Below are positions 1 through 64,000 of a stretch of DNA of 64,000 nucleotides, in pieces. The stretch is from Blautia sp. Marseille-P3087. GTDB lineage: Bacteria; Bacillota; Clostridia; Lachnospirales; Lachnospiraceae. Under the pieces are notes generated by a model. That model ran no database searches. It was not told the origin of the DNA and saw only the letters and a list, made by a program, of their open reading frames with translations. Made by a program: the position numbers and the translations under genes. Positions within the stretch are counted from its first letter, which is position 1; each line of letters starts with the position of its first letter. The DNA lies in contig NZ_LT635539.1 in the NCBI RefSeq assembly GCF_900120195.1, positions 1 to 64,000 on the forward strand. Reading direction: 5' to 3'.

Positions 1-8
1 ATGGACTG

Positions 9-97
9 GACATTTGCGAGCAAATGACACCGAATGACGAAGTCATGAGGTGACCGATTTCGAGCGAACGCATGGTCATGATCTGGTTGCAAATGTC
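9..97. other. Hairpin-rich intergenic segment upstream of tRNA-Trp
   Basis: No credible gene is seen here. The segment is full of inverted repeats: an outer pair at 9-17 and 89-97 (GACATTTGC with its complement), and inner pairs at 11-16/21-26, 34-38/42-46 and 51-55/74-78. The minus strand stays open through the window edge but has no recognisable protein. It may be a dispersed structured repeat or the tail of an upstream unit. Its left border lies outside the window. Confidence 0.35.
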
Positions 98-130
98 AAC
101 ATGTATGTGGTTTTGAAGATACGATAACGT

Positions 131-201
131 AGGGGATTGGTCAAATGGTATGATAGGGGTCTCCAAAACCTTTGGTGGGAGTTCGATTCTCTCATCCCCT
201 G
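131..201 (+). tRNA. tRNA-Trp (anticodon CCA)
   Basis: A full cloverleaf can be drawn. The 7-bp acceptor stem pairs 131-137 with 194-200 and the discriminator G is at 201. The D stem is 140-143/151-154. The anticodon stem is 156-160/168-172 with loop CTCCAAA, giving anticodon CCA at 163-165 (reads UGG). The T stem is 177-181/189-193 with loop TTCGATT. The 3' CCA is not encoded. Several G-U pairs occur in the stems, but the fold is complete. An intrinsic terminator follows 10 nt downstream. Confidence 0.93.
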
Positions 202-210
202 TTTTTAGTG

Positions 211-249
211 AGTCGGGAAGTCTTTTAAATTAAGGCTTTCCGGCTTTTT
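211..249 (+). terminator. Intrinsic terminator after tRNA-Trp
   Basis: A 14-bp stem with G-U pairs (211-224 with 232-245) is followed by a run of T (245-249). It closes the tRNA-Trp transcript. Confidence 0.75.
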
Positions 250-312
250 GTGTTTCATACAAAATATAGAATTCAGGAGCACCGGAGAGGACACCAAATT
301 GACACTTTTTAT

Positions 313-340
313 TGCTTTTTATTGAAATAAAGCGTATTAT
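313..340 (+). promoter_or_regulatory. Candidate promoter for the symporter gene
   Basis: TTGCTT (313-318) and TATTAT (335-340) are separated by 16 bp in AT-rich DNA, ahead of the leader hairpin at 358-414. The -35 box is weak. A better-matching TTGACA at 299-304 has no well-spaced -10. Confidence 0.35.
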
Positions 341-357
341 AGATTTAATGAGTTAAC

Positions 358-414
358 AGCTCTCCACGATAACACGATAAAGTGTGCGTACCATGGGGAG
401 CTTTTTATTTTTTT
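358..414 (+). terminator. Terminator-like hairpin in the symporter leader
   Basis: AGCTCTCC (358-365) pairs with GGGGAGCT (395-402), and the T-rich tail runs from 402 to 414. A short CAC/GTG pair lies inside the loop. It ends 38 nt before the symporter start. It is either an attenuator or the end of read-through from upstream. There is no room for a known aptamer before it. Confidence 0.6.
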
Positions 415-452
415 GACTATCAGATAAAAAGAAAATCAGAAAAGAGGAATGT

Positions 453-1898
453 ATGGAAAAATTTTCAGTATTTGTGAATAACGTAGACTCGTTAGTATGG
501 AGCATGGTACTTGTTGTATTATGTCTTGGTGTGGGATTGTATCTTTCAATCAGACTGAGATTCCCACAGATTCGACTGATGAAAGAAATGATTCATCTTT
601 TAATGGATAAAGAAGAAAGTGAAAGCGGAATCACTCCGTTTCAGGCATTTGCGACAACGGTAGGTGCCCGTGTTGGAATGGGAAATATTGCTGGTGTTGC
701 TTCTGCAATTTTTTACGGAGGTCCGGGTTCTGTATTCTGGATGTGGATGATCGCGGCAATCGGAGCGGCTTCTGCATTTGTAGAATCTGCGCTGGGACAG
801 GCTTACAAGGTCAAAAATCCGGATGGAGAATTTTCAGGAGGTCCGGCATATTACATAGAAAAAGGGTTAAAATGCAAACCGTATGCGATCCTTTTTGCAA
901 TTGTTGCATTTCTGGGACCTGGATTTCTCATGCCGGGTGTGCAGATTAACTCACTTGTAACAGTTTTTGAAGAAGCATTTTCTGTAAATAAAATTCTTGT
1001 CGGTGCTATCTGTTGTGTAATCCTCGGTATTGTTGTTTATGGAAGTATTAAAAGAATCGCACAGATTGCGGAATTACTTGCGCCGGCGATGTGTGCGGTA
1101 TATATTCTTGCGGCAGTCATTATTCTGGGACTCAATATTACCAAACTTCCGGGAATCCTGAAGATGATCATTCAGTCTGCATTCGGAGTGCATGCATTGC
1201 TGGGAGGTATTGTTGGTTCTGCAGTTTCATGGGGCGTCAAACGAGGTATTTATTCCAATGAAGCCGGAATGGGATGTGGTGCGATAGTTTCTGCAGCAGC
1301 AGAATGTTCACATCCTGCAAAACAGGGACTGATCCAGTCATTTTCCATTTATGTGGATACATTATTTATCGGAACAGCAACAGCAATGATCGTTCTTTTG
1401 ACAGGTACATTTGATGTAACTGATGCAGCCGGAAATCTTCTGATCAGTCAGACCGGCGGGCTGGAATCCGGAATCAAATGGACACAGCACGCATTGATAA
1501 GTACTTTTGGAACGTGGAGTGGAAAGGCACTTGCCATTATCATTGTTTTGTTTGTATTTACGTCTATGACGGGATATTGTTATCAGGCAGAATCCAATAT
1601 CCGTTATCTGACAGGTAACAGCAAAAAGGCAGTTGCAATCGCCAGAGCAGTGTTCCTTGCAGCATCTTTCCTTGGGGCAATTGTAAATGCAGATGCTGTA
1701 TGGGCAATGGGTGATATCGGATACGGACTTATGGCATGGGCAAATATCATTGCAATCGCATTTCTTGCACCAAAAGCGGTAGAAATCCTGCGAGATTACG
1801 AAAAACAAAAGAAAAGCGCTAAGAATCCGGTGTTTGATCCGGCAAAATTTGGTATCAAAGATGAGACCGGAGCGTGGAACCGAAAAAAAGATAGTTGA
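453..1898 (+). CDS. Alanine/glycine:cation symporter (AGCS family)
   Basis: This is an integral membrane Na+ (or H+)-coupled symporter for small neutral amino acids such as alanine or glycine. The 481-residue length is normal for the AGCS/AlsT family. The N-terminal half carries the family signature region GARVGMGNIAGVA (about residues 70-85), then GGPGSVFWMW and SGGPAYYIEKG. About ten hydrophobic segments span the protein, and the last 30 residues are charged and cytoplasmic. The start has AGAGG 5 nt upstream. The gene stands alone between the leader hairpin and its own terminator, whose 5' arm overlaps the stop codon. The substrate cannot be fixed from sequence. The nearby glutamine and ammonium genes make a nitrogen-uptake role plausible. 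Confidence 0.92.
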   Translation: MEKFSVFVNNVDSLVWSMVLVVLCLGVGLYLSIRLRFPQIRLMKEMIHLLMDKEESESGITPFQAFATTVGARVGMGNIAGVASAIFYGGPGSVFWMWMIAAIGAASAFVESALGQAYKVKNPDGEFSGGPAYYIEKGLKCKPYAILFAIVAFLGPGFLMPGVQINSLVTVFEEAFSVNKILVGAICCVILGIVVYGSIKRIAQIAELLAPAMCAVYILAAVIILGLNITKLPGILKMIIQSAFGVHALLGGIVGSAVSWGVKRGIYSNEAGMGCGAIVSAAAECSHPAKQGLIQSFSIYVDTLFIGTATAMIVLLTGTFDVTDAAGNLLISQTGGLESGIKWTQHALISTFGTWSGKALAIIIVLFVFTSMTGYCYQAESNIRYLTGNSKKAVAIARAVFLAASFLGAIVNADAVWAMGDIGYGLMAWANIIAIAFLAPKAVEILRDYEKQKKSAKNPVFDPAKFGIKDETGAWNRKKDS

Positions 1899-1919
1899 CC
1901 TTGTGTCAGCTATCTTTTT
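1885..1919 (+). terminator. Intrinsic terminator overlapping the symporter stop codon
   Basis: A 15-bp stem (1885-1899 with 1905-1919, one G-U pair) has A-rich and T-rich flanks, so it can work on both strands. The TGA stop at 1896-1898 lies inside the 5' arm. Confidence 0.85.
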
Positions 1920-1925
1920 GGTTAT

Positions 1926-2066
1926 GAATAGATTTAGAAATTCAGATTCTACGGAATCCGCATGTGCAAGAAGTTCTTCTGCACTTTTATAAAAAAGCTC
2001 TCCCTCCGGAGTGAGGGTCAGTTTGTTATTATTTCGAAAAAATAGATTGACGCCAAATTCTTCCTC
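1926..2066 (-). pseudogene. Remnant of a LysR-family regulator (DNA-binding domain fragment)
   Basis: On the minus strand one frame reads EEEFGVNLFFRNNNKLTLTP followed by EGELFYKSAEELLA. This matches the end of a LysR-type winged helix-turn-helix: recognition helix exit, wing, and start of the linker helix. Upstream, the same strand has no intact start or helix-turn-helix, and only hints of a LSRQ-like motif in other frames. Downstream the frame runs antisense through the symporter gene with no effector-binding domain. I call it a decayed gene fragment. It lies between the symporter terminator and the P1 peptidase gene. Confidence 0.7.
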
Positions 2067-2235
2067 GTTGCGACAGGAGGATGGGAAAAAATAAAAGGAA
2101 TCTGGGATCGAACACAATACAAAAAGAAAGATCAATAAAACAAACAGACCCTATCTGGAAAAAAGATTTCATTAAATAATTTAATTCCTCAAAAGCAATT
2201 TCTATACACACGTACTTAGTAAGTAACCCCAAATT

Positions 2236-3204
2236 TTATACGAAACTGAGATCTTTATAAGCAGGAAAACCATAAGCTGATTCGCTATTTCTGATTGCAC
2301 AGAGAATTGCTTCTGCCATCACATCTGCAGCAAGTGTTCCGACCATATCACAGTCAGCAGGTATGTTTCCGACAGAAAGTGCGTAAATACTGTCTCCGTC
2401 AGCTGAGGTATGTACAGGACGGATCGAACGTGCATAGCCATTGTGTGTCATGCCGGCAATTTTACAGAGCTGGCTTTTGGTGAAGGCGGCATTGGTGATG
2501 ATCGCACCGATTGTGGTATTTTCCACAAATTTATTTTCGTGGATGTCATATGACCGGTAAAGAAACTGTGCAGAATCAGCAAAAGATTTCCGGTCATCAG
2601 AGAGCATGCCGGCGATGATCTGACCATTGTGATGATCATAAATATCCCCCAGGGCATTGACGGCGACGATAGCGCCGATCTTTAATTCTCCAATCTGTAC
2701 TGCATAACTTCCGATGCCGGATTTCATGCAGTGTTCCATGCCATTTAATTTGCCAATGGTTGCACCGGTTCCGACACCAAAGCAGCCATCCTGGTAATTA
2801 TTCTGCCAGGCACCGACACAGGCTTCGTATCCCATGGCTTTATCCGGACGGGTATATGGATCAGCAACAGTCAGATCAAAAATATCTGACTGACATACGA
2901 GAGGAACTTTCGCGATGCCGACATCGAGCCCGATTCCTTTTTCTTCCAGAAACTGCATAACACCGCCGGCAGCATCAAGTCCGAAAGCACTTCCACCGCC
3001 GAGCAGGACTGCGTGAATCCGATCGGCAGCAGCAAGAGGTTTCAACAGCTCGCTTTCACGGGAAGCCGGTCCGCCTCCACGTACATCGAGTCCTGCGCAC
3101 ATGCCGGTTTCGCTTATAATGACGGTACAGCCTGTTCCGGCCGAGGTGTTTTGGGCATTACCAATGCGGATATTGTCAAAATCTTTTATGGAAATTATTT
3201 TCAT
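2236..3204 (-). CDS. P1 family peptidase (DmpA/NylC-type Ntn hydrolase)
   Basis: This is an N-terminal-nucleophile hydrolase of the DmpA/NylC family, whose members are aminopeptidases or amide hydrolases activated by self-cleavage. The 322-residue protein has the early NAQNTSAGTGCTVI region, the glycine-rich LLGGGSAFGLDAAGGV segment (about 68-82), and GVGTGATIGK (about 143-152). The motif ENTTIGAIITNA (about 228-239) holds the expected self-cleavage site between Asn229 and Thr230, which frees Thr230 as nucleophile. The start has AAGGAGG 7 nt upstream. It is monocistronic and divergent from the channel gene at 3412. The substrate is unknown. Confidence 0.88.
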   Translation of the reverse strand: MKIISIKDFDNIRIGNAQNTSAGTGCTVIISETGMCAGLDVRGGGPASRESELLKPLAAADRIHAVLLGGGSAFGLDAAGGVMQFLEEKGIGLDVGIAKVPLVCQSDIFDLTVADPYTRPDKAMGYEACVGAWQNNYQDGCFGVGTGATIGKLNGMEHCMKSGIGSYAVQIGELKIGAIVAVNALGDIYDHHNGQIIAGMLSDDRKSFADSAQFLYRSYDIHENKFVENTTIGAIITNAAFTKSQLCKIAGMTHNGYARSIRPVHTSADGDSIYALSVGNIPADCDMVGTLAADVMAEAILCAIRNSESAYGFPAYKDLSFV

Positions 3205-3283
3205 TGTATGCCTCCTTGAGTTAATTATAATTATACTAACAAAGAACTATTTTAAAGTCAAACAGAATGGAGGAACAAAAAAG

Positions 3284-3373
3284 TTGCAGCAGAGTGAAAA
3301 GAAGGAAAGCGTTTTGCGATATCTGATTGCAAGAACTCTCTCAGACAGTTATAATGAACATCAGGACTTCTAA
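3284..3373 (+). CDS. Possible 29-residue protein (TTG start), unrecognised
   Basis: A short frame opens at TTG 3284 with GGAGG at 3269-3273 and ends at 3373, 38 nt before the channel gene. The product is charged and helix-forming, containing SEKKESVLRYLIARTLSD. I know no family for it. The only support is the well-formed ribosome binding site and the position just upstream of a gene on the same strand, so it may be a chance frame or a small leader-type protein. Confidence 0.3.
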   Translation: MQQSEKKESVLRYLIARTLSDSYNEHQDF

Positions 3374-3411
3374 TAAGAAGATAATGATGGGGGAAGTGGA
3401 GAGGGAAAATT

Positions 3412-4071
3412 ATGGATTATCAGCAGCTTATTACATTTATCATGGAAATGCTCGGAACAGTGGCGTTTGCAGCGTCCGGAGCTATGGTAGCGGTAGATCG
3501 TGCCATGGATATTTTCGGTGTGATCGTGCTCGGAGTTACGACAGCTGTCGGCGGTGGGGCGATACGTGATGTGATTCTTGGAATCGTACCACCTGCAATG
3601 TTCAGAAATCCGATTTATACACTGGTGGCAACGATCACATCCTGTGTAGTCTTTCTGATTTTATATTTAAAGAAAGAGCTTTTACAGGGGCACAATCGTG
3701 AGACTTATGACAAAGTCATGCTTGTGATGGACTCGATCGGACTTGGGATATTTACGGTAGTAGGTGTAAACACCGGAATTTCACATGGATATGTGGATTA
3801 TATGTTTCTGCTTGTGTTTCTTGGGACGATTACCGGCGTTGGTGGTGGATTACTGAGAGATATTATGGCAGGAGTACCACCATACATTCTTGTGCGCCAT
3901 ATTTATGCATGTGCATCAATCGTAGGAGCAATCGTCTGTGTGGTTCTGTACCGTCATTTTGGTGCGGTTGCATCTATGGTAGGAGCATCGGCAGTCGTAG
4001 TTCTGATCCGGTATCTGGCCGCACATTACCGCTGGAATCTTCCGAAACTTGCACGTGAAGAAGAGAATTGA
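3412..4071 (+). CDS. TRIC-like cation channel family protein (UPF0126/YicG)
   Basis: A 219-residue membrane protein with seven predicted helices, built from two tandem repeats of a three-helix unit. Each repeat carries the glycine signature: GGGAIRDVILGIVPP near residues 47-61 and GGGLLRDIMAGVPPY near residues 143-157. This is the hallmark of the bacterial TRIC/UPF0126 family, some of which act as monovalent cation channels. Some relatives are also annotated as glycine transporters. The start has GGAGAGG 7 nt upstream. The gene is convergent with amt and separated from it by a hairpin at 4090-4125. Its physiological ion is not known. Confidence 0.85.
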   Translation: MDYQQLITFIMEMLGTVAFAASGAMVAVDRAMDIFGVIVLGVTTAVGGGAIRDVILGIVPPAMFRNPIYTLVATITSCVVFLILYLKKELLQGHNRETYDKVMLVMDSIGLGIFTVVGVNTGISHGYVDYMFLLVFLGTITGVGGGLLRDIMAGVPPYILVRHIYACASIVGAIVCVVLYRHFGAVASMVGASAVVVLIRYLAAHYRWNLPKLAREEEN

Positions 4072-4089
4072 ATATTGTTGCAGACAAAG

Positions 4090-4125
4090 AAGCAGCCCTT
4101 CTCCGAATCGGAGAGGAGCTGCTTT
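4090..4125 (+). terminator. Intrinsic terminator between convergent genes
   Basis: A 15-bp imperfect stem (4091-4105 with 4109-4123) is followed by TTTT on the plus strand. It ends the channel gene, and may also stop minus-strand amt transcripts less efficiently. Confidence 0.75.
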
Positions 4126-4170
4126 TGTTCATTTTACTTATAGAGGAAATTTTAAGGGTTTACCGGAAGT

Positions 4171-5913
4171 TTATTCCAGAGGCTGTGTGTCCTGGAGTGC
4201 CTCAAATCCTTCTTCACCGGTACGGATCTTGACAACATTTTCGATATCGTATACAAATACTTTACCGTCACCGTACTGACCGGTATGAAGAACTCTCTTG
4301 GCAGTTTCGATAACTGTTTTGACCGGTACCAGGCTGACAACGATCTCAATCTTGATCTTAGGCAGCAGGTTCATATCCATCTCAACACCACGGTAGTAGG
4401 AGCGGGCACCTTTTTGTACACCACATCCCATAACGTTTGTAATGGTGATACCGGTAACACCGATTTCATTCATTGCATGCATGAAGTCTTCAAGTTTACT
4501 CTGACGTGTGATAATAACTACTTTTGTCAGCTTGTGTACGCCTTCTTTTGGAAGTTCCGGAATTGTGTTAACAACTTCAGCCGGAGCTACATTTGCAGAA
4601 ACATTTGCAGAGGCTGCTTTCTTGGCAACGCCCATAGGAGTAGGAACAGTCATGGTGTCATGTACAACAAATCCGTCATAAGCACTTGTAAGACCATGTT
4701 CTTTGGAATCCAGACCTTCGATTTCTTCTTCGGCGGATACACGAAGGCCGATGGTATGTTTGATCGCCTGGAAAATAATTGTCATAGTAACAGCAACCCA
4801 TGCGATTGTGATGAGCATACCGACGAGCTGTACGCCGAATCCATGGAAACCGCCGCCAACCAGAAGACCTTTCCAGCCTGTGCCAGCTCCGTCAGAGAAA
4901 AGACCAACTGCAAGGGTACCAAAAGCACCGTTTAATCCGTGGACACCGACTGCACCAACCGGATCATCTACTTTAAGTACTTTGTCAATAAATTCAATAC
5001 CGAATACAACTACAAAACCAGAGATAATACCAATGATAGCAGCAGATACTGGAGATACGGTATCACATCCGGCTGTAATAGCAACAAGACCTGCAAGAGA
5101 TCCGTTCAGAGACATGGAAACATCAGGTTTTTTGTATCTTACCCATGTGATGAGCATAACGGCAACTGTCGCAACAGCAGCAGCAAGGTTGGTAGTTACA
5201 AAAATCTTACCTGCACTTACGATAGCATCGCCTTCCATGCTGACAGTAGATGCACCGTTGAATCCGAACCAGCAGAACCAGAGGATGAATACACCTAAAG
5301 CACCGATGGTAAGGTTGTGTCCCGGGATGGCTTTTGATTTGCCGCTCTTAGAGTATTTTCCGATACGAGGTCCGAGGATGAGAGCACCGACAAATGCGGC
5401 AACACCACCGACCATATGTACTGCACAGGAACCAGCAAAATCATGGAATCCCATCTGGCTGATAAAACCACCACCCCAGATCCAGTGTCCGGATACCGGA
5501 TAAACGATCAGGCTGATCAGAAAACTGTAGATACAGTAGGATGAGAACTTTGTACGCTCTGCCATAGCTCCGGATACGATCGTAGCGGATGTTGCGCAGA
5601 AGACTGTCTGGAAGATCAGGAATGCCCAGAACGGAACACCGTCAGGGAGCATTGCGGAACCATAATTAGCTTCGGTAGCAATGCCACCGATCTTTCCGAA
5701 GAATCCGTTTCCGGCTCCGAACATGATTCCGAATCCGACGATCCAGAATGTAGGAGTACCGATACAAAAGTCCATCAGGTTTTTCATAATAATGTTACCG
5801 GCGTTTTTGGCTCTGGTAAAACCAGTCTCAACCATTGCAAAACCGGCCTGCATAAAGAAGACAAGTGCGGCACCTAAAAGTACCCATATTGTGTTTACTG
5901 CTGAATAATCCAT
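4171..5913 (-). CDS. amt: Ammonium transporter with fused C-terminal PII domain
   Basis: Residues 1 to about 405 form an eleven-helix Amt channel that ends in the typical RVSAEEEIEGLDSKEHG tail. After a linker, residues about 461-580 form a complete PII (GlnB/GlnK) domain with the T-loop (KGARSYYRGVEMD) and the C-terminal nucleotide-binding signature GDGKVFVYDIENVVKIRTGEE. PII proteins close Amt channels when nitrogen is plentiful; here gate and channel are one chain. The position of the uridylylated Tyr51 of E. coli GlnB is Met512, so control must be by ATP, ADP or 2-oxoglutarate binding, not uridylylation. It lies 229 nt downstream of glnN. A hairpin sits in the leader. Confidence 0.95.
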   Translation of the reverse strand: MDYSAVNTIWVLLGAALVFFMQAGFAMVETGFTRAKNAGNIIMKNLMDFCIGTPTFWIVGFGIMFGAGNGFFGKIGGIATEANYGSAMLPDGVPFWAFLIFQTVFCATSATIVSGAMAERTKFSSYCIYSFLISLIVYPVSGHWIWGGGFISQMGFHDFAGSCAVHMVGGVAAFVGALILGPRIGKYSKSGKSKAIPGHNLTIGALGVFILWFCWFGFNGASTVSMEGDAIVSAGKIFVTTNLAAAVATVAVMLITWVRYKKPDVSMSLNGSLAGLVAITAGCDTVSPVSAAIIGIISGFVVVFGIEFIDKVLKVDDPVGAVGVHGLNGAFGTLAVGLFSDGAGTGWKGLLVGGGFHGFGVQLVGMLITIAWVAVTMTIIFQAIKHTIGLRVSAEEEIEGLDSKEHGLTSAYDGFVVHDTMTVPTPMGVAKKAASANVSANVAPAEVVNTIPELPKEGVHKLTKVVIITRQSKLEDFMHAMNEIGVTGITITNVMGCGVQKGARSYYRGVEMDMNLLPKIKIEIVVSLVPVKTVIETAKRVLHTGQYGDGKVFVYDIENVVKIRTGEEGFEALQDTQPLE

Positions 5914-5967
5914 AAAGTTACCTCTCTTTCCCTAAAAAGTTGAATAAGTTAATGGTTACAAAATTGA

Positions 5968-6007
5968 AAAGGCACGGGAATGATGTTATATCATTCTCCG
6001 CGCCTTT
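5968..6007 (-). terminator. Leader attenuator/terminator upstream of amt
   Basis: On the minus strand a 17-18-bp stem with one bulge (arms 5968-5984 and 5990-6007) and loop ATAAC is followed by TTTTCAATTTTG. It lies 54 nt before the amt start. Its first bases are the stop codon of a possible leader peptide (6006-6101). The AAAGGCG arm resembles the hairpins ahead of pyrG and glnA. Confidence 0.65.
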
Positions 6008-6101
6008 ACGAATCAAATATATATGTAAAACAGGGGGTGTCGTATCGTGTGATTAATGGATGAGGAAATCGATAATGAATTATGAAGTAGTTCATGTTCA
6101 T
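6006..6101 (-). CDS. Candidate 31-residue leader peptide between glnN and amt
   Basis: On the minus strand ATG at 6101 opens a 31-codon frame that begins MNMNYFIIHYRF, is rich in aromatic and His residues, and stops with TAA at 6006-6008, the first bases of the amt leader hairpin. AGGGGA (6109-6114) lies 7 nt before the ATG, a good ribosome binding site. That site is inside an 11-bp stem formed by 6031-6041 and 6105-6115, so translation and structure would compete. No homologue is known to me. It may be a chance frame. Confidence 0.4.
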   Translation of the reverse strand: MNMNYFIIHYRFPHPLITRYDTPCFTYIFDS

Positions 6102-6115
6102 AGTGACATCCCCTG
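6031..6115 (-). promoter_or_regulatory. Long-range stem masking the leader-peptide ribosome binding site
   Basis: CAGGGGGTGTC (6031-6041) and its complement (6105-6115) pair over 11 bp with one G-U pair. The stem encloses 63 nt. On the minus strand it also leads into GTTTTA, so it could act as the glnN terminator. Confidence 0.5.
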
Positions 6116-6142
6116 ATTTTACCATTGTGAAATTGTTTTTCC

Positions 6143-8254
6143 TCAGTCAGAGATAGAAAACAGAAGTTTTCCGTATGTTGGATATGGAAGGATGGAATCC
6201 GGGATCAGAACTTCGGCTGCATCAGCGGAAGCACGAACCTTTTCCATATCAGAAAGGACAACACTCTGATAAAGTTTAGCACTCTTAAGAAGATCTTTGC
6301 CGGCTTCATATTCAGCCATAGCAGTATCTTTTTTCAGGGTTTCGAGATCTTTTGTCATGGTCTCGGAAAGTTCTGTCAGCTGTGTAAGAAGAGAAGCCTC
6401 TGCGGATACGGAAATATCCGGAACAACTGATTTCTTAAGTGCTGCGGTCTGTGCAATTTTTTCCATGTATGTAGTAATGCTCGGAAGAAGATCTTTCTGA
6501 ATGATCTCAGCTAAAGTACCTGCTTCAATGTGAAGCGTTTTCACATAGTTGTCGAGCTTGATCTCGTAACGTGAATGAAGCTCTGCATCGGTGAATATAT
6601 GATGACTGGTAAGCAGTTTTGCATTTTTTTCATCGATGAGATGCGGCAGTGCATCCGGTGTGGAAACCAGATTATAGAGACCACGTTTTTCTGCTTCTTC
6701 AATCCATTCATCTGTGTAGCCGTTTCCGTTGAAGATAACTCGTTTGTGATCAATGATCGTCTTTTTCAGCAGTTCATGAACAGCGGTATCCATATTTTCA
6801 GCCGGAACATCTTTCAGTTCCTCATAGAACTGATGAAGTACCTCTGCAACAGCAGTGTTGAGGATGATGTTCGGGTTGGCTACAGAAGAAGAGGAGCCAA
6901 GCATACGGAATTCAAACTTATTTCCGGTAAATGCAAACGGTGAAGTACGGTTTCTGTCTGTGTTATCTTTTACGAAGTGAGGAAGTACTTTTGCACCGAT
7001 ATCCATCTGAACAGCACCGTGTCCTGCAAAGAACTCATCGTTTTCGATTGCCTTGAGCACTTCGGTAAGTTCATCACCGAGGAAGATGGATACTACAGCC
7101 GGCGGAGCCTCGTTTGCACCGAGACGGTGGTCGTTTCCGGCACTTGCAACAGAAATACGAAGCAGATCAGCGTAGTCATCAACTGCTTTGATAACAGCTA
7201 CAAGGAATACAAGGAACTGTGTATTTTCGGCAGGTGTTTTGCCAGGATCCAGAAGGTTGACTCCGGTGTCTGTGCTCATGGACCAGTTGTTGTGTTTACC
7301 ACTGCCGTTGATTCCTTCGAATGGTTTTTCATGAAGCAGGCAGACCATGTTGTGTTTTGCTGCAACTTTTTTCATGATTTCCATGGTCAGCTGGTTGTGA
7401 TCGACAGCAACGTTTGTTGTATCAAATACAGGAGCAAGCTCATGCTGTGCAGGAGCAACTTCATTATGTTTTGTCTTTGCCGGAATACCGAGCTTCCAGA
7501 GCTCTTCGTCCAGATCATGCATGTAAGCTGCAACACGTGGCTTCAGAGTTCCGAAATAATGATCTTCCATTTCCTGTCCTTTAGGAGCCGGAGCACCGAC
7601 CAGTGTACGTCCGCAGAAGATCAGGTCCTTTCTCTTATTATAAAGATCTTTGTCTACAAGGAAATATTCCTGTTCCGGACCTACGGTTGTGTTGATGTGT
7701 TTGACTTCTGTATTGCCAAGAAGACGAAGAATCTTAACAGCTTCTTTATTTAAGGTATCCATGGAACGAAGAAGAGGAGTTTTCTTATCCAGTGCTTCGC
7801 CGCTGTAAGAACAGAAAGCTGTCGGGATATAAAGTGTACGGTCTTTAATGAATGCCGGTGAAGTAGGATCCCATGCTGTATAACCTCTTGCTTCGAAGGT
7901 GGCGCGAAGACCGCCTGACGGGAAACTGGATGCATCCGGTTCACCTTTTACAAGTTCCTTGCCGGAGAAGTCCATAATAACCTGACCGTCAACAGTAGGA
8001 GAAATGAAACTGTCATGTTTCTCTGCTGTAAAGTTGGTCATTGGCTGGAACCAGTGAGTATAATGGGTAGCACCGTGTTCCAGTGCCCATTCTTTCATGG
8101 CAACTGCTACAGAGTTGGCAACATCAAGCTCCAGATGTGTACCGTTCTCGATTGTTTTCTTCAGCGCCTTGTACATATCTTTCGGTAATTTCTCACGCAT
8201 GATCTTGTCGTTAAAAACAAGACTGCCATAAATTTCAGGAATGCTATGTCCCAT
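6143..8254 (-). CDS. glnN: Glutamine synthetase, type III
   Basis: This enzyme makes glutamine from glutamate, ammonia and ATP. At 703 residues it is the size of the GSIII class (about 700), far longer than type I enzymes. The catalytic core holds PEQEYFLVD (about 167-175), HNEVAPAQHELAPVF (metal and glutamate binding) and NGSGKHNNWS, then RTSPFAFTGNKFEFRMLGSS. A family-specific N-terminal region starts MGHSIPEIYGSLVFNDKIM. The start has AAAGGAG upstream. A strong promoter and an immediate hairpin precede it. It is divergent from purF and followed by amt on the same strand, so ammonium capture and assimilation sit together. A type I enzyme is also encoded at 35052. Confidence 0.96.
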   Translation of the reverse strand: MGHSIPEIYGSLVFNDKIMREKLPKDMYKALKKTIENGTHLELDVANSVAVAMKEWALEHGATHYTHWFQPMTNFTAEKHDSFISPTVDGQVIMDFSGKELVKGEPDASSFPSGGLRATFEARGYTAWDPTSPAFIKDRTLYIPTAFCSYSGEALDKKTPLLRSMDTLNKEAVKILRLLGNTEVKHINTTVGPEQEYFLVDKDLYNKRKDLIFCGRTLVGAPAPKGQEMEDHYFGTLKPRVAAYMHDLDEELWKLGIPAKTKHNEVAPAQHELAPVFDTTNVAVDHNQLTMEIMKKVAAKHNMVCLLHEKPFEGINGSGKHNNWSMSTDTGVNLLDPGKTPAENTQFLVFLVAVIKAVDDYADLLRISVASAGNDHRLGANEAPPAVVSIFLGDELTEVLKAIENDEFFAGHGAVQMDIGAKVLPHFVKDNTDRNRTSPFAFTGNKFEFRMLGSSSSVANPNIILNTAVAEVLHQFYEELKDVPAENMDTAVHELLKKTIIDHKRVIFNGNGYTDEWIEEAEKRGLYNLVSTPDALPHLIDEKNAKLLTSHHIFTDAELHSRYEIKLDNYVKTLHIEAGTLAEIIQKDLLPSITTYMEKIAQTAALKKSVVPDISVSAEASLLTQLTELSETMTKDLETLKKDTAMAEYEAGKDLLKSAKLYQSVVLSDMEKVRASADAAEVLIPDSILPYPTYGKLLFSISD

Positions 8255-8311
8255 AGTAAAGTCTCCTTTCGATTTTCGATTCCATTAATCGTTATGATCT
8301 TAGTGATAAAC

Positions 8312-8345
8312 AAAAAAGGCGCCTTGGAATCTAATCCAAAGCGCC
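8312..8345 (-). terminator. Promoter-proximal attenuator/terminator of glnN
   Basis: On the minus strand an 11-bp stem (8335-8345 with 8318-8328, one G-U pair) has loop TTAGAT and is followed by six T. It starts about 10 nt after the predicted transcription start and ends about 58 nt before the glnN start codon. Full-length glnN mRNA therefore needs read-through. Confidence 0.75.
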
Positions 8346-8361
8346 GTTGCTTATGTGATGT

Positions 8362-8389
8362 AGTATACACAAAAAAAAACTCTTGTCAA
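8362..8389 (-). promoter_or_regulatory. Promoter of glnN
   Basis: On the minus strand TTGACA (8384-8389) and TATACT (8362-8367) are separated by 16 bp that include nine consecutive T. Confidence 0.8.
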
Positions 8390-8467
8390 CATTTTTTGTG
8401 AAAAAAATTTCAAATTTTTTGTTTGGTCAGATGAATTTATTTGTATGGCTTTTTGCAGGGACAAGGG

Positions 8468-8495
8468 TTGACAAAAGTCGATCTTCTATTATAAT
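8468..8495 (+). promoter_or_regulatory. Promoter of purF
   Basis: TTGACA (8468-8473), 16-bp spacer, TATAAT (8490-8495). The leader is only about 40 nt, so there is no room for a purine riboswitch. Confidence 0.82.
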
Positions 8496-8544
8496 TTCAG
8501 GTAGATTCACAGGTAAATTTCATAGATAATGGGAGGAAATTCTG

Positions 8545-9954
8545 ATGGCAGGAATTAAGGAAGCCTGTGGTGTATTTGGTATTTATGATCTGGATGGAGG
8601 TAATGTTGTTCCATCCATTTATTATGGCCTTACATCACTTCAGCATCGTGGACAGGAGTCTTGCGGACTTGCAGTTTCCAAAACGAACGGAGAGCGCGGT
8701 AATGTTCAGTTTCATAAGGATCTCGGACTGGTAAGTGAAGTTCTCCGTGAAGATACCATACGGAATATGGAGGGGGATCTCGGGATCGGACATGTACGTT
8801 ATTCCACGACCGGTGCATCTGTTGCGGAGAATGCACAGCCGCTGGTTTTGTCTTATATTAAGGGGACACTCGCACTTGCACATAATGGTAACCTGATCAA
8901 TACCCCTGAATTGAAATGGGAACTGATTCAGAACGGAGCGATTTTCCATACGACGACAGACTCAGAGGTTATTGCATTCCATGTGGCAAGAGAAAGGGTA
9001 CATTCCAAAACTGTTCAGGAAGCAGTTCTGAAAACCGCCCGCAAGTTAAAGGGAGGCTATGCGCTTGTAATCATGAGCCCGAGAAAACTGATCGGTGTCC
9101 GTGATCCGCTTGGATTGAAACCGCTTTGCCTTGGTAAGCGTGACAATACATATGTGCTTGCTTCTGAAAGCTGTGCACTTACTTCTGTAGGTGCTGAATT
9201 CGTCAGAGACATTGAACCGGGTGAGATGATCACGATTTCAAAGAACGGAATCGAATCCAACAAAGAACTGAGTACCGGCAAACATGCCCATTGTGTATTT
9301 GAATATATTTATTTTGCAAGACTGGACAGTATGATGGATGGGGTAAAGATTTATGATGCACGTATCCGTGGCGGAAAATCCCTTGCAAAATCCTATCCGG
9401 TAGATGCGGATCTGGTTACAGGTGTTCCGGAATCCGGTATTCCGGCAGCGAAAGGTTATTCAGAAGAATCAGGAATCCCGTTTGGATTTGCATTTTATAA
9501 GAACAGCTATATCGGAAGAACATTTATCAAACCGACACAGAAAGAGCGTGAGTCCAGTGTCCATCTGAAACTGAGTGTACTGGATTCAGCAGTTAAAGGT
9601 AAACGTATCGTACTGGTAGACGATTCCATCGTGCGGGGAACTACGATCGCAAATCTGATCCGTATGCTGAAGAAGGCCGGCGCGCTGGAGGTTCATGTAA
9701 GGATCAGTTCACCACCGTTCCTGCATCCATGTTATTTCGGAACAGATGTACCGTCCAATGATCAGCTGATCGCAAGCAATCACAGTGCACAGGAAATCTG
9801 TGAGATGATCGGGGCAGATTCTCTTGGATATATGCAGAGTGAATATCTTGAGGGAATGGCAGGCAACCTTCCGTTATGTAAAGCCTGCTTCGATGGTAAG
9901 TATCCGATGGATGTGGAAGCAGAACTCAACAAAAAAATCGACTGTGGATGTTGA
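8545..9954 (+). CDS. purF: Amidophosphoribosyltransferase
   Basis: This is the first committed step of purine synthesis: PRPP plus glutamine gives 5-phosphoribosylamine. The protein (469 residues) is made with a short propeptide ahead of the Ntn nucleophile Cys8 (MAGIKEACGVFGI). The N-terminal glutaminase domain contains HRGQES and GHVRYSTTG. The C-terminal phosphoribosyltransferase domain has the PRPP loop VLVDDSIVRGTT. Late cysteines (LCKACFDGKYP and the terminal CGC) fit the 4Fe-4S cluster of the Bacillus-type enzyme. The start has GGGAGG upstream. It stands alone, away from other pur genes, but among glutamine-using genes. Confidence 0.96.
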   Translation: MAGIKEACGVFGIYDLDGGNVVPSIYYGLTSLQHRGQESCGLAVSKTNGERGNVQFHKDLGLVSEVLREDTIRNMEGDLGIGHVRYSTTGASVAENAQPLVLSYIKGTLALAHNGNLINTPELKWELIQNGAIFHTTTDSEVIAFHVARERVHSKTVQEAVLKTARKLKGGYALVIMSPRKLIGVRDPLGLKPLCLGKRDNTYVLASESCALTSVGAEFVRDIEPGEMITISKNGIESNKELSTGKHAHCVFEYIYFARLDSMMDGVKIYDARIRGGKSLAKSYPVDADLVTGVPESGIPAAKGYSEESGIPFGFAFYKNSYIGRTFIKPTQKERESSVHLKLSVLDSAVKGKRIVLVDDSIVRGTTIANLIRMLKKAGALEVHVRISSPPFLHPCYFGTDVPSNDQLIASNHSAQEICEMIGADSLGYMQSEYLEGMAGNLPLCKACFDGKYPMDVEAELNKKIDCGC

Positions 9955-9974
9955 TATTTTTACAAAAATACATA

Positions 9975-10003
9975 TTTACAAACGAAAAAAAATAAGGTAT
10001 AGT
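9975..10003 (+). promoter_or_regulatory. Promoter of pyrG
   Basis: TTTACA (9975-9980), 17-bp A-rich spacer, TATAGT (9998-10003). The predicted start is near 10010. Confidence 0.75.
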
Positions 10004-10033
10004 AAATTTCATATTTTAGGATCTTATTCTGAC

Positions 10034-10088
10034 AAAGGCGTCAGGAGCGATTGAGGATAGTCCCTTATGCGCTTCTGGCGCCTTTTTT
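10034..10088 (+). terminator. Leader attenuator/terminator of pyrG
   Basis: A 16-bp stem (10034-10049 with 10070-10085, two G-U pairs) is followed by six T. Near the top, GAGG/CCTT (10053-10056/10063-10066) closes a six-base loop ATAGTC. It lies wholly in the leader, about 35 nt before the pyrG start. The known reiterative-transcription control of pyrG needs a GGGC transcript start, which I do not see here. Confidence 0.8.
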
Positions 10089-10123
10089 AATTTTAAGATA
10101 CAGGATAGAGGAGGAAATCGGTA

Positions 10124-11761
10124 ATGGCAGTAAAATATGTTTTTGTAACAGGTGGTGTAGTATCCGGACTTGGTAAAGGTATTACGGCAGCGTCTCTCGG
10201 AAGACTTCTGAAAGCGCGCGGATATCAGGTGACTATGCAGAAGTTTGATCCTTATATCAATATTGACCCGGGTACAATGAATCCGATCCAGCATGGAGAA
10301 GTTTTTGTTACGGACGATGGTACAGAGACGGACCTGGATCTGGGGCATTATGAAAGATTTATTGATGAAAGCCTCGACAAAAATTCCAATGTAACGACCG
10401 GTAAGGTTTACTGGTCTGTATTACAGAAGGAACGTCACGGAGATTTCGGCGGAGGAACCGTGCAGGTTATCCCTCATATTACAAATGAGATTAAGAGCCG
10501 TTTCTATCGTGCAAAATCACAGGATGAAGAAAAAATTGCAATTATTGAAGTTGGTGGAACCGTCGGAGATATTGAAAGCCAGCCGTTTCTGGAATCTATC
10601 CGTCAGTTTCAGCATGATGTAGGACATGACAATGCAATTTTGGTTCATGTAACACTGATTCCATATCTGAAAGCCTCGGAAGAAATGAAGACCAAACCGA
10701 CACAGGCGAGTGTTAAAGAACTTCAGGGAATGGGAATACAGCCGGATGTACTGGTATGCAGAAGCGAACATCCGTTGACTGATGAAATCAAAGGAAAGAT
10801 CGCTTTGTTCTGCAACGTACCGGTCAGCCATGTACTGCAGAATCTGGATGTGGAATATCTGTATGAAGCACCGCTTGCCATGGAACGTGAGAAACTGGCA
10901 GATGTAGTACTGGAATCCTTAAGACTTGAAAATCGCAAACCGGACTTAAGTGAGTGGATTCAGATGGTCAATGACCTCAGAAATCCGGAAAGCGTTGTAA
11001 ATATTGCAATGGTAGGAAAATATACACAGCTTCATGATGCTTATTTAAGTGTGGTAGAAGCTCTGAAACATGGTGGTATTTCCTGTAAAGCAAAGGTTGA
11101 GATCACCTGGATTGATTCTGAAGAACTGAATGAGAAAAATCTGGATCAGACACTTCATAAAGTAGACGGTATTCTTGTTCCGGGGGGATTTGGAAACAGA
11201 GGAACCGAAGGTATGATTCTTGCAGCACAGTATGCACGTGTACACAAGATTCCATATCTGGGTATCTGCCTCGGCATGCAGATGGCAATTGTGGAATTTG
11301 CCCGTCACGTGCTCGGATATGAAGATGCCAACAGTATCGAACTGGATCCGTCAACAAAGCATCCGGTAATTGCATTGATGCCGGATCAGGAGAGCGTGGA
11401 AGATCTGGGAGGTACTTTAAGACTCGGAAGCTATCCATGCGTACTTGCAGACAGCTCCAAAGCACTGGAATTGTTTGGAAAGAAAGAAATTCAGGAGCGT
11501 CACAGACATCGTTACGAAGTCAACAATGCATATCGTGAAGAATTTGCCACAAAAGGTATGACGATTGCAGGTACTTCTCCTGACGGACACATCGTAGAGA
11601 TGATCGAGATCAAGGATCATCCGTTTTACGAAGGAACACAGGGACATCCGGAATTCAAATCCAGACCGAACCATGCGCATCCGCTGTTTCGTGGATTTGT
11701 AAAGGCAGCAGATGATTATGCAAAACTGAAAAAAAGCCGGCAGGCGAAAAATCAGGAATAA
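10124..11761 (+). CDS. pyrG: CTP synthase
   Basis: It converts UTP to CTP using ATP and glutamine. The 545 residues match the family. The N-terminal amidoligase domain starts with [17 protein letters not shown] (P-loop) and has [13 protein letters not shown]. The C-terminal class I glutamine amidotransferase has the nucleophile elbow [10 protein letters not shown] and the late His-Glu pair in [17 protein letters not shown] lies upstream of the start. It has its own promoter and leader hairpin and is followed after 16 nt by gltB, so read-through likely drives glutamate synthase too. Confidence 0.97.
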
Positions 11762-11777
11762 GAAAGGATTAGTGAAT

Positions 11778-14700
11778 ATGCAGGAAGTAAGCAGAGAAAA
11801 TCATGGTCTGTACCGCAGTGAATTTGAACACGACAACTGCGGTATCGGTGCTGTTGTAAATATAAAAGGTAAAAAAACTCATGATACAGTTGCCAATGCT
11901 CTCAGGATTGTAGAACGTTTGGAGCATCGTGCCGGTAAAGATGCAGAGGGAAAGACCGGTGATGGTGTTGGTATCCTTCTGCAGATTTCACATAAATTTT
12001 TCAAAAAAGCCTGTAAGAAAGAAGGATTTGAGATCGGTGATGAGAGAGAATACGGAATTGCCCAGTTCTTTTTCCCACAACATGAGATCAAACGTGCACA
12101 GGCGAAAAAGATGTTTGAGATCATTGTGGAAAAAGAAGGACTGGAACTTCTCGGATGGAGAACCGTGCCGGTAATTCCGGAGGTTCTCGGTCATAAAGCA
12201 AGAGAATGTATGCCATACATCATGCAGGCATTTATCAAAAAGCCGGAAGAAGTAGAAAAAGGGCTGCCGTTTGACAGAATGCTGTATATTGCACGCCGCG
12301 AGTTTGAACAGAGTAATGATAATACTTATGTTGTGTCTATGAGCAGCCGTACGATCGTATATAAAGGTATGTTTCTTGTAGGACAGCTTCGCACATTCTT
12401 TGCAGATCTTCAAAGTCCGGATTATGAATCTGCGATCGCCATGGTACATTCCAGATTCAGTACAAACACCAATCCGAGCTGGGAGAGAGCACATCCGAAT
12501 CGCTTTATGGTACACAATGGTGAGATTAATACCATCCGTGGAAATGCGGATAAAATGCTTGCACGAGAGGAAAATATGGAATCGCCTTATCTGAAAGGTC
12601 AGCTTCATAAAGTGCTTCCGGTAGTAAACCGCAATGGTTCTGACTCTGCAATGCTGGATAATACACTGGAATTTCTGGTTATGAGTGGTATGGAGCTTCC
12701 GCTTGCAGTCATGATCACGATTCCGGAACCATGGGCATATAACGATACGATTTCGCAGGAAAAGAGAGACTTTTATCAGTATTATGCAACAATGATGGAA
12801 CCATGGGATGGGCCTGCGTCCATTCTGTTTTCTGATGGTGATGTGATGGGAGCAGTCCTTGACCGTAATGGTCTGCGTCCGTCCAGATATTATATTACTT
12901 CTGATGGTTATATGATCCTTTCTTCTGAAGTTGGTGTCATGCCGGTACCGGAAGACAAGATCGTATTAAAAGAGCGTCTGCATCCGGGCAAAATGCTGCT
13001 TGTGGATACCATTCAGGGAAAAGTTATTGATGATGATGAACTGAAAGAAAAATATGCAACCATGCAGCCATATGGTGAGTGGCTGAACAGCAATCTGGTA
13101 CAGCTTAAAGATATTAAGATCCCGAACATCCGTATGGAAGAATATACAGATGAACAGCGTGCGCGTCTGCAGAAAGCATTCGGCTATACGTATGAACAAT
13201 ATCGTACTTCTATCCGCAACATGGCGCTGAACGGAGCTGAGAGTATCGGTGCAATGGGTGTGGATACACCACTTGCTGTACTGTCTGATCAGGACCGCCC
13301 GTTATTTGATTATTTTAAACAGCTTTTTGCACAGGTTACAAACCCGCCAATCGATGCGATCCGTGAAGAAATTGTTACTTCTACCAGTGTATATGTCGGT
13401 AAAGACGGAAACCTTCTGGTACAGCAGCCGGAGAACTGTCATGTACTGAAGATCGTTCATCCGATACTGACAAATACCGATATGCTGAAAATCAAGAATA
13501 TGCAACATGAGGGATTTAAAGTAGCGGTAGTTTCAACTCTTTATTATAAGAGTACAAAACTGGAACGTGCGATTGACCGCCTGTTTGTAGAAGTAGATAA
13601 AGCATACCGTGATGGTGCAAATATTCTGGTGCTTTCAGACAGAGGTGTGGATGAAAACCATATGCCGATCCCGTCATTACTTGCAGTATCCGCGGTACAT
13701 CAGCATCTGGTAAAGACAAAGAAGAGTACATCTCTTGCTATCATACTAGAATCCGGGGAACCAAGAGAAGTACATCATTTTGCAACACTGCTCGGCTATG
13801 GCGCAAGTGCTGTTAACCCTTATCTTGCTCTGGAAACCATCCGTGAGCTGATTGACAATCATATGCTGGATAAAGATTATTATGCAGCAGTAGAAGACTA
13901 TAACCATGCGGTATTAAGCGGTATTGTCAAGATTGCGTCCAAAATGGGTATTTCCACGATCCAGTCTTATCAGGGTTCCCAGATCTTTGAGGCAATCGGT
14001 ATTTCTCAGGAAGTGATCGACAAATACTTTACAGGAACTGTAAGCCGTGTAGGTGGAATTACACTGGAAGACATTGAAGATAATGTAGAAAAACTGCATT
14101 CCGAGGCATTTGATCCGTTAGGCCTTGATACAGACCTTACACTGGACAGTGTCGGCGCACATAAAATGAGAAGTCAGGGAGAGGAACATCGTTACAACCC
14201 ACAGACGATCCATCTTCTGCAGGAGTCTACGTGGACAGGAAGCTACGATCTTTTCAAACAATATACAGCGCTGGCAGATAAAGAAAGCCATGGTGCACTC
14301 AGAGGTCTTCTGGAGTTTAATTATCCGGAAAAGGCAATCCCGATCGAAGAAGTCGAGAGTGTGGATGAAATCGTAAAACGATTCAAGACAGGTGCAATGT
14401 CCTATGGATCTATTTCTCAGGAAGCACATGAGACACTTGCAATTGCGATGAATCATCTGCATGGTAAATCCAATACAGGTGAAGGTGGAGAGAGTGCAGA
14501 ACGTATTGCTTCTGCCGGAAGCAAGAATGACCGCTGTTCCGCAATCAAACAGGTTGCCAGTGGCCGATTTGGTGTAACAAGCCGTTATCTTGTATCGGCA
14601 AGAGAAATCCAGATCAAGATGGCGCAGGGCGCAAAACCCGGAGAGGGAGGACATCTTCCTGCAAAGAAGGTATATCCGTGGATTGCCAAAACACGTCATT

Positions 14701-16325
14701 CCACACCGGGTGTTTCTCTGATCTCACCGCCGCCGCATCATGATATTTATTCCATCGAGGATCTGGCGCAGCTGATCTACGATTTAAAGAATTCAAATGT
14801 ATATGCAGATATTTCTGTCAAACTGGTTTCAGAGGCTGGCGTCGGTACTGTCGCAGCAGGTGTTGCAAAAGCCGGTGCACAGACAGTCCTGATTTCCGGA
14901 TATGACGGTGGAACAGGTGCCGCACCGAGAAGTTCTATCCACAATGCAGGACTTCCGTGGGAACTCGGCCTTGCAGAGACACATCAGACACTTCTTATGA
15001 ACGGACTGCGTAACCGTGTTCGTATTGAGACAGACGGTAAACTGATGAGTGGCCGTGATGTTGCAATTGCAGCACTTCTCGGTGCAGAAGAATTCGGCTT
15101 TGCGACAGCTCCGCTTGTAACTATGGGCTGCGTAATGATGCGTGTATGTAATCTGGACACATGTCCGGTAGGGGTTGCAACACAAAATCCGGAGCTTCGT
15201 AAACGCTTCCGCGGAAAACCGGAATATGTAGAAAACTTTATGAGATTTATTGCTCAGGAACTGAGAGAATATATGGCACGTCTTGGTGTTCATACAGTAG
15301 ATGAAATGGTTGGACGTACAGATCTCCTAAAACAGTCTCCGGATGCAGTCGAACCACATAAAGGAAAACTGGATTTAAGTGCGATTTTGAATAATCCATA
15401 TGCCGGAAATGGTCAGAAAGTGACCTTTGACCCGAAAGCAGTATATAATTTTGAACTGGAGAAGACACTCGATGAAAAAATTCTTCTTAAGAAATGTGCA
15501 AAGGCAATCTCAAAAGGAGAACACGTGGAATTAAGTGTGGATGTTACCAATACAGACCGTACTTTCGGTACGATCCTTGGTGCGGAGATCACCAGACAGA
15601 CCGGAACAGGGCTGCCGGATGATACAGTAGTGATCAACTGCCACGGAGCAGGTGGACAGAGCTTTGGTGCATTTATTCCGAAAGGTCTTACATTGAATCT
15701 GACCGGTGACAGCAACGACTACTTCGGAAAAGGACTTTCCGGTGGTAAGCTGATCGTTAGAGTCCCGGAAAAAGCTACATACAAACCAGAAGAAAATATC
15801 ATCATCGGTAACGTTGCTCTGTATGGTGCAACCAGTGGCTATGCGTTTATCAATGGTGTTGCCGGTGAACGTTTTGCAGTTCGTAACTCCGGTGCCTATG
15901 CTGTTGTAGAAGGTGTCGGTGAACATGGATGTGAGTACATGACAGGTGGTCGTGTTGTTGTTCTCGGGAGAACCGGAAAGAACTTTGCAGCAGGTATGAG
16001 CGGCGGTATTGCATATGTTCTGGATGTGGAGAACAAGCTGTATAAGAACATCAACAAAGCAATGATCTCTATTGAGAAAGTGGAAAATAAATATGACAAA
16101 AAAGAACTTCGTGATCTGATCGAAGCCCATGTTGCGGCTACAGGTTCCGAATTAGGTGCAAAAGTGCTTGCCGACTTTGACTATTATCTGCCTCACTTTA
16201 AGAAACTGATTCCAAATGAGTACAAGAAGATGATCACACTCAGTGCAAAACTGGAAGAAAAAGGTCTGACAAGTGAACAGGCGCAGATGGAAGCATTTTA
16301 TGAAAGCATCGGAGCAAAGCATTAA
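11778..16325 (+). CDS. gltB: Glutamate synthase, large subunit
   Basis: This large subunit (about 1515 residues) converts glutamine plus 2-oxoglutarate into two glutamates. The N-terminal Ntn glutaminase domain has nucleophile Cys21 (HDNCGIGAVV) after a short propeptide. The central domain is followed by the FMN barrel with PGEGGHLPAKK and the 3Fe-4S site CVMMRVCNLDTCPVG. The C-terminal beta-helix domain has repeated glycine motifs (GAGGQSFGAFIPKG, GLSGGKLIV). I chose ATG 11778, 9 nt after AAAGGA, over the in-frame GTG at 11772, which would be too close. gltD follows 15 nt later, as usual for the heterodimer. Confidence 0.97.
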   Translation: MQEVSRENHGLYRSEFEHDNCGIGAVVNIKGKKTHDTVANALRIVERLEHRAGKDAEGKTGDGVGILLQISHKFFKKACKKEGFEIGDEREYGIAQFFFPQHEIKRAQAKKMFEIIVEKEGLELLGWRTVPVIPEVLGHKARECMPYIMQAFIKKPEEVEKGLPFDRMLYIARREFEQSNDNTYVVSMSSRTIVYKGMFLVGQLRTFFADLQSPDYESAIAMVHSRFSTNTNPSWERAHPNRFMVHNGEINTIRGNADKMLAREENMESPYLKGQLHKVLPVVNRNGSDSAMLDNTLEFLVMSGMELPLAVMITIPEPWAYNDTISQEKRDFYQYYATMMEPWDGPASILFSDGDVMGAVLDRNGLRPSRYYITSDGYMILSSEVGVMPVPEDKIVLKERLHPGKMLLVDTIQGKVIDDDELKEKYATMQPYGEWLNSNLVQLKDIKIPNIRMEEYTDEQRARLQKAFGYTYEQYRTSIRNMALNGAESIGAMGVDTPLAVLSDQDRPLFDYFKQLFAQVTNPPIDAIREEIVTSTSVYVGKDGNLLVQQPENCHVLKIVHPILTNTDMLKIKNMQHEGFKVAVVSTLYYKSTKLERAIDRLFVEVDKAYRDGANILVLSDRGVDENHMPIPSLLAVSAVHQHLVKTKKSTSLAIILESGEPREVHHFATLLGYGASAVNPYLALETIRELIDNHMLDKDYYAAVEDYNHAVLSGIVKIASKMGISTIQSYQGSQIFEAIGISQEVIDKYFTGTVSRVGGITLEDIEDNVEKLHSEAFDPLGLDTDLTLDSVGAHKMRSQGEEHRYNPQTIHLLQESTWTGSYDLFKQYTALADKESHGALRGLLEFNYPEKAIPIEEVESVDEIVKRFKTGAMSYGSISQEAHETLAIAMNHLHGKSNTGEGGESAERIASAGSKNDRCSAIKQVASGRFGVTSRYLVSAREIQIKMAQGAKPGEGGHLPAKKVYPWIAKTRHSTPGVSLISPPPHHDIYSIEDLAQLIYDLKNSNVYADISVKLVSEAGVGTVAAGVAKAGAQTVLISGYDGGTGAAPRSSIHNAGLPWELGLAETHQTLLMNGLRNRVRIETDGKLMSGRDVAIAALLGAEEFGFATAPLVTMGCVMMRVCNLDTCPVGVATQNPELRKRFRGKPEYVENFMRFIAQELREYMARLGVHTVDEMVGRTDLLKQSPDAVEPHKGKLDLSAILNNPYAGNGQKVTFDPKAVYNFELEKTLDEKILLKKCAKAISKGEHVELSVDVTNTDRTFGTILGAEITRQTGTGLPDDTVVINCHGAGGQSFGAFIPKGLTLNLTGDSNDYFGKGLSGGKLIVRVPEKATYKPEENIIIGNVALYGATSGYAFINGVAGERFAVRNSGAYAVVEGVGEHGCEYMTGGRVVVLGRTGKNFAAGMSGGIAYVLDVENKLYKNINKAMISIEKVENKYDKKELRDLIEAHVAATGSELGAKVLADFDYYLPHFKKLIPNEYKKMITLSAKLEEKGLTSEQAQMEAFYESIGAKH

Positions 16326-16340
16326 GGAGGATGAGGAAAC

Positions 16341-17825
16341 ATGGGAAAGCCAACAGGATTTTTAGAATATAAAAGAGAGACAGCCAAAGTGCTGCCTCCA
16401 AAAGTCCGGATCGCCAACTTCAATGAATTCCGGACTCCGATCAGCAAAGAAAAACAGACCATTCAGGGCGCACGCTGTATGGCATGCGGAGTTCCTTTCT
16501 GTCAGTCAGGAATGATGCTTAACGGAATGGCTTCCGGATGTCCGCTGCACAATCTTGTGCCGGAAACAAATGATCTGGTTTATACAGGTAATTGGAAACA
16601 GGCATACTTAAGACTTTCCAAGACACACAGTTTTCCGGAGTTTACCTCCAGAGTATGTCCGGCACTCTGTGAAGCAGCCTGTACCTGCAATCTGGACAGC
16701 GAACCAGTATCCACAAAAGAAAATGAAAGAGCAATTATTGAGACTGCATGGCAGGAAGGATGGGTAAAACCACAGATTCCGCGTGTGCGTACCGGTAAAA
16801 CAATTGCTGTTGTCGGAAGCGGACCTTCCGGTCTGGCAGCAGCACAGCAGTTAAACAGACGTGGACACAGCGTTACCGTTTATGAAAGAAGCGACCGCCC
16901 GGGCGGACTTCTCCGTTATGGCATTCCGAATATGAAACTGGAGAAATCAGTCGTAGACAGACGAATCCATTTAATGGAAGAAGAGGGTGTTAAGTTTGTA
17001 TTAAATACAAATGTAGGAAAAGACATTACAGCAGAAGAACTTCTTAAGAAATATGACCGTGTCATCCTTGCATGTGGAGCATCCAATCCAAGAGATATTA
17101 AAGCCCCGGGAAGAGAAGCAAAAGGAATTTATTTCGCCGTAGATTTCCTCGGACAGGTAACAAAGACTCTTCTGGATTCGAATTTCGAGAAAGTTCCGTA
17201 TGAACTGGCAAAAGATAAACATGTGCTGGTCATCGGTGGTGGTGATACCGGTAACGACTGTGTAGGTACAAGTATACGTCTCGGAGCAAAATCTGTGACA
17301 CAGCTTGAGATGATGCCGAAGCCTCCGGCAGAGCGTGCGGCAAACAATCCATGGCCGGAGTGGCCGCGTATCCTCAAAACAGATTATGGTCAGGAAGAGG
17401 CAATTGCTGTATTCGGACATGATCCGCGAGCATATCAGACAACAGTCACAGAATTTATTGCAGATAAAAAAGGAAACGTGTGCAAGGCCAAAACTGTCAA
17501 ACTGAAACCGCAGAAAGACGAAAAGACCGGAAGAATGATGATGGTACCGGTCGAGGGAACAGAAGAAGTAATTCCGGCAGAGGTAGTGCTGATCGCAGCA
17601 GGTTTCCTCGGAAGTCAGAAATATGTTACCGATGCATTTAAAGTAAATATCAACGGCCGTACAAATGTAGAGACAAAACCGGAAGCATATGAAACTTCTG
17701 TTCAGAGAGTCTTTACAGCGGGTGATATGCACCGTGGACAGTCTCTGGTTGTGTGGGCAATTCGTGAAGGACGTGAGGCTGCCAGAGCGGTAGATGAATC
17801 CCTGATGGGATATACAAATCTCTAA
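16341..17825 (+). CDS. gltD: Glutamate synthase, small subunit
   Basis: This subunit passes electrons from NAD(P)H through FAD and 4Fe-4S clusters to GltB. The 494 residues show two Cys clusters at the N-terminus (CMACGVPFCQSG and CPALCEAACTCNL). The FAD-binding Rossmann motif is VVGSGPSGLAAAQQL with PGGLLRYGIPNMKLEK, and the NAD(P)H Rossmann motif is VIGGGDTGNDC. AAGGAGG precedes the start by 9 nt. It is cotranscribed with gltB and closed by an intrinsic terminator. Confidence 0.97.
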   Translation: MGKPTGFLEYKRETAKVLPPKVRIANFNEFRTPISKEKQTIQGARCMACGVPFCQSGMMLNGMASGCPLHNLVPETNDLVYTGNWKQAYLRLSKTHSFPEFTSRVCPALCEAACTCNLDSEPVSTKENERAIIETAWQEGWVKPQIPRVRTGKTIAVVGSGPSGLAAAQQLNRRGHSVTVYERSDRPGGLLRYGIPNMKLEKSVVDRRIHLMEEEGVKFVLNTNVGKDITAEELLKKYDRVILACGASNPRDIKAPGREAKGIYFAVDFLGQVTKTLLDSNFEKVPYELAKDKHVLVIGGGDTGNDCVGTSIRLGAKSVTQLEMMPKPPAERAANNPWPEWPRILKTDYGQEEAIAVFGHDPRAYQTTVTEFIADKKGNVCKAKTVKLKPQKDEKTGRMMMVPVEGTEEVIPAEVVLIAAGFLGSQKYVTDAFKVNINGRTNVETKPEAYETSVQRVFTAGDMHRGQSLVVWAIREGREAARAVDESLMGYTNL

Positions 17826-17840
17826 TATAGTATTTTTTTT

Positions 17841-17876
17841 AAAGAGTTATGGCGATATTGTCATGGCTCTTTTTTT
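17841..17876 (+). terminator. Intrinsic terminator after gltD
   Basis: A 13-bp stem with G-U pairs (17841-17853 with 17861-17873) is followed by seven or more T. Confidence 0.85.
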
Positions 17877-17910
17877 ACTTTATACATTAATACGAAATCA
17901 CATAAAATTA

Positions 17911-17938
17911 TTTACATCATTCTTGTTTTTTTTATATT
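17911..17938 (+). promoter_or_regulatory. Candidate promoter of the pilus locus
   Basis: TTTACA (17911-17916), 16-bp spacer, TATATT (17933-17938), about 55 nt before the first sortase gene. Confidence 0.5.
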
Positions 17939-17992
17939 CAATAAAACAGAAAAACTTTTTAAAATATAGAGAGAATGAGGTATAATATCATT

Positions 17993-18796
17993 ATGAAAGA
18001 GAAATTCAGAAAAGTTATTTTGATGATTGGGATTCTGATCACAGCAGCGGGCCTGTGTCTGGCAATGTATGCCACAGTAAGCAACTGGTATTGTGAATAC
18101 AAGGCCGGAAATGAAATTGAAATTTACAGTGAGACTGTCAGAAATACCAGTCAGGATGAGTTGAGACATATCAAAGAAAATGTGATAGAATATAATCGCA
18201 CACTGGCATCAGAAGAAAGTACTTCATCGATAAGCTATGATGAGATGCTTGCAGCAACAGATGCCATTGGTTATCTGGAGATTCCGAGGCTTCAGCTGAT
18301 GCTTCCTATATATGAAGGAACAGAGGAAGACGTTCTGGCAAGAGGAGTTGGACACATGGAGCAGACATCTCTTCCAGTGGGTGGGGCTTCTACGCACTGT
18401 GTACTTGCCGGACACACAGGACTTCCTACAGCAAAGCTTTTTACACATCTGGATAAAATGAAAGAAGGAGATCTGTTTTATATTCATGAACTGGATGAAA
18501 TACTGACCTATAAAGTGGACCGGATCAGTGTGGTACTTCCAGATGAAACAGATGCCCTTCAGATAGAAGAAGGAAAAGATTATGTAACACTTCTGACGTG
18601 TATCCCCTATGGCGTAAACAGTCACAGGCTTCTGGTCAGGGGAGAACGTACAGAGAATCCGGTGACTGCGGATTCACAGGAGAAGGCAGACAAACCTGTA
18701 AGTACAGTCGTTTATGCAGTTTTTGTGGGAATCATTCTGATCGTGTTATATATATGGTTCAAACATAAAAGGAGGAGATCGAATGAAAAAGAATAA
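17993..18796 (+). CDS. Class C sortase (pilus polymerase)
   Basis: This is a membrane transpeptidase that joins pilins by isopeptide bonds. It has an N-terminal helix (residues about 8-28), an extracytoplasmic sortase barrel, and a second C-terminal helix (about 233-253) with a basic KHKRRR end, the class C layout. The catalytic triad is visible: His141 in AGHTGLP, Cys203 in LLTCIPYG, and Arg216 in RLLVRG. ATG 17993 is preferred; an in-frame ATG at 17975 adds six residues but has a poorer ribosome site. The minor pilin gene overlaps its end by 14 nt, so the two are translated together. It starts the pilus cluster. Confidence 0.93.
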   Translation: MKEKFRKVILMIGILITAAGLCLAMYATVSNWYCEYKAGNEIEIYSETVRNTSQDELRHIKENVIEYNRTLASEESTSSISYDEMLAATDAIGYLEIPRLQLMLPIYEGTEEDVLARGVGHMEQTSLPVGGASTHCVLAGHTGLPTAKLFTHLDKMKEGDLFYIHELDEILTYKVDRISVVLPDETDALQIEEGKDYVTLLTCIPYGVNSHRLLVRGERTENPVTADSQEKADKPVSTVVYAVFVGIILIVLYIWFKHKRRRSNEKE

Positions 18797-19763
18797 GAAA
18801 TGGACAGTACTGGCACTGATCTGTCTGCTGATGCTGATGCTGATGGTACTGCCGGTAAAGGCAGAAACAACAGGAAGCATTGCAATACAGCTTCATTCAG
18901 ATGCAGCAGAAGTAGAAATGACGTTGTATAAGGTTGCTGCGTATGCAGATGAAGAATATACAATGACAGAAGAATTTCAGGGTTGTGGCATCACGACGAA
19001 ACAGCTTTCAGAAGCAAAAAACGTTTCACAGATTACAGAGACACTGGAAAAATATGTGGCAGCACAGAAACTGAAGGGCATACAGAAAACAAAAAAAGCA
19101 AATGAAATACTTCTTTATGAAGGACTCTCTCCGGGACTGTATTTTGCAGTACAGACAGCCGGACAGGATAAGGCACTTGCAGAGAGCACGCTGATCCTGC
19201 TTCCATCTACAGAAAGCGGAGAAAAAAACTATCATCCTGAGGTTACAGTGAAATGTGTTTCACAGGTGGGTGCAGTGATCCTGAATAAAACAGATCCGGA
19301 TGGAAACGTTTTGGAAGGCGCCTGCTTCAGGCTGAAGCAAAAGAACGGAGATTCCTGGAAAGAGTTAAATGTTTCACTGACAACAAATAAAAACGGACAA
19401 CTGCAGGTTTCCGGGCTTCCTTTTGGAAAATATCAGTTTGTTGAGACAAAAGCACCGGATGGATTTGTAAAATCTGACAAGCCAGCTGCATTTGAAATTT
19501 CCAAAGCCGGGGAAGTTACAGAAAACGGAGGAAAATATGAAACCCTGTCAGGAACAGTAGAGGAGGTTCAGGTAGTTAACCAGCCGGAAAAAGAAACACC
19601 ACCAGGATCAGGAAACCCGGGCAGCCATGATTCGGGAAGCAGTACGAAAATGAGCGTAAAAACAGGAGACAATACACCGATCGCATTGTTTGTGTTCCTT
19701 CTGGCAGCAGGTGCATGCGCAGGACTGGCAGTAGCTGTTAAAATAAAGAAAGGAAAAAAATAG
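18783..19763 (+). CDS. Minor pilin/surface protein with VKTGD sorting signal
   Basis: A secreted, cell-wall-sorted protein of 326 residues. The signal peptide covers residues 1 to about 28 (KAETTG cleavage region). A first beta domain is followed by a SpaA/Cna-B-like domain (about 166-265) with the isopeptide E-box GKYQFVETKAPDGF. A Gly/Ser linker leads to a sorting signal that is not LPXTG: VKTGD at 292-296, then a hydrophobic helix and the basic tail KIKKGKK. AGGAGG precedes the start. It overlaps the sortase gene, so that sortase is its likely partner. The same VKTGD signal occurs in the TasA-like protein at 50002. Confidence 0.85.
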   Translation: MKKNKKWTVLALICLLMLMLMVLPVKAETTGSIAIQLHSDAAEVEMTLYKVAAYADEEYTMTEEFQGCGITTKQLSEAKNVSQITETLEKYVAAQKLKGIQKTKKANEILLYEGLSPGLYFAVQTAGQDKALAESTLILLPSTESGEKNYHPEVTVKCVSQVGAVILNKTDPDGNVLEGACFRLKQKNGDSWKELNVSLTTNKNGQLQVSGLPFGKYQFVETKAPDGFVKSDKPAAFEISKAGEVTENGGKYETLSGTVEEVQVVNQPEKETPPGSGNPGSHDSGSSTKMSVKTGDNTPIALFVFLLAAGACAGLAVAVKIKKGKK

Positions 19764-19786
19764 AGATATCGAATCCGAAAATATTC

Positions 19787-19795
19787 GGGGGGGGG
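19787..19795 (+). repeat. Run of nine G in the ribosome-binding position of the pilus regulator
   Basis: Nine consecutive G end 8 nt before the regulator ATG at 19804, just where a Shine-Dalgarno sequence belongs. A small CCGAA/TTCGG hairpin lies immediately upstream. Such tracts are prone to length change in replication. Confidence 0.7.
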
Positions 19796-19803
19796 TAGAC
19801 TAA

Positions 19804-21327
19804 ATGAGAAGCGTTCTGATTGTTGACGATGAGAGAATCGAACGAGAAGGAATCGCAGCTCTTCTCCAGATGGGAAATTATAATCTTGAAATTCTGGAGG
19901 CAGTGAATGGAAAAGAAGCATTAACAATATTGAAAGAAAAAAAACCGGAGATTTTGCTGAGTGATATCCGGATGCCATTTATGGATGGAATTGAGCTTAC
20001 ACGCCAGGCAAAAATTATGAATCCAGATATGGCAGTTGTGATCTTCAGTGGATTCAGTGATTTTAATTATGCTAAAGAAGCAATCCGCAATGGCGTGCTG
20101 GAATATATCCTGAAACCGGTAGATCCACAGGAATTTAAAAATGTCATGGATAGTGTCATGTCATATCTGGATAAAAAGAAACAGAACGAAGAAGCAATGC
20201 AGAAAAAACAGGAGTTTCTTGGGCAGTATTTTCTGCATAAATTTATCCATAATGGAAAATCTGAAATTATGGATGATGCAATGAAAATTCTGGATGTTTC
20301 CTGGTGGAACAGAACCGGAAGAATGTTGCTGCTGAATGGTGAGGATGGCTTTTTTGAGAACTATGACGGCGATTTTGAACAGATGCTGACAGAAGAACTT
20401 CCATTTTCATTTCATTATCTGAATTATGACTCGGACAGTTCCATCCTTTGTTTTGAACAGAATGTTAAAGTAGATTTTCAGATTCTTGCGAAACATATAT
20501 TTGAGTTTGTTGAAAAAAGCTGCGGCAGACAGATTTATATTGCAGTTTCCAGTCAGCTCGAAGGGAAAGAGGCAATTCCACAGGGAATGAAAGAACTGGA
20601 AAGTCTCATGGAAAACAGGTATTACCGAGCCGATCAATGGATTTTTATGCCGGATACAAACTGGGAAAACAAAGAGAATTATGAGCTTCCTCTTGAAATG
20701 GTCGAAAAAATGGAAGAAGATATCAGGCTTCATGATATTGCACATCTGTGGGAGCATTACAACAAGTTTATGAAATATAAGGAATATGGAGCAGGATTTT
20801 CTTATATTTATATGAATTTCGTATGCACTAATCTGATCAAGAGCATGTATACGCAGATGGATTATCCGGTTGAAAAATATTCAAATGTGATTGAAAAAAT
20901 GTTTCATGTAGAAAATATTCAGGAAGTTGCAGAGGCACTGGAAGAGACGATACATCTTTTTGAGCAAAAACTGTTTTCTGTCAAAAACAGTAACAGGAGT
21001 GAAGTTGAAAAAGTAAAAAGCTATATCTATGCACATTATCAGGAAGACATAAATCTTGAATTCCTGAGTGCGGAAGTGTACCTGTCACCGGGCTATATGA
21101 GTTATATTTTTAAGAAAGAGACAGGCGAAGGTCTTGCTCAGTTCATCAGGAAATTCAGACTGGAAAAGGCAAAGGAGCTTTTGTGTACAACAAATAAAAA
21201 GATTGTACAGGTTTGTGCGGAAACAGGATTTACGAATCCATCGTATTTCTGCAAGAGCTTCCGCGAATACTATGGATGCAGTCCGGATCGTTTTAGAAAA
21301 AATGAGATTCAGAGAGAAACCATGTGA
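19804..21327 (+). CDS. AraC-type response regulator (YesN-like)
   Basis: A cytoplasmic two-domain regulator of 507 residues. The N-terminal receiver (1 to about 122) has the acidic pair Asp8-Asp9, phosphoacceptor Asp54 (LLSDIRMP), Ser82 and Lys104, all intact. A middle region of about 280 residues has no recognised domain. The C-terminal AraC DNA-binding domain (about 400-500) has both helix-turn-helix units: FLSAEVYLSPGYMSYIFKKE and IVQVCAETGFTNPSYFCKSF. No histidine kinase gene is adjacent, so the partner is elsewhere. It sits inside the pilus cluster with the nine-G run in its ribosome site and a perfect palindrome 36 nt downstream of its stop. It probably controls the adhesin and pilin genes. 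Confidence 0.92.
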   Translation: MRSVLIVDDERIEREGIAALLQMGNYNLEILEAVNGKEALTILKEKKPEILLSDIRMPFMDGIELTRQAKIMNPDMAVVIFSGFSDFNYAKEAIRNGVLEYILKPVDPQEFKNVMDSVMSYLDKKKQNEEAMQKKQEFLGQYFLHKFIHNGKSEIMDDAMKILDVSWWNRTGRMLLLNGEDGFFENYDGDFEQMLTEELPFSFHYLNYDSDSSILCFEQNVKVDFQILAKHIFEFVEKSCGRQIYIAVSSQLEGKEAIPQGMKELESLMENRYYRADQWIFMPDTNWENKENYELPLEMVEKMEEDIRLHDIAHLWEHYNKFMKYKEYGAGFSYIYMNFVCTNLIKSMYTQMDYPVEKYSNVIEKMFHVENIQEVAEALEETIHLFEQKLFSVKNSNRSEVEKVKSYIYAHYQEDINLEFLSAEVYLSPGYMSYIFKKETGEGLAQFIRKFRLEKAKELLCTTNKKIVQVCAETGFTNPSYFCKSFREYYGCSPDRFRKNEIQRETM

Positions 21328-21362
21328 AAAAATGAAATAATATTTAAAAAATGCAGTGAGGA

Positions 21363-21386
21363 AATTATGTGAATATACACATAATT
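21363..21386. promoter_or_regulatory. Candidate operator palindrome upstream of the tip adhesin gene
   Basis: AATTATGTG (21363-21371) and its exact complement (21378-21386) flank 6 bp. It is in the 98-bp gap between the regulator and the adhesin, where an operator is expected. It has no T tail, so it is not a terminator. Confidence 0.4.
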
Positions 21387-21425
21387 GAAAAAGATGTAAA
21401 GCAATATTGAGGGAAGGGTGAGAGG

Positions 21426-24400
21426 ATGAAGAAGCGCAAGTGGCATAAGATAACAGCAGCTCTGGCAACTGTTGCTGTAATACTGTCATCGCCGGGAATT
21501 ACAGATCTGGTGAAAGGATCGTCAACTGAATTTGTTGATATGGTACCAATATCTGAGGAAACTATTCCGGCAAGTGAAAACGAAGAAAACATCTCAAGAG
21601 CGACAGAAGACTTCTCAGATACAACAGAAGACTTCTCAGATACAACAGAAGATTTTTTTGAAACAACAGAGGAACCTGAAGAGAATTTCGGAAGTGAAAC
21701 AGCCGCCGAGGAAGGTTCGGAAAATAACGAAGCAGACAGTGTAGACTGTATTGAAGATTTTTCCTGTGAAGACACAAGCAATACAGAAAATGTCAGTCCA
21801 GATTCTGCTTCCGCTGTGACAGTTCTTCAGAAGGCAGACGAGACAGAAAACACAGAGCTGGCACAGGGAGAGGTACACAAAGCAAAAATTTCTTCAAGCG
21901 TTCCAGAGGGACAGGAGGCGGCAAAAGTCAGACTTTATCTGACAGATGCACAGAATGAAACTCCGGTGACAGACCTTAAGATCACTCTTTCAAGTGGAGA
22001 GAGTACACAGGAGATCGCAGAGGATCCGGTTCAGCTCCCGGAAGCCCTAAACCAGAATGAACCTCTCACAGTCACACCGGTTACGGAATACCAGCTGGAT
22101 GAAGATGGCGATTATGTATTTGACGAAGACGGTAATTATCAGATTGCAGCTTATTATCTGGAATATGAAGTACCGTCTGGTGGAAGTACAGCGTTTGAGG
22201 CATCTTTCACTTATACAACAGATGCCGAAGAATATGATTTCCAGGCAAAACTCAGAGCCAGAATGTTCCGTGAGCCAGAAGGAACCGGCGAAGAGATTTC
22301 ACTGAACGAAGAGGAAAGCAGACTTACACTTATCTGGAACAGCCAGGCAGAGCAGGAAACAGAAGATGATGCTCTGGTGGAGATGGAAGAACTGGCAGCT
22401 GAGGATGTGGGGGAAGCAGGCGAACAGATCGTTTATTTTGCTGCACCGACGGAATGGACAGGCAAATATCCGGGATATCAGATGAAGGTGTGGATTAAAG
22501 TTGGAACTGAAGCGCAGAGCGGAGGCTTTCTACTGAATATGACTGATCTGAACGAAACCTATCATGATATGAAAGTATATTCAGTCACATTTACGCAAGA
22601 GCATTTGCCGCATGGCGGCTTAGGATCACTGTATTTTCAGGCTTTTGTTAATGATAGGTGGAATGCAGAGGTTAAAGCAACTGATAATAAATGGTTGGAT
22701 CAAAGCGCTTTCCTCGGAAAGTTATATGATTCCGAAACCAGAACCTGGGTAGATTACACTCCATTCGATCCGAATAATCACACTTCCTTCGCCGGAAAAA
22801 CCATGTATTTTGAGAATAATACAGAAGAATCTCTGAATGCAGTTAACGCAGTCTTTTACGAGAAAGATGCAGATGGAAAGCCACAGCAGGTAGGAGACCC
22901 TGTTCTGATGACAGGTATTCAGAAGGGTTTCTCAGTAACGATCCCAGCAGCGGCATGTTCGTATGTACAGTTTAAGGATGCATCGGGAAAGATATTAGGT
23001 GATACTTACTCAAACTTTTACGGTCAGGGAGCAGACGAAGAGGATGTTGAGAGTTTCCTTTTTGCAGCCGGCTCCATGGACTGTTATAAATATGCCGGAA
23101 CAGCCGAAGCTTCTACCTGGGGAGTGCTGGGAGAGAGAACCGTTTATTACGATGCGACCCTGTCAAAGATGTCTTATGCAGGAAGCAGTTATAAAAATGG
23201 TGGCAAGGGAATTCCATATGATAGTAATTCAAAGGTTTACTACTATGCTACCAAAAGCGATGGTACAACCGTGCATGGTGAAATGAAAGCAGTCGCAGGT
23301 ACAGACAATAATCTGTGGAGTACCAATCTTCCCGAAGATTACACACAAATCCGTTTTGCAGGATACGACGTAATAGATGAAAATGCACCTGCAAATGCGG
23401 ATGAAACAGAACTGGTGGACATCCCATGGAATATGAAAAACCCATGTTATTTTGGAGATGACAGCGACGATGTGATCTACAAAGACGGAAACCGCGGCGG
23501 ATACTGGGGTGAGAAGGGCAGCCTCCGCGATGCAGAGAGCGGCAAGAATACGACGGTTGTCAATGTGCCAGAGGGGACTTTTACCAGGGATTCCAATACT
23601 CTGTATGTAGATACTACCCTGTACGATTATTATACAGACTATGAGCTGAACGGACAGAACCGTGATGCATATGATTTAGTAGATATTGCCAGTCACAGAA
23701 TCTATCAGCCGTTCAGACAGTTTAATCAGGCTTTAAGTACATATTATGAACAAAATAATGTAACCTATCCGCTTTATTGGGGAAACTTCCAGAACTTTCC
23801 TGGTTCTCATTATAGTGAGATTGCAGGAACTTTAAATCTATATGGATATTCAGAAAATGAAAAAAACAAGTTTTTTTATGAGAACAACTCAATGTGGGAT
23901 AGTAACGGACAGAAAATAGAACAGGAAGGACAGAATGCAACACAGGGCTTAAGTGGAGCACAGTTGGCAAGTGGATCGCTGACACTGGCAGGAGGTGCGA
24001 TCGCTCCATTCTTTAATGAAGATTTTCTGAAAGGCAATAACAGTAAGCATACAGTCCTGGGAAATGTATACCATAATGTTACTTTTCCCTTTATAAAAAA
24101 AGCACTGACCAGTTCTGCTGATACCTCAAAGGAAGGAACCGTTGACTACTGGTGCTTTGACAGTGCAGATCAAAGTAATTCAAATAAAAACCTTCGTCTG
24201 AAATATGATTCCTCGAATGGATATTTTCTGCAGTCAACGAATTACATTGTAAGGGGGCAGACAGTAGGGAATGGACATCCGGCCACAGTAGTTGGAAATT
24301 ATTTTCCTTTAAACTCATCATCAGAGAGTGGAAAAGCCTGTAGGCTGAATTATGGATTTGGACAGAAACTTCAGCTTAAATTTCGTCTGACACAGGATGG

Positions 24401-27266
24401 AACAGTTACAACTACAAGCAATAAAGAAGTTCCGATAGAATTCAACTTTTCAGGTGATGATGATGTATGGGTATTCATAGATGACCAGCTGGTTCTTGAT
24501 GTGGGCGGTGATCATGATGTTGTATCCGGTCGTATCAATTTCAGAGACAAGAATGCCTGGGTAAGTAAAGTAAAGAATCAGTCAGTCGGCGGATTTAAGA
24601 ATGATAAAACAACAGATTTTCCGGAATCTTTAAAAAATGATTCGGATTTTTACAAAAAAGAACATACTTTGACCATGTTCTACATGGAGCGTGGACTTTG
24701 GGAATCTAATATGAAGGTTACCTTCAACTTTCCGGATGAGAACCAGCTTCAGGTGGAGAAGCAGCTGGACACTACAGATGTAAATGAGCTGTTCAAAGGC
24801 TTATTCGAAGGTACAGACCTGTTTGATTTCAAAATTAAGAACCTTGCAACACATTATGGAGAAAAAGCTGCTTCAGCCACAACAACAGCACCGGTGAAGA
24901 TCAGTGATTTGGCTTACAAGGTTGCTCCGGTACCAGATACCGGTAATATATTTGAAAAAGCTTCAAATGAGGGATTTAAAGATTCCGTTCACTGGTATGC
25001 GAAAGAACAGGACGTGGAAAGTACTTGTCGGTCACAGCGATATGGAGAACTGACTTTAAAAGATCCGTTAGATATTTCCAATATGCAGTATCTGAAATTT
25101 AAGTTCTATTACGATTACGATGACACACCATCACTGTCAAATATGTATCTGCAATTGGAAGATTCAAGTGGTAATACAGCAGGCTGTCTGGATAAGGAAA
25201 CTCTTTCCGGACGAACTTATGGTACTGTTTCCGTTGCAAGCAAAAAGTGGATAACTGTAAAACTGGATCTCACAAAATTGTCAGGAATTAAAGGCTTTGG
25301 CAACTTGAAAAAAATCCGTTTTGGTTATAACTATCCCAGAGATATTTATCTGAAGAATTTTATATTCCGTCCGACAGCAGAACTGACAGCTTCTACTGGA
25401 TTTGCGACGAAGCAGTATGATATTGCGGACTATGGTTCAGCCAAATCAGGTAAACTGGAAAATCCAAAAGGTGCGGTGTACACTTCTTCTGCAAAGTCAG
25501 GAGCCTATGCAATTGAGGATGATGGAAGCTTTGTATTGCGGGATAAGGAAACCATTACATTTAATGATCAGTTCCGTCGAGGCAGTTATATTTACCTGAA
25601 AGAAAAAGTCGATCCAAATCTGTTTGATACGACTTGGACCATGCTTGAGAATGGACAGCCGGTGACGTCCATGGGAACAGGAAGGACTGTAACAAATGGA
25701 AGCGTGAGCAGTCTCAATAAGGTGCCAGGGATCTCTGTTAATGCTGTTAATGACGGAAGAACAGAAAATAGAGTTTCAACTGATGCCGAAGGAATGAATC
25801 CTCAGGATCATAACAACTATAATGGTACGAAACCGTCAGAGGATACCTTCGTATTCCGTTCTTATGCGAATCCGGATGATACTACGACTTTAACTAAATT
25901 GAAGGCAGTCTTTTACAACAAAGTTAAGACAGGTTCACTGACAATCAAGAAAAAAGCTGCATATCCGACAGACCAGTTGGATGATACTTATAAATTTAAA
26001 CTTACATTTACCAATGTTGGTGGTGCAGGTCTGGAGACAAAGCCGATTGAGGTACCGGAAATATCTCTGGCAGCCAATGAATCCTATACGATCACAGGAA
26101 TCCCGATAGGAACCTTCTTTACGATCGAAGAGATAACACCGACCGATGGATCCACCCTCGACAGTATTTTGCTGAATAAAGTGCAGCAGGAAGCTGGAAC
26201 GACAGTGCTTCATGGAGACATCAATGCAGCAAAGCCAGAGGCAGTAGCAGTGTTTAAAAATACGAAAAAACCAAAGGTAAATCTGTCTGTGGAAAAATTC
26301 TGGAAAACAGCAGCAGGTGAAACTTATACAGGAAAACTTCCAGATGAGATTTACGTCCAGCTGCAGAGAAGGTCGCCAGATAAAGCTGTATGGGAGGCAG
26401 TAAAATATAACAACAGCAGTTATACAGAACTGACATATAACAGTTATACTAGAAAATGGGAAACATCATTTAAGAACCTGGATAAATTTGTGGATTATAC
26501 AAAGTCACAGTCACCGCAGGATGCATGGCAGTATCGTATCGTTGAGGTAACCTTGACAAAAGATGCAGATGGAAAAGTGACAAAAGTAACACCTGTGGAA
26601 AATGGAGGCTGCATCGAGTTCACGGACGCTGGTATGTTTAAGGTTTCTTATGATTATGCTAATACCAATAGTGATTCAGGAATCTCTATTGGGGAAGATA
26701 ATAATGGTTCTGCAACGATTACCAATACCTATCAGCCACCAAAGACTAATATTCAGATTTTGAAAATAAAGGCAGGAACAGCAGGAGATAATCCGGAAAA
26801 ACTTGCCGGGGCAGAATTTAAGCTTGAAAAACTGACTGTCGATGGAACTATTGATTCTGCCTTTACAGCACAGACTGTTACAACGGGTAAAGAAAATGAA
26901 GAACTTGGAGTTGCAAAATTTGAAAATCTGGAAGATGGAACCTATCAGATCACAGAGACAAAAGCTCCGGAAGGATACAATCCAGAGACAAAAGCTCCGG
27001 AAAGATACAATCTTTTGAAATCACCGATTAAGGTTGTGATCAACAGAAGAGAAAACTTCATCACAGTAGATGGCGAGAATTCCATTAGATTTCTCAAGAA
27101 GAATACACTTACGATCCAGGTTGCCAATCAGGCAAAATTCCAGCTGCCGGCAACAGGAAGCTGGAGCAGACTGATCCTTGGCTTTACCGGTGCAATCATC
27201 GCCGGAACTGCGGTAATCATGTATCTGTTGTTACAAAAGCGGAGAAAGGAGGGCAAAACTTCCTGA
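21426..27266 (+). CDS. Large pilus tip adhesin, fibro-slime and Cna-B domains, LPATG anchor
   Basis: A cell-wall-anchored protein of 1946 residues. The order is: signal peptide (1 to about 30); acidic Thr/Glu-rich linker (about 31-140) with three TEDFSDT-type repeats at 60-80; several beta-rich regions, including two similar segments near 330-420 and 560-640 that recall carbohydrate-binding modules; a fibro-slime domain around 960-1110 (FSGDDDVWVFIDDQLVLDVG, then HTLTMFYMERG); Cna-B-like domains near 1500-1600, 1615-1775 and 1775-1890 with E-boxes; and LPATG at 1907-1911 plus helix and basic tail. It is the likely tip of the pilus built by the flanking class C sortases. The ligand is unknown. 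Confidence 0.9.
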   Translation: MKKRKWHKITAALATVAVILSSPGITDLVKGSSTEFVDMVPISEETIPASENEENISRATEDFSDTTEDFSDTTEDFFETTEEPEENFGSETAAEEGSENNEADSVDCIEDFSCEDTSNTENVSPDSASAVTVLQKADETENTELAQGEVHKAKISSSVPEGQEAAKVRLYLTDAQNETPVTDLKITLSSGESTQEIAEDPVQLPEALNQNEPLTVTPVTEYQLDEDGDYVFDEDGNYQIAAYYLEYEVPSGGSTAFEASFTYTTDAEEYDFQAKLRARMFREPEGTGEEISLNEEESRLTLIWNSQAEQETEDDALVEMEELAAEDVGEAGEQIVYFAAPTEWTGKYPGYQMKVWIKVGTEAQSGGFLLNMTDLNETYHDMKVYSVTFTQEHLPHGGLGSLYFQAFVNDRWNAEVKATDNKWLDQSAFLGKLYDSETRTWVDYTPFDPNNHTSFAGKTMYFENNTEESLNAVNAVFYEKDADGKPQQVGDPVLMTGIQKGFSVTIPAAACSYVQFKDASGKILGDTYSNFYGQGADEEDVESFLFAAGSMDCYKYAGTAEASTWGVLGERTVYYDATLSKMSYAGSSYKNGGKGIPYDSNSKVYYYATKSDGTTVHGEMKAVAGTDNNLWSTNLPEDYTQIRFAGYDVIDENAPANADETELVDIPWNMKNPCYFGDDSDDVIYKDGNRGGYWGEKGSLRDAESGKNTTVVNVPEGTFTRDSNTLYVDTTLYDYYTDYELNGQNRDAYDLVDIASHRIYQPFRQFNQALSTYYEQNNVTYPLYWGNFQNFPGSHYSEIAGTLNLYGYSENEKNKFFYENNSMWDSNGQKIEQEGQNATQGLSGAQLASGSLTLAGGAIAPFFNEDFLKGNNSKHTVLGNVYHNVTFPFIKKALTSSADTSKEGTVDYWCFDSADQSNSNKNLRLKYDSSNGYFLQSTNYIVRGQTVGNGHPATVVGNYFPLNSSSESGKACRLNYGFGQKLQLKFRLTQDGTVTTTSNKEVPIEFNFSGDDDVWVFIDDQLVLDVGGDHDVVSGRINFRDKNAWVSKVKNQSVGGFKNDKTTDFPESLKNDSDFYKKEHTLTMFYMERGLWESNMKVTFNFPDENQLQVEKQLDTTDVNELFKGLFEGTDLFDFKIKNLATHYGEKAASATTTAPVKISDLAYKVAPVPDTGNIFEKASNEGFKDSVHWYAKEQDVESTCRSQRYGELTLKDPLDISNMQYLKFKFYYDYDDTPSLSNMYLQLEDSSGNTAGCLDKETLSGRTYGTVSVASKKWITVKLDLTKLSGIKGFGNLKKIRFGYNYPRDIYLKNFIFRPTAELTASTGFATKQYDIADYGSAKSGKLENPKGAVYTSSAKSGAYAIEDDGSFVLRDKETITFNDQFRRGSYIYLKEKVDPNLFDTTWTMLENGQPVTSMGTGRTVTNGSVSSLNKVPGISVNAVNDGRTENRVSTDAEGMNPQDHNNYNGTKPSEDTFVFRSYANPDDTTTLTKLKAVFYNKVKTGSLTIKKKAAYPTDQLDDTYKFKLTFTNVGGAGLETKPIEVPEISLAANESYTITGIPIGTFFTIEEITPTDGSTLDSILLNKVQQEAGTTVLHGDINAAKPEAVAVFKNTKKPKVNLSVEKFWKTAAGETYTGKLPDEIYVQLQRRSPDKAVWEAVKYNNSSYTELTYNSYTRKWETSFKNLDKFVDYTKSQSPQDAWQYRIVEVTLTKDADGKVTKVTPVENGGCIEFTDAGMFKVSYDYANTNSDSGISIGEDNNGSATITNTYQPPKTNIQILKIKAGTAGDNPEKLAGAEFKLEKLTVDGTIDSAFTAQTVTTGKENEELGVAKFENLEDGTYQITETKAPEGYNPETKAPERYNLLKSPIKVVINRRENFITVDGENSIRFLKKNTLTIQVANQAKFQLPATGSWSRLILGFTGAIIAGTAVIMYLLLQKRRKEGKTS
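21603..21665 (+). repeat. Three tandem 21-bp units in the adhesin linker
   Basis: Units start at 21603, 21624 and 21645. The first two are identical (acagaagacttctcagata plus ca) and the third has diverged. Each encodes seven residues, so copy-number change would keep the frame. Confidence 0.75.
26955..27014 (+). repeat. Tandem 30-bp duplication in the last Cna-B E-box
   Basis: Two copies (26955-26984 and 26985-27014) differ at four bases and encode ETKAPEGYNP then ETKAPERYNL. The isopeptide-promoting Glu of the E-box is thus present twice. Confidence 0.8.
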
Positions 27267-27301
27267 CCGCTTGAAGAAGCAAACAGATGATTCAAGTATA
27301 T

Positions 27302-27348
27302 GATACCAGGGTTGTGGCGTGCAATGCACGAAACAATCCACAGGTATC
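27302..27348 (+). other. Intercistronic hairpin between adhesin and shaft pilin genes
   Basis: A segmented stem of 6, 7 and 5 bp (27302-27307/27343-27348, 27309-27315/27333-27339, 27318-27322/27326-27330) folds the whole stretch around an AAT loop. No T run follows. It may be an RNA processing or stability element that lets shaft pilin mRNA exceed tip mRNA, or a weak attenuator. Confidence 0.6.
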
Positions 27349-27401
27349 TTAAAAAGAAAAATGAAAAAGGAAATGAAGAAAGAGAAAGAGAGGAAATGAG
27401 T

Positions 27402-29384
27402 ATGAAGAAATTCAAAAAACTCCTTGCCGGTCTCCTTGCCGGTGCAATGATGCTGGGCAGCATGTCAGCAACTGCATTTGCAGCACAGACAACGACAACG
27501 ACACCTGCGACAATTGATACAACTGATACAACTGGTAAACCTAAGACAGGATCACTGACAATCCATAAGTATGAGTATAATGGTACAGATACTACTCATA
27601 ATGGTACTGGTTTAAATCCAGATGCTTTGCCAAACGACGGTGAAAAACCTCTTGAAGGTGCAGGATTTACTCTTTATAAAGTAGCGGATGTTAATGATCT
27701 GACAAAGTATTACAGTAAAAATCCGACAGATCTTCCAAGTGTAGATTCTTATTTTTCAAATGGAGAGATTGATAGCTCAAAAGTAAAGGCTACAGTGAGC
27801 GAAGTAATAACAAATGCTGAAGGAATTGCAGAATTTACAGATCTTCAACTTGGTTTCTATGTAGTAATCGAGACAACAACTCCTGCTAAAGTTACCACTC
27901 CGGCAGATCCATTCCTGGTATCTATCCCGATGACAACAGTAGATGGAGCCAGCTGGTTATATGATGTACATGTTTATCCTAAGAATAAGACAACTTATGG
28001 TGGCGTGACATTAGAGAAAAAAGGAAATAATACAACAGCCCTGAGTGGTGTAACATTTGTACTTCAGAAACAGAATGGTACTGAATGGACAAATGTCACA
28101 AAAAATGAAAAGAACAACTCTGATTTATCACTTGTAACAAACCCAGAAGGTAAGATTAATGTAGACGGTCTTTCACAGGGTACATACAGATTTATCGAGA
28201 CTGACCGTGGCGGTAATGACGGATATATCATGGATGGTGCTAAAACTTATGAATTTGTTGTAGGTTCAGATGGAAAGATCACTTATGATGGAAAAACAGA
28301 AAACAATATCACAATAACTGTAACCAACGAAAAACCTGACATGACCAAACAGGTGAAGGACAGAAAATCAGGTGCTTGGAAACAGGAAACAGATTACAAT
28401 GTAGGTGATATGGTACCATACCAGATCACAGTAGATGTACCATCCAATATTACTAAATTAAAAGAATTCACACTTACTGATACACCAACAAATCTTGATG
28501 ACAAAGTTGAGAATGTAAAAGTGACATGTGAGAATGCCGATGTTGCAGCTAACGCATATTCAGTTGCAAAAGAAGGTGATCACGGATTTAAGATCACATT
28601 TACTCCAGCAAATATGAATGCTTATGCAGGAAAACAGCTTGTAATCACTTACAATGCAGAACTTCTCAGCACAGCAGTTACAACGACAGTTGGTAACACG
28701 AACAGCGCAAAGCTGGAATACTCCAACAAGATTCTTCCGGGACAGGATGGTGATCCATATAACCCGAATAAACCAGAAAATCCAGATACAAAACCAGGAA
28801 AAGATTATATCGAGAATACAACAACTGTATATACCTTCGGACTGCAGGTAGTAAAGAAAGCCGAGAAGGCAGATGGTACCCCACTTGGAGGCGTAAAATT
28901 TGACCTTTATAAATATGCAGGAACTGAAAGTAATCCTAATCCTACTGAAGCAGAATTAAAAGCAAATGGAACACTCATTGCAAAAAATTTAACAACTGAT
29001 ACAGATGGTACAATTACTAAGAGTGGTCTTGCAAACGGAACTTACTATCTGGTAGAGACAAAGACACACGATGGATACAATCTTCTGAAAGCACCAGTTA
29101 AAGTAGAATTGAGTATTGTATATACTACAAGCACTAAAGATGAATATTATAAAGATGAAAACGGTGTGAAAACTCTTGTGAAACATGAAGTTGAGACTAC
29201 AACATTCACAGAAAAATCAGAAACGTCCACAGGAACTCACACAGAAACTATCATCAATAAAAAAGGCTTTACCCTCCCAATAACTGGTGGTATGGGTACA
29301 ATCGCTATCACAGCTCTTGGTGTTGCCCTTGCATTCGCAGGTGTTCTGATCATCGGCGCATCCAGAAAGAAAACTGTAAAATAA
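27402..29384 (+). CDS. Major (shaft) pilin, isopeptide-forming, LPITG anchor
   Basis: A secreted pilin of about 660 residues. ATG 27402 is preferred (AGAGG 8 nt upstream, then MKKFKKLLAGLL); the longer frame from 27300 runs through the intercistronic hairpin. The signal peptide ends near ATAFAA. The pilin motif YPKN is at 192-195, with Lys194 as the expected nucleophile for polymerisation. A fimbrial isopeptide D2 domain covers about 315-470 (NVGDMVPYQITVDVP). A SpaA/Cna-B domain lies at about 480-590 with E-box YYLVETKTHDGYN. LPITG at 625-629, a hydrophobic helix and a basic tail end the chain. The class C sortase after it is the likely polymerase. Its Thr/Lys-rich composition and tandem domains are typical of shaft subunits. 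Confidence 0.93.
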   Translation: MKKFKKLLAGLLAGAMMLGSMSATAFAAQTTTTTPATIDTTDTTGKPKTGSLTIHKYEYNGTDTTHNGTGLNPDALPNDGEKPLEGAGFTLYKVADVNDLTKYYSKNPTDLPSVDSYFSNGEIDSSKVKATVSEVITNAEGIAEFTDLQLGFYVVIETTTPAKVTTPADPFLVSIPMTTVDGASWLYDVHVYPKNKTTYGGVTLEKKGNNTTALSGVTFVLQKQNGTEWTNVTKNEKNNSDLSLVTNPEGKINVDGLSQGTYRFIETDRGGNDGYIMDGAKTYEFVVGSDGKITYDGKTENNITITVTNEKPDMTKQVKDRKSGAWKQETDYNVGDMVPYQITVDVPSNITKLKEFTLTDTPTNLDDKVENVKVTCENADVAANAYSVAKEGDHGFKITFTPANMNAYAGKQLVITYNAELLSTAVTTTVGNTNSAKLEYSNKILPGQDGDPYNPNKPENPDTKPGKDYIENTTTVYTFGLQVVKKAEKADGTPLGGVKFDLYKYAGTESNPNPTEAELKANGTLIAKNLTTDTDGTITKSGLANGTYYLVETKTHDGYNLLKAPVKVELSIVYTTSTKDEYYKDENGVKTLVKHEVETTTFTEKSETSTGTHTETIINKKGFTLPITGGMGTIAITALGVALAFAGVLIIGASRKKTVK

Positions 29385-29416
29385 GAACTGAGGAACGACT
29401 AAAGAGCATTTTGACT

Positions 29417-29444
29417 CGTAACTGTGAGGGTACTGAACAGTTAC
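29417..29444. repeat. Short palindromic repeat, copy 1
   Basis: A 28-bp unit with an 8-bp stem (GTAACTGT at 29418-29425, ACAGTTAC at 29437-29444). It matches the unit at 43032-43059 at 25 of 28 positions. It lies just after the shaft pilin gene. Confidence 0.65.
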
Positions 29445-29507
29445 ATGAATTCATTAATTAGCTACCATAAATCCTCTTTTTGAATAAATCCTACAGGACA
29501 GACTCGT

Positions 29508-29624
29508 CACTCTGCCGCAAGGCAGAGTGTGGGTGTGTCTTATTTGCCTTATATGAAGTTGTCTGAAAAACAGCTCAGATTGCTTCATATAAGACAAATG
29601 AGAGGCTGGGGCAAAAGCCCCGGC
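29508..29624 (+). other. Three-hairpin structured region upstream of the second sortase
   Basis: Three strong hairpins follow one another: 29508-29516/29521-29529 (9 bp, GCAA tetraloop); 29538-29558/29583-29603 (20 pairs, one mismatch), whose loop can form TCTGA/TCAGA; and 29605-29612/29617-29624 (8 bp, AAAA loop). The region ends 27 nt before the sortase ATG. It does not match a riboswitch class I know. No T run follows, so it is not a plain terminator. Confidence 0.55.
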
Positions 29625-29651
29625 TATTACAAGGGAAAGGAACTACAGGTC

Positions 29652-30509
29652 ATGAAGAAACCAAGGCTGACGACGATTTTCAGTATGATCCTGATCTTTG
29701 CGGGAATCTCGCTCGCATTATATCCGACTATCAGCAATATACTCGCACAGAAGCATGCTTCGCAGGCGATCACGGAGTACAATGATGAGATTAAGGGCAT
29801 GGATGAAGAAAAGATCGATGCGGTAAAGGAAGCCATGCAGCAGTACAATGAACAGCTTGGAAATGCAGTTACTCAGGATGCTATCGGTGAGCAGCAGACA
29901 GGCACCAGTCATGTGGATATGCTGGATATCGGAGATGTGATCGGCTATCTGACCGTGCCGGTGATCAATGTAAATCTTCCTATATATAAAGGTACATCAC
30001 AGGATGTTCTGGCCAAGGGAGTTGGCTACATTCCGGAGACTTCTTTTCCGCTGGGAGGAGAGAGCACACACAGTGTGCTGACAGGGCACAGAGGACTTCC
30101 GGATGCCAAGCTTTTTACAGATATGGACAAAGTACAGAAAAAAGATCAGTTTTATATTCATGTGCTGGATGAGGTACTTGCGTATGAAGTTGATCAGATC
30201 AAGGTGGTCGATCCAGAGGATACTTCGGATCTGGATATTGTGGAAGGAAAGGATTATGTGACGCTTGTCACCTGCACACCGTATGCTGTCAATACACACC
30301 GCCTTCTTGTGAGAGGACACCGTGTACCGTATACAGGAGAGGAGAAGGCAAAAACAGTTTCTCAGGTCCGTCCGGCGGCAATGGCGCAGCGAGTGGTAGA
30401 TGTATGGCCATGGTTCCTGTTTATGATGGCAGGTGTGGCAGTGACAGAAGGTGTGATCATTTTACTGATCCTCATAAAGAGACACCATGATAAGAAGAAA
30501 AAAGGATAA
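29652..30509 (+). CDS. Class C sortase (second pilus sortase)
   Basis: A membrane transpeptidase of 285 residues with an N-terminal helix (about 10-27) and a second helix near the C-terminus (about 255-275) before the HHDKKKKG tail, as in class C sortases. Catalytic His146 (TGHRGLP), Cys208 (LVTCTPY) and the RLLVRGH arginine are present. ATG 29652 is chosen because AAAGGAA lies 9 nt upstream and the hydrophobic start MKKPRLTTIF fits the first sortase; the frame extends upstream only through a GTG inside the hairpin region. It directly follows the shaft pilin and probably polymerises it. Confidence 0.93.
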   Translation: MKKPRLTTIFSMILIFAGISLALYPTISNILAQKHASQAITEYNDEIKGMDEEKIDAVKEAMQQYNEQLGNAVTQDAIGEQQTGTSHVDMLDIGDVIGYLTVPVINVNLPIYKGTSQDVLAKGVGYIPETSFPLGGESTHSVLTGHRGLPDAKLFTDMDKVQKKDQFYIHVLDEVLAYEVDQIKVVDPEDTSDLDIVEGKDYVTLVTCTPYAVNTHRLLVRGHRVPYTGEEKAKTVSQVRPAAMAQRVVDVWPWFLFMMAGVAVTEGVIILLILIKRHHDKKKKG

Positions 30510-30574
30510 CAGCATTCTGGCCCAGGGTTTGCGCGAACCTTGATGATATTGAGAAAGACAGGAGAAAGCGAAAA

Positions 30575-31513
30575 ATGGAAAATAAAAAAACAGAAGAGAT
30601 CATGAGAGAGGTCCGTAAGGTGATTTTTGGCAAGGATGAATGTATCCGTCAGGTAATGACGGCAATTCTTGCGGGCGGTCATATTCTGATCGAGGATATC
30701 CCGGGGGTCGGCAAGACCTCCATGGCACTTGCTTTTGCAAGGGCAATGAACCTGACACAGAACCGTGTTCAGTTTACTCCTGACGTACTGCCGTCGGATA
30801 TTGTCGGATTTTCCATGTTTATCAAGGAAAAAGAGGCATTTGTCTATCAGCCCGGAGCGGTGATGTGCAACCTGTTTCTTGCAGATGAGATCAACCGAAC
30901 TTCTGCCAAGACGCAGTCTGCGCTTCTTGAGGTTATGGAGGAAGGAACGGTTACCGTAGATGGTGTGACAAGGAATGTTCCGGATCCGTTTATCGTCATT
31001 GCGACAGAAAACCCGATCGGGTCTGCCGGAACGCAGAGACTTCCGGAATCTCAGCTGGACCGTTTTATAGTCTGTATTGAGATGGGCTATCCGGATATTC
31101 AGGATGAAGTGCAGATTCTGATGGAGCAGTCCGGCTTTGGGGCAATGAAGGATGTAAAGGCTGTGATCAGTGCGGATGATCTCGCCCGGATGCAGAGAGA
31201 AGTCTCGGAGATTTTTGTCCATGAGACGGTCTGTCGATATATCGTGGATCTTGTAAATGCAACGCGCTCACATGAACTGGTGTCTCTGGGACTGAGTACC
31301 CGTGGTGCCATAGCAGTGACCAGGATGGCAAAAGCCAGTGCATATATGCAGGACCGTACATTTGTACTGCCGCAGGATGTGGCGGAGGTTTTTCCAGCGG
31401 CTGCAGTGCATCGTCTCAAATGCAGTGCGAGGGCGAAGTTAAGTCAGGGAGATCAGAGGCAGATCATCGGGGAGATTCTGAAATCTGTCAGACAGCCGCG
31501 ACCGGAGAGATAA
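30575..31513 (+). CDS. MoxR family AAA+ ATPase
   Basis: A cytoplasmic chaperone-like ATPase of 312 residues. Walker A is GVGKTSMA (about 43-50), Walker B is FLADEINR (about 105-112), and the family run KTQSALLEVMEEGTVTVDG follows. The C-terminal lid ends with the usual arginine-rich region. MoxR ATPases usually work with DUF58 and von Willebrand or transglutaminase partners encoded beside them, and here DUF58 and a transglutaminase-like gene follow with 3-nt spacing and a 4-nt overlap. GGAGAAAG precedes the start. The client is unknown. Confidence 0.93.
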   Translation: MENKKTEEIMREVRKVIFGKDECIRQVMTAILAGGHILIEDIPGVGKTSMALAFARAMNLTQNRVQFTPDVLPSDIVGFSMFIKEKEAFVYQPGAVMCNLFLADEINRTSAKTQSALLEVMEEGTVTVDGVTRNVPDPFIVIATENPIGSAGTQRLPESQLDRFIVCIEMGYPDIQDEVQILMEQSGFGAMKDVKAVISADDLARMQREVSEIFVHETVCRYIVDLVNATRSHELVSLGLSTRGAIAVTRMAKASAYMQDRTFVLPQDVAEVFPAAAVHRLKCSARAKLSQGDQRQIIGEILKSVRQPRPER

Positions 31514-31516
31514 GGT

Positions 31517-32527
31517 ATGAAAAGTAAGATCATATATATGGTACTGGTGCTGGCTACGTTGTGGGCGGCAGCAGCCGGCAGGGGAGAGTTTGCTTTTTTT
31601 TTGCTGGTTTTTGAGCTTCTTTTTGCAGTGTGTATGGCAGCCGGTGTATGGTATGTGGCGGGAAAGCTTAGCGTATCGGCGAAGACGGAAAGTTCTGCAG
31701 TCACCAGAGGCGAGCGGGAAAAATTTATTCTTGAGATCGAGAACTCGACGGTTTTTCCGGTCGGAGATATCCAGATCGTGATGGATGTCACAGGCGCAGG
31801 CAGGATCATCCGGCACACTGCGGCAGACAGAAAGAGCAGGGATTCGTGGCAGATTTTTCTGGAACCGGTACATTGCGGTTTTTTCAGAGTCGGTGTGACA
31901 GAACTCAGAGTATTCGACTATCTTGGACTTTTTTCGGCAAAGATCAGGATTCCTTCTCTTGCCAGGACAATCGCAGTCATCCCCAGAATCCATCCGATGG
32001 ACGAGGAAACAGTACAGGGATTTTACGGGGAAGAGGAAGACAACGAAAATGCAGCCAGGGCAGATACTGACAGTCAGGAGATTTTTGATACGAGATATTA
32101 CCATCAGGGAGATATGCTCAAAAATATCCACTGGAAGCTCAGTGCCAAGGAAGATGAACTTCTTGTAAAGGAATTCAGCATGCCTGCCGGTCGGATGGTC
32201 AGTGTTTATCTGGATACATCGGGCGGGACGGAAGAAAAAACAACGCCGGATCAGCTGGATGAGTTTCTGGACCTTGCGGCATCTCTGGGAAATGCGCTGG
32301 TTGAGAAGGAGCAGTTGTTTGAATATGTCTGGATGGAAAAGGGAACGAAGGAAGCCCTGCATTTCGAGGTGAACGGCAAGGAAGCTTTTTATCAGGCACT
32401 GGAGTGTATTCCGGGAATCTGTCAGGGAATATCCGACAATGTTCTGGTGCCGGAGCATGGCGGTGTCAGAATCACGATGGACGGACGGATACAGCGATAT
32501 TTTCCGGAAGGTGAAGGACGTTTATGA
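31517..32527 (+). CDS. DUF58 domain protein
   Basis: A 336-residue protein with two N-terminal membrane helices (about 5-45) and a cytoplasmic or envelope-associated DUF58 domain. The domain signature is FDTRYYHQGDMLKNIHWKLS (about 191-210). Family members are MoxR partners of poorly known function. It sits three bases after moxR and overlaps the next gene by four (ATGA), so all three are one translationally coupled operon. A run of nine T at about 31594 is in coding sequence. Confidence 0.88.
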   Translation: MKSKIIYMVLVLATLWAAAAGRGEFAFFLLVFELLFAVCMAAGVWYVAGKLSVSAKTESSAVTRGEREKFILEIENSTVFPVGDIQIVMDVTGAGRIIRHTAADRKSRDSWQIFLEPVHCGFFRVGVTELRVFDYLGLFSAKIRIPSLARTIAVIPRIHPMDEETVQGFYGEEEDNENAARADTDSQEIFDTRYYHQGDMLKNIHWKLSAKEDELLVKEFSMPAGRMVSVYLDTSGGTEEKTTPDQLDEFLDLAASLGNALVEKEQLFEYVWMEKGTKEALHFEVNGKEAFYQALECIPGICQGISDNVLVPEHGGVRITMDGRIQRYFPEGEGRL

Positions 32528-34929
32528 GAAAAAAACAGACACAGAAGGAACAGAACAATATGGAGGTGCTTATCCTGGATTCAGGGTATGTTCCTCAGTC
32601 AGAAAAGAAGCAGACAGAGAAAGGTGGAATGTTTCTGTCTTTTCTGGTGCTTTTTGGGGCGGTCGGAGTTCTTGCTGGAAGTCTGGTTTCAGCGTTTTCG
32701 ATAAGGGATGAGAGATTGTGGCTTCTGATACCGGGAATCTTTCTGTTCAGCCTGTTTTTCAGCTGGTTTTATGCGGACAGAAGGCTGGATTCGAAAAGAA
32801 TCTATGGCTTTCTTGCAATTGTGATCCTTTACATGGCAGTCTGTTTTGTGCTGCAGAACAGGATCACCGCAGGCTTTTATCAGACAGCTGATTTCGTGAT
32901 GAGCAGGATCAATCAGGTCTATCATGGAAACATGAGGCTGTATGGAGCATATGAAAGTGGTGATATGGTGATCTTCTGGCTGCCTGTACTTTTTCCGGTG
33001 ACGGGGCTTCTGGGGGCTGGAATTGTCAGAAGGAGAAACTGGCTTCTGATTCTTTCCATACTGTTTCCGCTGGTCGCGCTGATGATGATCGCCGGAGGCA
33101 GACCGGGAAATCTCTGGATGTATTTTCTGGCAATGAGCATTCTGCTTTTGTTTACTGCAGGGCGGAGCCATTTCTGTGGATGGAAAGCGGGGCTTACGGC
33201 ACTTCTTGCTGCTGTGGTCGTATCTGTCCCGTCATGGTGTATTTCCATGCCATTGGCAGGAGTGGAGATCCCGGCAATTCAAAGAGGCACGACAAGGATA
33301 CAGAATCGGCTCCTGCAGTCTCTGTGGAGTTTTCTACCGAAGATTTCAGGGGGAAATCTGCAGCTCTCTCTGGAAGGAATCGCCGGAGGGGTGGACAACG
33401 GAGAACTCGGAAGGACAGACGGTGTGTTTTTTACCGGGGTGGATGCCCTGAAAGTGACCAGTGTGCAGAGACCTTCGGAGACGGTCTATCTGAGAGGATA
33501 TATCGGTGAGACTTATACAGGGAACAGTTTTGAGCCGGGAGCGGAGGAAAACTTTCAGAATGCAGCGGCTGTCTGGAAAACAGACGGGGATTCCTCAATC
33601 TATATACAGAATCTTCCTTTTTTGAGGACGATGTATTATGAGAAACAGTCGTCAGGAGAGAATACCGGGGAGTCGGATAGTGCAGTGAACCAGATCACAG
33701 TAGAGAATCTGAATGCCAACCCAGAGTACACGTATGTTCCATATGATGCTTTTTTGAATGATGTATATCAGATCAGCAACGGGGATGGGGCAGTGTGCGG
33801 ACAGAGCAGGCAGGATGATATTTTTTCCTGCTACTGGAGAAGCAATGCCAAAGAGATCCTGGAAAGCTATCGTGACGGTAAGGATACTTCCGGTGTGCTG
33901 AATGATACGGAAAAATCGTATCGGAATTTTTGCAGTACCTATGATCTTCAGATCCCGGAAAAAGGGCTTGAAAGGCTGAAGAAGGAATGTGCGGAAGCGA
34001 AGGAAGAGAATCACTGGGGAGAATCTGAGACGGGTGCAGAGATGCCGGACTGGGCAGTTGCAGATGAGTATGAAGAGATTCGCAAGTATGTGGTAAAAAG
34101 ACTTCTTCGTGACTGCAGCTATGAGACAGATACGGACAAGCTGAAGGACGGCCAGGATTTTGTGGAGACTTTTCTTTATGACACAAAGGAAGGCTACAGT
34201 ATGCATTTTGCGGCGGCTGCAACGATGATGTTTCGTATGTTTGGCGTTCCGGCGCGTTATGTGGTGGGATATGTGGCACCACAGGAGCTTTTTTCGGAAA
34301 ATGCCGACCAGACTTATACTGCCGTTCTGGAGGATGACAATGCGCATACCTGGGTGGAGATCTATCAGCCGTTTCTCGGATGGACTCCGGTGGAAGTGAC
34401 ACCGGGTATGGAAACAGAGTTTGTTGATCAGACAGAAGAGAAAGAGCAGAGTGACCGTGTTCCGGAGGAAGCGAAGACGGAGACGGAAGAGGAAGAAATC
34501 AGTGTATCCGGTTTTGCAGTCCGTATTGCCGGCTGGTTCACAGGACACCTTGCAGATATTCTGAAGTTATGCGCTGTACTGTGCTTGCTGATGCTTGTTA
34601 TTGGAAGCGGAATAAAAATCCGTGCCGCACATAGGGCTCGTTACGGAGCAGGAGAAGATCCGGCAGAGGCAGTGAGGGCGATTTATCGCTATATCTGTCA
34701 TATTCTGTACAAAAAGGGCATGTCGAAGGACTGCACGGCGGCAGATGGCGGAACGATTCGCTTTATCAGGGATTTCTGTCCTGTATTTACGGAGGAAGAT
34801 GGCAACAGACTTCAGGAACTGATCCTGAGGGCAAGCTATGGAAATGAACCGGTGACTGAGGAGGAGCGTCTGTGGATGCGTCAGCTCTGCCGGCAGATAA
34901 AGCGGTCCGTACGTGGAAAAAAACGTTGA
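32524..34929 (+). CDS. TgpA-like membrane transglutaminase homologue, catalytic Cys replaced by Ser
   Basis: An 801-residue membrane protein. After a short N-terminal stretch it has about seven helices (roughly residues 38-220), a large outer domain, a transglutaminase-like core (about 545-640), a helix near 685-705, and a cytoplasmic tail of the DUF4129 type. The core reads KEGYSMHFAAAATMMFRMFG, then GVPARYVVGYV, NAHTWVEIYQP and GWTPVEVTPG. In catalytic relatives the first motif is GYC; here residue 559 is Ser (AGT), one base from Cys. It may be inactive or act as a scaffold. It overlaps the DUF58 gene. The glnA promoter overlaps its stop codon. Confidence 0.88.
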   Translation: MRKKQTQKEQNNMEVLILDSGYVPQSEKKQTEKGGMFLSFLVLFGAVGVLAGSLVSAFSIRDERLWLLIPGIFLFSLFFSWFYADRRLDSKRIYGFLAIVILYMAVCFVLQNRITAGFYQTADFVMSRINQVYHGNMRLYGAYESGDMVIFWLPVLFPVTGLLGAGIVRRRNWLLILSILFPLVALMMIAGGRPGNLWMYFLAMSILLLFTAGRSHFCGWKAGLTALLAAVVVSVPSWCISMPLAGVEIPAIQRGTTRIQNRLLQSLWSFLPKISGGNLQLSLEGIAGGVDNGELGRTDGVFFTGVDALKVTSVQRPSETVYLRGYIGETYTGNSFEPGAEENFQNAAAVWKTDGDSSIYIQNLPFLRTMYYEKQSSGENTGESDSAVNQITVENLNANPEYTYVPYDAFLNDVYQISNGDGAVCGQSRQDDIFSCYWRSNAKEILESYRDGKDTSGVLNDTEKSYRNFCSTYDLQIPEKGLERLKKECAEAKEENHWGESETGAEMPDWAVADEYEEIRKYVVKRLLRDCSYETDTDKLKDGQDFVETFLYDTKEGYSMHFAAAATMMFRMFGVPARYVVGYVAPQELFSENADQTYTAVLEDDNAHTWVEIYQPFLGWTPVEVTPGMETEFVDQTEEKEQSDRVPEEAKTETEEEEISVSGFAVRIAGWFTGHLADILKLCAVLCLLMLVIGSGIKIRAAHRARYGAGEDPAEAVRAIYRYICHILYKKGMSKDCTAADGGTIRFIRDFCPVFTEEDGNRLQELILRASYGNEPVTEEERLWMRQLCRQIKRSVRGKKR

Positions 34930-34954
34930 CAAAGACCATGTCGGTTGCTATAAT
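34926..34954 (+). promoter_or_regulatory. Promoter of glnA
   Basis: Consensus TTGACA (34926-34931), 17-bp spacer and TATAAT (34949-34954). The -35 box overlaps the TGA stop of the transglutaminase-like gene. Confidence 0.88.
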
Positions 34955-34966
34955 ACCTGCATGAAC

Positions 34967-35014
34967 AAAGGCGTTCTTTTGGAGGGTAACCTTCCGAAAG
35001 TACGCCCTTTTTTT
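34967..35014 (+). terminator. Promoter-proximal attenuator/terminator of glnA
   Basis: Outer stem 34967-34974/35002-35010 (one bulge), inner 10-bp stem 34976-34985/34991-35000 with loop GTAAC, then seven T. It begins about 6 nt after the predicted transcription start and lies wholly in the leader. It has the same layout as the glnN hairpin. Confidence 0.8.
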
Positions 35015-35051
35015 ATACTTTTTTAATGATAAATAATAAGGAGAGAATGGC

Positions 35052-36359
35052 ATGGGGAATTATACCAGAGAAGAAATATTACAGATGGTTGAGGAGGAAG
35101 ACGTAGAGTTTATCCGCCTTCAGTTTACTGATATGTTCGGTGCGATCAAGAATATTGCTGTTACGGCCCGGGAACTTCCGCGTGCATTAAATAACCAGTG
35201 TATCATTAACGCGGAACAGATTGCGGGAATGGATCCGGAGAAAGGCTCTGATCTTTATCTTCGTCCGATACCGGACACCTTTGCAATCCTGCCGTGGCGT
35301 CCGCAGCAGGGAAAGGTTGCGAGAATGATCTGTGATCTTTACTGTCCGGATGGCACACCATACAAAAACAGTCCGAGATATATTCTGGAGCGTGTGGCAA
35401 AAGAGGCAGAGCAGGAGGGATACACCTGCTATATCGATCCGGAATGTGAGTTTTTCTTATTCCATACAGATGATAATGGAATGCCGACAACCGTAACACA
35501 TGAAAAGGCAGGCTATCTGGATATGAGCCCGCTGGATCTTGGTGAGAATGCAAGACGTGATATGGTACTGACACTGGAAGATATGGGAATGGAAGTAGAA
35601 TCCTCTCACCATGAGGCAGCACCGGCACAGCATGAGATTGATTTCAGCTATGGTGAGGTGCGTGACATTGCAGACTGTATCATGACTTTCAAGATGGCAG
35701 TTCGTATTGTGGCAAAACGTCATGGACTTCATGCCACATTTATGCCGAAGCCAAAGACAGAAGCAAATGGTTCCGGTATGCACATCCAGTTTTCTCTGAT
35801 CAAAAACGGGGAAAATGTATTTGAATGCGCAGACCGTCCGGGAGAACTCAGTGAAGATGCATATTATTTTATAGGAGGTCTTCTGGCACACAGCAAGGAA
35901 ATGGCGCTGATCACCAATCCGCTGGTCAACTCCTATAAGCGACTTGTTCCGGGATATGATGCACCGACAGAACTTACATGGACTGAGAATAACCAAAATT
36001 CGCTGGTCCGTATTCCGGTAACCAGAGGAGAGGGAATCCGCGTAGAACTCCGAAGCCCTGATGCTTCTGCAAACCCATATGTGGTACTGGCAGTCTGCCT
36101 TGCCGCAGGTCTTGACGGAATCAAAAACAAGATCACACCGACAAAATCATCAAATCTTGCGGCACAGGATCAGCAGGCAGAACATCTTCCGGAAACATTA
36201 AAGGAAGCAATTGATTATTTTGAGTCCAGTTCATGGGTAAAAGAAGTACTTGGTGAGGAATTTTGCAGGCAGTATGTTGCAGCGAAAAAGAATGAATGGC
36301 TGAGATATACCAGACAGGTAACTGACTGGGAAATCGCAGAATATCTGTATCGACTGTAA
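35052..36359 (+). CDS. glnA: Glutamine synthetase, type I
   Basis: A 435-residue type I enzyme making glutamine from glutamate and ammonia. Motifs in order: DMFGAIKNIAV (beta-grasp domain), DPECEFFLF (metal site), HHEAAPAQHEIDF, MPKPKTEANGSGMHIQFS, and the glutamate loop VRIPVTRGEGIRVELRSPDASANPY. The short length fits the Gram-positive/archaeal alpha subtype, which is feedback-inhibited and not adenylylated. ATG 35052 lies 9 nt after AGGAG; an ATG at 35047 would be too close. It is preceded by a strong promoter and hairpin and followed after 62 nt by the ANTAR regulator. It is the second glutamine synthetase in the window. Confidence 0.96.
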   Translation: MGNYTREEILQMVEEEDVEFIRLQFTDMFGAIKNIAVTARELPRALNNQCIINAEQIAGMDPEKGSDLYLRPIPDTFAILPWRPQQGKVARMICDLYCPDGTPYKNSPRYILERVAKEAEQEGYTCYIDPECEFFLFHTDDNGMPTTVTHEKAGYLDMSPLDLGENARRDMVLTLEDMGMEVESSHHEAAPAQHEIDFSYGEVRDIADCIMTFKMAVRIVAKRHGLHATFMPKPKTEANGSGMHIQFSLIKNGENVFECADRPGELSEDAYYFIGGLLAHSKEMALITNPLVNSYKRLVPGYDAPTELTWTENNQNSLVRIPVTRGEGIRVELRSPDASANPYVVLAVCLAAGLDGIKNKITPTKSSNLAAQDQQAEHLPETLKEAIDYFESSSWVKEVLGEEFCRQYVAAKKNEWLRYTRQVTDWEIAEYLYRL

Positions 36360-36421
36360 TGAGACTTTACACATACTGTAAGTGAGATGAATAAGACAAG
36401 GGGAAGAGGAGAGACACTTTT

Positions 36422-36970
36422 ATGAGCAGTATTGTTATTGCATTACCCAAAATAGAAGATGCCAAAAAAATCCGCAGCGTTCTTGAACGTCACGGATTTA
36501 CGGTAGCCTCTGTATGCAGTACTGCATCAAGTGCCCTTTCGAATGCCTCGGAACTTGGAAGCGGTGTTCTGATCTGCGGACATCGTCTGCCGGATATGAA
36601 CTATCTGGATCTGTCTGAGTGTCTGCCGAGAGATTTTGAAATGTTGTTGCTGGCATCTGCGAGGGTGATCTGTGAAGTGCCATCCTCTATTCTTTCAGTG
36701 GAGATGCCGATAAAGTCCGGTGATCTGGTCAACACGGTCAGCATGATCCTGATGCAGCAGGATCGCAAGAGACGTAAAGAAAAAAAGAAACCCAAACTTC
36801 GTTCGGAGAAAGAACAGAATTATATTTCCAATGCGAAGATGATGCTGATGCAGCGAAATCATTTAAATGAAGAAGATGCATACAGGTATATCCAGAAATC
36901 CAGTATGGATTCCGGAACGAATATGGTGGAGACAGCACAGATGCTTCTGATGCTGTTGTATGAAAGTTGA
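36422..36970 (+). CDS. ANTAR-domain RNA-binding regulator with degenerate receiver
   Basis: A 182-residue regulator: receiver-like domain (1 to about 118), a basic linker (KRRKEKKKPK) and an ANTAR domain (about 125-180; NAKMMLMQRNHLNEEDAY with ETAQMLLML). ANTAR domains bind paired six-base-loop RNA hairpins and prevent termination. The receiver lacks the key residues: Gly53 stands where the phosphoacceptor Asp should be (ICGHRLPDM) and the N-terminal acidic pair is missing. It is therefore probably not switched by phosphorylation. A glnA-plus-ANTAR pair is known in Clostridium (nitR). I infer nitrogen control by antitermination. Confidence 0.88.
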   Translation: MSSIVIALPKIEDAKKIRSVLERHGFTVASVCSTASSALSNASELGSGVLICGHRLPDMNYLDLSECLPRDFEMLLLASARVICEVPSSILSVEMPIKSGDLVNTVSMILMQQDRKRRKEKKKPKLRSEKEQNYISNAKMMLMQRNHLNEEDAYRYIQKSSMDSGTNMVETAQMLLMLLYES

Positions 36971-37054
36971 TACAGCAATGATGGAAGTAAGGAACGGATT
37001 TTTTTGATCCGGACTTCACAATATAAAAAGACGAGATATATGGAGGATGAGGAA

Positions 37055-38386
37055 ATGGAGTTTTTGAACGGTATTTACAAAAAAGAAGTAACCGAATGGG
37101 ATGAACTGTTAGGTACTTCTCTCTTAAATCAGGAAGTTATTCTGGAAGGAGCCGTTCACAGCATCCGTAATATGGGCGATGTGGCTTTTGTGATCCTGAG
37201 AAGAAGAGAGGGACTTTTTCAGACTGTTGTTGAGAATGAAAAAGCAAATCTTTCCGTTCATGATCTGAAAGAAGCGATGACCCTCCGTGTAAAAGGAATT
37301 CTGAATGAGGAAGAAAGAGCTCCTCATGGAAGAGAAATCCGTATCCGGGAGGTAGAGATTCTTTCAGCACCGGCAGAACCGATGCCGCTGGCAATTGATA
37401 AATGGAAATTAAATACTTCTCTGGAGGCAAAACTGAATTTACGTCCGATCGCACTCCGTAATGTGCAGGAGCGCTCCAAATTCAAGATTCAGGAAGCGTT
37501 GACACGTGCTTTCCGTGATTTCCTCTACGAACAGGGATTTACTGAAATCCATACACCGAAGATCGGGGCAAGAGGAGCCGAGGGTGGTGCAAACCTTTTC
37601 AAATTCAGCTATTTCCACAAACCGGCTGTCCTTGCACAGAGCCCGCAGTTTTACAAACAGATGATGGTAGGTGTTTTTGATCGCGTGTTTGAGACCGGAC
37701 CGGTATTCCGTGCCGAGAAACATAATACCAAACGTCATCTGAACGAATATACCAGTCTTGATTTTGAGATGGGATATATTGACGGATTCGAAGATATCAT
37801 GGGAATGGAAACAGGATTTCTTCAGTATGCGATGGAACTGCTTAGGAAGGACTATGCAAAGGAACTTCAGATCCTTAAGATCGAACTTCCGAAAGTAGAT
37901 CAGATTCCGGCGGTACGTTTTGACAAGGCAAAAGAACTTGTCTCTGCAAAATATAACCGCAAGATCCGTAACCCGTATGATCTGGAACCGGAAGAAGAAG
38001 CACTGATCGGAAGATATTTCAAAGAAGAATATGATGCTGATTTTGTTTTTGTAACACATTATCCGTCAAAGAAACGTCCATTTTATGCAATGGATGATCC
38101 GGCAGATGATAAGTTTACATTAAGCTTTGACCTTCTGTTCCACGGACTGGAAGTAACAACCGGAGGCCAGCGTATCCATGATTACAATCAGCTCAAAGCG
38201 AAGATTGCTGCCCGTGGTATGGAAGAAGATGGTATGGAGCAGTATCTGGATACTTTCAAACATGGAATGCCGCCACACGGAGGTCTTGGTATCGGACTGG
38301 AGCGTCTGACTATGCAGCTTCTTGGTGAGGAGAATGTCCGTGAAGCATGTCTGTTCCCGAGAGATCTGAACAGACTGGAGCCGTAG
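37055..38386 (+). CDS. aspS: Aspartyl-tRNA synthetase, archaeal type, probably non-discriminating
   Basis: A class II synthetase of about 443 residues, the short archaeal/eukaryotic type, unlike the roughly 590-residue bacterial enzyme. The N-terminal OB fold contains EGAVHSIRNMGDVAFVILRRR. The catalytic core holds FTEIHTPKI, QSPQFYKQMM, GPVFRAEKHNTKRHLNEYTSLDFEM and the class II motif 3 GIGLERLTM. Discriminating archaeal enzymes usually have Trp in the GWVH position; here it is GAVH, which fits recognition of both tRNA-Asp and tRNA-Asn. gatC, gatA and gatB follow at once, so Asp-tRNA-Asn would be amidated to Asn-tRNA. ATG 37055 has GGAGG 8 nt upstream and is preferred to the frame opening at 37004. 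Confidence 0.93.
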   Translation: MEFLNGIYKKEVTEWDELLGTSLLNQEVILEGAVHSIRNMGDVAFVILRRREGLFQTVVENEKANLSVHDLKEAMTLRVKGILNEEERAPHGREIRIREVEILSAPAEPMPLAIDKWKLNTSLEAKLNLRPIALRNVQERSKFKIQEALTRAFRDFLYEQGFTEIHTPKIGARGAEGGANLFKFSYFHKPAVLAQSPQFYKQMMVGVFDRVFETGPVFRAEKHNTKRHLNEYTSLDFEMGYIDGFEDIMGMETGFLQYAMELLRKDYAKELQILKIELPKVDQIPAVRFDKAKELVSAKYNRKIRNPYDLEPEEEALIGRYFKEEYDADFVFVTHYPSKKRPFYAMDDPADDKFTLSFDLLFHGLEVTTGGQRIHDYNQLKAKIAARGMEEDGMEQYLDTFKHGMPPHGGLGIGLERLTMQLLGEENVREACLFPRDLNRLEP

Positions 38387-38406
38387 GATAAGCAGGAGGA
38401 ACAAAA

Positions 38407-38700
38407 ATGGCAAAGATCATAGATGATGAAACAATAGAAAATGTATGCATTCTTGCGAAACTTTCTTTAAATGAGGAAGCAAAGGAAAAAGCAAAAGAAG
38501 ACATGCAGAAGATGCTGGATTATGTGGAAAAGCTGGATGAACTGGATACAAAAGGGGTTGAACCGCTTTCGCATATCTTTGGTGATCAGAATGTATTCCG
38601 TGAAGATGTGGTAACAAACGGAGACAATAAAGAAGCAATGCTTGCAAATGCACCGAAGGCAAAAGAAGGACAGTATCAGGTACCGAAGACCATCGGATAA
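38407..38700 (+). CDS. gatC: Asp/Glu-tRNA amidotransferase subunit C
   Basis: A 97-residue protein that wraps around GatA and stabilises the GatCAB complex. The family pattern is visible: LAKLSLNEEAKEKAKEDMQKMLDYVEKL, then VEPLSHIFGDQNVFREDVV. AGGAGG precedes the start. It is the first of the three gat genes after aspS, with 20 nt to aspS and 30 nt to gatA. Confidence 0.95.
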   Translation: MAKIIDDETIENVCILAKLSLNEEAKEKAKEDMQKMLDYVEKLDELDTKGVEPLSHIFGDQNVFREDVVTNGDNKEAMLANAPKAKEGQYQVPKTIG

Positions 38701-38730
38701 CAGAAGTGATCCGGATAGAGGAGAAGAATT

Positions 38731-40206
38731 ATGGAACTGGAAACAATGACAGCATTAGAACTGGCTGCAAAGATAAAACAGCGTCAGATCCATGTAGTGG
38801 ATGGCGTGAAAGCAGTCTTTGACCAGATTGAGAGTAAAGAAGAAACGGTGCATGCTTACCTTGACCTTTATAAAAAAGAAGCATATGCCCGTGCAAAAGA
38901 AGTGGAAAAAGGAATTGCAGACGGCACTTATGCAGGTCCGCTTGCCGGTGTTCCGATCGCAATAAAAGATAATATCTGTATCAAAGGAAAGAAAACAACC
39001 TGTGCGTCCAGAATCCTTGAGAATTTTGTTCCACAGTACAATGCGGAGGTCATTGACCGTCTGGAAAAAGCAGGAATGATCATTATAGGTAAGACAAATA
39101 TGGATGAGTTTGCCATGGGAAGTACTACAGAGACTTCAGCTTACGGAGTGACAAGAAACCCGTGGAACACAGAACATGTTCCGGGCGGCTCTTCCGGTGG
39201 TTCCTGTGCGGCAGTTGCAGCAGGAGAAACGTTTATGGCACTCGGATCTGATACCGGTGGATCTATCCGTCAGCCGAGCTCTTTTTGTGGTGTGACCGGA
39301 ATTAAGCCAACTTACGGTACCGTATCCCGTTATGGTCTGGTTGCCTATGCGTCTTCGCTGGATCAGATCGGACCGGTAGGAAAGAATGTGGCAGACTGTG
39401 CCGCTCTTCTTGAAGTGATTGCCGGACGTGATCCGAAAGACAGCACTTCACTTGAAAGAAATGATCTGGATTTCAGTAAGAGTCTGGAAGAAAAGAAACT
39501 TCTCGGTATGAAATTCGGTGTGCCGAAAGAATTTCTTGCAAAAGGTCTTGACCCGGAAGTGAAGGATTCTTTTATGAATGTGTTGAAGACACTTACCGAA
39601 CAGGGCGCAATCGTAGAGTTTTTCTCCGTAGAGACTATGGAATATATGATCCCTGCATATTATATCATTGCCAGCGCAGAGGCAAGCTCAAACCTGGAGC
39701 GCTTTGACGGTGTGAAATATGGTTATCGTGCAGCTGAGTATGAGGGATTGCACGACATGTATAAGAAAACGAGAACAGAAGCTTTTGGTGAGGAAGTCAA
39801 ACGTCGTATTATGCTTGGTTCATTTGTATTAAGTTCCGGATATTATGACGCATATTATCTGAAAGCACTGCGTACAAAAGCACTGATCAAAAAAGAGTTT
39901 GATCAGGCATTTGAAAAATATGATGTGATCCTTGCACCGGCTGCGCCTTATACAGCACCAAAGATCGGGGAAAGCCTGAAAGATCCGCTTGCCATGTATC
40001 TTGGCGATATTTATACCGTTGCAGTCAATCTCTGTGGTCTGCCGGGAATCACGGTTCCATGTGGAATGGACAAAGCTGGAATGCCGATCGGAATTCAGAT
40101 GATCGGGGACTGTTTTGCAGAGAAGAAAATCCTCCGTGCAGCCGCTGCCTATGAGGCAGTCAGGGGAGCGTTCCCGACTCCGGAGAAAGGAGGCAAAAAG
40201 GCATGA
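38731..40206 (+). CDS. gatA: Asp/Glu-tRNA amidotransferase subunit A
   Basis: The amidase subunit (491 residues) releases ammonia from glutamine for the amidation of mischarged tRNA. The amidase signature includes GVPIAIKDNICIKG (catalytic Lys), the Gly/Ser-rich PGGSSGGSCAAVAAG and SDTGGSIRQPSSFCG, which hold the Ser-cisSer-Lys triad. Length is normal. GAGGAGA precedes the start. It overlaps gatB by 4 nt. Confidence 0.97.
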   Translation: MELETMTALELAAKIKQRQIHVVDGVKAVFDQIESKEETVHAYLDLYKKEAYARAKEVEKGIADGTYAGPLAGVPIAIKDNICIKGKKTTCASRILENFVPQYNAEVIDRLEKAGMIIIGKTNMDEFAMGSTTETSAYGVTRNPWNTEHVPGGSSGGSCAAVAAGETFMALGSDTGGSIRQPSSFCGVTGIKPTYGTVSRYGLVAYASSLDQIGPVGKNVADCAALLEVIAGRDPKDSTSLERNDLDFSKSLEEKKLLGMKFGVPKEFLAKGLDPEVKDSFMNVLKTLTEQGAIVEFFSVETMEYMIPAYYIIASAEASSNLERFDGVKYGYRAAEYEGLHDMYKKTRTEAFGEEVKRRIMLGSFVLSSGYYDAYYLKALRTKALIKKEFDQAFEKYDVILAPAAPYTAPKIGESLKDPLAMYLGDIYTVAVNLCGLPGITVPCGMDKAGMPIGIQMIGDCFAEKKILRAAAAYEAVRGAFPTPEKGGKKA

Positions 40207-41648
40207 AACAGTATGAGACAGTCATTGGCCTTGAAGTCCATGTAGAACTTGCAACAAAAACAAAGATTTTCTGCGGATGCTCTACAGAGTTTGGTGGCGC
40301 TCCGAATACACATACCTGTCCGGTCTGCACCGGTATGCCGGGTTCTCTGCCTGTTCTGAACCGTCAGGTAGTAGAATTTGCACTGAAGGCCGGAATTGCG
40401 GCAAACTGCCAGATCAATCAGTATTGTAAATTTGACAGAAAGAACTATTTTTATCCGGATAACCCGCAGAACTATCAGATTTCCCAGCTGTATCTGCCAA
40501 TCTGCCATGACGGATGGGTAGAAATCGAGACTTCTGCAGGAAATAAAAAAGTCCGCATTCACGAAATGCATATGGAAGAAGACGCAGGTAAACTGATTCA
40601 TGATGAGTGGGAAGATTGTTCACTGGTAGATTATAACCGAAGCGGTGTGCCGCTGATAGAGATCGTTTCCGAACCGGACATGAGAAGTTCAGAAGAGGTT
40701 ATTGCATACCTTGAAAAACTGCGCTGTATGATGCAGTATCTCGGTGTATCCGACTGCAAATTGCAGGAAGGTTCCATGCGAGCTGACGTCAACCTGTCTG
40801 TTCGTGAAGTCGGAAGTGAATCTTTTGGAACAAGAACAGAGATGAAGAACCTGAACTCCTTTAAGGCAATCGCAAGAGCCATCGAGGGAGAAAGAGAACG
40901 TCAGATTGAACTGATCGAAGAGGGAAGAACTGTTATCCAGGAAACACGTCGCTGGGATGATAATAAAGAATCTTCCCATGCAATGAGATCAAAAGAAGAT
41001 GCCAAAGATTACCGTTATTTCCCGGATCCGGATCTTCCACCGATTCATATTTCTGATGCATGGATTCAAAAGATCCGTGAGTCTCAGCCGGAGCTTAGAG
41101 AAGAAAAACTGCTTCGTTATCAGTCGGAATATGAATTATCCGCTTATGATGCTGGAATTCTTACAGAGTCCAGACATCTGTCCCTGTTGTTTGAGGAAGT
41201 CGCAAAACTCTGTGGTAACCCGAAGAAAGCAGCCAACTGGTTTATGGGCGAAGTTCTCCGTCTTACCAAAGATAAAGGCCTTGATGTGGAAAAAGTTTCT
41301 TTTACACCAAAACATCTTTCAGATCTGATTTCCATGGTGGAGAAAAAAGAAGTCAGCGCCCAGAATGCAAAGAAAGTTTTCGAAAGAGTCTTTGAAGAAG
41401 ACATTAATCCTGTGGCATATATCGAAGAACACGGGCTGAAAATTGTTGAAGACACCGGACTGCTCAATGATACGTTACAGAAGATCATGGACGAGAACCC
41501 CGGCCCCCTGGAAGAACTACTCGGCGGCAAAGAAAAAGTTTTCGGATTCTTTGTCGGTAAGATGATGAGGGAACTGAAGGGCAAAGCAAGTCCGGATGCA
41601 GTACGCGAGGCTCTTGTAAAAGAAGTAGAGCGAAGAAAGAATCAGTAG
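40203..41648 (+). CDS. gatB: Asp/Glu-tRNA amidotransferase subunit B
   Basis: The kinase/tRNA-binding subunit (481 residues) phosphorylates the misacylated Asp or Glu and directs amidation. The N-terminal cradle has [18 protein letters not shown] and [12 protein letters not shown] (zinc-type cysteines), then [10 protein letters not shown] and [17 protein letters not shown]. The C-terminal YqeY-like tail (about 400-481) binds tRNA. It overlaps gatA by 4 nt (ATGA). With the archaeal-type AspRS upstream, the main product is probably Asn-tRNA. Confidence 0.97.
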
Positions 41649-41668
41649 ACAGATTAGGAGAGAATATT

Positions 41669-42883
41669 ATGGTTACAGTAAATAAAAATTACCTGAAACT
41701 TCCGGGAAGCTATCTTTTTTCCACAATTGCCAAAAAAGTAGCAGCTTATCAGGAAGCAAATCCGGATATACAGATCGTACGTCTGGGAATCGGAGATGTC
41801 ACACAGCCGCTGGCACCGGCGATCATCGAAGCTCTGCATAAATCCGTTGACGAGATGGCTAATGCAGAAACATTTCATGGATATGCACCGGATCTCGGTT
41901 ATGAATTCTTACGCAGTGCAATTGCAAAAAACGATTACGAAGCACGCGGATGTGACATTCATGCAGATGAAATCTTTGTTTCTGACGGAGCAAAGAGTGA
42001 TTCCGGTAACATTCAGGAAATCTTTGGTATTGAGAATAAAGTAGCTGTATGTGACCCGGTTTACCCGGTTTATGTTGACACAAATGTTATGGCGGGCCGT
42101 ACCGGAGCGTATAATACAAAAAGAGAAAACTTTGACGATGTGATCTATATGCCGTGTCTGGAGGAAAACGGATTCCTTCCGGAATTTCCGACAGAGACTC
42201 CGGATCTGATCTATCTCTGCTTCCCGAACAATCCGAGTGGTGCGGCAATCACAAAGGACAAGCTTCAGGAATGGGTAGATTATGCAAATAAAAATGGTGC
42301 AGTGATCATTTATGATGCGGCATACGAGGCTTATATTACAGAAGAAAATGTTCCGCACAGTATTTATGAATGTGAAGGTGCACGTACCTGTGCGATCGAG
42401 CTTAGAAGCTTTTCAAAAAATGCCGGATTTACAGGTGTCCGCCTTGGGTTTACCGTTGTTCCGAAAGATCTTATAAGAGAAGGTGTTGCACTGCATGACC
42501 TCTGGGCAAGACGGCATGGAACAAAATTTAACGGTGCACCGTATATTGTACAGCGCGCCGGTGAAGCTGTTTATTCTCCGGAAGGAAAGGCACAGCTGAA
42601 AGAGCAGGTTGCATATTATATGAAAAATGCACATACGATCTACAACGGACTGAAAGAGGCAGGATACTCCGTATCAGGTGGCGTGAATGCACCGTACATC
42701 TGGCTGAAGACTCCGAACAATATGAGCTCCTGGGATTTCTTTGATTATCTGCTTGAAAATGCACATGTAGTAGGTACACCGGGATCAGGATTTGGTGCTC
42801 ATGGAGAAGGCTTCTTCCGTCTGACTGCTTTCGGAAGCTATGAAAATACACAGGAAGCCCTCAGAAGAATCAAGGCATTATAA
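41669..42883 (+). CDS. dapL: LL-diaminopimelate aminotransferase
   Basis: A PLP enzyme (404 residues) that makes LL-diaminopimelate directly from tetrahydrodipicolinate and glutamate for lysine and peptidoglycan. Family motifs include [58 protein letters not shown], and [17 protein letters not shown] with the PLP Lys in SFSKNAG. TTAGGAGAG precedes the start. It follows gatB after 20 nt and ends at a strong terminator, so it closes that operon. Confidence 0.96.
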
Positions 42884-42918
42884 AAATTTGAATAAACAAC
42901 CATGCCTTTGGGCAGTGT

Positions 42919-42951
42919 AAAGAGGTGGTTTTTGACAAACTGCCTCTTTTT
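42919..42951 (+). terminator. Intrinsic terminator after dapL
   Basis: A 13-bp stem (42919-42931 with 42937-42949, two G-U pairs) ends in a short T run. Confidence 0.85.
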
Positions 42952-43031
42952 CGTTGCCATACGAAAAAATATACCGTATAATCGTAGTGAAATATTTTAA
43001 GAATATACGTAGTATTCAGCAGGCAGTATCC

Positions 43032-43059
43032 CGTAACTGTGCGGGAACTGAACAGTTAA
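43032..43059. repeat. Short palindromic repeat, copy 2
   Basis: It matches the unit at 29417-29444 at 25 of 28 positions. The stem is TAACTGT (43034-43040) with ACAGTTA (43052-43058). It lies in the gap before the aminopeptidase gene. Confidence 0.65.
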
Positions 43060-43095
43060 GAAAATACCCGATCCGGGACCAAGGAGTTGTTACAG

Positions 43096-44364
43096 ATGTA
43101 CATAGAAACAACAGAAAAATTACTGGAATTTATAGAGAAAAGTCCGACTGCATTTCAGGCAGTGGATGAAATGAAAAAACGATTTACGGAAGGTGGATTT
43201 CAGGTGCTTTCGGAGAGAGAACACTGGAATCTCATACCGGGTGGAAAATATGTAGTGACCAGAAATAATTCTGCACTGATTGCTTTTGCCATACCGGAAG
43301 ATCCGCCGTTTGCATTTCATATTATGGCAAGCCACAGTGATTCTCCGACATTCAAGATAAAAGAAAATCCGGAAATGAAAGTGGACGGCAGCTATGTAAA
43401 ACTGAATGTGGAAAAATATGGCGGAATGCTGATGGCACCGTGGTTTGACCGTCCGCTTTCCATAGCCGGCAGAGTCATTGTTAGAGAGAATGGCGGACTT
43501 GTAGAAAAGCTGGTAAACATAGAACGCGATCTGGTGATGATCCCGAATCTTGCTATTCATATGAATCGTGAGGCAAACAACGGAACCGCATATAATCCGC
43601 AGAAAGATATGCTGCCTCTTTTTGCAGCAGAAAATACAGACAGAACGCTGCTGGAAATGATTGCAGAGCAGATCGGGGCCGACAGATCAGATATTCTCAG
43701 CCACGATTTATTTTTGTATAATCGTATGCCGGGTACGATATGGGGCGTAGATCAGGAATTTGTTTCTTCCGCACGGCTGGATGACTTGCAGTGTGCGTTT
43801 TCTTCTATGGAGGGACTTCTGCGGGCAGAAACGAGAGAAAATATTGCAGTACATTGTGTGCTGGATAATGAAGAAGTCGGCAGCGGCACGAAACAGGGGG
43901 CGGCATCTACTTTTTTGAAGGACACACTTCTTCGTATCAATACAGGGCTTGGCAGAACTTATGAAGAATATCTGATGACTCTTGCCGGAAGTTTTATGGT
44001 TTCTGCGGACAATGCACACGCGCTTCATCCGAATTACGCAGACAAAACAGATCCGGTGAATCATCCGGTTCTGAATAAGGGAATTGTCATTAAATATAAT
44101 GCAAATCAGAAGTATTGTACAGATGCAGTATCTGCTGCAGAGTTTATAGAGCTTTGTGCAAAGGCGGATGTTCCATATCAGACGTTTGTAAACCGGTCTG
44201 ATATTGCCGGTGGCTCGACACTGGGCAATATTTCCAATACACAGGTTGCAATGAATACAGTAGATATCGGACTTCCGCAGCTTGCCATGCATTCTCCTTA
44301 TGAGACTGCAGGTGTAAAAGATACAGAATATCTGATCCGGGTGGCAGGGGAACTTTTTGCATAA
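43096..44364 (+). CDS. M18 family aminopeptidase
   Basis: A zinc aminopeptidase of about 422 residues that removes N-terminal residues (often Asp or Glu) from peptides in the cytoplasm. Metal-site motifs are SHSDSPTFKIKENP, DDLQCAFSS and DNEEVGSGTKQGA, with HSPYETAGVKD near the end. ATG 43096 has AAGGAG 9 nt upstream; an in-frame TTG at 43087 would be too close. It begins a three-gene run with the HAD hydrolase and phosphatase genes. A copy of the palindromic repeat lies just upstream. Confidence 0.94.
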   Translation: MYIETTEKLLEFIEKSPTAFQAVDEMKKRFTEGGFQVLSEREHWNLIPGGKYVVTRNNSALIAFAIPEDPPFAFHIMASHSDSPTFKIKENPEMKVDGSYVKLNVEKYGGMLMAPWFDRPLSIAGRVIVRENGGLVEKLVNIERDLVMIPNLAIHMNREANNGTAYNPQKDMLPLFAAENTDRTLLEMIAEQIGADRSDILSHDLFLYNRMPGTIWGVDQEFVSSARLDDLQCAFSSMEGLLRAETRENIAVHCVLDNEEVGSGTKQGAASTFLKDTLLRINTGLGRTYEEYLMTLAGSFMVSADNAHALHPNYADKTDPVNHPVLNKGIVIKYNANQKYCTDAVSAAEFIELCAKADVPYQTFVNRSDIAGGSTLGNISNTQVAMNTVDIGLPQLAMHSPYETAGVKDTEYLIRVAGELFA

Positions 44365-44401
44365 CAGATTGCCATATAGAGTAGAAAAGAAGGACAATAC
44401 A

Positions 44402-45211
44402 ATGAGTGATAAAAAAGCAGTTTTTTTTGATGCGGATGGAACTATCTGCGATATGGAAAAAGGAGTACCGGACAGTGCAGTAGAATCAATCAAAAAGCTG
44501 GTTGCCAACGGACATCAGGCATGGCTCTGTACCGGAAGAAGCCGGGCGTTTGTATCCTGGTATCTGGAACAGATTCCGTTTACAGGAATCATCAGTGCAT
44601 GTGGTGCGACCATCGAAAAAGACGGAAAAAGACTGTATAATAACGAAAGAACACCGGAGGTAGCAAAGCTTTCTGTTGAGATACTTCGTAAATATGGGCT
44701 GATTCCGGTCATGGAAGGTGCCGACTATATGTATTATGATAAGGATGAATATACGACAGATGTGAACTGGTATACTGATCTGATCACAGAATCACTTGGA
44801 GAAAAGTGGAGACCGATCTGTGGAAATGAAAACTGTATGCACATCAACAAGATCAGTGCAAAGAAACAAAAAGGATGCAATGCGCAGCAGGCATGCGCAG
44901 AACTTTCTCTGTATTATGATATGATCTATCACGAATCTAATAACTTTGTGGGAAATACGATTGAAATGGTTCCGAAGGGATGTAATAAAGCAGTCGGAAT
45001 TGCAGCAGTCTGCAGGATTTTTCATATCGCATGGGAAGACACGATCGTATTCGGAGACAGTAACAATGATCTGTCCATGTTTGAATATGCAGCAACAAAG
45101 GTGGCAATGGGAAATGCTTCACCGAAGATTAAAGAACTGGCCGATTATGTAACGACGGATATGTTCCATTACGGTATTCGTAACGGACTTGAACATTTAG
45201 GGCTTATATAG
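44402..45211 (+). CDS. HAD superfamily (Cof-type) phosphatase
   Basis: A cytoplasmic phosphatase of about 269 residues from the Cof/YidA-like subclass. Motif I is FFDADGT with nucleophile Asp10 and acid Asp12, motif II is CTGRS, and motif IV is VFGDSNNDLSMF (metal-binding Asp). The cap is of the large IIB type. These enzymes act on sugar phosphates or flavin-type nucleotides; the substrate cannot be named. ATG 44402 (AGAAGGA upstream) is preferred over the longer frame from 44357, which overlaps the previous gene. The tyrosine-phosphatase-like gene follows after 11 nt. Confidence 0.9.
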   Translation: MSDKKAVFFDADGTICDMEKGVPDSAVESIKKLVANGHQAWLCTGRSRAFVSWYLEQIPFTGIISACGATIEKDGKRLYNNERTPEVAKLSVEILRKYGLIPVMEGADYMYYDKDEYTTDVNWYTDLITESLGEKWRPICGNENCMHINKISAKKQKGCNAQQACAELSLYYDMIYHESNNFVGNTIEMVPKGCNKAVGIAAVCRIFHIAWEDTIVFGDSNNDLSMFEYAATKVAMGNASPKIKELADYVTTDMFHYGIRNGLEHLGLI

Positions 45212-45222
45212 AAGGAGAAAAT

Positions 45223-46275
45223 ATGAAATACGGAAAAATAAGAATCGAGGATGGTAATCTCATTTTTTCCAAACATATGATGATGAATTATCTTCCATGT
45301 AAAGATATCTTATGGGCTTACAAAAGAAAAGAAGGAGTAGAAGGCGGGGCACAGAAGCAGTTCAGTACCAGTTCGCTGGTCATAATTACACGCCGTAAAA
45401 AAAGATACCAGTTTGATCTGACGGACCGTGAGATTCAGGATTGTATTCAGTTATTGAAAGCACTGAATCCGAACATTGTGACAGGATTTCCGAAAGGCGG
45501 CAGGATTCCGCTCCAGAGTCTTCCGAATACAAGAGATCTGGGTGCACTGATGACATCAGACGGACGCCATATTCTTCCGCACAGACTTCTTCGAAGCGGA
45601 ACACTTTATCATATTTCGATTGCAGATCAGGATACTCTGATGAAAGACTATCATCTGACGACTGTGATCGACTTCCGCACAAAATCGGAAGTTCTGGAAA
45701 AACCGGATATAGTTATGGAGGGAGTACAATACTGCGATATACCGATTGTGGACGAGGAAACGACCGGCATTACCAGATCCGGAAAACTGGATGAGATTAT
45801 AAAAAGTTTTAAAGATATTCCGGAAGATTTAGTACTGAACCAGTATGCTTCACTGGTGCATGATTCCTACAGCGTCAGACAGTATGCGCGTTTTCTGGAT
45901 GTATTGCTTCATCAGGAAGAAGGGGCAGTATTGTGGCACTGCAGCATCGGCAAAGACCGTGCAGGTGTGGGAACGGCGCTTCTCCTATGTACACTTGGGG
46001 TTCCGAGAGAGACAATCTATGAAGACTATATGAAAACAAATCTTTATCTTGATGAGGAAATGAATCATATGGTTCGCTATCTGGAGTCAAAGATGATCGT
46101 GGACAACCAAACCATGGACAAGATACGTCTGCTTTATCGTGTAAAAGAAGAATACCTTGACTGTGTATTCGAAACCATCGAAAAAGACTATGGTTCAGTT
46201 GAACAGTTTATGAAAAAAGCACTGTACATGAATCCGAAAACGATCGAGGCTCTGCGCAAAAAATACCTTGTATAA
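45223..46275 (+). CDS. Tyrosine phosphatase family protein (Y_phosphatase3 type)
   Basis: A 350-residue protein. The N-terminal 85 residues look like a small PH-like or unknown beta domain. The phosphatase part begins with LPNTRDLGALMTSDGR (about 103-118), typical of bacterial LipA/IphP-like enzymes, and has the P-loop HCSIGKDRAG with Cys240 and Arg246. Relatives dephosphorylate phosphotyrosine or phosphoinositides; the substrate here is unknown. GAAGGAG precedes the start. No clear intrinsic terminator follows. Confidence 0.88.
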   Translation: MKYGKIRIEDGNLIFSKHMMMNYLPCKDILWAYKRKEGVEGGAQKQFSTSSLVIITRRKKRYQFDLTDREIQDCIQLLKALNPNIVTGFPKGGRIPLQSLPNTRDLGALMTSDGRHILPHRLLRSGTLYHISIADQDTLMKDYHLTTVIDFRTKSEVLEKPDIVMEGVQYCDIPIVDEETTGITRSGKLDEIIKSFKDIPEDLVLNQYASLVHDSYSVRQYARFLDVLLHQEEGAVLWHCSIGKDRAGVGTALLLCTLGVPRETIYEDYMKTNLYLDEEMNHMVRYLESKMIVDNQTMDKIRLLYRVKEEYLDCVFETIEKDYGSVEQFMKKALYMNPKTIEALRKKYLV

Positions 46276-46322
46276 AAATACAAAAAAGTGTTTTAAAATT
46301 GTAATGTATACAAAATTTTGCA

Positions 46323-46350
46323 TTGACAAACGATGTAATGTTGCTATAAT
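46323..46350 (+). promoter_or_regulatory. Promoter of ilvN
   Basis: TTGACA (46323-46328), 16-bp spacer, TATAAT (46345-46350). The roughly 95-nt leader holds two hairpins, including CACTGC/GCAGTG at about 46408-46426. It has no T run and no T-box sequence. Confidence 0.85.
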
Positions 46351-46452
46351 GATAAACATGCAGACAATTTTACGATGGAATTGTTTAAAAGATTAAAGTA
46401 TTGAAAACACTGCTGTAAATGCAGTGAACAGTAACTTGAAAGCAGGTGCGTT

Positions 46453-46950
46453 ATGCAGAAAAGAATTTTGTCCCTGTTAGTAGATAACACTGCCGGTGTA
46501 TTAAGTCGTATTGCCGGTCTTTTCAGCCGCAGAGGTTATAATATTGACAGTCTGACAGTCGGCGTGACTGCGGATGAACGATATTCCAGAATGACAGTCG
46601 TATGCAGTGGAGACACGATGATTCTGGAACAGATTACAAAACAGCTCGCAAAGCTGGTAGATGTAAGAGATATTAAGGTTCTCGAACCGGATAACAGTGT
46701 AAGCCGAGAACTGGTACTTGTGAAGGTCGCAGCGCGGCCGGAGCAGAGAGAGGGAATTATTTCCATTGCAAATATTTTCCGTGCCAATGTCATTGATGTC
46801 GGTAAGACTTCTTTAGTCATTGAGATGACCGGAAGTAAGAGTAAGCTCGGTGCTTTTATTGACCTTCTCGGTGAATATGAGATACTGGAACTTGCAAGAA
46901 CAGGTATCACAGGACTTTCACGTGGTGCCAGCGATGTAAAATTTCTGTAG
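46453..46950 (+). CDS. ilvN: Acetolactate synthase, small (regulatory) subunit
   Basis: The ACT-domain subunit (165 residues) that activates acetolactate synthase and confers valine feedback. The start MQKRILSLLVDNTAGVLSRI and FSRRGYNIDSLTVG are the family signature, and the C-terminal half has SRELVLVKVAA and FRANVIDVG. The large catalytic subunit gene is not next to it and must lie elsewhere. ilvC follows after 99 nt. Confidence 0.95.
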   Translation: MQKRILSLLVDNTAGVLSRIAGLFSRRGYNIDSLTVGVTADERYSRMTVVCSGDTMILEQITKQLAKLVDVRDIKVLEPDNSVSRELVLVKVAARPEQREGIISIANIFRANVIDVGKTSLVIEMTGSKSKLGAFIDLLGEYEILELARTGITGLSRGASDVKFL

Positions 46951-47037
46951 GATGCAGGGCATTTTACATAGTAGTTTATTACGTTTGCTAAGGGGTACAG
47001 CCCTTTAACGATAAATATTATTTTACGAATAGCTTAG

Positions 47038-48069
<1,032 letters not shown>

Positions 48070-48086
48070 GTAAATTTTCGATTATA

Positions 48087-48117
48087 ACGGCACATCCTTT
48101 TGGATGTGTCGTTTTTT
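48087..48117 (+). terminator. Intrinsic terminator after ilvC
   Basis: An 11-bp stem (48087-48097 with 48102-48112) with a TTTT loop and six T after it. Confidence 0.9.
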
Positions 48118-48155
48118 GACGTATCATCCTGTCAAAACATGACGAACGAATTTTA

Positions 48156-48184
48156 TTGACTTTTATGCGCTCAGAGCATAAGAT
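48156..48184 (+). promoter_or_regulatory. Promoter of the SipW/TasA-like operon
   Basis: TTGACT (48156-48161), 17-bp spacer, TAAGAT (48179-48184). The leader is about 95 nt and AT-rich. Confidence 0.6.
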
Positions 48185-48285
48185 TAAACCATCTTAAGAC
48201 AATCTTAATTTTATCAATCAATGCAGATCTGCAAAAAATCCATTTATTTTTGTATTTTATTCCACGATAAGAAAGCAGGTGATTT

Positions 48286-48771
48286 ATGCGAATTGCGGAA
48301 AAAGCCGCAAGAATTTTACTGACTGTGATCGGCTTTTTCGGTCTTGCTGTTTTTTTTCTACCGAAGATTGGTATTTCTGTGGATATTGTTATGTCTGGTT
48401 CTATGGAACCGACGCTAAAAACAGGAGGAATTGTTTTTACAGATACAAAAAGAACAGAGCCATCTGTCGGAGATATTGTGACGTTTCAAAATGCGCAGGG
48501 AAAAGTCAGTCACAGAGTAGTTGCAAAACAGAAACAGAGTTACATAACAAAAGGTGATGCAAATAATATGGAGGATGTATCACTGCTGGAACCGGAACAG
48601 ATCATAGGAACGGTGATTCTGACAGTTCCACTTGTAGGTTATGCAGCAGAGCTTTTAAAGGATAAAACAGTGGGAATGCTGTTGCTGCTCATGATCTTTC
48701 AGGAACTGGTCTTTCTGGTAATTGAATGGAAAGGAGAGCGCATCGAAAAAAGGCGCAGAAAACAAATATGA
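48286..48771 (+). CDS. sipW: SipW-like signal peptidase I (ER type)
   Basis: A membrane protease of 161 residues. It has an N-terminal helix (about 9-28), the serine motif VMSGSMEPT (Ser39) and, in place of the bacterial Lys, SHRVV (His76). A Ser-His dyad marks the ER/archaeal class that includes SipW of Bacillus. A second hydrophobic stretch is at about 130-150. SipW enzymes process TasA-type fibre proteins, and three such genes follow directly. AGCAGGTG precedes the start. Its stop overlaps the next start (ATGA), which couples translation. Confidence 0.93.
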   Translation: MRIAEKAARILLTVIGFFGLAVFFLPKIGISVDIVMSGSMEPTLKTGGIVFTDTKRTEPSVGDIVTFQNAQGKVSHRVVAKQKQSYITKGDANNMEDVSLLEPEQIIGTVILTVPLVGYAAELLKDKTVGMLLLLMIFQELVFLVIEWKGERIEKRRRKQI

Positions 48772-49409
48772 AAAAAAATACAGTGAAAATTATGGCACTG
48801 GCAGGAATTTTATGTCTGGCATCAGTTGGAGGCGTGTCTGCGTATCTGACGGATTATGAGAAAGTATCCAATGAGTTTACAGTCGGAAAGGTTGATATCG
48901 AATTGAAAGAGCCGGAATGGAAACCTGAAGAAAATAGGATAATTGAACCGTCAAAAGTAATTCATAAAGATCCGCAGATTACGAACACAGGAACAAATGA
49001 TGCATTTGTATATATGGAAGTTTCAATTCCGATGGCGAATGTGGAGGCGGCGGCAGAAAATGGTGAGCGTCTTGGTAAAAAAGTGCAGGAGTTATTTTCC
49101 TTTGAAGCAAAAGACAGCTGGATGCAGCTGAATGCGCAGAATATAGAAAACCGGAGGGTATATACATATGCGTACACCAAAATACTGAAACCGCAGGAGA
49201 CCTCGGAAACTTTATTTGATACTGTAAAGTTTCTGAATCTGATTGAGGGGCAGCTGGACGGACAGACACTTGAAATTCCGGTCAGAGCCTATGCAATACA
49301 GACATCTTATACAGGTGGCAGTTCCGATAATCTTCCGGAACAGATTAAAGCAGCCTATGAAAAATATGTAAATCAGAACAGAGAGCAGGATGGAAAAGTA
49401 ACGGAATAG
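48768..49409 (+). CDS. TasA/camelysin-like protein with SipW-type signal (1)
   Basis: A secreted protein of about 213 residues. ATG 48768 overlaps the sipW stop by four bases; the frame is open further upstream but only inside sipW. The signal is SipW type: a short hydrophobic stretch (IMALAGILCLASVGGVSAYLTD) followed by a conserved FTVGKVDIEL start of the mature beta domain. The mature part has NTGTNDAFVYMEVSIPMA and YAYTKILKPQETSETLFD, as in TasA/CalY relatives that form extracellular fibres. It has no wall anchor. Confidence 0.85.
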   Translation: MKKNTVKIMALAGILCLASVGGVSAYLTDYEKVSNEFTVGKVDIELKEPEWKPEENRIIEPSKVIHKDPQITNTGTNDAFVYMEVSIPMANVEAAAENGERLGKKVQELFSFEAKDSWMQLNAQNIENRRVYTYAYTKILKPQETSETLFDTVKFLNLIEGQLDGQTLEIPVRAYAIQTSYTGGSSDNLPEQIKAAYEKYVNQNREQDGKVTE

Positions 49410-49427
49410 CAGAAAGCAGGAAACAGT

Positions 49428-49985
49428 ATGACAGGAAGGAAGAAGAGAATCACAGCTCTGGCGGCTGCAATGGGGATTCTGGTGACTGTGCAGGGAATAG
49501 CAGCATATCAGAGTGCTTTTGATACAGCAAAAAATATCATACGTGTGGGAAATAATACAACTGAAATCGGAGAAGAATTTCCTTCTCCGACGCCGATTGT
49601 ACCGGATAAGAATACGGATATCACGAAAAAAATATGGGTAACAAATCGTGAACAGGGTGCGGAGGGAATGAGCGTAGACTGTTTTGTGCGCGTTTCTCTG
49701 GAATATTCAAACAGCGATATCGGCAGGGCTGTCACAATGAAAGGACTGAATACGACCGATTGGGTATACAGCGATGATGGATTTTTTTATTACAAAAATG
49801 TATTAAAAGAAGGAGAATCGACCAGACCATTGTGTACAGGGTTCATGGTAGAAGCAGGAAAAATTGAAAAAACATACTGGGAGGAATTGAAGGATTTCCA
49901 AATTCAGGTCTATGAGGAGTCGGTAGAGGCAAAACCATATGAATCCTATCAGGCAGCATGGGCAGCTTATGAAAAACAGGGTTGA
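49428..49985 (+). CDS. TasA-like protein with SipW-type signal (2)
   Basis: A secreted protein of 185 residues with an N-terminal helix (about 8-25) and the SipW-type boundary AAYQSAFDTAKNIIRVGNNT. The mature domain contains EFPSPTPIVP, CFVRVSLEYSN and FFYYKNVLKEGESTRPL, like the other two TasA-like products but shorter. It lies 18 nt after the first and 16 nt before the third, so it belongs to the same operon. It has no wall anchor. Confidence 0.8.
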   Translation: MTGRKKRITALAAAMGILVTVQGIAAYQSAFDTAKNIIRVGNNTTEIGEEFPSPTPIVPDKNTDITKKIWVTNREQGAEGMSVDCFVRVSLEYSNSDIGRAVTMKGLNTTDWVYSDDGFFYYKNVLKEGESTRPLCTGFMVEAGKIEKTYWEELKDFQIQVYEESVEAKPYESYQAAWAAYEKQG

Positions 49986-50001
49986 GAAGGCAGGTGGACA
50001 T

Positions 50002-51231
50002 GTGAAGAAAAAAAGAAAAATGCTGGTTGGAATTCTTGCTGCGCTGCTTTGCATGGCAACAGGTGTTTATGGCTATTTTTCGGACAGTCTGGAAATCAAA
50101 AATCATATCACCATGGGAGATATTCGGATAAATATGACAGAGTTTGCGCGAAAAGGAAACGGAGAAGTGAAATATCGTGATCCGGCATATATATTTCCTG
50201 GCGAACGGATTTCAAAGATTCCGCGTATTAAGAACAGGGCTCTTCCATGTTGGATACGGGCGCATATCAGTTACGGAAGCGATAAAGACGATATGGGAAT
50301 GTTGAGTGACCGTAATATAGAAGGAATTTCAGCAGGGTGGATAAAGCGAGGGGATTACTATTATTATGCGAAGGTTTTGAAAAAACAGGAATCTGTGGAT
50401 CTTTTTCAGAGTGTATCTGTTCCAGCAGGATGGACAGAAGAGCATAGTGGGCAGAAACTGAATATTACCGTGCAGGCGGATGCGATACAGGCTGCTAATT
50501 TCAAACCGGATTTTAACGCCATGTCACCGTGGGGAAATCAGGAAATTCAGGATTGTGTCCATGAAACAAATGGAACAATGATCTGCAAAAAGGGTGAACG
50601 AAAACTGTCTGTGGAATTTCAGGGAAAAGCACACAAACTGATTGCAGTCCCGGATGATTTCTTTGCGAATTTGGAAACGGCAATGCCTGGAGATGTTCTG
50701 GCAGATACAGTAAAGGTGTCAAATACGACAAAGAAGGATGCGGAGATTTTTTTCAGAATCAGTACAGAGGGAAGATCAAAAGAAAAAATGGATATGCTGA
50801 AAAATATCTGCTTTCAGATTTCCATGGGAAAAAATGTACTTTACAGTGGAACACTGGATGCTGCAAAACTTCAAAAGAATCATTCGCTTGGAGTTTTTAA
50901 AAGCAAAGCGTCAGGTGAACTTAAATTCTCACTGGAAATTCCGAAAGAATGGGATAATGCATGGGCTTTAAAGAAAACAGATGTTTCGTGGATATTCTCT
51001 GTTCAAGATGAAACTTCTGAGATGGATACGACAGAAGAACAAAGCGAAAATGAAGATCAAAGCTTTTCCGGGGATTCTTTTCAGTCATCTGTTAAGGATA
51101 CTGGCAGCAAACAGAAATCGTCCGTAAAAACAGGTGATCCCATGCCGGTAGAACTTATGCTCTTACTGTTTCTTGCAGCTGGCATCAGTATACCAGTCAT
51201 AAAAAAATGGAAAGGGGCGAAAAAATCATGA
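50002..51231 (+). CDS. TasA-like protein (3) with C-terminal VKTGD wall-sorting signal
   Basis: A secreted protein of about 409 residues. I prefer GTG 50002, preceded by AGGTGG and beginning VKKKRKMLVGILAALL; the frame opens earlier but overlaps the previous gene. The N-terminal SipW-type signal ends near GYFSDSLEIKNHITMG. A first TasA-like domain (about 25-165) is followed by a second beta domain. An acidic Ser-rich stretch then leads to VKTGD (375-379), a hydrophobic helix and the tail KKWKGAKKS. A sorting signal on a TasA-like protein is unusual. Its stop overlaps the next start (ATGA). Confidence 0.82.
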   Translation: MKKKRKMLVGILAALLCMATGVYGYFSDSLEIKNHITMGDIRINMTEFARKGNGEVKYRDPAYIFPGERISKIPRIKNRALPCWIRAHISYGSDKDDMGMLSDRNIEGISAGWIKRGDYYYYAKVLKKQESVDLFQSVSVPAGWTEEHSGQKLNITVQADAIQAANFKPDFNAMSPWGNQEIQDCVHETNGTMICKKGERKLSVEFQGKAHKLIAVPDDFFANLETAMPGDVLADTVKVSNTTKKDAEIFFRISTEGRSKEKMDMLKNICFQISMGKNVLYSGTLDAAKLQKNHSLGVFKSKASGELKFSLEIPKEWDNAWALKKTDVSWIFSVQDETSEMDTTEEQSENEDQSFSGDSFQSSVKDTGSKQKSSVKTGDPMPVELMLLLFLAAGISIPVIKKWKGAKKS

Positions 51232-53405
51232 AAAGAAAAATCACGGGTATCTGTCTTATGGTTGGGATGATTTTAAGTTTGTGGTATGGAATGTCGCTGC
51301 CTGTAGAATCAGCAGCAGCTTTTTCGGAAACAGAACAGGCTGTGGATCTGAATCAAAGTATGGAAGGTTTGGAAAATGGAGCGGACAGTGAGGAAGATGA
51401 GACAGGGGACACAGAGGACACAGCAGAAGACGAAGCAGATGGAGAGAATGACACAGATGAAATTATTATTGATGCTGAGGAATGTGAAGAGAATCTGACA
51501 GAAGATATACCGGACGAAGATGCAGCGGCGGAATTCCCGGATATATCGATTGAGACAGCGGATAATGACAATGGAGCAGAGGCAGTGGCAGAGGAGGTGT
51601 TTTCGACAGAAGGAGATGAGGCCGGTGAATTTGACGCAGCAGATCCTGAAGCAATGGTTGCAAGAGCAACGAGCAGCGTCCCGGTGAAATGGGTAGCTGC
51701 TGATTATCAGATGAGAAGCGAATATGCATTTACTTATGCCTTTCGGGCAAATACCAGCAGTCTTGTTTCTATCAGCAGGTATAATGGAACTTTGAATACT
51801 AAAATGCATAACTGGTATGGCGATGAACGTGGATTTACGGAAGAATACTGTAAAACATTTTTGGGATGCGTAATTGATGATCAGGATTATGCAGATCCTA
51901 TTACTGCCATATATAGTAATGTAGGGGAGTATAATGGGAAAATTGTAGATTTGAAAGTGACAGCAGTGAAATGGGGACCTGTAAATAAAAATCATATAGG
52001 AAATGATGGAAGAAATATTATTCCATGTATATTGTTTTACAAAAACAGAATTGCATTTAATACAATTGGAGTGGGAACTGTAAGATTTCGTTTTGAATTT
52101 CTGGATCATGCAACACAGAATAAAATTTCTCCAAAAGGACATGTGACATTGAAGGATCTGGATGCAGGACAGGGAATTCGTGTTTATGATGGTTGGGGTG
52201 TAAATCGGATTTATCTGCGCAAAGGCTATAATTATCTGAAAAAAACAACGGCTATGATTGCAAATGGCGCCGTTTACAATGAGCTGACAAGTCTGGAAGG
52301 AGAAGATATTGATACTGATGATGTGAAAGCATGGTGCCAGCTTGACTTTGACGGATACTTTATGCTGAACTGGAATTCTCAGGAGAGCTGGAACAATGAG
52401 ACGTATCCGCAGAATGCGTTTTTTCTGACAACAGGGAAAACAGTAGGTACATATGAACCGAACCCCAAACCGGAAAAAAGAGTGGGAAATGACGGTGCTG
52501 CTTATAACAGTATGACAAAACATGAATCTACGCGGACAGATCCTCCATATGGCATAAAGGAAGGAAAAAATTATGATTATGTGATTGCGCAGAGGCTGAT
52601 GCCTGGCTCCTACAGCTCTTTTGTTCTGAAAGATACACTAGATTCCTGTCTGAAATTCAGAAGTGGAAGCGTTACAACTTCAGCAGGAAAAGATGTGACA
52701 TCCAGATTCAGAATTGAGAATACGAAAAATACGATTACATTTACTGCAAACACATCTTATCTGAAAAGTGAAGAGGCATTTAATGATGTGACATACTATT
52801 TTCGGATAAAAGTTACAGCCGGAAGTAATACAGTAATAAGTTCACATAATCATATAAGTCAGAATGGAAGTGCTTATTCGATTGAAAACAAGGCGTCCAG
52901 AACAATTGTATCAGATAAAATAAAGGATACGCAGCAGACAAATTCTTCGTGGGTAAAAGGAGAAATTCCGAGAGAAATTCCGGACGGGCAGATTGTGATC
53001 ACAAAAAGAATCAGAGAGCAGGACATTATATGGGCGCATGGAAATCCTGTTTTTCGATTCTGTGTGACCGGAACAGATGGAAAAGGTATTTCGCATATGT
53101 ATGAGGATTTTGTGGAGTTTCGTAAGGGTGAATATCCGACAGATAGAGGATATGCGGTGTTGAGCTGTACGTTTTCGACTATTCCGCTGGGAAGGTACAC
53201 GGTCAGTGAGAAGAAAACTTTACGTTATGTATTTGAAAGTATTACAGCACAGACGGCAAATGTGAGTCTGAATGACCGGACAGGAACAGTAACACTTGAC
53301 AAAAATAATAAAAAAGCAGCAGTTACATTTGCAAATAAAAAGACAAAATATGACAGGTATAGTCATACAGATGTTATACGCAATAAAATCAGTATCCGGC
53401 ACTGA
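51228..53405 (+). CDS. Large secreted isopeptide-domain protein, no wall anchor
   Basis: A secreted protein of about 725 residues, translationally coupled to the third TasA-like gene. A signal peptide (about 1-30) is followed by a very acidic stretch (about 35-140, Glu/Asp/Thr). A beta-rich region of unknown type (about 150-400) precedes a fimbrial isopeptide D2-like domain (about 420-570; NYDYVIAQRLMPGSYSSFVL) and a C-terminal Cna-B-like domain (about 590-710; GQIVITKRI, with GRYTVSEKKTLRYVF as E-box). The chain ends NKISIRH with no LPXTG, VKTGD or membrane helix. It may be captured into TasA-like fibres or joined by isopeptide chemistry. Confidence 0.8.
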   Translation: MKRKITGICLMVGMILSLWYGMSLPVESAAAFSETEQAVDLNQSMEGLENGADSEEDETGDTEDTAEDEADGENDTDEIIIDAEECEENLTEDIPDEDAAAEFPDISIETADNDNGAEAVAEEVFSTEGDEAGEFDAADPEAMVARATSSVPVKWVAADYQMRSEYAFTYAFRANTSSLVSISRYNGTLNTKMHNWYGDERGFTEEYCKTFLGCVIDDQDYADPITAIYSNVGEYNGKIVDLKVTAVKWGPVNKNHIGNDGRNIIPCILFYKNRIAFNTIGVGTVRFRFEFLDHATQNKISPKGHVTLKDLDAGQGIRVYDGWGVNRIYLRKGYNYLKKTTAMIANGAVYNELTSLEGEDIDTDDVKAWCQLDFDGYFMLNWNSQESWNNETYPQNAFFLTTGKTVGTYEPNPKPEKRVGNDGAAYNSMTKHESTRTDPPYGIKEGKNYDYVIAQRLMPGSYSSFVLKDTLDSCLKFRSGSVTTSAGKDVTSRFRIENTKNTITFTANTSYLKSEEAFNDVTYYFRIKVTAGSNTVISSHNHISQNGSAYSIENKASRTIVSDKIKDTQQTNSSWVKGEIPREIPDGQIVITKRIREQDIIWAHGNPVFRFCVTGTDGKGISHMYEDFVEFRKGEYPTDRGYAVLSCTFSTIPLGRYTVSEKKTLRYVFESITAQTANVSLNDRTGTVTLDKNNKKAAVTFANKKTKYDRYSHTDVIRNKISIRH

Positions 53406-53435
53406 AACGGATAGAAGAAAGTATAGAGAAAACGG

Positions 53436-53464
53436 TTGCAAAACCGCAGGCTGCTTGATATAAT
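53436..53464 (+). promoter_or_regulatory. Promoter of tRNA-Pro
   Basis: TTGCAA (53436-53441), 17-bp spacer, TATAAT (53459-53464), placed about 10 nt before the tRNA. Confidence 0.75.
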
Positions 53465-53473
53465 AATCCTCAC

Positions 53474-53547
53474 CGGGGTATGGCGTAGCTTGGTAGCGCG
53501 CACGGCTGGGGGCCGTGAGGTCGCAGGTTCAAATCCTGTTGCCCCGA
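53474..53547 (+). tRNA. tRNA-Pro (anticodon GGG)
   Basis: The acceptor stem pairs 53474-53480 with 53540-53546 and the discriminator A is at 53547. The anticodon stem CACGG/CCGTG (53501-53505/53513-53517) holds loop CTGGGGG, so the anticodon is GGG (53508-53510). The T arm contains GTTCAAATC. The 3' CCA is not encoded. A promoter and a terminator bracket it, so it is its own unit. Confidence 0.95.
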
Positions 53548-53565
53548 TTGAGGACAGAATGGAGA

Positions 53566-53603
53566 AAAGCTTTGAGATACAGTTATGTATTTCGAAGCTT
53601 TTT
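53566..53603 (+). terminator. Intrinsic terminator after tRNA-Pro
   Basis: A 15-bp stem with two G-U pairs (53566-53580 with 53587-53601) runs into TTTTT. Confidence 0.85.
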
Positions 53604-53628
53604 ACTATATTAAATTAGCCCTGATGCA

Positions 53629-53657
53629 TTGAATTTATGTAAAAGATATATTATAAT
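53629..53657 (+). promoter_or_regulatory. Promoter of the three secreted-protein genes
   Basis: TTGAAT (53629-53634), 17-bp spacer, TATAAT (53652-53657). A small AACCT/AGGTT hairpin lies in the leader. Confidence 0.8.
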
Positions 53658-53730
53658 GTAACCTGTGATAGGTTGAGTAACGGACATAATTTCAAAATCA
53701 CAGAATATGAATCGAAAAAGGAGAAGAGAC

Positions 53731-54360
53731 ATGAAACGATTAAAAAAAATCATGGCAATGCTGCTACTCATGCTTCTTGTAGCATCACCGGTTGTTTTAG
53801 CAGCATCACAGCCGGTTGAGGTGCAGGCAGCAGCTAAAACGGTACTTAAAAACAAATATTATGGTTACGAAAACGGCAAAAGAGTTTGCAATCAGTGGCG
53901 TACAATTAAAGTTGGCAACAGAAGTTTCAGATTTTACTTTGACAAAAATGGCAGAGCATATCATGCAGACAGGAACTATGTAGGAACTACCGGAATTGTT
54001 GTAAAAAAAATTAACGGCAGATATTACGGCTTTGACTATCAGGGACACATGATGAAGGGGATTCGTTGTGGAATTACTTCTGAAGATGCAATGCCGGGAC
54101 TGTATTACTTCAATTCAAATGGTGTGTTTAACAGACAAAAAACAACTGTATACAGAAATGCATCAAAAACATACAAGAACGCAAGACAGATTAAAAAATT
54201 ACTTGGCAAATACAGTAAGATGCATATCAGCAAAGATTCATGTTTTGGAAACGGCTCCGATGTAACTTATATTTATGGCAGCCTTGCACTGAGTGTGTTC
54301 CGCCCGGCAGGAAAGGGAGCAAGTGCAGAAGTTGTAGAAGGTATTATGCAGAGAGATTAA
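53731..54360 (+). CDS. Secreted protein with cell-wall-binding-like repeats
   Basis: A secreted protein of about 209 residues. ATG 53731 has AAGGAG 7 nt upstream. The signal peptide covers about 1-28 (LLLMLLVASPVVLAASQ). The middle has aromatic and Gly repeats that resemble choline/glucan-binding repeats: RFYFDKNGRAY, RYYGFDYQGHMMKG and GLYYFNSNGVFN. The C-terminal part is basic (KTYKNARQIKKLLGKYSKM) and has no known fold. It may stay on the wall through its repeats. It shares its style with the next gene, 18 nt downstream. Confidence 0.75.
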   Translation: MKRLKKIMAMLLLMLLVASPVVLAASQPVEVQAAAKTVLKNKYYGYENGKRVCNQWRTIKVGNRSFRFYFDKNGRAYHADRNYVGTTGIVVKKINGRYYGFDYQGHMMKGIRCGITSEDAMPGLYYFNSNGVFNRQKTTVYRNASKTYKNARQIKKLLGKYSKMHISKDSCFGNGSDVTYIYGSLALSVFRPAGKGASAEVVEGIMQRD

Positions 54361-54378
54361 GAAAGAGGAGAAAAATAA

Positions 54379-55104
54379 ATGAAAATGAATAAAAAAATTA
54401 CCGCAATGATTCTCAGTGCTGTGATCGCAGCAGCTCCGGTGGCAGCTCCGGTTATGGAAGTGCAGACAGTTGCAGCAGCTACTACAACCACAAAAACTTT
54501 AAAAAATACATGGAGTAAAGATGGCAGATATTATTACGACCAAAATGGCAGAAAAGTTACCGGTGTAAAGAAAATTGGCAGATATACGTATGTTTTTGCA
54601 AAAAACGGCAGACTGGTGACAAACAGACCGTATTACAGATACAATTCCAGAATTTATTATAAAATTGCGAGAAATGGACGTGCGACCAGACTGTCAGCTG
54701 TCGAGACACTGGCAGCAATTCGTTATCAGAGATGTGGTAACAACCTGAAAAAGGCATTTAACTGGTCTTCTTCTCTGCGTTATGTAGCAAATTACAGAGT
54801 CGCAAGAAAAAATGCAATCTACTATGCTCAGTATGGTTTCCAGAGAGGATGTGGTGACTGTTATGTACAGGCTGCTACATTCTATCAGATGGCAAAAGTT
54901 GCAGGATATAATGCAAAATATGTGAGCGGTTATGTGGCAAAAGGTAAAGGTAAAGCGCCACATGCATGGGTTGAAATCAAAATCAGAAACAGAACTTATG
55001 TATATGATCCAAACTTCCAGAGTGAGTATGGCAAAAAGGGTTACACCGGATATCAGATCAGATACGGACAGAAGGGAACTCTGAAATATTATAAAACAAA
55101 ATAA
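54379..55104 (+). CDS. Secreted transglutaminase-like protein with wall-binding-like repeats
   Basis: A secreted protein of 241 residues: signal peptide (about 1-35), two or three aromatic/Gly repeats (GRYYYDQNGRKVTG and YTYVFAKNGRLV, about 55-90), then a transglutaminase/protease-like domain. The triad is in order and intact: Cys161 (GDCYVQAATFYQMAKVAG), His195 (PHAWVEI) and Asp210 (VYDPNF). Relatives cross-link or hydrolyse cell-surface proteins or peptidoglycan. GAGGAG precedes the start. It lies between two other secreted proteins that may be partners or substrates. Confidence 0.85.
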   Translation: MKMNKKITAMILSAVIAAAPVAAPVMEVQTVAAATTTTKTLKNTWSKDGRYYYDQNGRKVTGVKKIGRYTYVFAKNGRLVTNRPYYRYNSRIYYKIARNGRATRLSAVETLAAIRYQRCGNNLKKAFNWSSSLRYVANYRVARKNAIYYAQYGFQRGCGDCYVQAATFYQMAKVAGYNAKYVSGYVAKGKGKAPHAWVEIKIRNRTYVYDPNFQSEYGKKGYTGYQIRYGQKGTLKYYKTK

Positions 55105-55127
55105 GAGACAGCAGGAGAATTAAAATA

Positions 55128-55931
55128 ATGAAGAAAAAAATTGTAACAGTTTTAATGACAGCAATGCTCGGAAGCAGCATTTTATTTGCACAGACAGCTA
55201 TGGCAGCAGATACCGCAGAACAGACAGAAGACACTGCAAAAGCAGATGAGACTTCTGAAGAAAAAACAGAAGAATTAAAGACCATCGGTGAAAAACCGGA
55301 GAAAGAGACAGAAGGCATTCTGGATGTCAAACTCAAAAACCTGACTGGCAAAGTGATTACCGGTTTTACCATTAAGAATGAAAAAGATGAAAAGTATCCG
55401 GATAACTTTCTGAAAGAAGACGACAAGTTTGCAGCAGACGAAGAACGCGAACTGTGGTTTGATCTGAATAAAAAAGATGAAACTTCAGATGCAGAAAAGA
55501 CAGAGGATGCCAAGACAGAAGAAAATGCTGAGAATACAGAGGAAAAAGAAATTCCGAAATATAATATTCAGCTTACTTTTGAAGATGGAACAACATCTGA
55601 AATCCATACATTCCCGTTTGGGGATACAGAGGAAGCAGAACTTCATCTGGAAGGAAGCGTAGCATATCTTGTATTTGACAGCGCCAGCCAGAAGAAATCT
55701 ATTAATACTCTGGAAAACGAAAAAGCTCTGGCACCGACACCTACTGCTGCTCCGGTTGCGCAGCCGGCAACGGAAAGCTACGACAATAGCTATGATTATA
55801 ATGAAAGCTATGATTATGATAACAGTTATGATTACGATGACAACAGCTATGATGCTGCAGGATCAGATGACAGTGGATCAGATGAGGGTGGTTCCGCTGA
55901 CGGCTGTCTGGATAATGCAATTTTAAATTAA
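55128..55931 (+). CDS. Secreted acidic protein with Tyr/Asp-rich tail
   Basis: A secreted protein of 267 residues. A signal peptide (about 1-26; QTAMAAD) is followed by a Glu/Thr/Lys-rich linker. Two beta strips around ILDVKLKNLTGKVITGFTIKN and YNIQLTFEDGTTSEIHTF suggest one small domain split by an acidic insert. The tail has repeats of the type YDYDNSYDYDDNSYD and ends GCLDNAILN. I do not recognise the family. AGGAG precedes the start. It is the last gene before the strong hairpin at 55947-55982. Confidence 0.75.
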   Translation: MKKKIVTVLMTAMLGSSILFAQTAMAADTAEQTEDTAKADETSEEKTEELKTIGEKPEKETEGILDVKLKNLTGKVITGFTIKNEKDEKYPDNFLKEDDKFAADEERELWFDLNKKDETSDAEKTEDAKTEENAENTEEKEIPKYNIQLTFEDGTTSEIHTFPFGDTEEAELHLEGSVAYLVFDSASQKKSINTLENEKALAPTPTAAPVAQPATESYDNSYDYNESYDYDNSYDYDDNSYDAAGSDDSGSDEGGSADGCLDNAILN

Positions 55932-55946
55932 ATGAAAAGAAAAGGG

Positions 55947-55982
55947 CAGGGCGCTGCATTAAGGAATTAGTGCAGCGCCCTG
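55947..55982 (+). terminator. 16-bp hairpin with GGAA tetraloop between two operons
   Basis: 55947-55962 pairs fully with 55967-55982 (one G-U pair) around GGAA. Only TTATGATTTG follows, a poor T run. It may be a terminator of moderate strength or a stability element; it ends 25 nt before the acyltransferase start. Confidence 0.6.
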
Positions 55983-56007
55983 TTATGATTTGCTCAGGAG
56001 AATTATT

Positions 56008-57519
56008 ATGTCGTTAGTATCAAATCTTTTTTTGCTGTTTGTGGCTGCATCTGTACTGGTTTATTACATAGTGCCTCATAAATGGCAGTGGCTGGTACTT
56101 CTTGTATTCAGTTACATTTATTATGTAGCGGGTGGTCCGAGATTTGTTGTGTTTATCCTGTTTTCTACGATCGTCACATGGCTTGCTGCACTTATGATCG
56201 AAAAAATGGAAGCGCAGGAAAATCATAAGACAGCACGGAATATATTGATTCTTGGCCTGATTTTAAACTTTGGTATGCTTGGGGCAGTTAAGTATACTAA
56301 TTTTGCAATCGAAAATCTGAATGCGCTGTTTCATATGAATTTAAGGGGTATGGCAATCCTGCTTCCGCTTGGAATATCATTCTATACTTTTCAGTCATCC
56401 GGCTATCTTCTGGATGTCTACTGGAAACGATGTGAGGCTGAGAAGCATCCTCTGAAATATGCATTGTTTGTATCTTTCTTCCCGCAGATCCTTCAGGGGC
56501 CGATCGGAAGATACAGCCGTCTTGCAAATCAGTTTTATGCACCACATAAATTCGAGGGAAAAAATATTGCCAGAGGGTTTGAGCGTATTTTATGGGGCTT
56601 TTTCAAAAAGATGATCCTTGCAGACTGGGCGGCGGTATTTGTAGATGAGATTTTTGCAAATCCGGATCAGTACAGCGGACTTGCACTTATTGGAATTCTT
56701 TTGTATACGCTTCAGCTGTACGCAGACTTTTCCGGAGGAATGGATGTTGTTATTGGTATTGCGTCTATGTTTGGAATCGAACTGGATGAAAACTTCAAGC
56801 GTCCGTTCTTTGCAGTTTCCGTTACAGATTTCTGGCATCGCTGGCACATCACGCTTGGTACATGGATGAAGGATTATGTTTTTTATCCGGTTACATTGTC
56901 ACGCTGGATGGGAAGTTTTAGCAAATGGGCTAAAAAAGTCTTCGGCCGAAAGACAGGTCGTACACTTCCAATCTGTCTTGCAAATATTATTGTTTTCTTT
57001 GTAGTTGGTGTATGGCATGGCGCAGCATGGAAATATATTATTTATGGTCTGTATAACGGTCTGATCATAGCGTTCAGTGGTCTTATGGCAGGTAATTATC
57101 GCAGCTGGAAAAAGAAACTTCATATCAGCGGAAAAGAAACATGGTATTATGTGTTCACGGTGATCAGGACATTTATCCTTACTGTGATCAGTATGTATTT
57201 TGACCGTCCGGACGATATGGGAGTTGCACTGCATATGATGAAACTGTCAGTGACCAGATTTAACCCGTCGCAGATTTTACAGATTCCGGCAGGCAAGCAG
57301 GGAACCGCATTCACACCATATGCGCTTCTTATCCTTGCGGTAGGATGTGTAATCTTATTTGTAGTCAGTGTACTTCAGGAGAGAGGTATGAAGATCAGGG
57401 AATCCCTGGCAAAACTTCCTCTTCCTGTTACAGTTGCAGTATATTTTTGTCTGCTGGTTTCCATCGGATTCTTTGGTTCCACAGCGGTAGCGAGAGGTTT
57501 TATTTATGCACAGTTCTAA
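56008..57519 (+). CDS. MBOAT family O-acyltransferase (DltB-like)
   Basis: A membrane acyltransferase of about 503 residues with ten or more helices. The MBOAT signature includes LPLGISFYTFQSSGYLLDVYW, PQILQGPIGRYSRL and the catalytic His337 in GVWHGAAWKYIIYG. DltB moves D-alanine from the carrier protein across the membrane onto teichoic acid; AlgI-type relatives acetylate polysaccharide. ATG 56008 has AGGAG 7 nt upstream. The end overlaps the DltD-like gene by 14 nt. Ligase and carrier-protein genes downstream make a DltB-type role most likely, with an unusual amino acid as cargo. Confidence 0.9.
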   Translation: MSLVSNLFLLFVAASVLVYYIVPHKWQWLVLLVFSYIYYVAGGPRFVVFILFSTIVTWLAALMIEKMEAQENHKTARNILILGLILNFGMLGAVKYTNFAIENLNALFHMNLRGMAILLPLGISFYTFQSSGYLLDVYWKRCEAEKHPLKYALFVSFFPQILQGPIGRYSRLANQFYAPHKFEGKNIARGFERILWGFFKKMILADWAAVFVDEIFANPDQYSGLALIGILLYTLQLYADFSGGMDVVIGIASMFGIELDENFKRPFFAVSVTDFWHRWHITLGTWMKDYVFYPVTLSRWMGSFSKWAKKVFGRKTGRTLPICLANIIVFFVVGVWHGAAWKYIIYGLYNGLIIAFSGLMAGNYRSWKKKLHISGKETWYYVFTVIRTFILTVISMYFDRPDDMGVALHMMKLSVTRFNPSQILQIPAGKQGTAFTPYALLILAVGCVILFVVSVLQERGMKIRESLAKLPLPVTVAVYFCLLVSIGFFGSTAVARGFIYAQF

Positions 57520-58486
57520 AAAAATATTAAAAACAGTTCTTGTACTTGTAATATGTGGTATCCTTCTAAAAGGGCTGGATACTGCACTTTATCCATGTAC
57601 ATTTATGAGAAATGATGTTCATGCTGTCGTCAGCGAACAGTTTGATGATATTATTCTGGGCACCTCTCATGGAAAAATGGATATTGATCCTGAAGTGATG
57701 GAAGAAATCACCGGAAGAACAGGACATAATTTATGTGTGGGCGGAGAATACGGAATTGATGCGTATTATCTTGCCCGACTGGTTGCTGAGAAACAGAATC
57801 CGAAAAGAATTATTTATGAAGTGGATCCGGGATATTTTGTTTCAGAGAAAGAAGAAGGCAACAATTACCTGCTGTTTTATCATGAATTTCCTTTTTCAAA
57901 GGCAAAATTGGAATATTTCTGGAACTCAATCGCAAAATGTAATTTCCGTACGATCCTGTTTCCCTGGTATGAATATTCTCTCAGTTATGAAGTGCCAAAA
58001 GTGAAGGAAACATTCCTTCAGAAAATAAAAAAGGATTACAGCATTACAGATCTTAAGAGCGATTCACAGAAATATCATGAGAGCGGTTTTATCGAGAGAT
58101 ATCCAGTGGACATTTCTAAACTGAAAAAGACAGATATCAAATTATATGAAGATGGCAAAGTAACTCCGTCCAATATGAAATATCTGAAGAAGCTGATAGA
58201 TTTCTGTAAAGAGAATGATATTGAATTTGTGGCAGTAACAACACCGGTTCCAATTGCGACACTGAAAGACCACAGCGACAATTACAATGCCGCATGGAAA
58301 TATTTCGGTAAATTCTTTGAGGAACAGGGTGTGGATTATATCAATTTTAATACACAATATTTTAAAGCATTCACACATAATGCAAAGGCATATACCGATT
58401 ATGACGGGCATATGAACGGAGATGCTGCAAGAGCATACTCAAAAGTCCTTGCACAGGTACTGAACCAAACAGAGTCGGCAGACTGA
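57506..58486 (+). CDS. DltD-like SGNH-fold protein
   Basis: A 326-residue protein with one N-terminal membrane helix (about 7-26) and an outer hydrolase-like domain. The presumed serine motif is LGTSHGKMDI (Ser54) and the late DYDGHMNGDAA supplies Asp300 and His302, as in SGNH/DltD folds. DltD itself has a different first motif (GSSE type), so this is a distant relative. In Dlt systems this protein takes part in the last transfer step outside the membrane. It overlaps the MBOAT gene, and the ligase gene follows after 22 nt. Confidence 0.8.
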   Translation: MHSSKKILKTVLVLVICGILLKGLDTALYPCTFMRNDVHAVVSEQFDDIILGTSHGKMDIDPEVMEEITGRTGHNLCVGGEYGIDAYYLARLVAEKQNPKRIIYEVDPGYFVSEKEEGNNYLLFYHEFPFSKAKLEYFWNSIAKCNFRTILFPWYEYSLSYEVPKVKETFLQKIKKDYSITDLKSDSQKYHESGFIERYPVDISKLKKTDIKLYEDGKVTPSNMKYLKKLIDFCKENDIEFVAVTTPVPIATLKDHSDNYNAAWKYFGKFFEEQGVDYINFNTQYFKAFTHNAKAYTDYDGHMNGDAARAYSKVLAQVLNQTESAD

Positions 58487-58508
58487 CTGAAAGAAAGAAG
58501 GGAGAAAA

Positions 58509-60029
58509 ATGAAGAAAAACATTCTGGAATATCTGGAGAAGTCGGCACAAAAATATCCGGATAAAACTGCGTTTGCAGATGAAAATACCTCCTGTACTTT
58601 TAAGGAACTGGAATGCACAGGCAGAAAGATAGGAACAGCGTTGAGCAGATATATTGCTCCGAGAAATCCGATTCCGGTTTTTATGGAAAAGAGCGTTGAG
58701 ACAATAGGTGTGTTTATGGGAGCTGTCTATGCAGGCTGTTTTTATGTTTTGATTGATACGAAACAGCCGGCCAGCCGTCTGAATCAGATTCTGGATATTC
58801 TGCAAAGTGAAGTCATCATCACATCAGAAAAATATTTAAAGGATCTGGAAAAACTGGGCTTTGAGGGGAAGGTTCTTATGCTTTCGGAGCTTAATGCTGT
58901 ACAGGAAGATCCGATAGTACTGGAGACCATCAGAAATCAGGCAGTAGATGTAGATCCGCTGTATGGTATTTTTACTTCGGGTTCTACCGGAACTCCTAAA
59001 GGTGTTGTTGTGGGACATCGTTCAGTTCTGGACTTTATTGACTGTTTTACGGAGCTGTTTAATATTACAGAAAAGGATGTTATCGGAAATCAGGCGCCGT
59101 GGGATTTTGACGTATCTGTGAAGGATATTTATTCCGGGCTGAAGACCGGTGCAACTGTACAGATTATACCGAAACAGTTATTTTCTTTCCCGACTAAACT
59201 GATCGATTTTCTGATTGAGAGAGAAGTTACTACATTAGTATGGGCAGTTTCTGCATTGTGCATTATTTCAACTCTGAATGGATTTGAATATAAGGTACCG
59301 GAAAAGATAAATAAAATTCTATTTTCAGGTGAAAGCATGCCGGTGAAGCATCTGAATATCTGGAGAAAATATCTTCCAAATACGATGTATGTAAATATTT
59401 ACGGTCCGACAGAAATTACCTGTAACTGTACATATTACGTTGTGAACAGAGAATTTCAGCCGGGTGATGTCCTTCCAATGGGAAAAGCTTTTCCGAATGA
59501 AAAAGTATTCCTTCTGGATGAAGAGAATCACCTTGTGGAAGAAAGAAATCAGAATGGAGAAGTATGTGTAACCGGAAGTGCACTTGCACTTGGATATTAC
59601 AGAAATCCGGAGCAGACAGCAAAGGCTTTTGTACAGAACCCGCTTAATGACAGATATCTGGAACCAATGTATCGTACCGGCGATCTGGCGTATTATAATA
59701 ATCTGGGTGAACTATGCTTTGCAACAAGAAAAGATTTTCAGATTAAACACATGGGACATCGGATCGAATTGGGAGAAATAGAGGCATCAATGGATAAAAT
59801 CCCTGAGATAATAAGAAGCTGCTGTCTGTTTGATCAGGGTAAAAGTAAAATTGTAGCTTTCTATGAAGGAAATGTTGAGCGAAAAGAGATCGTCAGAGCA
59901 TTAAAGCAGTATTTGCCAGCGTTTATGGTTCCAAATGCATTTCGTCAGGTGGAACAGATGCCGCTTACTAAAAACGGAAAAATCGACCGCAAAGCACTTA
60001 TGACAGAATATCAGGAGGACAACAGGTAA
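58509..60029 (+). CDS. DltA-like amino acid adenylation enzyme, altered specificity pocket
   Basis: A stand-alone adenylation enzyme (506 residues) that activates an amino acid with ATP and loads it on a carrier protein. Motifs include GIFTSGSTGTPKGVVVGH (A3, about 153-170), QAPWDFDVSVKD (A4; Asp201 for the amine), IYGPTEITCNCTYY (A5), YRTGDLAYYNNLGEL and PLTKNGKIDRKAL (A10 Lys). In D-alanine-specific DltA the A4-A5 stretch reads FCGE with a Cys that favours the D isomer; here it is LFSGE with Ser273. The amino acid is therefore unlikely to be D-alanine, though this is not proven. Its stop shares one base with the decarboxylase start. Confidence 0.88.
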   Translation: MKKNILEYLEKSAQKYPDKTAFADENTSCTFKELECTGRKIGTALSRYIAPRNPIPVFMEKSVETIGVFMGAVYAGCFYVLIDTKQPASRLNQILDILQSEVIITSEKYLKDLEKLGFEGKVLMLSELNAVQEDPIVLETIRNQAVDVDPLYGIFTSGSTGTPKGVVVGHRSVLDFIDCFTELFNITEKDVIGNQAPWDFDVSVKDIYSGLKTGATVQIIPKQLFSFPTKLIDFLIEREVTTLVWAVSALCIISTLNGFEYKVPEKINKILFSGESMPVKHLNIWRKYLPNTMYVNIYGPTEITCNCTYYVVNREFQPGDVLPMGKAFPNEKVFLLDEENHLVEERNQNGEVCVTGSALALGYYRNPEQTAKAFVQNPLNDRYLEPMYRTGDLAYYNNLGELCFATRKDFQIKHMGHRIELGEIEASMDKIPEIIRSCCLFDQGKSKIVAFYEGNVERKEIVRALKQYLPAFMVPNAFRQVEQMPLTKNGKIDRKALMTEYQEDNR

Positions 60030-61228
60030 TGTCAGAATACAGATTTATGAACCAACTGATAGAAAAAGAACATATACCGACACCGGCATATGTCTTTGAT
60101 CTGGATAAAATGAAAGAATTCGCTGAAAAAGTCAAAAGATGTCTGACCGGGAAAGCAGAAATCTGCTATGCGATGAAAGCAAATCCATTTCTGATAAAAC
60201 CGATGCTGGAGATTGTTTCTTCTCTGGAAGTATGCTCACCGGGAGAATTTCGAATTTGTGAAAGAGCCGGGATTCCAATGGAAAAAATTGTACTTTCAGG
60301 CGTATACAAAAATCCGGATGATATAGCTTATATGCTGGATACTTACGGAAACAGGGGAACTTATACAGTGGAGTCACTTCAGCATCTGGAAGTACTGAAT
60401 GATACTGCAGTCCGCCACGGAATAACCCTGTCGGTTCTGATACGTGTTACAAGTGGAAATCAGTTTGGTATTGATGAAGCGGAAATACGTAAAATAATTT
60501 CAGAAAGAGAAAAATATACAGGTATAGAGATTGAGGGAATACAGTTTTATTCCGGAACACAGAAAAGAAATCTGTCTCAGATGCAGGAAGAACTGAAACA
60601 TCTGGATACTTTTATCAGAGAGTTAGAGGAAATCGGTGGGATGGAGATCAGGACACTTGAATACGGTCCGGGATTCTTTGTACCATATTTTGTGAAAGAT
60701 AAAAGTATGCGGACAGAAGAACTTCTGGGAGAATTTGTAGAAATTCTTGATGGATTGCAGTTTAAAGGCAGGATCGTTCTTGAAATGGGCAGGTTTCTGG
60801 CTGCCTCCTGTGGATATTACATCACATCGATTGTAGATATGAAAGTAAACAAAGAACAGCCATATGTAATACTGGATGGAGGTATCAATCATTTAAATTA
60901 TTATGGACAGGCAATGGCGATGAAACATCCGTACTGCAGTCAACTGGACTTTGAAGGCCATGAAAAGACCGGGGATGAAGAACAACACTGGAACTTATGT
61001 GGTGCACTTTGTACAGTCAGTGATGTGATCGTAAAACAATTTCCACTGCGAAATCCGAAAATTTGTGATATACTGGTTTTTGAAAGAGTAGGTGCATATT
61101 CTGTAACAGAAGGAATTTATCTGTTTCTGAGTCGTCCGCTTCCGAAAATCTATTTCTGGACACAGGCAGATGGACTTCATTTAGTGCGGGATGGCATACA
61201 TACTGATGTTTTAAATTCAGAAAATTAA
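60029..61228 (+). CDS. Fold-type III PLP-dependent decarboxylase (DapDC/BtrK-like)
   Basis: A 399-residue PLP enzyme of the diaminopimelate/ornithine decarboxylase family: alanine-racemase-like barrel plus C-terminal beta domain. PLP Lys50 is in CYAMKANPF, the phosphate loop is EYGPGFFVPY (211-220), and the C-terminal site has Cys328 (ALCTVSDVI) and GAYSVTEGIYLFLSRPLP. The usual HxHIGSQ is GIQFYSGTQ, so it is not a standard lysA. Within this family BtrK decarboxylates glutamate while it is bound to an acyl carrier protein in butirosin synthesis. Here the gene lies between ligase and carrier genes, which suggests a similar carrier-linked or precursor role. Confidence 0.85.
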   Translation: MSEYRFMNQLIEKEHIPTPAYVFDLDKMKEFAEKVKRCLTGKAEICYAMKANPFLIKPMLEIVSSLEVCSPGEFRICERAGIPMEKIVLSGVYKNPDDIAYMLDTYGNRGTYTVESLQHLEVLNDTAVRHGITLSVLIRVTSGNQFGIDEAEIRKIISEREKYTGIEIEGIQFYSGTQKRNLSQMQEELKHLDTFIRELEEIGGMEIRTLEYGPGFFVPYFVKDKSMRTEELLGEFVEILDGLQFKGRIVLEMGRFLAASCGYYITSIVDMKVNKEQPYVILDGGINHLNYYGQAMAMKHPYCSQLDFEGHEKTGDEEQHWNLCGALCTVSDVIVKQFPLRNPKICDILVFERVGAYSVTEGIYLFLSRPLPKIYFWTQADGLHLVRDGIHTDVLNSEN

Positions 61229-61241
61229 AGGGAGAACTAAA

Positions 61242-61466
61242 ATGGAAAAATTAATTGAAATTCTGGAAGACATTCAGCCAGACGCAGATTATGAAAACTG
61301 TACAACTTTAATCGATGATGGTATTTTGGATTCTTTTGCAATTCTGTCTATCGTAAGTGAATTACAGGATGAATTTGACATCACGATCACTCCGGCAGAT
61401 ATTATTCCGGATAACTTTAATTCAGCAAAAGCACTCTGGGATATGGTGTGCAGATTAAAAGGCTGA
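61242..61466 (+). CDS. Acyl carrier protein (DltC-like)
   Basis: A 74-residue acidic four-helix carrier protein. Ser31 in DDGILDSFAILSIVSEL is the phosphopantetheine site; DSF for DSL or DSM is common in DltC proteins. Length is right for DltC. It carries the aminoacyl group from the ligase to the MBOAT protein. GGGAG precedes the start, 13 nt after the decarboxylase. It is the last gene of the five-gene operon and is followed by a terminator. Confidence 0.92.
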   Translation: MEKLIEILEDIQPDADYENCTTLIDDGILDSFAILSIVSELQDEFDITITPADIIPDNFNSAKALWDMVCRLKG

Positions 61467-61484
61467 TATCAGAAAAATGTGGGG

Positions 61485-61511
61485 ACGCTCTGCTTACGGC
61501 AGGGCGTTTTT
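61485..61511 (+). terminator. Intrinsic terminator of the Dlt-like operon
   Basis: A 9-bp stem (61485-61493 with 61499-61507) is followed by TTTTT. Confidence 0.85.
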
Positions 61512-61515
61512 GCGT

Positions 61516-61559
61516 ATTCAGGGCTATGCGGAAGTAAATTCAGGGCTATGCGGAAGTAA
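61516..61559 (+). repeat. Tandem 22-bp duplication upstream of the T-box promoter
   Basis: Two identical units (61516-61537 and 61538-61559, beginning attcagggctatgcgg), followed by a partial third (attc), lie just before the -35 box of leuA. Confidence 0.85.
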
Positions 61560-61567
61560 ATTCCCAC

Positions 61568-61596
61568 TTGACAATCATCCGTTGACATGTTAGTCT
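61568..61596 (+). promoter_or_regulatory. Promoter of the leuA T-box transcript
   Basis: TTGACA (61568-61573), 17-bp spacer, TAGTCT (61591-61596). A second TTGACA at 61582-61587 lacks a good -10. Confidence 0.6.
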
Positions 61597-61604
61597 TTAT
61601 GCAT

Positions 61605-61901
61605 CGACAAAATATGCGAAATGCTTTGATGAGGAATAGTACGTGAGGACTGGAGCACAGAGAACTGTCGGGTGGTGCGAGACAGTAGAAGGAATTCATG
61701 GAACTCGCCTTTGAGCATCTGTCCGAATTCCATAATGGATAGTAGGCGCAGACGGTATCCACCGTTATATGGAGAGGATATAAGTACTTTTTAGTTCCGT
61801 ATCCCATGAGTGTATGAACCGTTCATAAATAAGAGTGGTACCGCGAAGATAGTTGTCTTTCGTCTCTTACAGTAGTCTGTAGAGATGAGAGATTTTTTTT
61901 T
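61605..61901 (+). promoter_or_regulatory. Leu-type T-box riboswitch controlling leuA
   Basis: The T-box sequence AAGAGTGGTACCGCG is at 61831-61845. Upstream, stem I has GGAATAGTACG, GGGTGGTGCGAGACAG and the specifier region GAACTCGCCTTTGAGC, where CTC (61704-61706) is a Leu codon. GGAATTC/GAATTCC (61691-61697/61725-61731) forms part of stem I. The terminator (arms about 61856-61868 and 61880-61892) ends in nine T (61893-61901). Uncharged tRNA-Leu would stabilise the antiterminator and allow leuA expression. Confidence 0.93.
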
Positions 61902-61943
61902 GCTCTGCACAGCAAAACATTCAGCGAAAATGGAGGAATGATC

Positions 61944-63599
61944 ATGAAAAACGTAACAAAATACAAAAGACAGTATTTTATGCCACCAGTAAAATGTATG
62001 AAATGGACAGAAAAAGAATATGTAGATAAAGCCCCGATCTGGTGCAGTGTAGACCTGCGTGACGGAAACCAGGCGCTGGTAATCCCGATGAGCCTTGAGC
62101 AGAAAGTGGAATTTTTCAAACTGCTTGTTGAGATTGGATTTAAAGAAATCGAAGTTGGTTTCCCGGCTGCATCTGAAACAGAATATACCTTTATCCGTAC
62201 ACTGATCGAGCAGAACCTGATTCCGGACGATGTAACGATCCAGGTACTGACACAGGCCAGAGAGCACATCATCCGTAAGACTTTTGAAGCAGTCAAAGGT
62301 GCTCCGAAGGCAATCGTACATGTATACAACTCTACCTCTGTTGCACAGAGAGAACAGGTGTTTAAGAAATCAAAAGAAGAAATCTTAAAGATTGCCGTAG
62401 ATGGTGCAACACTTCTGAAAGAACTGGCTGATCAGACAGAAGGAAACTTCCAGTTTGAATACAGCCCGGAGAGCTTTACCGGAACAGAGCCGGAATATGC
62501 ACTGGAAGTGTGCAACGCAGTCCTGGATGTATGGAAACCAACTGCAGACAACAAAGCAATCATCAACCTGCCGGTTACTGTACAGCACTCCATGCCGCAT
62601 GTATATGCAAGCCAGGTCGAGTATATGTGTGAAAACTTAAAATATCGTGACAATGTGATTGTATCTCTTCATCCGCACAACGACCGTGGATGTGGCGTTG
62701 CAGATTCTGAGATGGGACTGCTTGCAGGCGCAGACAGAATCGAAGGAACATTGTTTGGTAATGGAGAACGTACCGGTAATGTAGATATTGTAACACTTGC
62801 CATGAACATGTTTTCACAGGGTGTGGATCCTGAACTGGATTTCTCAAATATGCCGCATGTATGCGAAGTTTACGAAGAATGTACCGGAATGAAAGTAGAT
62901 GAGAGAAGCCCGTACAGTGGTGCGCTTGTATTTGCAGCATTCTCAGGTTCTCATCAGGATGCTATCGCAAAGGGCATGCACTGGAGAGAAGAAAAAGATC
63001 CGAGTCGCTGGACGGTTCCGTATCTGCCGATCGACCCGACCGATGTCGGAAGAAACTACGATGCTGATGTTATCCGTATCAACAGCCAGTCTGGTAAAGG
63101 TGGAGTCGGATATATTCTTGAGACAAAATACGGTCTGAACCTGCCTCCGAAAATGCGCGAAGCTATGGGATATGCAGCAAAAGCTGTTTCCGATCACAGC
63201 CATAAAGAACTTCATCCGGATGAGATCTTCAACCTGTTTAAATCTACATTTGAAAATATTGTGGAACCATACAGTATCAATGAAGTTCATTTCCAGCAGA
63301 AAGATGGCGGTATTACAACCCAGGTAACTTCTACCTTCAATGGTCAGACCATCACGACTGAGGCAACTGGAAACGGACGTCTGGATGCAGTCAGCAATGC
63401 ACTTAGGAAGGCATACGAGATGAAGTTTACACTGGTAACTTATCAGGAACATGCACTTGAAAAGAGCACCAGCTCCAAAGCGATTGCATATGTCGGTATC
63501 CAGAAACCGGACGGCACCCTTGCATGGGGCGCAGGAGTGAATCCTGACATTATCAGAGCCTCTATTGACGCCCTTGTAACTGCTATCAACAACCGTTGA
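61944..63599 (+). CDS. leuA: 2-isopropylmalate synthase (type 2, yeast-like)
   Basis: The first step of leucine synthesis: 2-oxoisovalerate plus acetyl-CoA. About 551 residues, the longer yeast-type LeuA. The N-terminal TIM barrel has APIWCSVDLRDGNQAL, IEVGFPAASETE, SLHPHNDRGCGVADSE (metal His) and GNGERTGNVDI; the C-terminal regulatory domain (about 430-551) binds leucine. ATG 61944 has GGAGG 7 nt upstream; ATG 61938 would be too close. The Leu T-box in the leader supports the assignment. A long terminator follows. Confidence 0.96.
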   Translation: MKNVTKYKRQYFMPPVKCMKWTEKEYVDKAPIWCSVDLRDGNQALVIPMSLEQKVEFFKLLVEIGFKEIEVGFPAASETEYTFIRTLIEQNLIPDDVTIQVLTQAREHIIRKTFEAVKGAPKAIVHVYNSTSVAQREQVFKKSKEEILKIAVDGATLLKELADQTEGNFQFEYSPESFTGTEPEYALEVCNAVLDVWKPTADNKAIINLPVTVQHSMPHVYASQVEYMCENLKYRDNVIVSLHPHNDRGCGVADSEMGLLAGADRIEGTLFGNGERTGNVDIVTLAMNMFSQGVDPELDFSNMPHVCEVYEECTGMKVDERSPYSGALVFAAFSGSHQDAIAKGMHWREEKDPSRWTVPYLPIDPTDVGRNYDADVIRINSQSGKGGVGYILETKYGLNLPPKMREAMGYAAKAVSDHSHKELHPDEIFNLFKSTFENIVEPYSINEVHFQQKDGGITTQVTSTFNGQTITTEATGNGRLDAVSNALRKAYEMKFTLVTYQEHALEKSTSSKAIAYVGIQKPDGTLAWGAGVNPDIIRASIDALVTAINNR

Positions 63600-63613
63600 T
63601 CTTTATTGAATAT

Positions 63614-63670
63614 AAAGCCTTTTTTACATCGACAGTGAAAAGACATTGTCAATGTAAAGAAGGCTTTTTT
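63614..63670 (+). terminator. Intrinsic terminator after leuA
   Basis: A 16-bp stem (63614-63629 with 63652-63667) with a loop that can add CGACAGTG/CATTGTC pairing, then TTTTTT. Confidence 0.85.
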
Positions 63671-63804
63671 ATGCATATTTCACAGAAAACAAACACAAAA
63701 AATATAGATATGACTATGGAAATTTAAAAAAAATTCTGCTAAACTTAAATTAAGTATGCCTGTGCATATTCGAAATTGGATGACAGAAAGGAAACGATAC
63801 ACAG

Positions 63805-64000
63805 ATGCTAAAGATTAAAAGCTATGTGAAAGTAAAAAGCGTTGCAGAAGCGTATGAGCTGAATCAGAAAAAAACAGCAATTGTCCTTGGCGGAATGGTG
63901 TGGCTGAAGATGGGAAATCGTAATATTTCCACAGCCATTGATCTTTCGGGGCTGGGGCTGGATACGATTCAGGAATTTGACGATGAATTTGTGATCGGCT
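63805..64000 (+). CDS. FAD-binding subunit of a xanthine dehydrogenase-type enzyme (N-terminal part)
   Basis: The first 65 codons of a gene cut by the window end. The protein starts MLKIKSYVKVKSVAEAYEL and has VLGGMVWLKMGNRNISTAIDLSGLGLDTI, which matches the PP-binding N-terminal lobe of the FAD subunit of molybdopterin hydroxylases (CoxM/XdhB type). AAAGGAA lies 12 nt upstream of the ATG. A two-cysteine iron-sulfur subunit or the large subunit would be expected next, outside the window. Confidence 0.72.
   Translation, partial: MLKIKSYVKVKSVAEAYELNQKKTAIVLGGMVWLKMGNRNISTAIDLSGLGLDTIQEFDDEFVIG

Follow-up and report, generated by a model that had tools for sequence, protein, structure and literature searches.

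What does an operon that resembles dlt do with a decarboxylase? Five open genes on the + strand of the window (the whole 64,000-nt stretch of DNA analysed here) encode an MBOAT acyltransferase, an SGNH/DltD-like protein, a DltA-like ligase, a fold-type III PLP decarboxylase and a carrier protein (Table 1). The initial annotation saw in them a Dlt-like operon with an extra decarboxylase, and this observation is borne out by the genes themselves, by Pfam matches for four of the products (MBOAT, PF03062; AMP-binding, PF00501; Orn_Arg_deC_N, PF02784; PP-binding, PF00550), by recomputed gaps of -14, 22, -1 and 13 nt, identical to those first given, and by linkage in relatives. It further proposed that a non-alanine amino acid is loaded, decarboxylated and transferred to a glycan. 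We find a non-canonical Dlt-like pathway that includes the decarboxylase, with the amino acid, the product and the acceptor, possibly a teichoic acid, being inferred: an acidic amino acid is probably loaded on the carrier and decarboxylated there, and the amine-bearing unit exported to a surface polymer.

Table 1. Features of the operon and its upstream neighbours (positions in the window).
Feature	Position	Strand	Basis or remark
Secreted transglutaminase-like protein, associated neighbour	54379..55104	+	PF01841, E 1.6e-10
Secreted protein directly upstream of operon	55128..55931	+	Homologues in loci L045, L046, L048, L106
MBOAT acyltransferase, 503 aa	56008..57519	+	PF03062, E 3.1e-20; alternative upstream TTG start at 55990
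FIYAQF, FXYXXF acyl-shuttle motif at MBOAT C-terminus, Tyr500	57499..57516	+	Tyr500 in 72/74
SGNH-type, DltD-like putative membrane-anchored transferase, 326 aa	57506..58486	+	Ser54, Asp298, His302
DltA-like adenylating ligase, 506 aa	58509..60029	+	PF00501, E 4.2e-55
Lys205 codon (A-domain code position 239; Met in DltA)	59121..59123	+	Alignment
Ser273 codon (Cys268 in DltA)	59325..59327	+	Ser in 83/87
Fold-type III PLP decarboxylase, BtrK-like, 399 aa	60029..61228	+	PF02784/PF00278
GIQFYSGTQ motif of decarboxylase	60536..60562	+	Tyr/Phe where most compared superfamily members have His
Carrier protein, 74 aa, phosphopantetheine Ser31	61242..61466	+	PF00550

Linkage of the decarboxylase to the operon

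Of the decarboxylase-clade loci, 59 are well covered, with at least 7 kb on either side. A DltA-like ligase occurs in all 59 and a carrier gene in 57 (86 of 90 when all clade loci are counted), with an MBOAT in 49 and an SGNH gene in 48. Gene order differs among the loci and the linkage persists despite rearrangement, whereas neither ligase nor MBOAT was found at any of 10 control decarboxylase loci; the association is thus above chance. The neighbourhoods of relatives, on which the initial annotation had made its reading depend, therefore link the decarboxylase consistently to ligase and carrier, and it is a true part of the operon's pathway. The enzyme is found in 89 of 397 sampled genomes of the family, about a fifth, including one (G195) in which it falls outside the clade.

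The ten well-covered cassettes without a nearby MBOAT count against envelope acylation, and would suit a cassette that makes a small molecule and merely has MBOAT and SGNH genes as frequent neighbours. BtrK and VinO, as far as the available parts of the sources go, serve antibiotics (PMC7857480, PMC11284099), and a Streptomyces plasmid carries an AMP-binding ligase and decarboxylase adjoining a methylaspartate mutase and a polyketide synthase. Against this stand the MBOAT and SGNH frequencies just given and the contents of the 14 genomes whose cassette has no same-strand MBOAT nearby: nine encode a homologue elsewhere (44-59% identity, C-terminus reached), which supports envelope acylation, while a search for a close homologue found none in the other five. 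Flanking gene clusters also argue against a small-molecule product, since only one of them, a regulator/kinase cluster seen in 26 loci, recurs in more than 7 of 91. We regard such a product as quite improbable.

As for the upstream neighbours, transglutaminase-like genes lie near 9 of 91 decarboxylase loci vs 17 of 40 related loci without the enzyme, and in two decarboxylase-bearing loci (L098, L099) a transglutaminase-like domain is fused to the decarboxylase. The second secreted protein gave no match to Pfam or NCBIfam at E 0.001.

The ligase pocket

The sole protein of the genome found by the DltA model is the operon ligase, which scores below cutoff (PRK04813, DltA subfamily, 307 of 476 bits; TIGR01734, 299 of 560 bits). 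Together with the overall likeness to dltABCD, this is what ordinary D-alanylation beside a bystander decarboxylase has in its favour. The D-Ala pocket of DltA is formed by Leu, Met and Cys (PMC8972799), and the window ligase, with Val202, Lys205 and Ser273, differs in all three places. Our alignment agrees with the earlier observation that Ser273 replaces the D-Ala-selecting Cys, and the pocket is indeed unlike one for D-Ala, but the change from Met to Lys205 is more telling than that from Cys to Ser. Among 87 decarboxylase-linked ligases, position 205 is Lys in 80 and Arg in five, so that 85 carry a basic residue in the side-chain pocket, which supports an acidic substrate edited on the carrier. 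Given the three pocket differences, the sub-cutoff Dlt models and the conservation of the decarboxylase with the ligase, D-alanylation is disfavoured and very unlikely.

The pocket code does not demand a decarboxylase, since 11 of 40 loci lacking the enzyme have a code identical to that of decarboxylase-linked ligases. These loci, the Lys205 present in 30 of the 40, and a close relative of the window ligase without a decarboxylase (L229) count against on-carrier decarboxylation, as do five decarboxylase-linked ligases (code IARGCSQASK) that have lost the amino-group-binding Asp. The missing Asp would fit a scheme in which the decarboxylase acts on free Asp or Glu and the ligase loads finished beta-alanine or 4-aminobutyrate, leaving the final decoration unchanged; IdnL3 of the incednine pathway, in the available part of one account, decarboxylates beta-glutamate prior to loading (PMC11284099). 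Yet a basic pocket residue in 85 of 87 ligases is ill-suited to a substrate with a distal ammonium group, and the PDB entry closest to the decarboxylase family profile is the carrier-dependent BtrK. We consider this order of events unlikely.

The decarboxylase and its relatives

Lys50 is present in 91 of 92 operon decarboxylases (one gap), and Cys328, Asp332 and Tyr357 in all 92. A nine-row family profile finds BtrK as its best PDB match (180.6 bits; 6knh scores 161.3 and 2p3e 152.8), so BtrK was a fitting family precedent for the initial annotation to choose. The amino acid that BtrK decarboxylates is Glu, held as a glutamyl group on its carrier (PMC7857480). At the aromatic position of GIQFYSGTQ, 91 of 92 operon decarboxylases have Tyr or Phe (one gap), while 40 comparison decarboxylases have His in 32 and Tyr or Phe in eight, with H-x-G-S in 18. 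BtrK has Tyr there (YTGTQ), together with LCT. The window enzyme has LCT as well, but so do siderophore-type relatives; nor is the aromatic residue confined to operon enzymes and BtrK, as the LysA-like protein of this genome has Phe instead of His. The replacement of HxHIGSQ, noted earlier, is thus real but proves little by itself. The non-exclusive motifs count against on-carrier decarboxylation.

A normal lysine-pathway LysA that lies in the operon by chance seems to us scarcely credible. The enzyme does score 166.6 bits with the LysA equivalog model (cutoff 297.9), and in a PDB search with the window sequence alone a LysA ranks narrowly above BtrK, a result that also weighs against on-carrier decarboxylation; but another gene of the genome is LysA-like (265.9 bits, also sub-cutoff) and a further one NspC-like, and 36 of 37 sampled operon decarboxylases form a clade of their own. 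Where LysA has HxHIGSQ and CES, the operon enzyme has GIQFYSGTQ and LCT.

Membership of the LysA superfamily also suits a scheme in which diaminopimelate (DAP) is attached to the carrier through one end and loses the carboxylate of its far end there, so that lysyl would be the group on the carrier and, as an ester, on the polymer; with an amine and a carboxylate at both ends of DAP, normal alpha-loading would be retained. The Glu of the LysA CES motif contacts DAP. The replacement by LCT of the CES found in many LysA relatives speaks against this scheme, and the step would be wasteful, as lysine could be loaded directly; we think it has little chance of being correct.

The acyltransferase, SGNH protein and carrier

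The window MBOAT scores 175 bits with the DltB model TIGR04091, below the cutoff of 375, and a nine-row profile matches the DltB structures 6bug and 8jem. Its catalytic-type His337 is kept in 73 of 74 sequences (one gap). The C-terminal FXYXXF hexapeptide is the acyl-shuttle motif of PatA-type enzymes, according to the part of the source available (PMC12148441), and the tail is missing from two of the 74 MBOATs, one at a contig end (L148) and one with a shorter frame (L130). Judged from its sequence, the window MBOAT is a hybrid, having a PatA-style fused Tyr shuttle yet being carrier-associated like DltB. The initial description of the operon as Dlt-like holds as regards a non-canonical pathway of this kind, but needs amending for the shuttle, a C-terminal part of the MBOAT in place of a separate DltX.

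The second gene product is DltD-like as judged by its position and conserved Ser, Asp and His (Ser54 in 69 of 72, with three Cys; Asp298 in 63; His302 in 70, with two gaps). A Pfam search and an eight-row profile against the PDB gave no match; one NCBIfam SGNH model (NF047474) matched weakly, below cutoff, and a predicted structure, poor at pLDDT 43, has weak matches that include SGNH hydrolases and DltD but also unrelated folds. In the carrier, Ser31 is kept in 88 of 88 sequences, and DltC models stay below cutoff (19.8 of 52 bits).

A proposed pathway

From these genes, residues, linkages and relationships we infer the substrate, the product, the polymer acceptor and every chemical step. The ligase would adenylate an acidic dicarboxylic amino acid, most likely Asp or Glu, and load it onto the carrier phosphopantetheine through the carboxyl distal to the amino group. 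The BtrK/VinO-like PLP enzyme would strip the remaining alpha-carboxylate, so that Asp would yield beta-alanyl, and Glu 4-aminobutyryl, as an omega-amino acyl thioester. The MBOAT may then carry the acyl group across the membrane to Tyr500 in its own tail, and the SGNH protein may accept it on Ser54 and esterify an outer polymer, which would thereby gain cationic groups.

Carrier-fed envelope acylation with on-carrier decarboxylation is the best explanation, and we put it at slightly better than even. It draws support from the recurrence of ligase, carrier, MBOAT and SGNH genes in the well-covered loci and from the largely conserved His337, Tyr500, Ser54 and Ser31, while BtrK as closest PDB relative and the VinO carrier precedent support decarboxylation on the carrier. 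Against it counts the usual alpha-loading by A domains, which would leave the decarboxylase without a free alpha-carboxylate.

Relatives with other accessory genes

Among the 40 relatives without the decarboxylase, an Asp/Glu-type racemase accompanies 14, a formyltransferase seven and a GNAT protein one; none of the three was found near the 91 decarboxylase loci. All 14 racemase loci fall among the 16 with ligase code DAKCAGLGMK, and the decarboxylase-bearing L098 and L099 nest inside this racemase-linked ligase clade. The racemases support an acidic substrate, but they also exceed the cysteate racemase cutoff, which counts against it. The decarboxylase, proposed at first as an added step, is real as such, but across the wider family several other accessory steps can stand in its place. 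It is possible, though we hold the idea tentatively, that the operon belongs to an undescribed modular surface-decoration family, in which amino acids on the carrier, mostly acidic ones, undergo editing ahead of export (decarboxylation here, N-formylation or N-acetylation in sister operons, or the use of a racemised pool) and are then written onto a surface polymer by a carrier-fed MBOAT with built-in Tyr shuttle and an SGNH protein. If true, such a family would offer interchangeable cationic, neutral or anionic decorations.

Comparison with known systems

Like the window operon, the Dlt pathway (DltA, DltB, DltC, DltD, DltX) groups the genes for a ligase, a carrier, an MBOAT and an SGNH-type protein, pairs its MBOAT with the carrier and has a Tyr acyl-shuttle motif. 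The window differs by its decarboxylase, by Val202/Lys205/Ser273 in place of Leu/Met/Cys, by a shuttle fused to the MBOAT instead of residing on DltX, and by DltA, DltB and DltC scores below cutoff. In Gram-positive bacteria, both the charge of the surface and the resistance to cationic peptides change with D-alanylation of teichoic acid. MBOAT-SGNH acyltransferases of PatA type share the C-terminal FXYXXF, the SGNH partner, and the catalytic His and Ser/Asp/His; in the available part of their description they use acyl-CoA without a carrier protein (PMC12148441), unlike the window with its carrier and ligase.

For decarboxylation, BtrI-BtrK of butirosin synthesis shares a fold-type III PLP enzyme acting on a carrier-bound amino acid, with YTGTQ and LCT, but serves a soluble antibiotic pathway, in which an ATP-grasp ligase, not a DltA-like one, does the loading. 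BtrK fits as a precedent, but VinN-VinL-VinO and FlvN, which make macrolactam beta-amino acid starters, are closer in anatomy, having an adenylating enzyme, a free-standing carrier and on-carrier decarboxylation. In the part of the account available, VinO decarboxylates carrier-bound 3-methyl-Asp, VinN refuses the decarboxylated product, and FlvN has Asp as substrate; these systems feed a polyketide synthase after aminoacyl protection, with MBOAT and SGNH not among the parts described there (PMC11284099). The same two enzyme types recur in another envelope-related system, the exosortase A-associated ligase and decarboxylase of TIGR03098/TIGR03099; both models are labelled 'hypothetical equivalog' and name no substrate. 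The pair gives the decarboxylase its best NCBIfam match and also matches the ligase, with scores that fall far short of the cutoffs (178 of 478 and 187 of 592 bits).

A search of the open-access literature found no description of such an operon, and the chemistries given for MBOAT-SGNH pathways, in the source parts available, are D-alanine (carrier-fed) and acetyl (CoA-fed). If our reading is true, the operon joins a carrier as in Dlt with a fused shuttle as in PatA-type enzymes, two arrangements described separately, and brings new chemistry to a pathway known so far for attaching D-alanine or acetyl, with on-carrier cargo editing adding omega-amino acyl esters to the chemistry of bacterial surfaces.

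Operon composition and genomic context

The operon comprises five genes, four of them assigned by Pfam (see table), and the spacings given in the initial annotation (-14, 22, -1 and 13 nt) were reproduced on recomputation. All three products with NCBIfam Dlt models score below cutoff (175/375 bits for DltB, 299/560 for DltA and 20/52 for DltC), and the window ligase is the sole protein in the whole genome matched by the DltA model. Two further MBOATs are encoded in the genome, and the surrounding 14-15 kb stretches that were read contained no ligase or carrier. The genome also encodes a single LtaS-sized member of the sulfatase family (679 aa), which makes a lipoteichoic-type polymer possible in this host.

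The secreted transglutaminase-like protein encoded two genes upstream of the operon might act on an amine decoration; similar genes recur near related operons. Elsewhere in the window, sortase-/pilin-like genes and a signal-peptidase/TasA-like cluster were recognized from translations read by eye only.

Positions of the operon and of features in related loci
Feature	Locus	Position	Strand	Remark
MBOAT, SGNH-type DltD-like protein, DltA-like ligase, PLP decarboxylase, 74-aa carrier	window	56008-61466	+	five genes
Transglutaminase-like protein	window	54379-55104		secreted
Sortase-/pilin-like genes; signal-peptidase/TasA-like cluster	window	18 kb-30 kb and 48 kb-53 kb		read by eye
Decarboxylase, linker, membrane-type segment, transglutaminase domain	L098	5741-8557	+	membrane-type segment judged by reading
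Decarboxylase, linker, membrane-type segment, transglutaminase domain	L099	6716-10057	-	membrane-type segment judged by reading
Carrier, last third of decarboxylase, short MBOAT fragments	L053 (G010:C5)	~4828-5726		second copy
GNAT	L232	7864-8670		between ligase and carrier
WbuX-like gene	L239	7830-8861		N-acetyl sugar amidotransferase, sub-cutoff
WbuX-like gene	L250	5840-6850		by sequence likeness only
Beta-eliminating lyase/threonine aldolase-type gene (PF01212)	L264	4988-6109		directly before ligase

Ligase pocket

The methyl group of D-Ala in DltA is surrounded by Leu, Met and Cys268 (PMC8972799), positions at which the window ligase has Val202, Lys205 and Ser273; our alignment thus agrees with the earlier proposal that Ser273 replaces the Cys that selects D-Ala. 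These pocket residues, together with the sub-cutoff Dlt scores, argue strongly against canonical D-alanylation. Position 205 is Lys in 80 of the 87 ligases linked to a decarboxylase (Arg in five, Tyr in one, a gap in one), and 78 of the 87 carry the ten-residue pattern D(V/I)KxxSxCNK. Lys205 corresponds to position 239 of the A-domain code and resembles glutamate-type codes, which have Lys there. As a mark of the decarboxylase alone Lys205 fails, being found in 30 of 40 relatives without that gene, and because these relatives share it we read it as probably speaking for an acidic substrate, not for decarboxylation as such. AlphaFold models built from two-row alignments were poor for both the ligase (pLDDT 41) and the SGNH protein (pLDDT 43).

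Identity of the decarboxylase

BtrK had been put forward as a family precedent for decarboxylation on a carrier. A PDB search with the single decarboxylase sequence placed LysA 2p3e (102.8 bits) narrowly above BtrK (96.2 bits); with a nine-row profile BtrK became the top match, at 180.6 bits versus 161.3 for 6knh (titled a probable DAP decarboxylase) and 152.8 for 2p3e, in keeping with that precedent. The genome has a separate LysA-like gene (266 bits) and an NspC-like gene (403 bits), each slightly below the cutoff of its own model, and the former, combined with the decarboxylase forming its own clade, makes a lysine-pathway LysA identity very unlikely.

The motif GIQFYSGTQ, which the initial annotation set against that of lysine biosynthesis, does differ from the LysA-type His motif, but its aromatic residue is not exclusive. 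All but one of the 92 operon decarboxylases have Tyr or Phe at position 174 (the exception is a gap), and BtrK has Tyr at the equivalent position (GIHVYTGTQ). Among 40 other superfamily members aligned there, 32 have His and eight Tyr or Phe, the latter including a VinO-like enzyme (named by its gene neighbours), a carrier-adjacent member (L182) and the genome's own LysA-like protein. The motif is therefore no more than suggestive of carrier dependence and does not serve as a marker of it. Both the decarboxylase and BtrK have LCT where many LysA relatives have CES, the Glu of which contacts DAP in LysA; siderophore-type relatives also have LCT.

Unusually long decarboxylase frames are not fusions to a ligase: in L098 and L099 the partner is a transglutaminase domain, an arrangement that would make part of the protein extracellular. 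In L100 the extra length precedes the decarboxylase match, with no domain assigned to it.

Linkage of the decarboxylase to the cassette

Matches to the decarboxylase occur in 13 of 64 genomes of the genus at E <=1e-12 (nine true relatives and four other superfamily members of at most 81 bits), in 89 of 397 genomes of the family at E <=1e-45, and in 8 of 398 genomes of the phylum sample. Of these eight, one is the genome itself, one belongs to its family, two (L188, L189) come from other families and carry the complete cassette, and four are weaker matches that fall outside the clade. The locus set numbered 91: 10 in the genus, 80 of the 91 places in the family other than that of the genome itself, and a single record deposited as phage. 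One locus, L177, did not fall within the decarboxylase clade and was left out of the linkage counts. Neighbours were sought within 6 kb of the decarboxylase on one strand, using profiles built from one to five members.

The initial annotation had proposed searching for conserved neighbourhoods, and the linkage is borne out. In the 59 loci flanked by 7 kb or more on either side a ligase was present in 59, a carrier in 57, an MBOAT in 49, an SGNH protein in 48 and all five genes in 47; the corresponding counts for all 90 clade loci are 86 (ligase), 86 (carrier), 73 (MBOAT) and 71 (SGNH). Ten control loci around other superfamily decarboxylases contained no ligase and no MBOAT, and one contained a carrier. 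Gene order is ligase-decarboxylase-carrier-MBOAT-SGNH in 42 of the 91 loci, MBOAT-SGNH-ligase-decarboxylase-carrier in 13 and scattered in the remainder; the linkage is therefore more than the inheritance of a single gene order. Fourteen genomes have a cassette with no MBOAT nearby on its strand: nine hold a homologue of 44-59% identity reaching the C-terminus, and five hold weaker homologues only. In one genome (G353) an MBOAT is encoded on the opposite strand, ~3.6 kb away from the decarboxylase, and was not counted as nearby.

Searches of viral contigs found no relatives, and those of named genome contigs found one close and one distant relative. The record filed as phage (L064, MT836540.1; unverified, from human faeces) is probably a bacterial contig; it has the whole cassette beside two-component genes and what read as genes for ABC transporters. 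A same-genus genome carries a second, decayed-looking copy (L053). In 17 of the 91 loci (e.g. L064, L115, L166, L172) a response regulator gene is no more than two genes away from the cassette, and several of these loci also have a kinase (both domains confirmed in L064 only). Such neighbours could mean that envelope stress or cationic peptides control the cassette.

Sister operons without the decarboxylase

The ligase matches 165 of 397 family genomes at E <=1e-85. From the best-scoring places lacking a decarboxylase we drew 40 loci, a non-random sample, and looked for neighbours up to 4.5 kb from the ligase, again on a single strand and with profiles of one to five members. A carrier was found in 39, an MBOAT in 36 and an SGNH protein in 35, and each of the 36 MBOATs carries a Tyr four residues before its C-terminus.

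Asp/Glu-type racemase genes adjoin 14 of the 40 ligases (including L240, L241, L242, L257, L261 and L265), all among the 16 with the code DAKCAGLGMK. Three racemases tested contain PF01177, and two tested against NCBIfam score above cutoff for TIGR00035 as well as for cysteate racemase. Near 15 of these 16 operons lies a transglutaminase-like gene, with a small lipoprotein-like gene downstream in several. Formyltransferase genes adjoin seven ligases (L230, L231, L233, L239, L250, L255, L262; PF00551 confirmed for L230, L231, L239 and L250). Six of these ligases belong to the 11 that have the window-type code, and in several loci the formyltransferase gene occupies the decarboxylase's usual slot between ligase and carrier. 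The GNAT gene adjoining one further ligase (L232) may represent a third type of editing on the carrier. The searches around the 91 decarboxylase loci turned up none of these three gene types.

In a 77-row ligase tree (37 with and 40 without the decarboxylase) the decarboxylase label switches four times; it is present on both the main DVK and the IAR lineage, as well as in L098/L099, which are nested within the racemase group. A close kin of the window ligase, L229, has neither decarboxylase nor substitute, which counts against a strict rule.

WbuX-like genes lie upstream of two formyltransferase-type operons (L239, L250). The PF01212 gene before a ligase of window-type code (L264) could hint at another substrate.

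Proposed mechanism and comparison with known systems

We put the chances slightly better than even that the operon directs carrier-fed envelope acylation with on-carrier decarboxylation of an acidic amino acid. The ligase would load the amino acid onto the carrier, decarboxylation there would yield an omega-amino acyl group, and this would pass via MBOAT Tyr500 and SGNH Ser54 to a polymer hydroxyl. Tyr500 is present in 72 of 74 MBOATs, the tail being absent in L148 (truncated by the contig end) and L130 (a shorter frame), and His337 in 73 of 74. A profile of the SGNH protein matched none of the PDB sequences.

Published accounts give carrier-bound glutamate as the substrate of BtrK (PMC7857480) and carrier-bound 3-methylaspartate as that of VinO; VinN refuses the decarboxylated acid, and FlvN takes Asp (PMC11284099). 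By analogy we infer Asp, giving beta-alanyl, as first choice because of FlvN, and Glu, giving 4-aminobutyryl, as second because of BtrK.

Among the papers that our searches of open-licence PubMed Central brought up, judged by title and abstract opening, none describes a Dlt-like operon with a decarboxylase or the sister operons. Within that scope the operon is a new version of MBOAT-SGNH envelope acylation, and it may belong to a modular branch of its own. According to PMC12148441, MBOAT/SGNH pathways other than Dlt have a hexapeptide fused to the MBOAT and no carrier, evidently through use of acyl-CoA, whereas carrier-fed DltB works with a separate DltX. The window system shares the fused tail with the CoA-fed pathways but differs from them in having a carrier; it shares the carrier with Dlt but has its tail fused to the MBOAT instead of a separate DltX. 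Since carrier and fused tail are both present, the system is, by its gene content, a hybrid between Dlt and the CoA-fed type.
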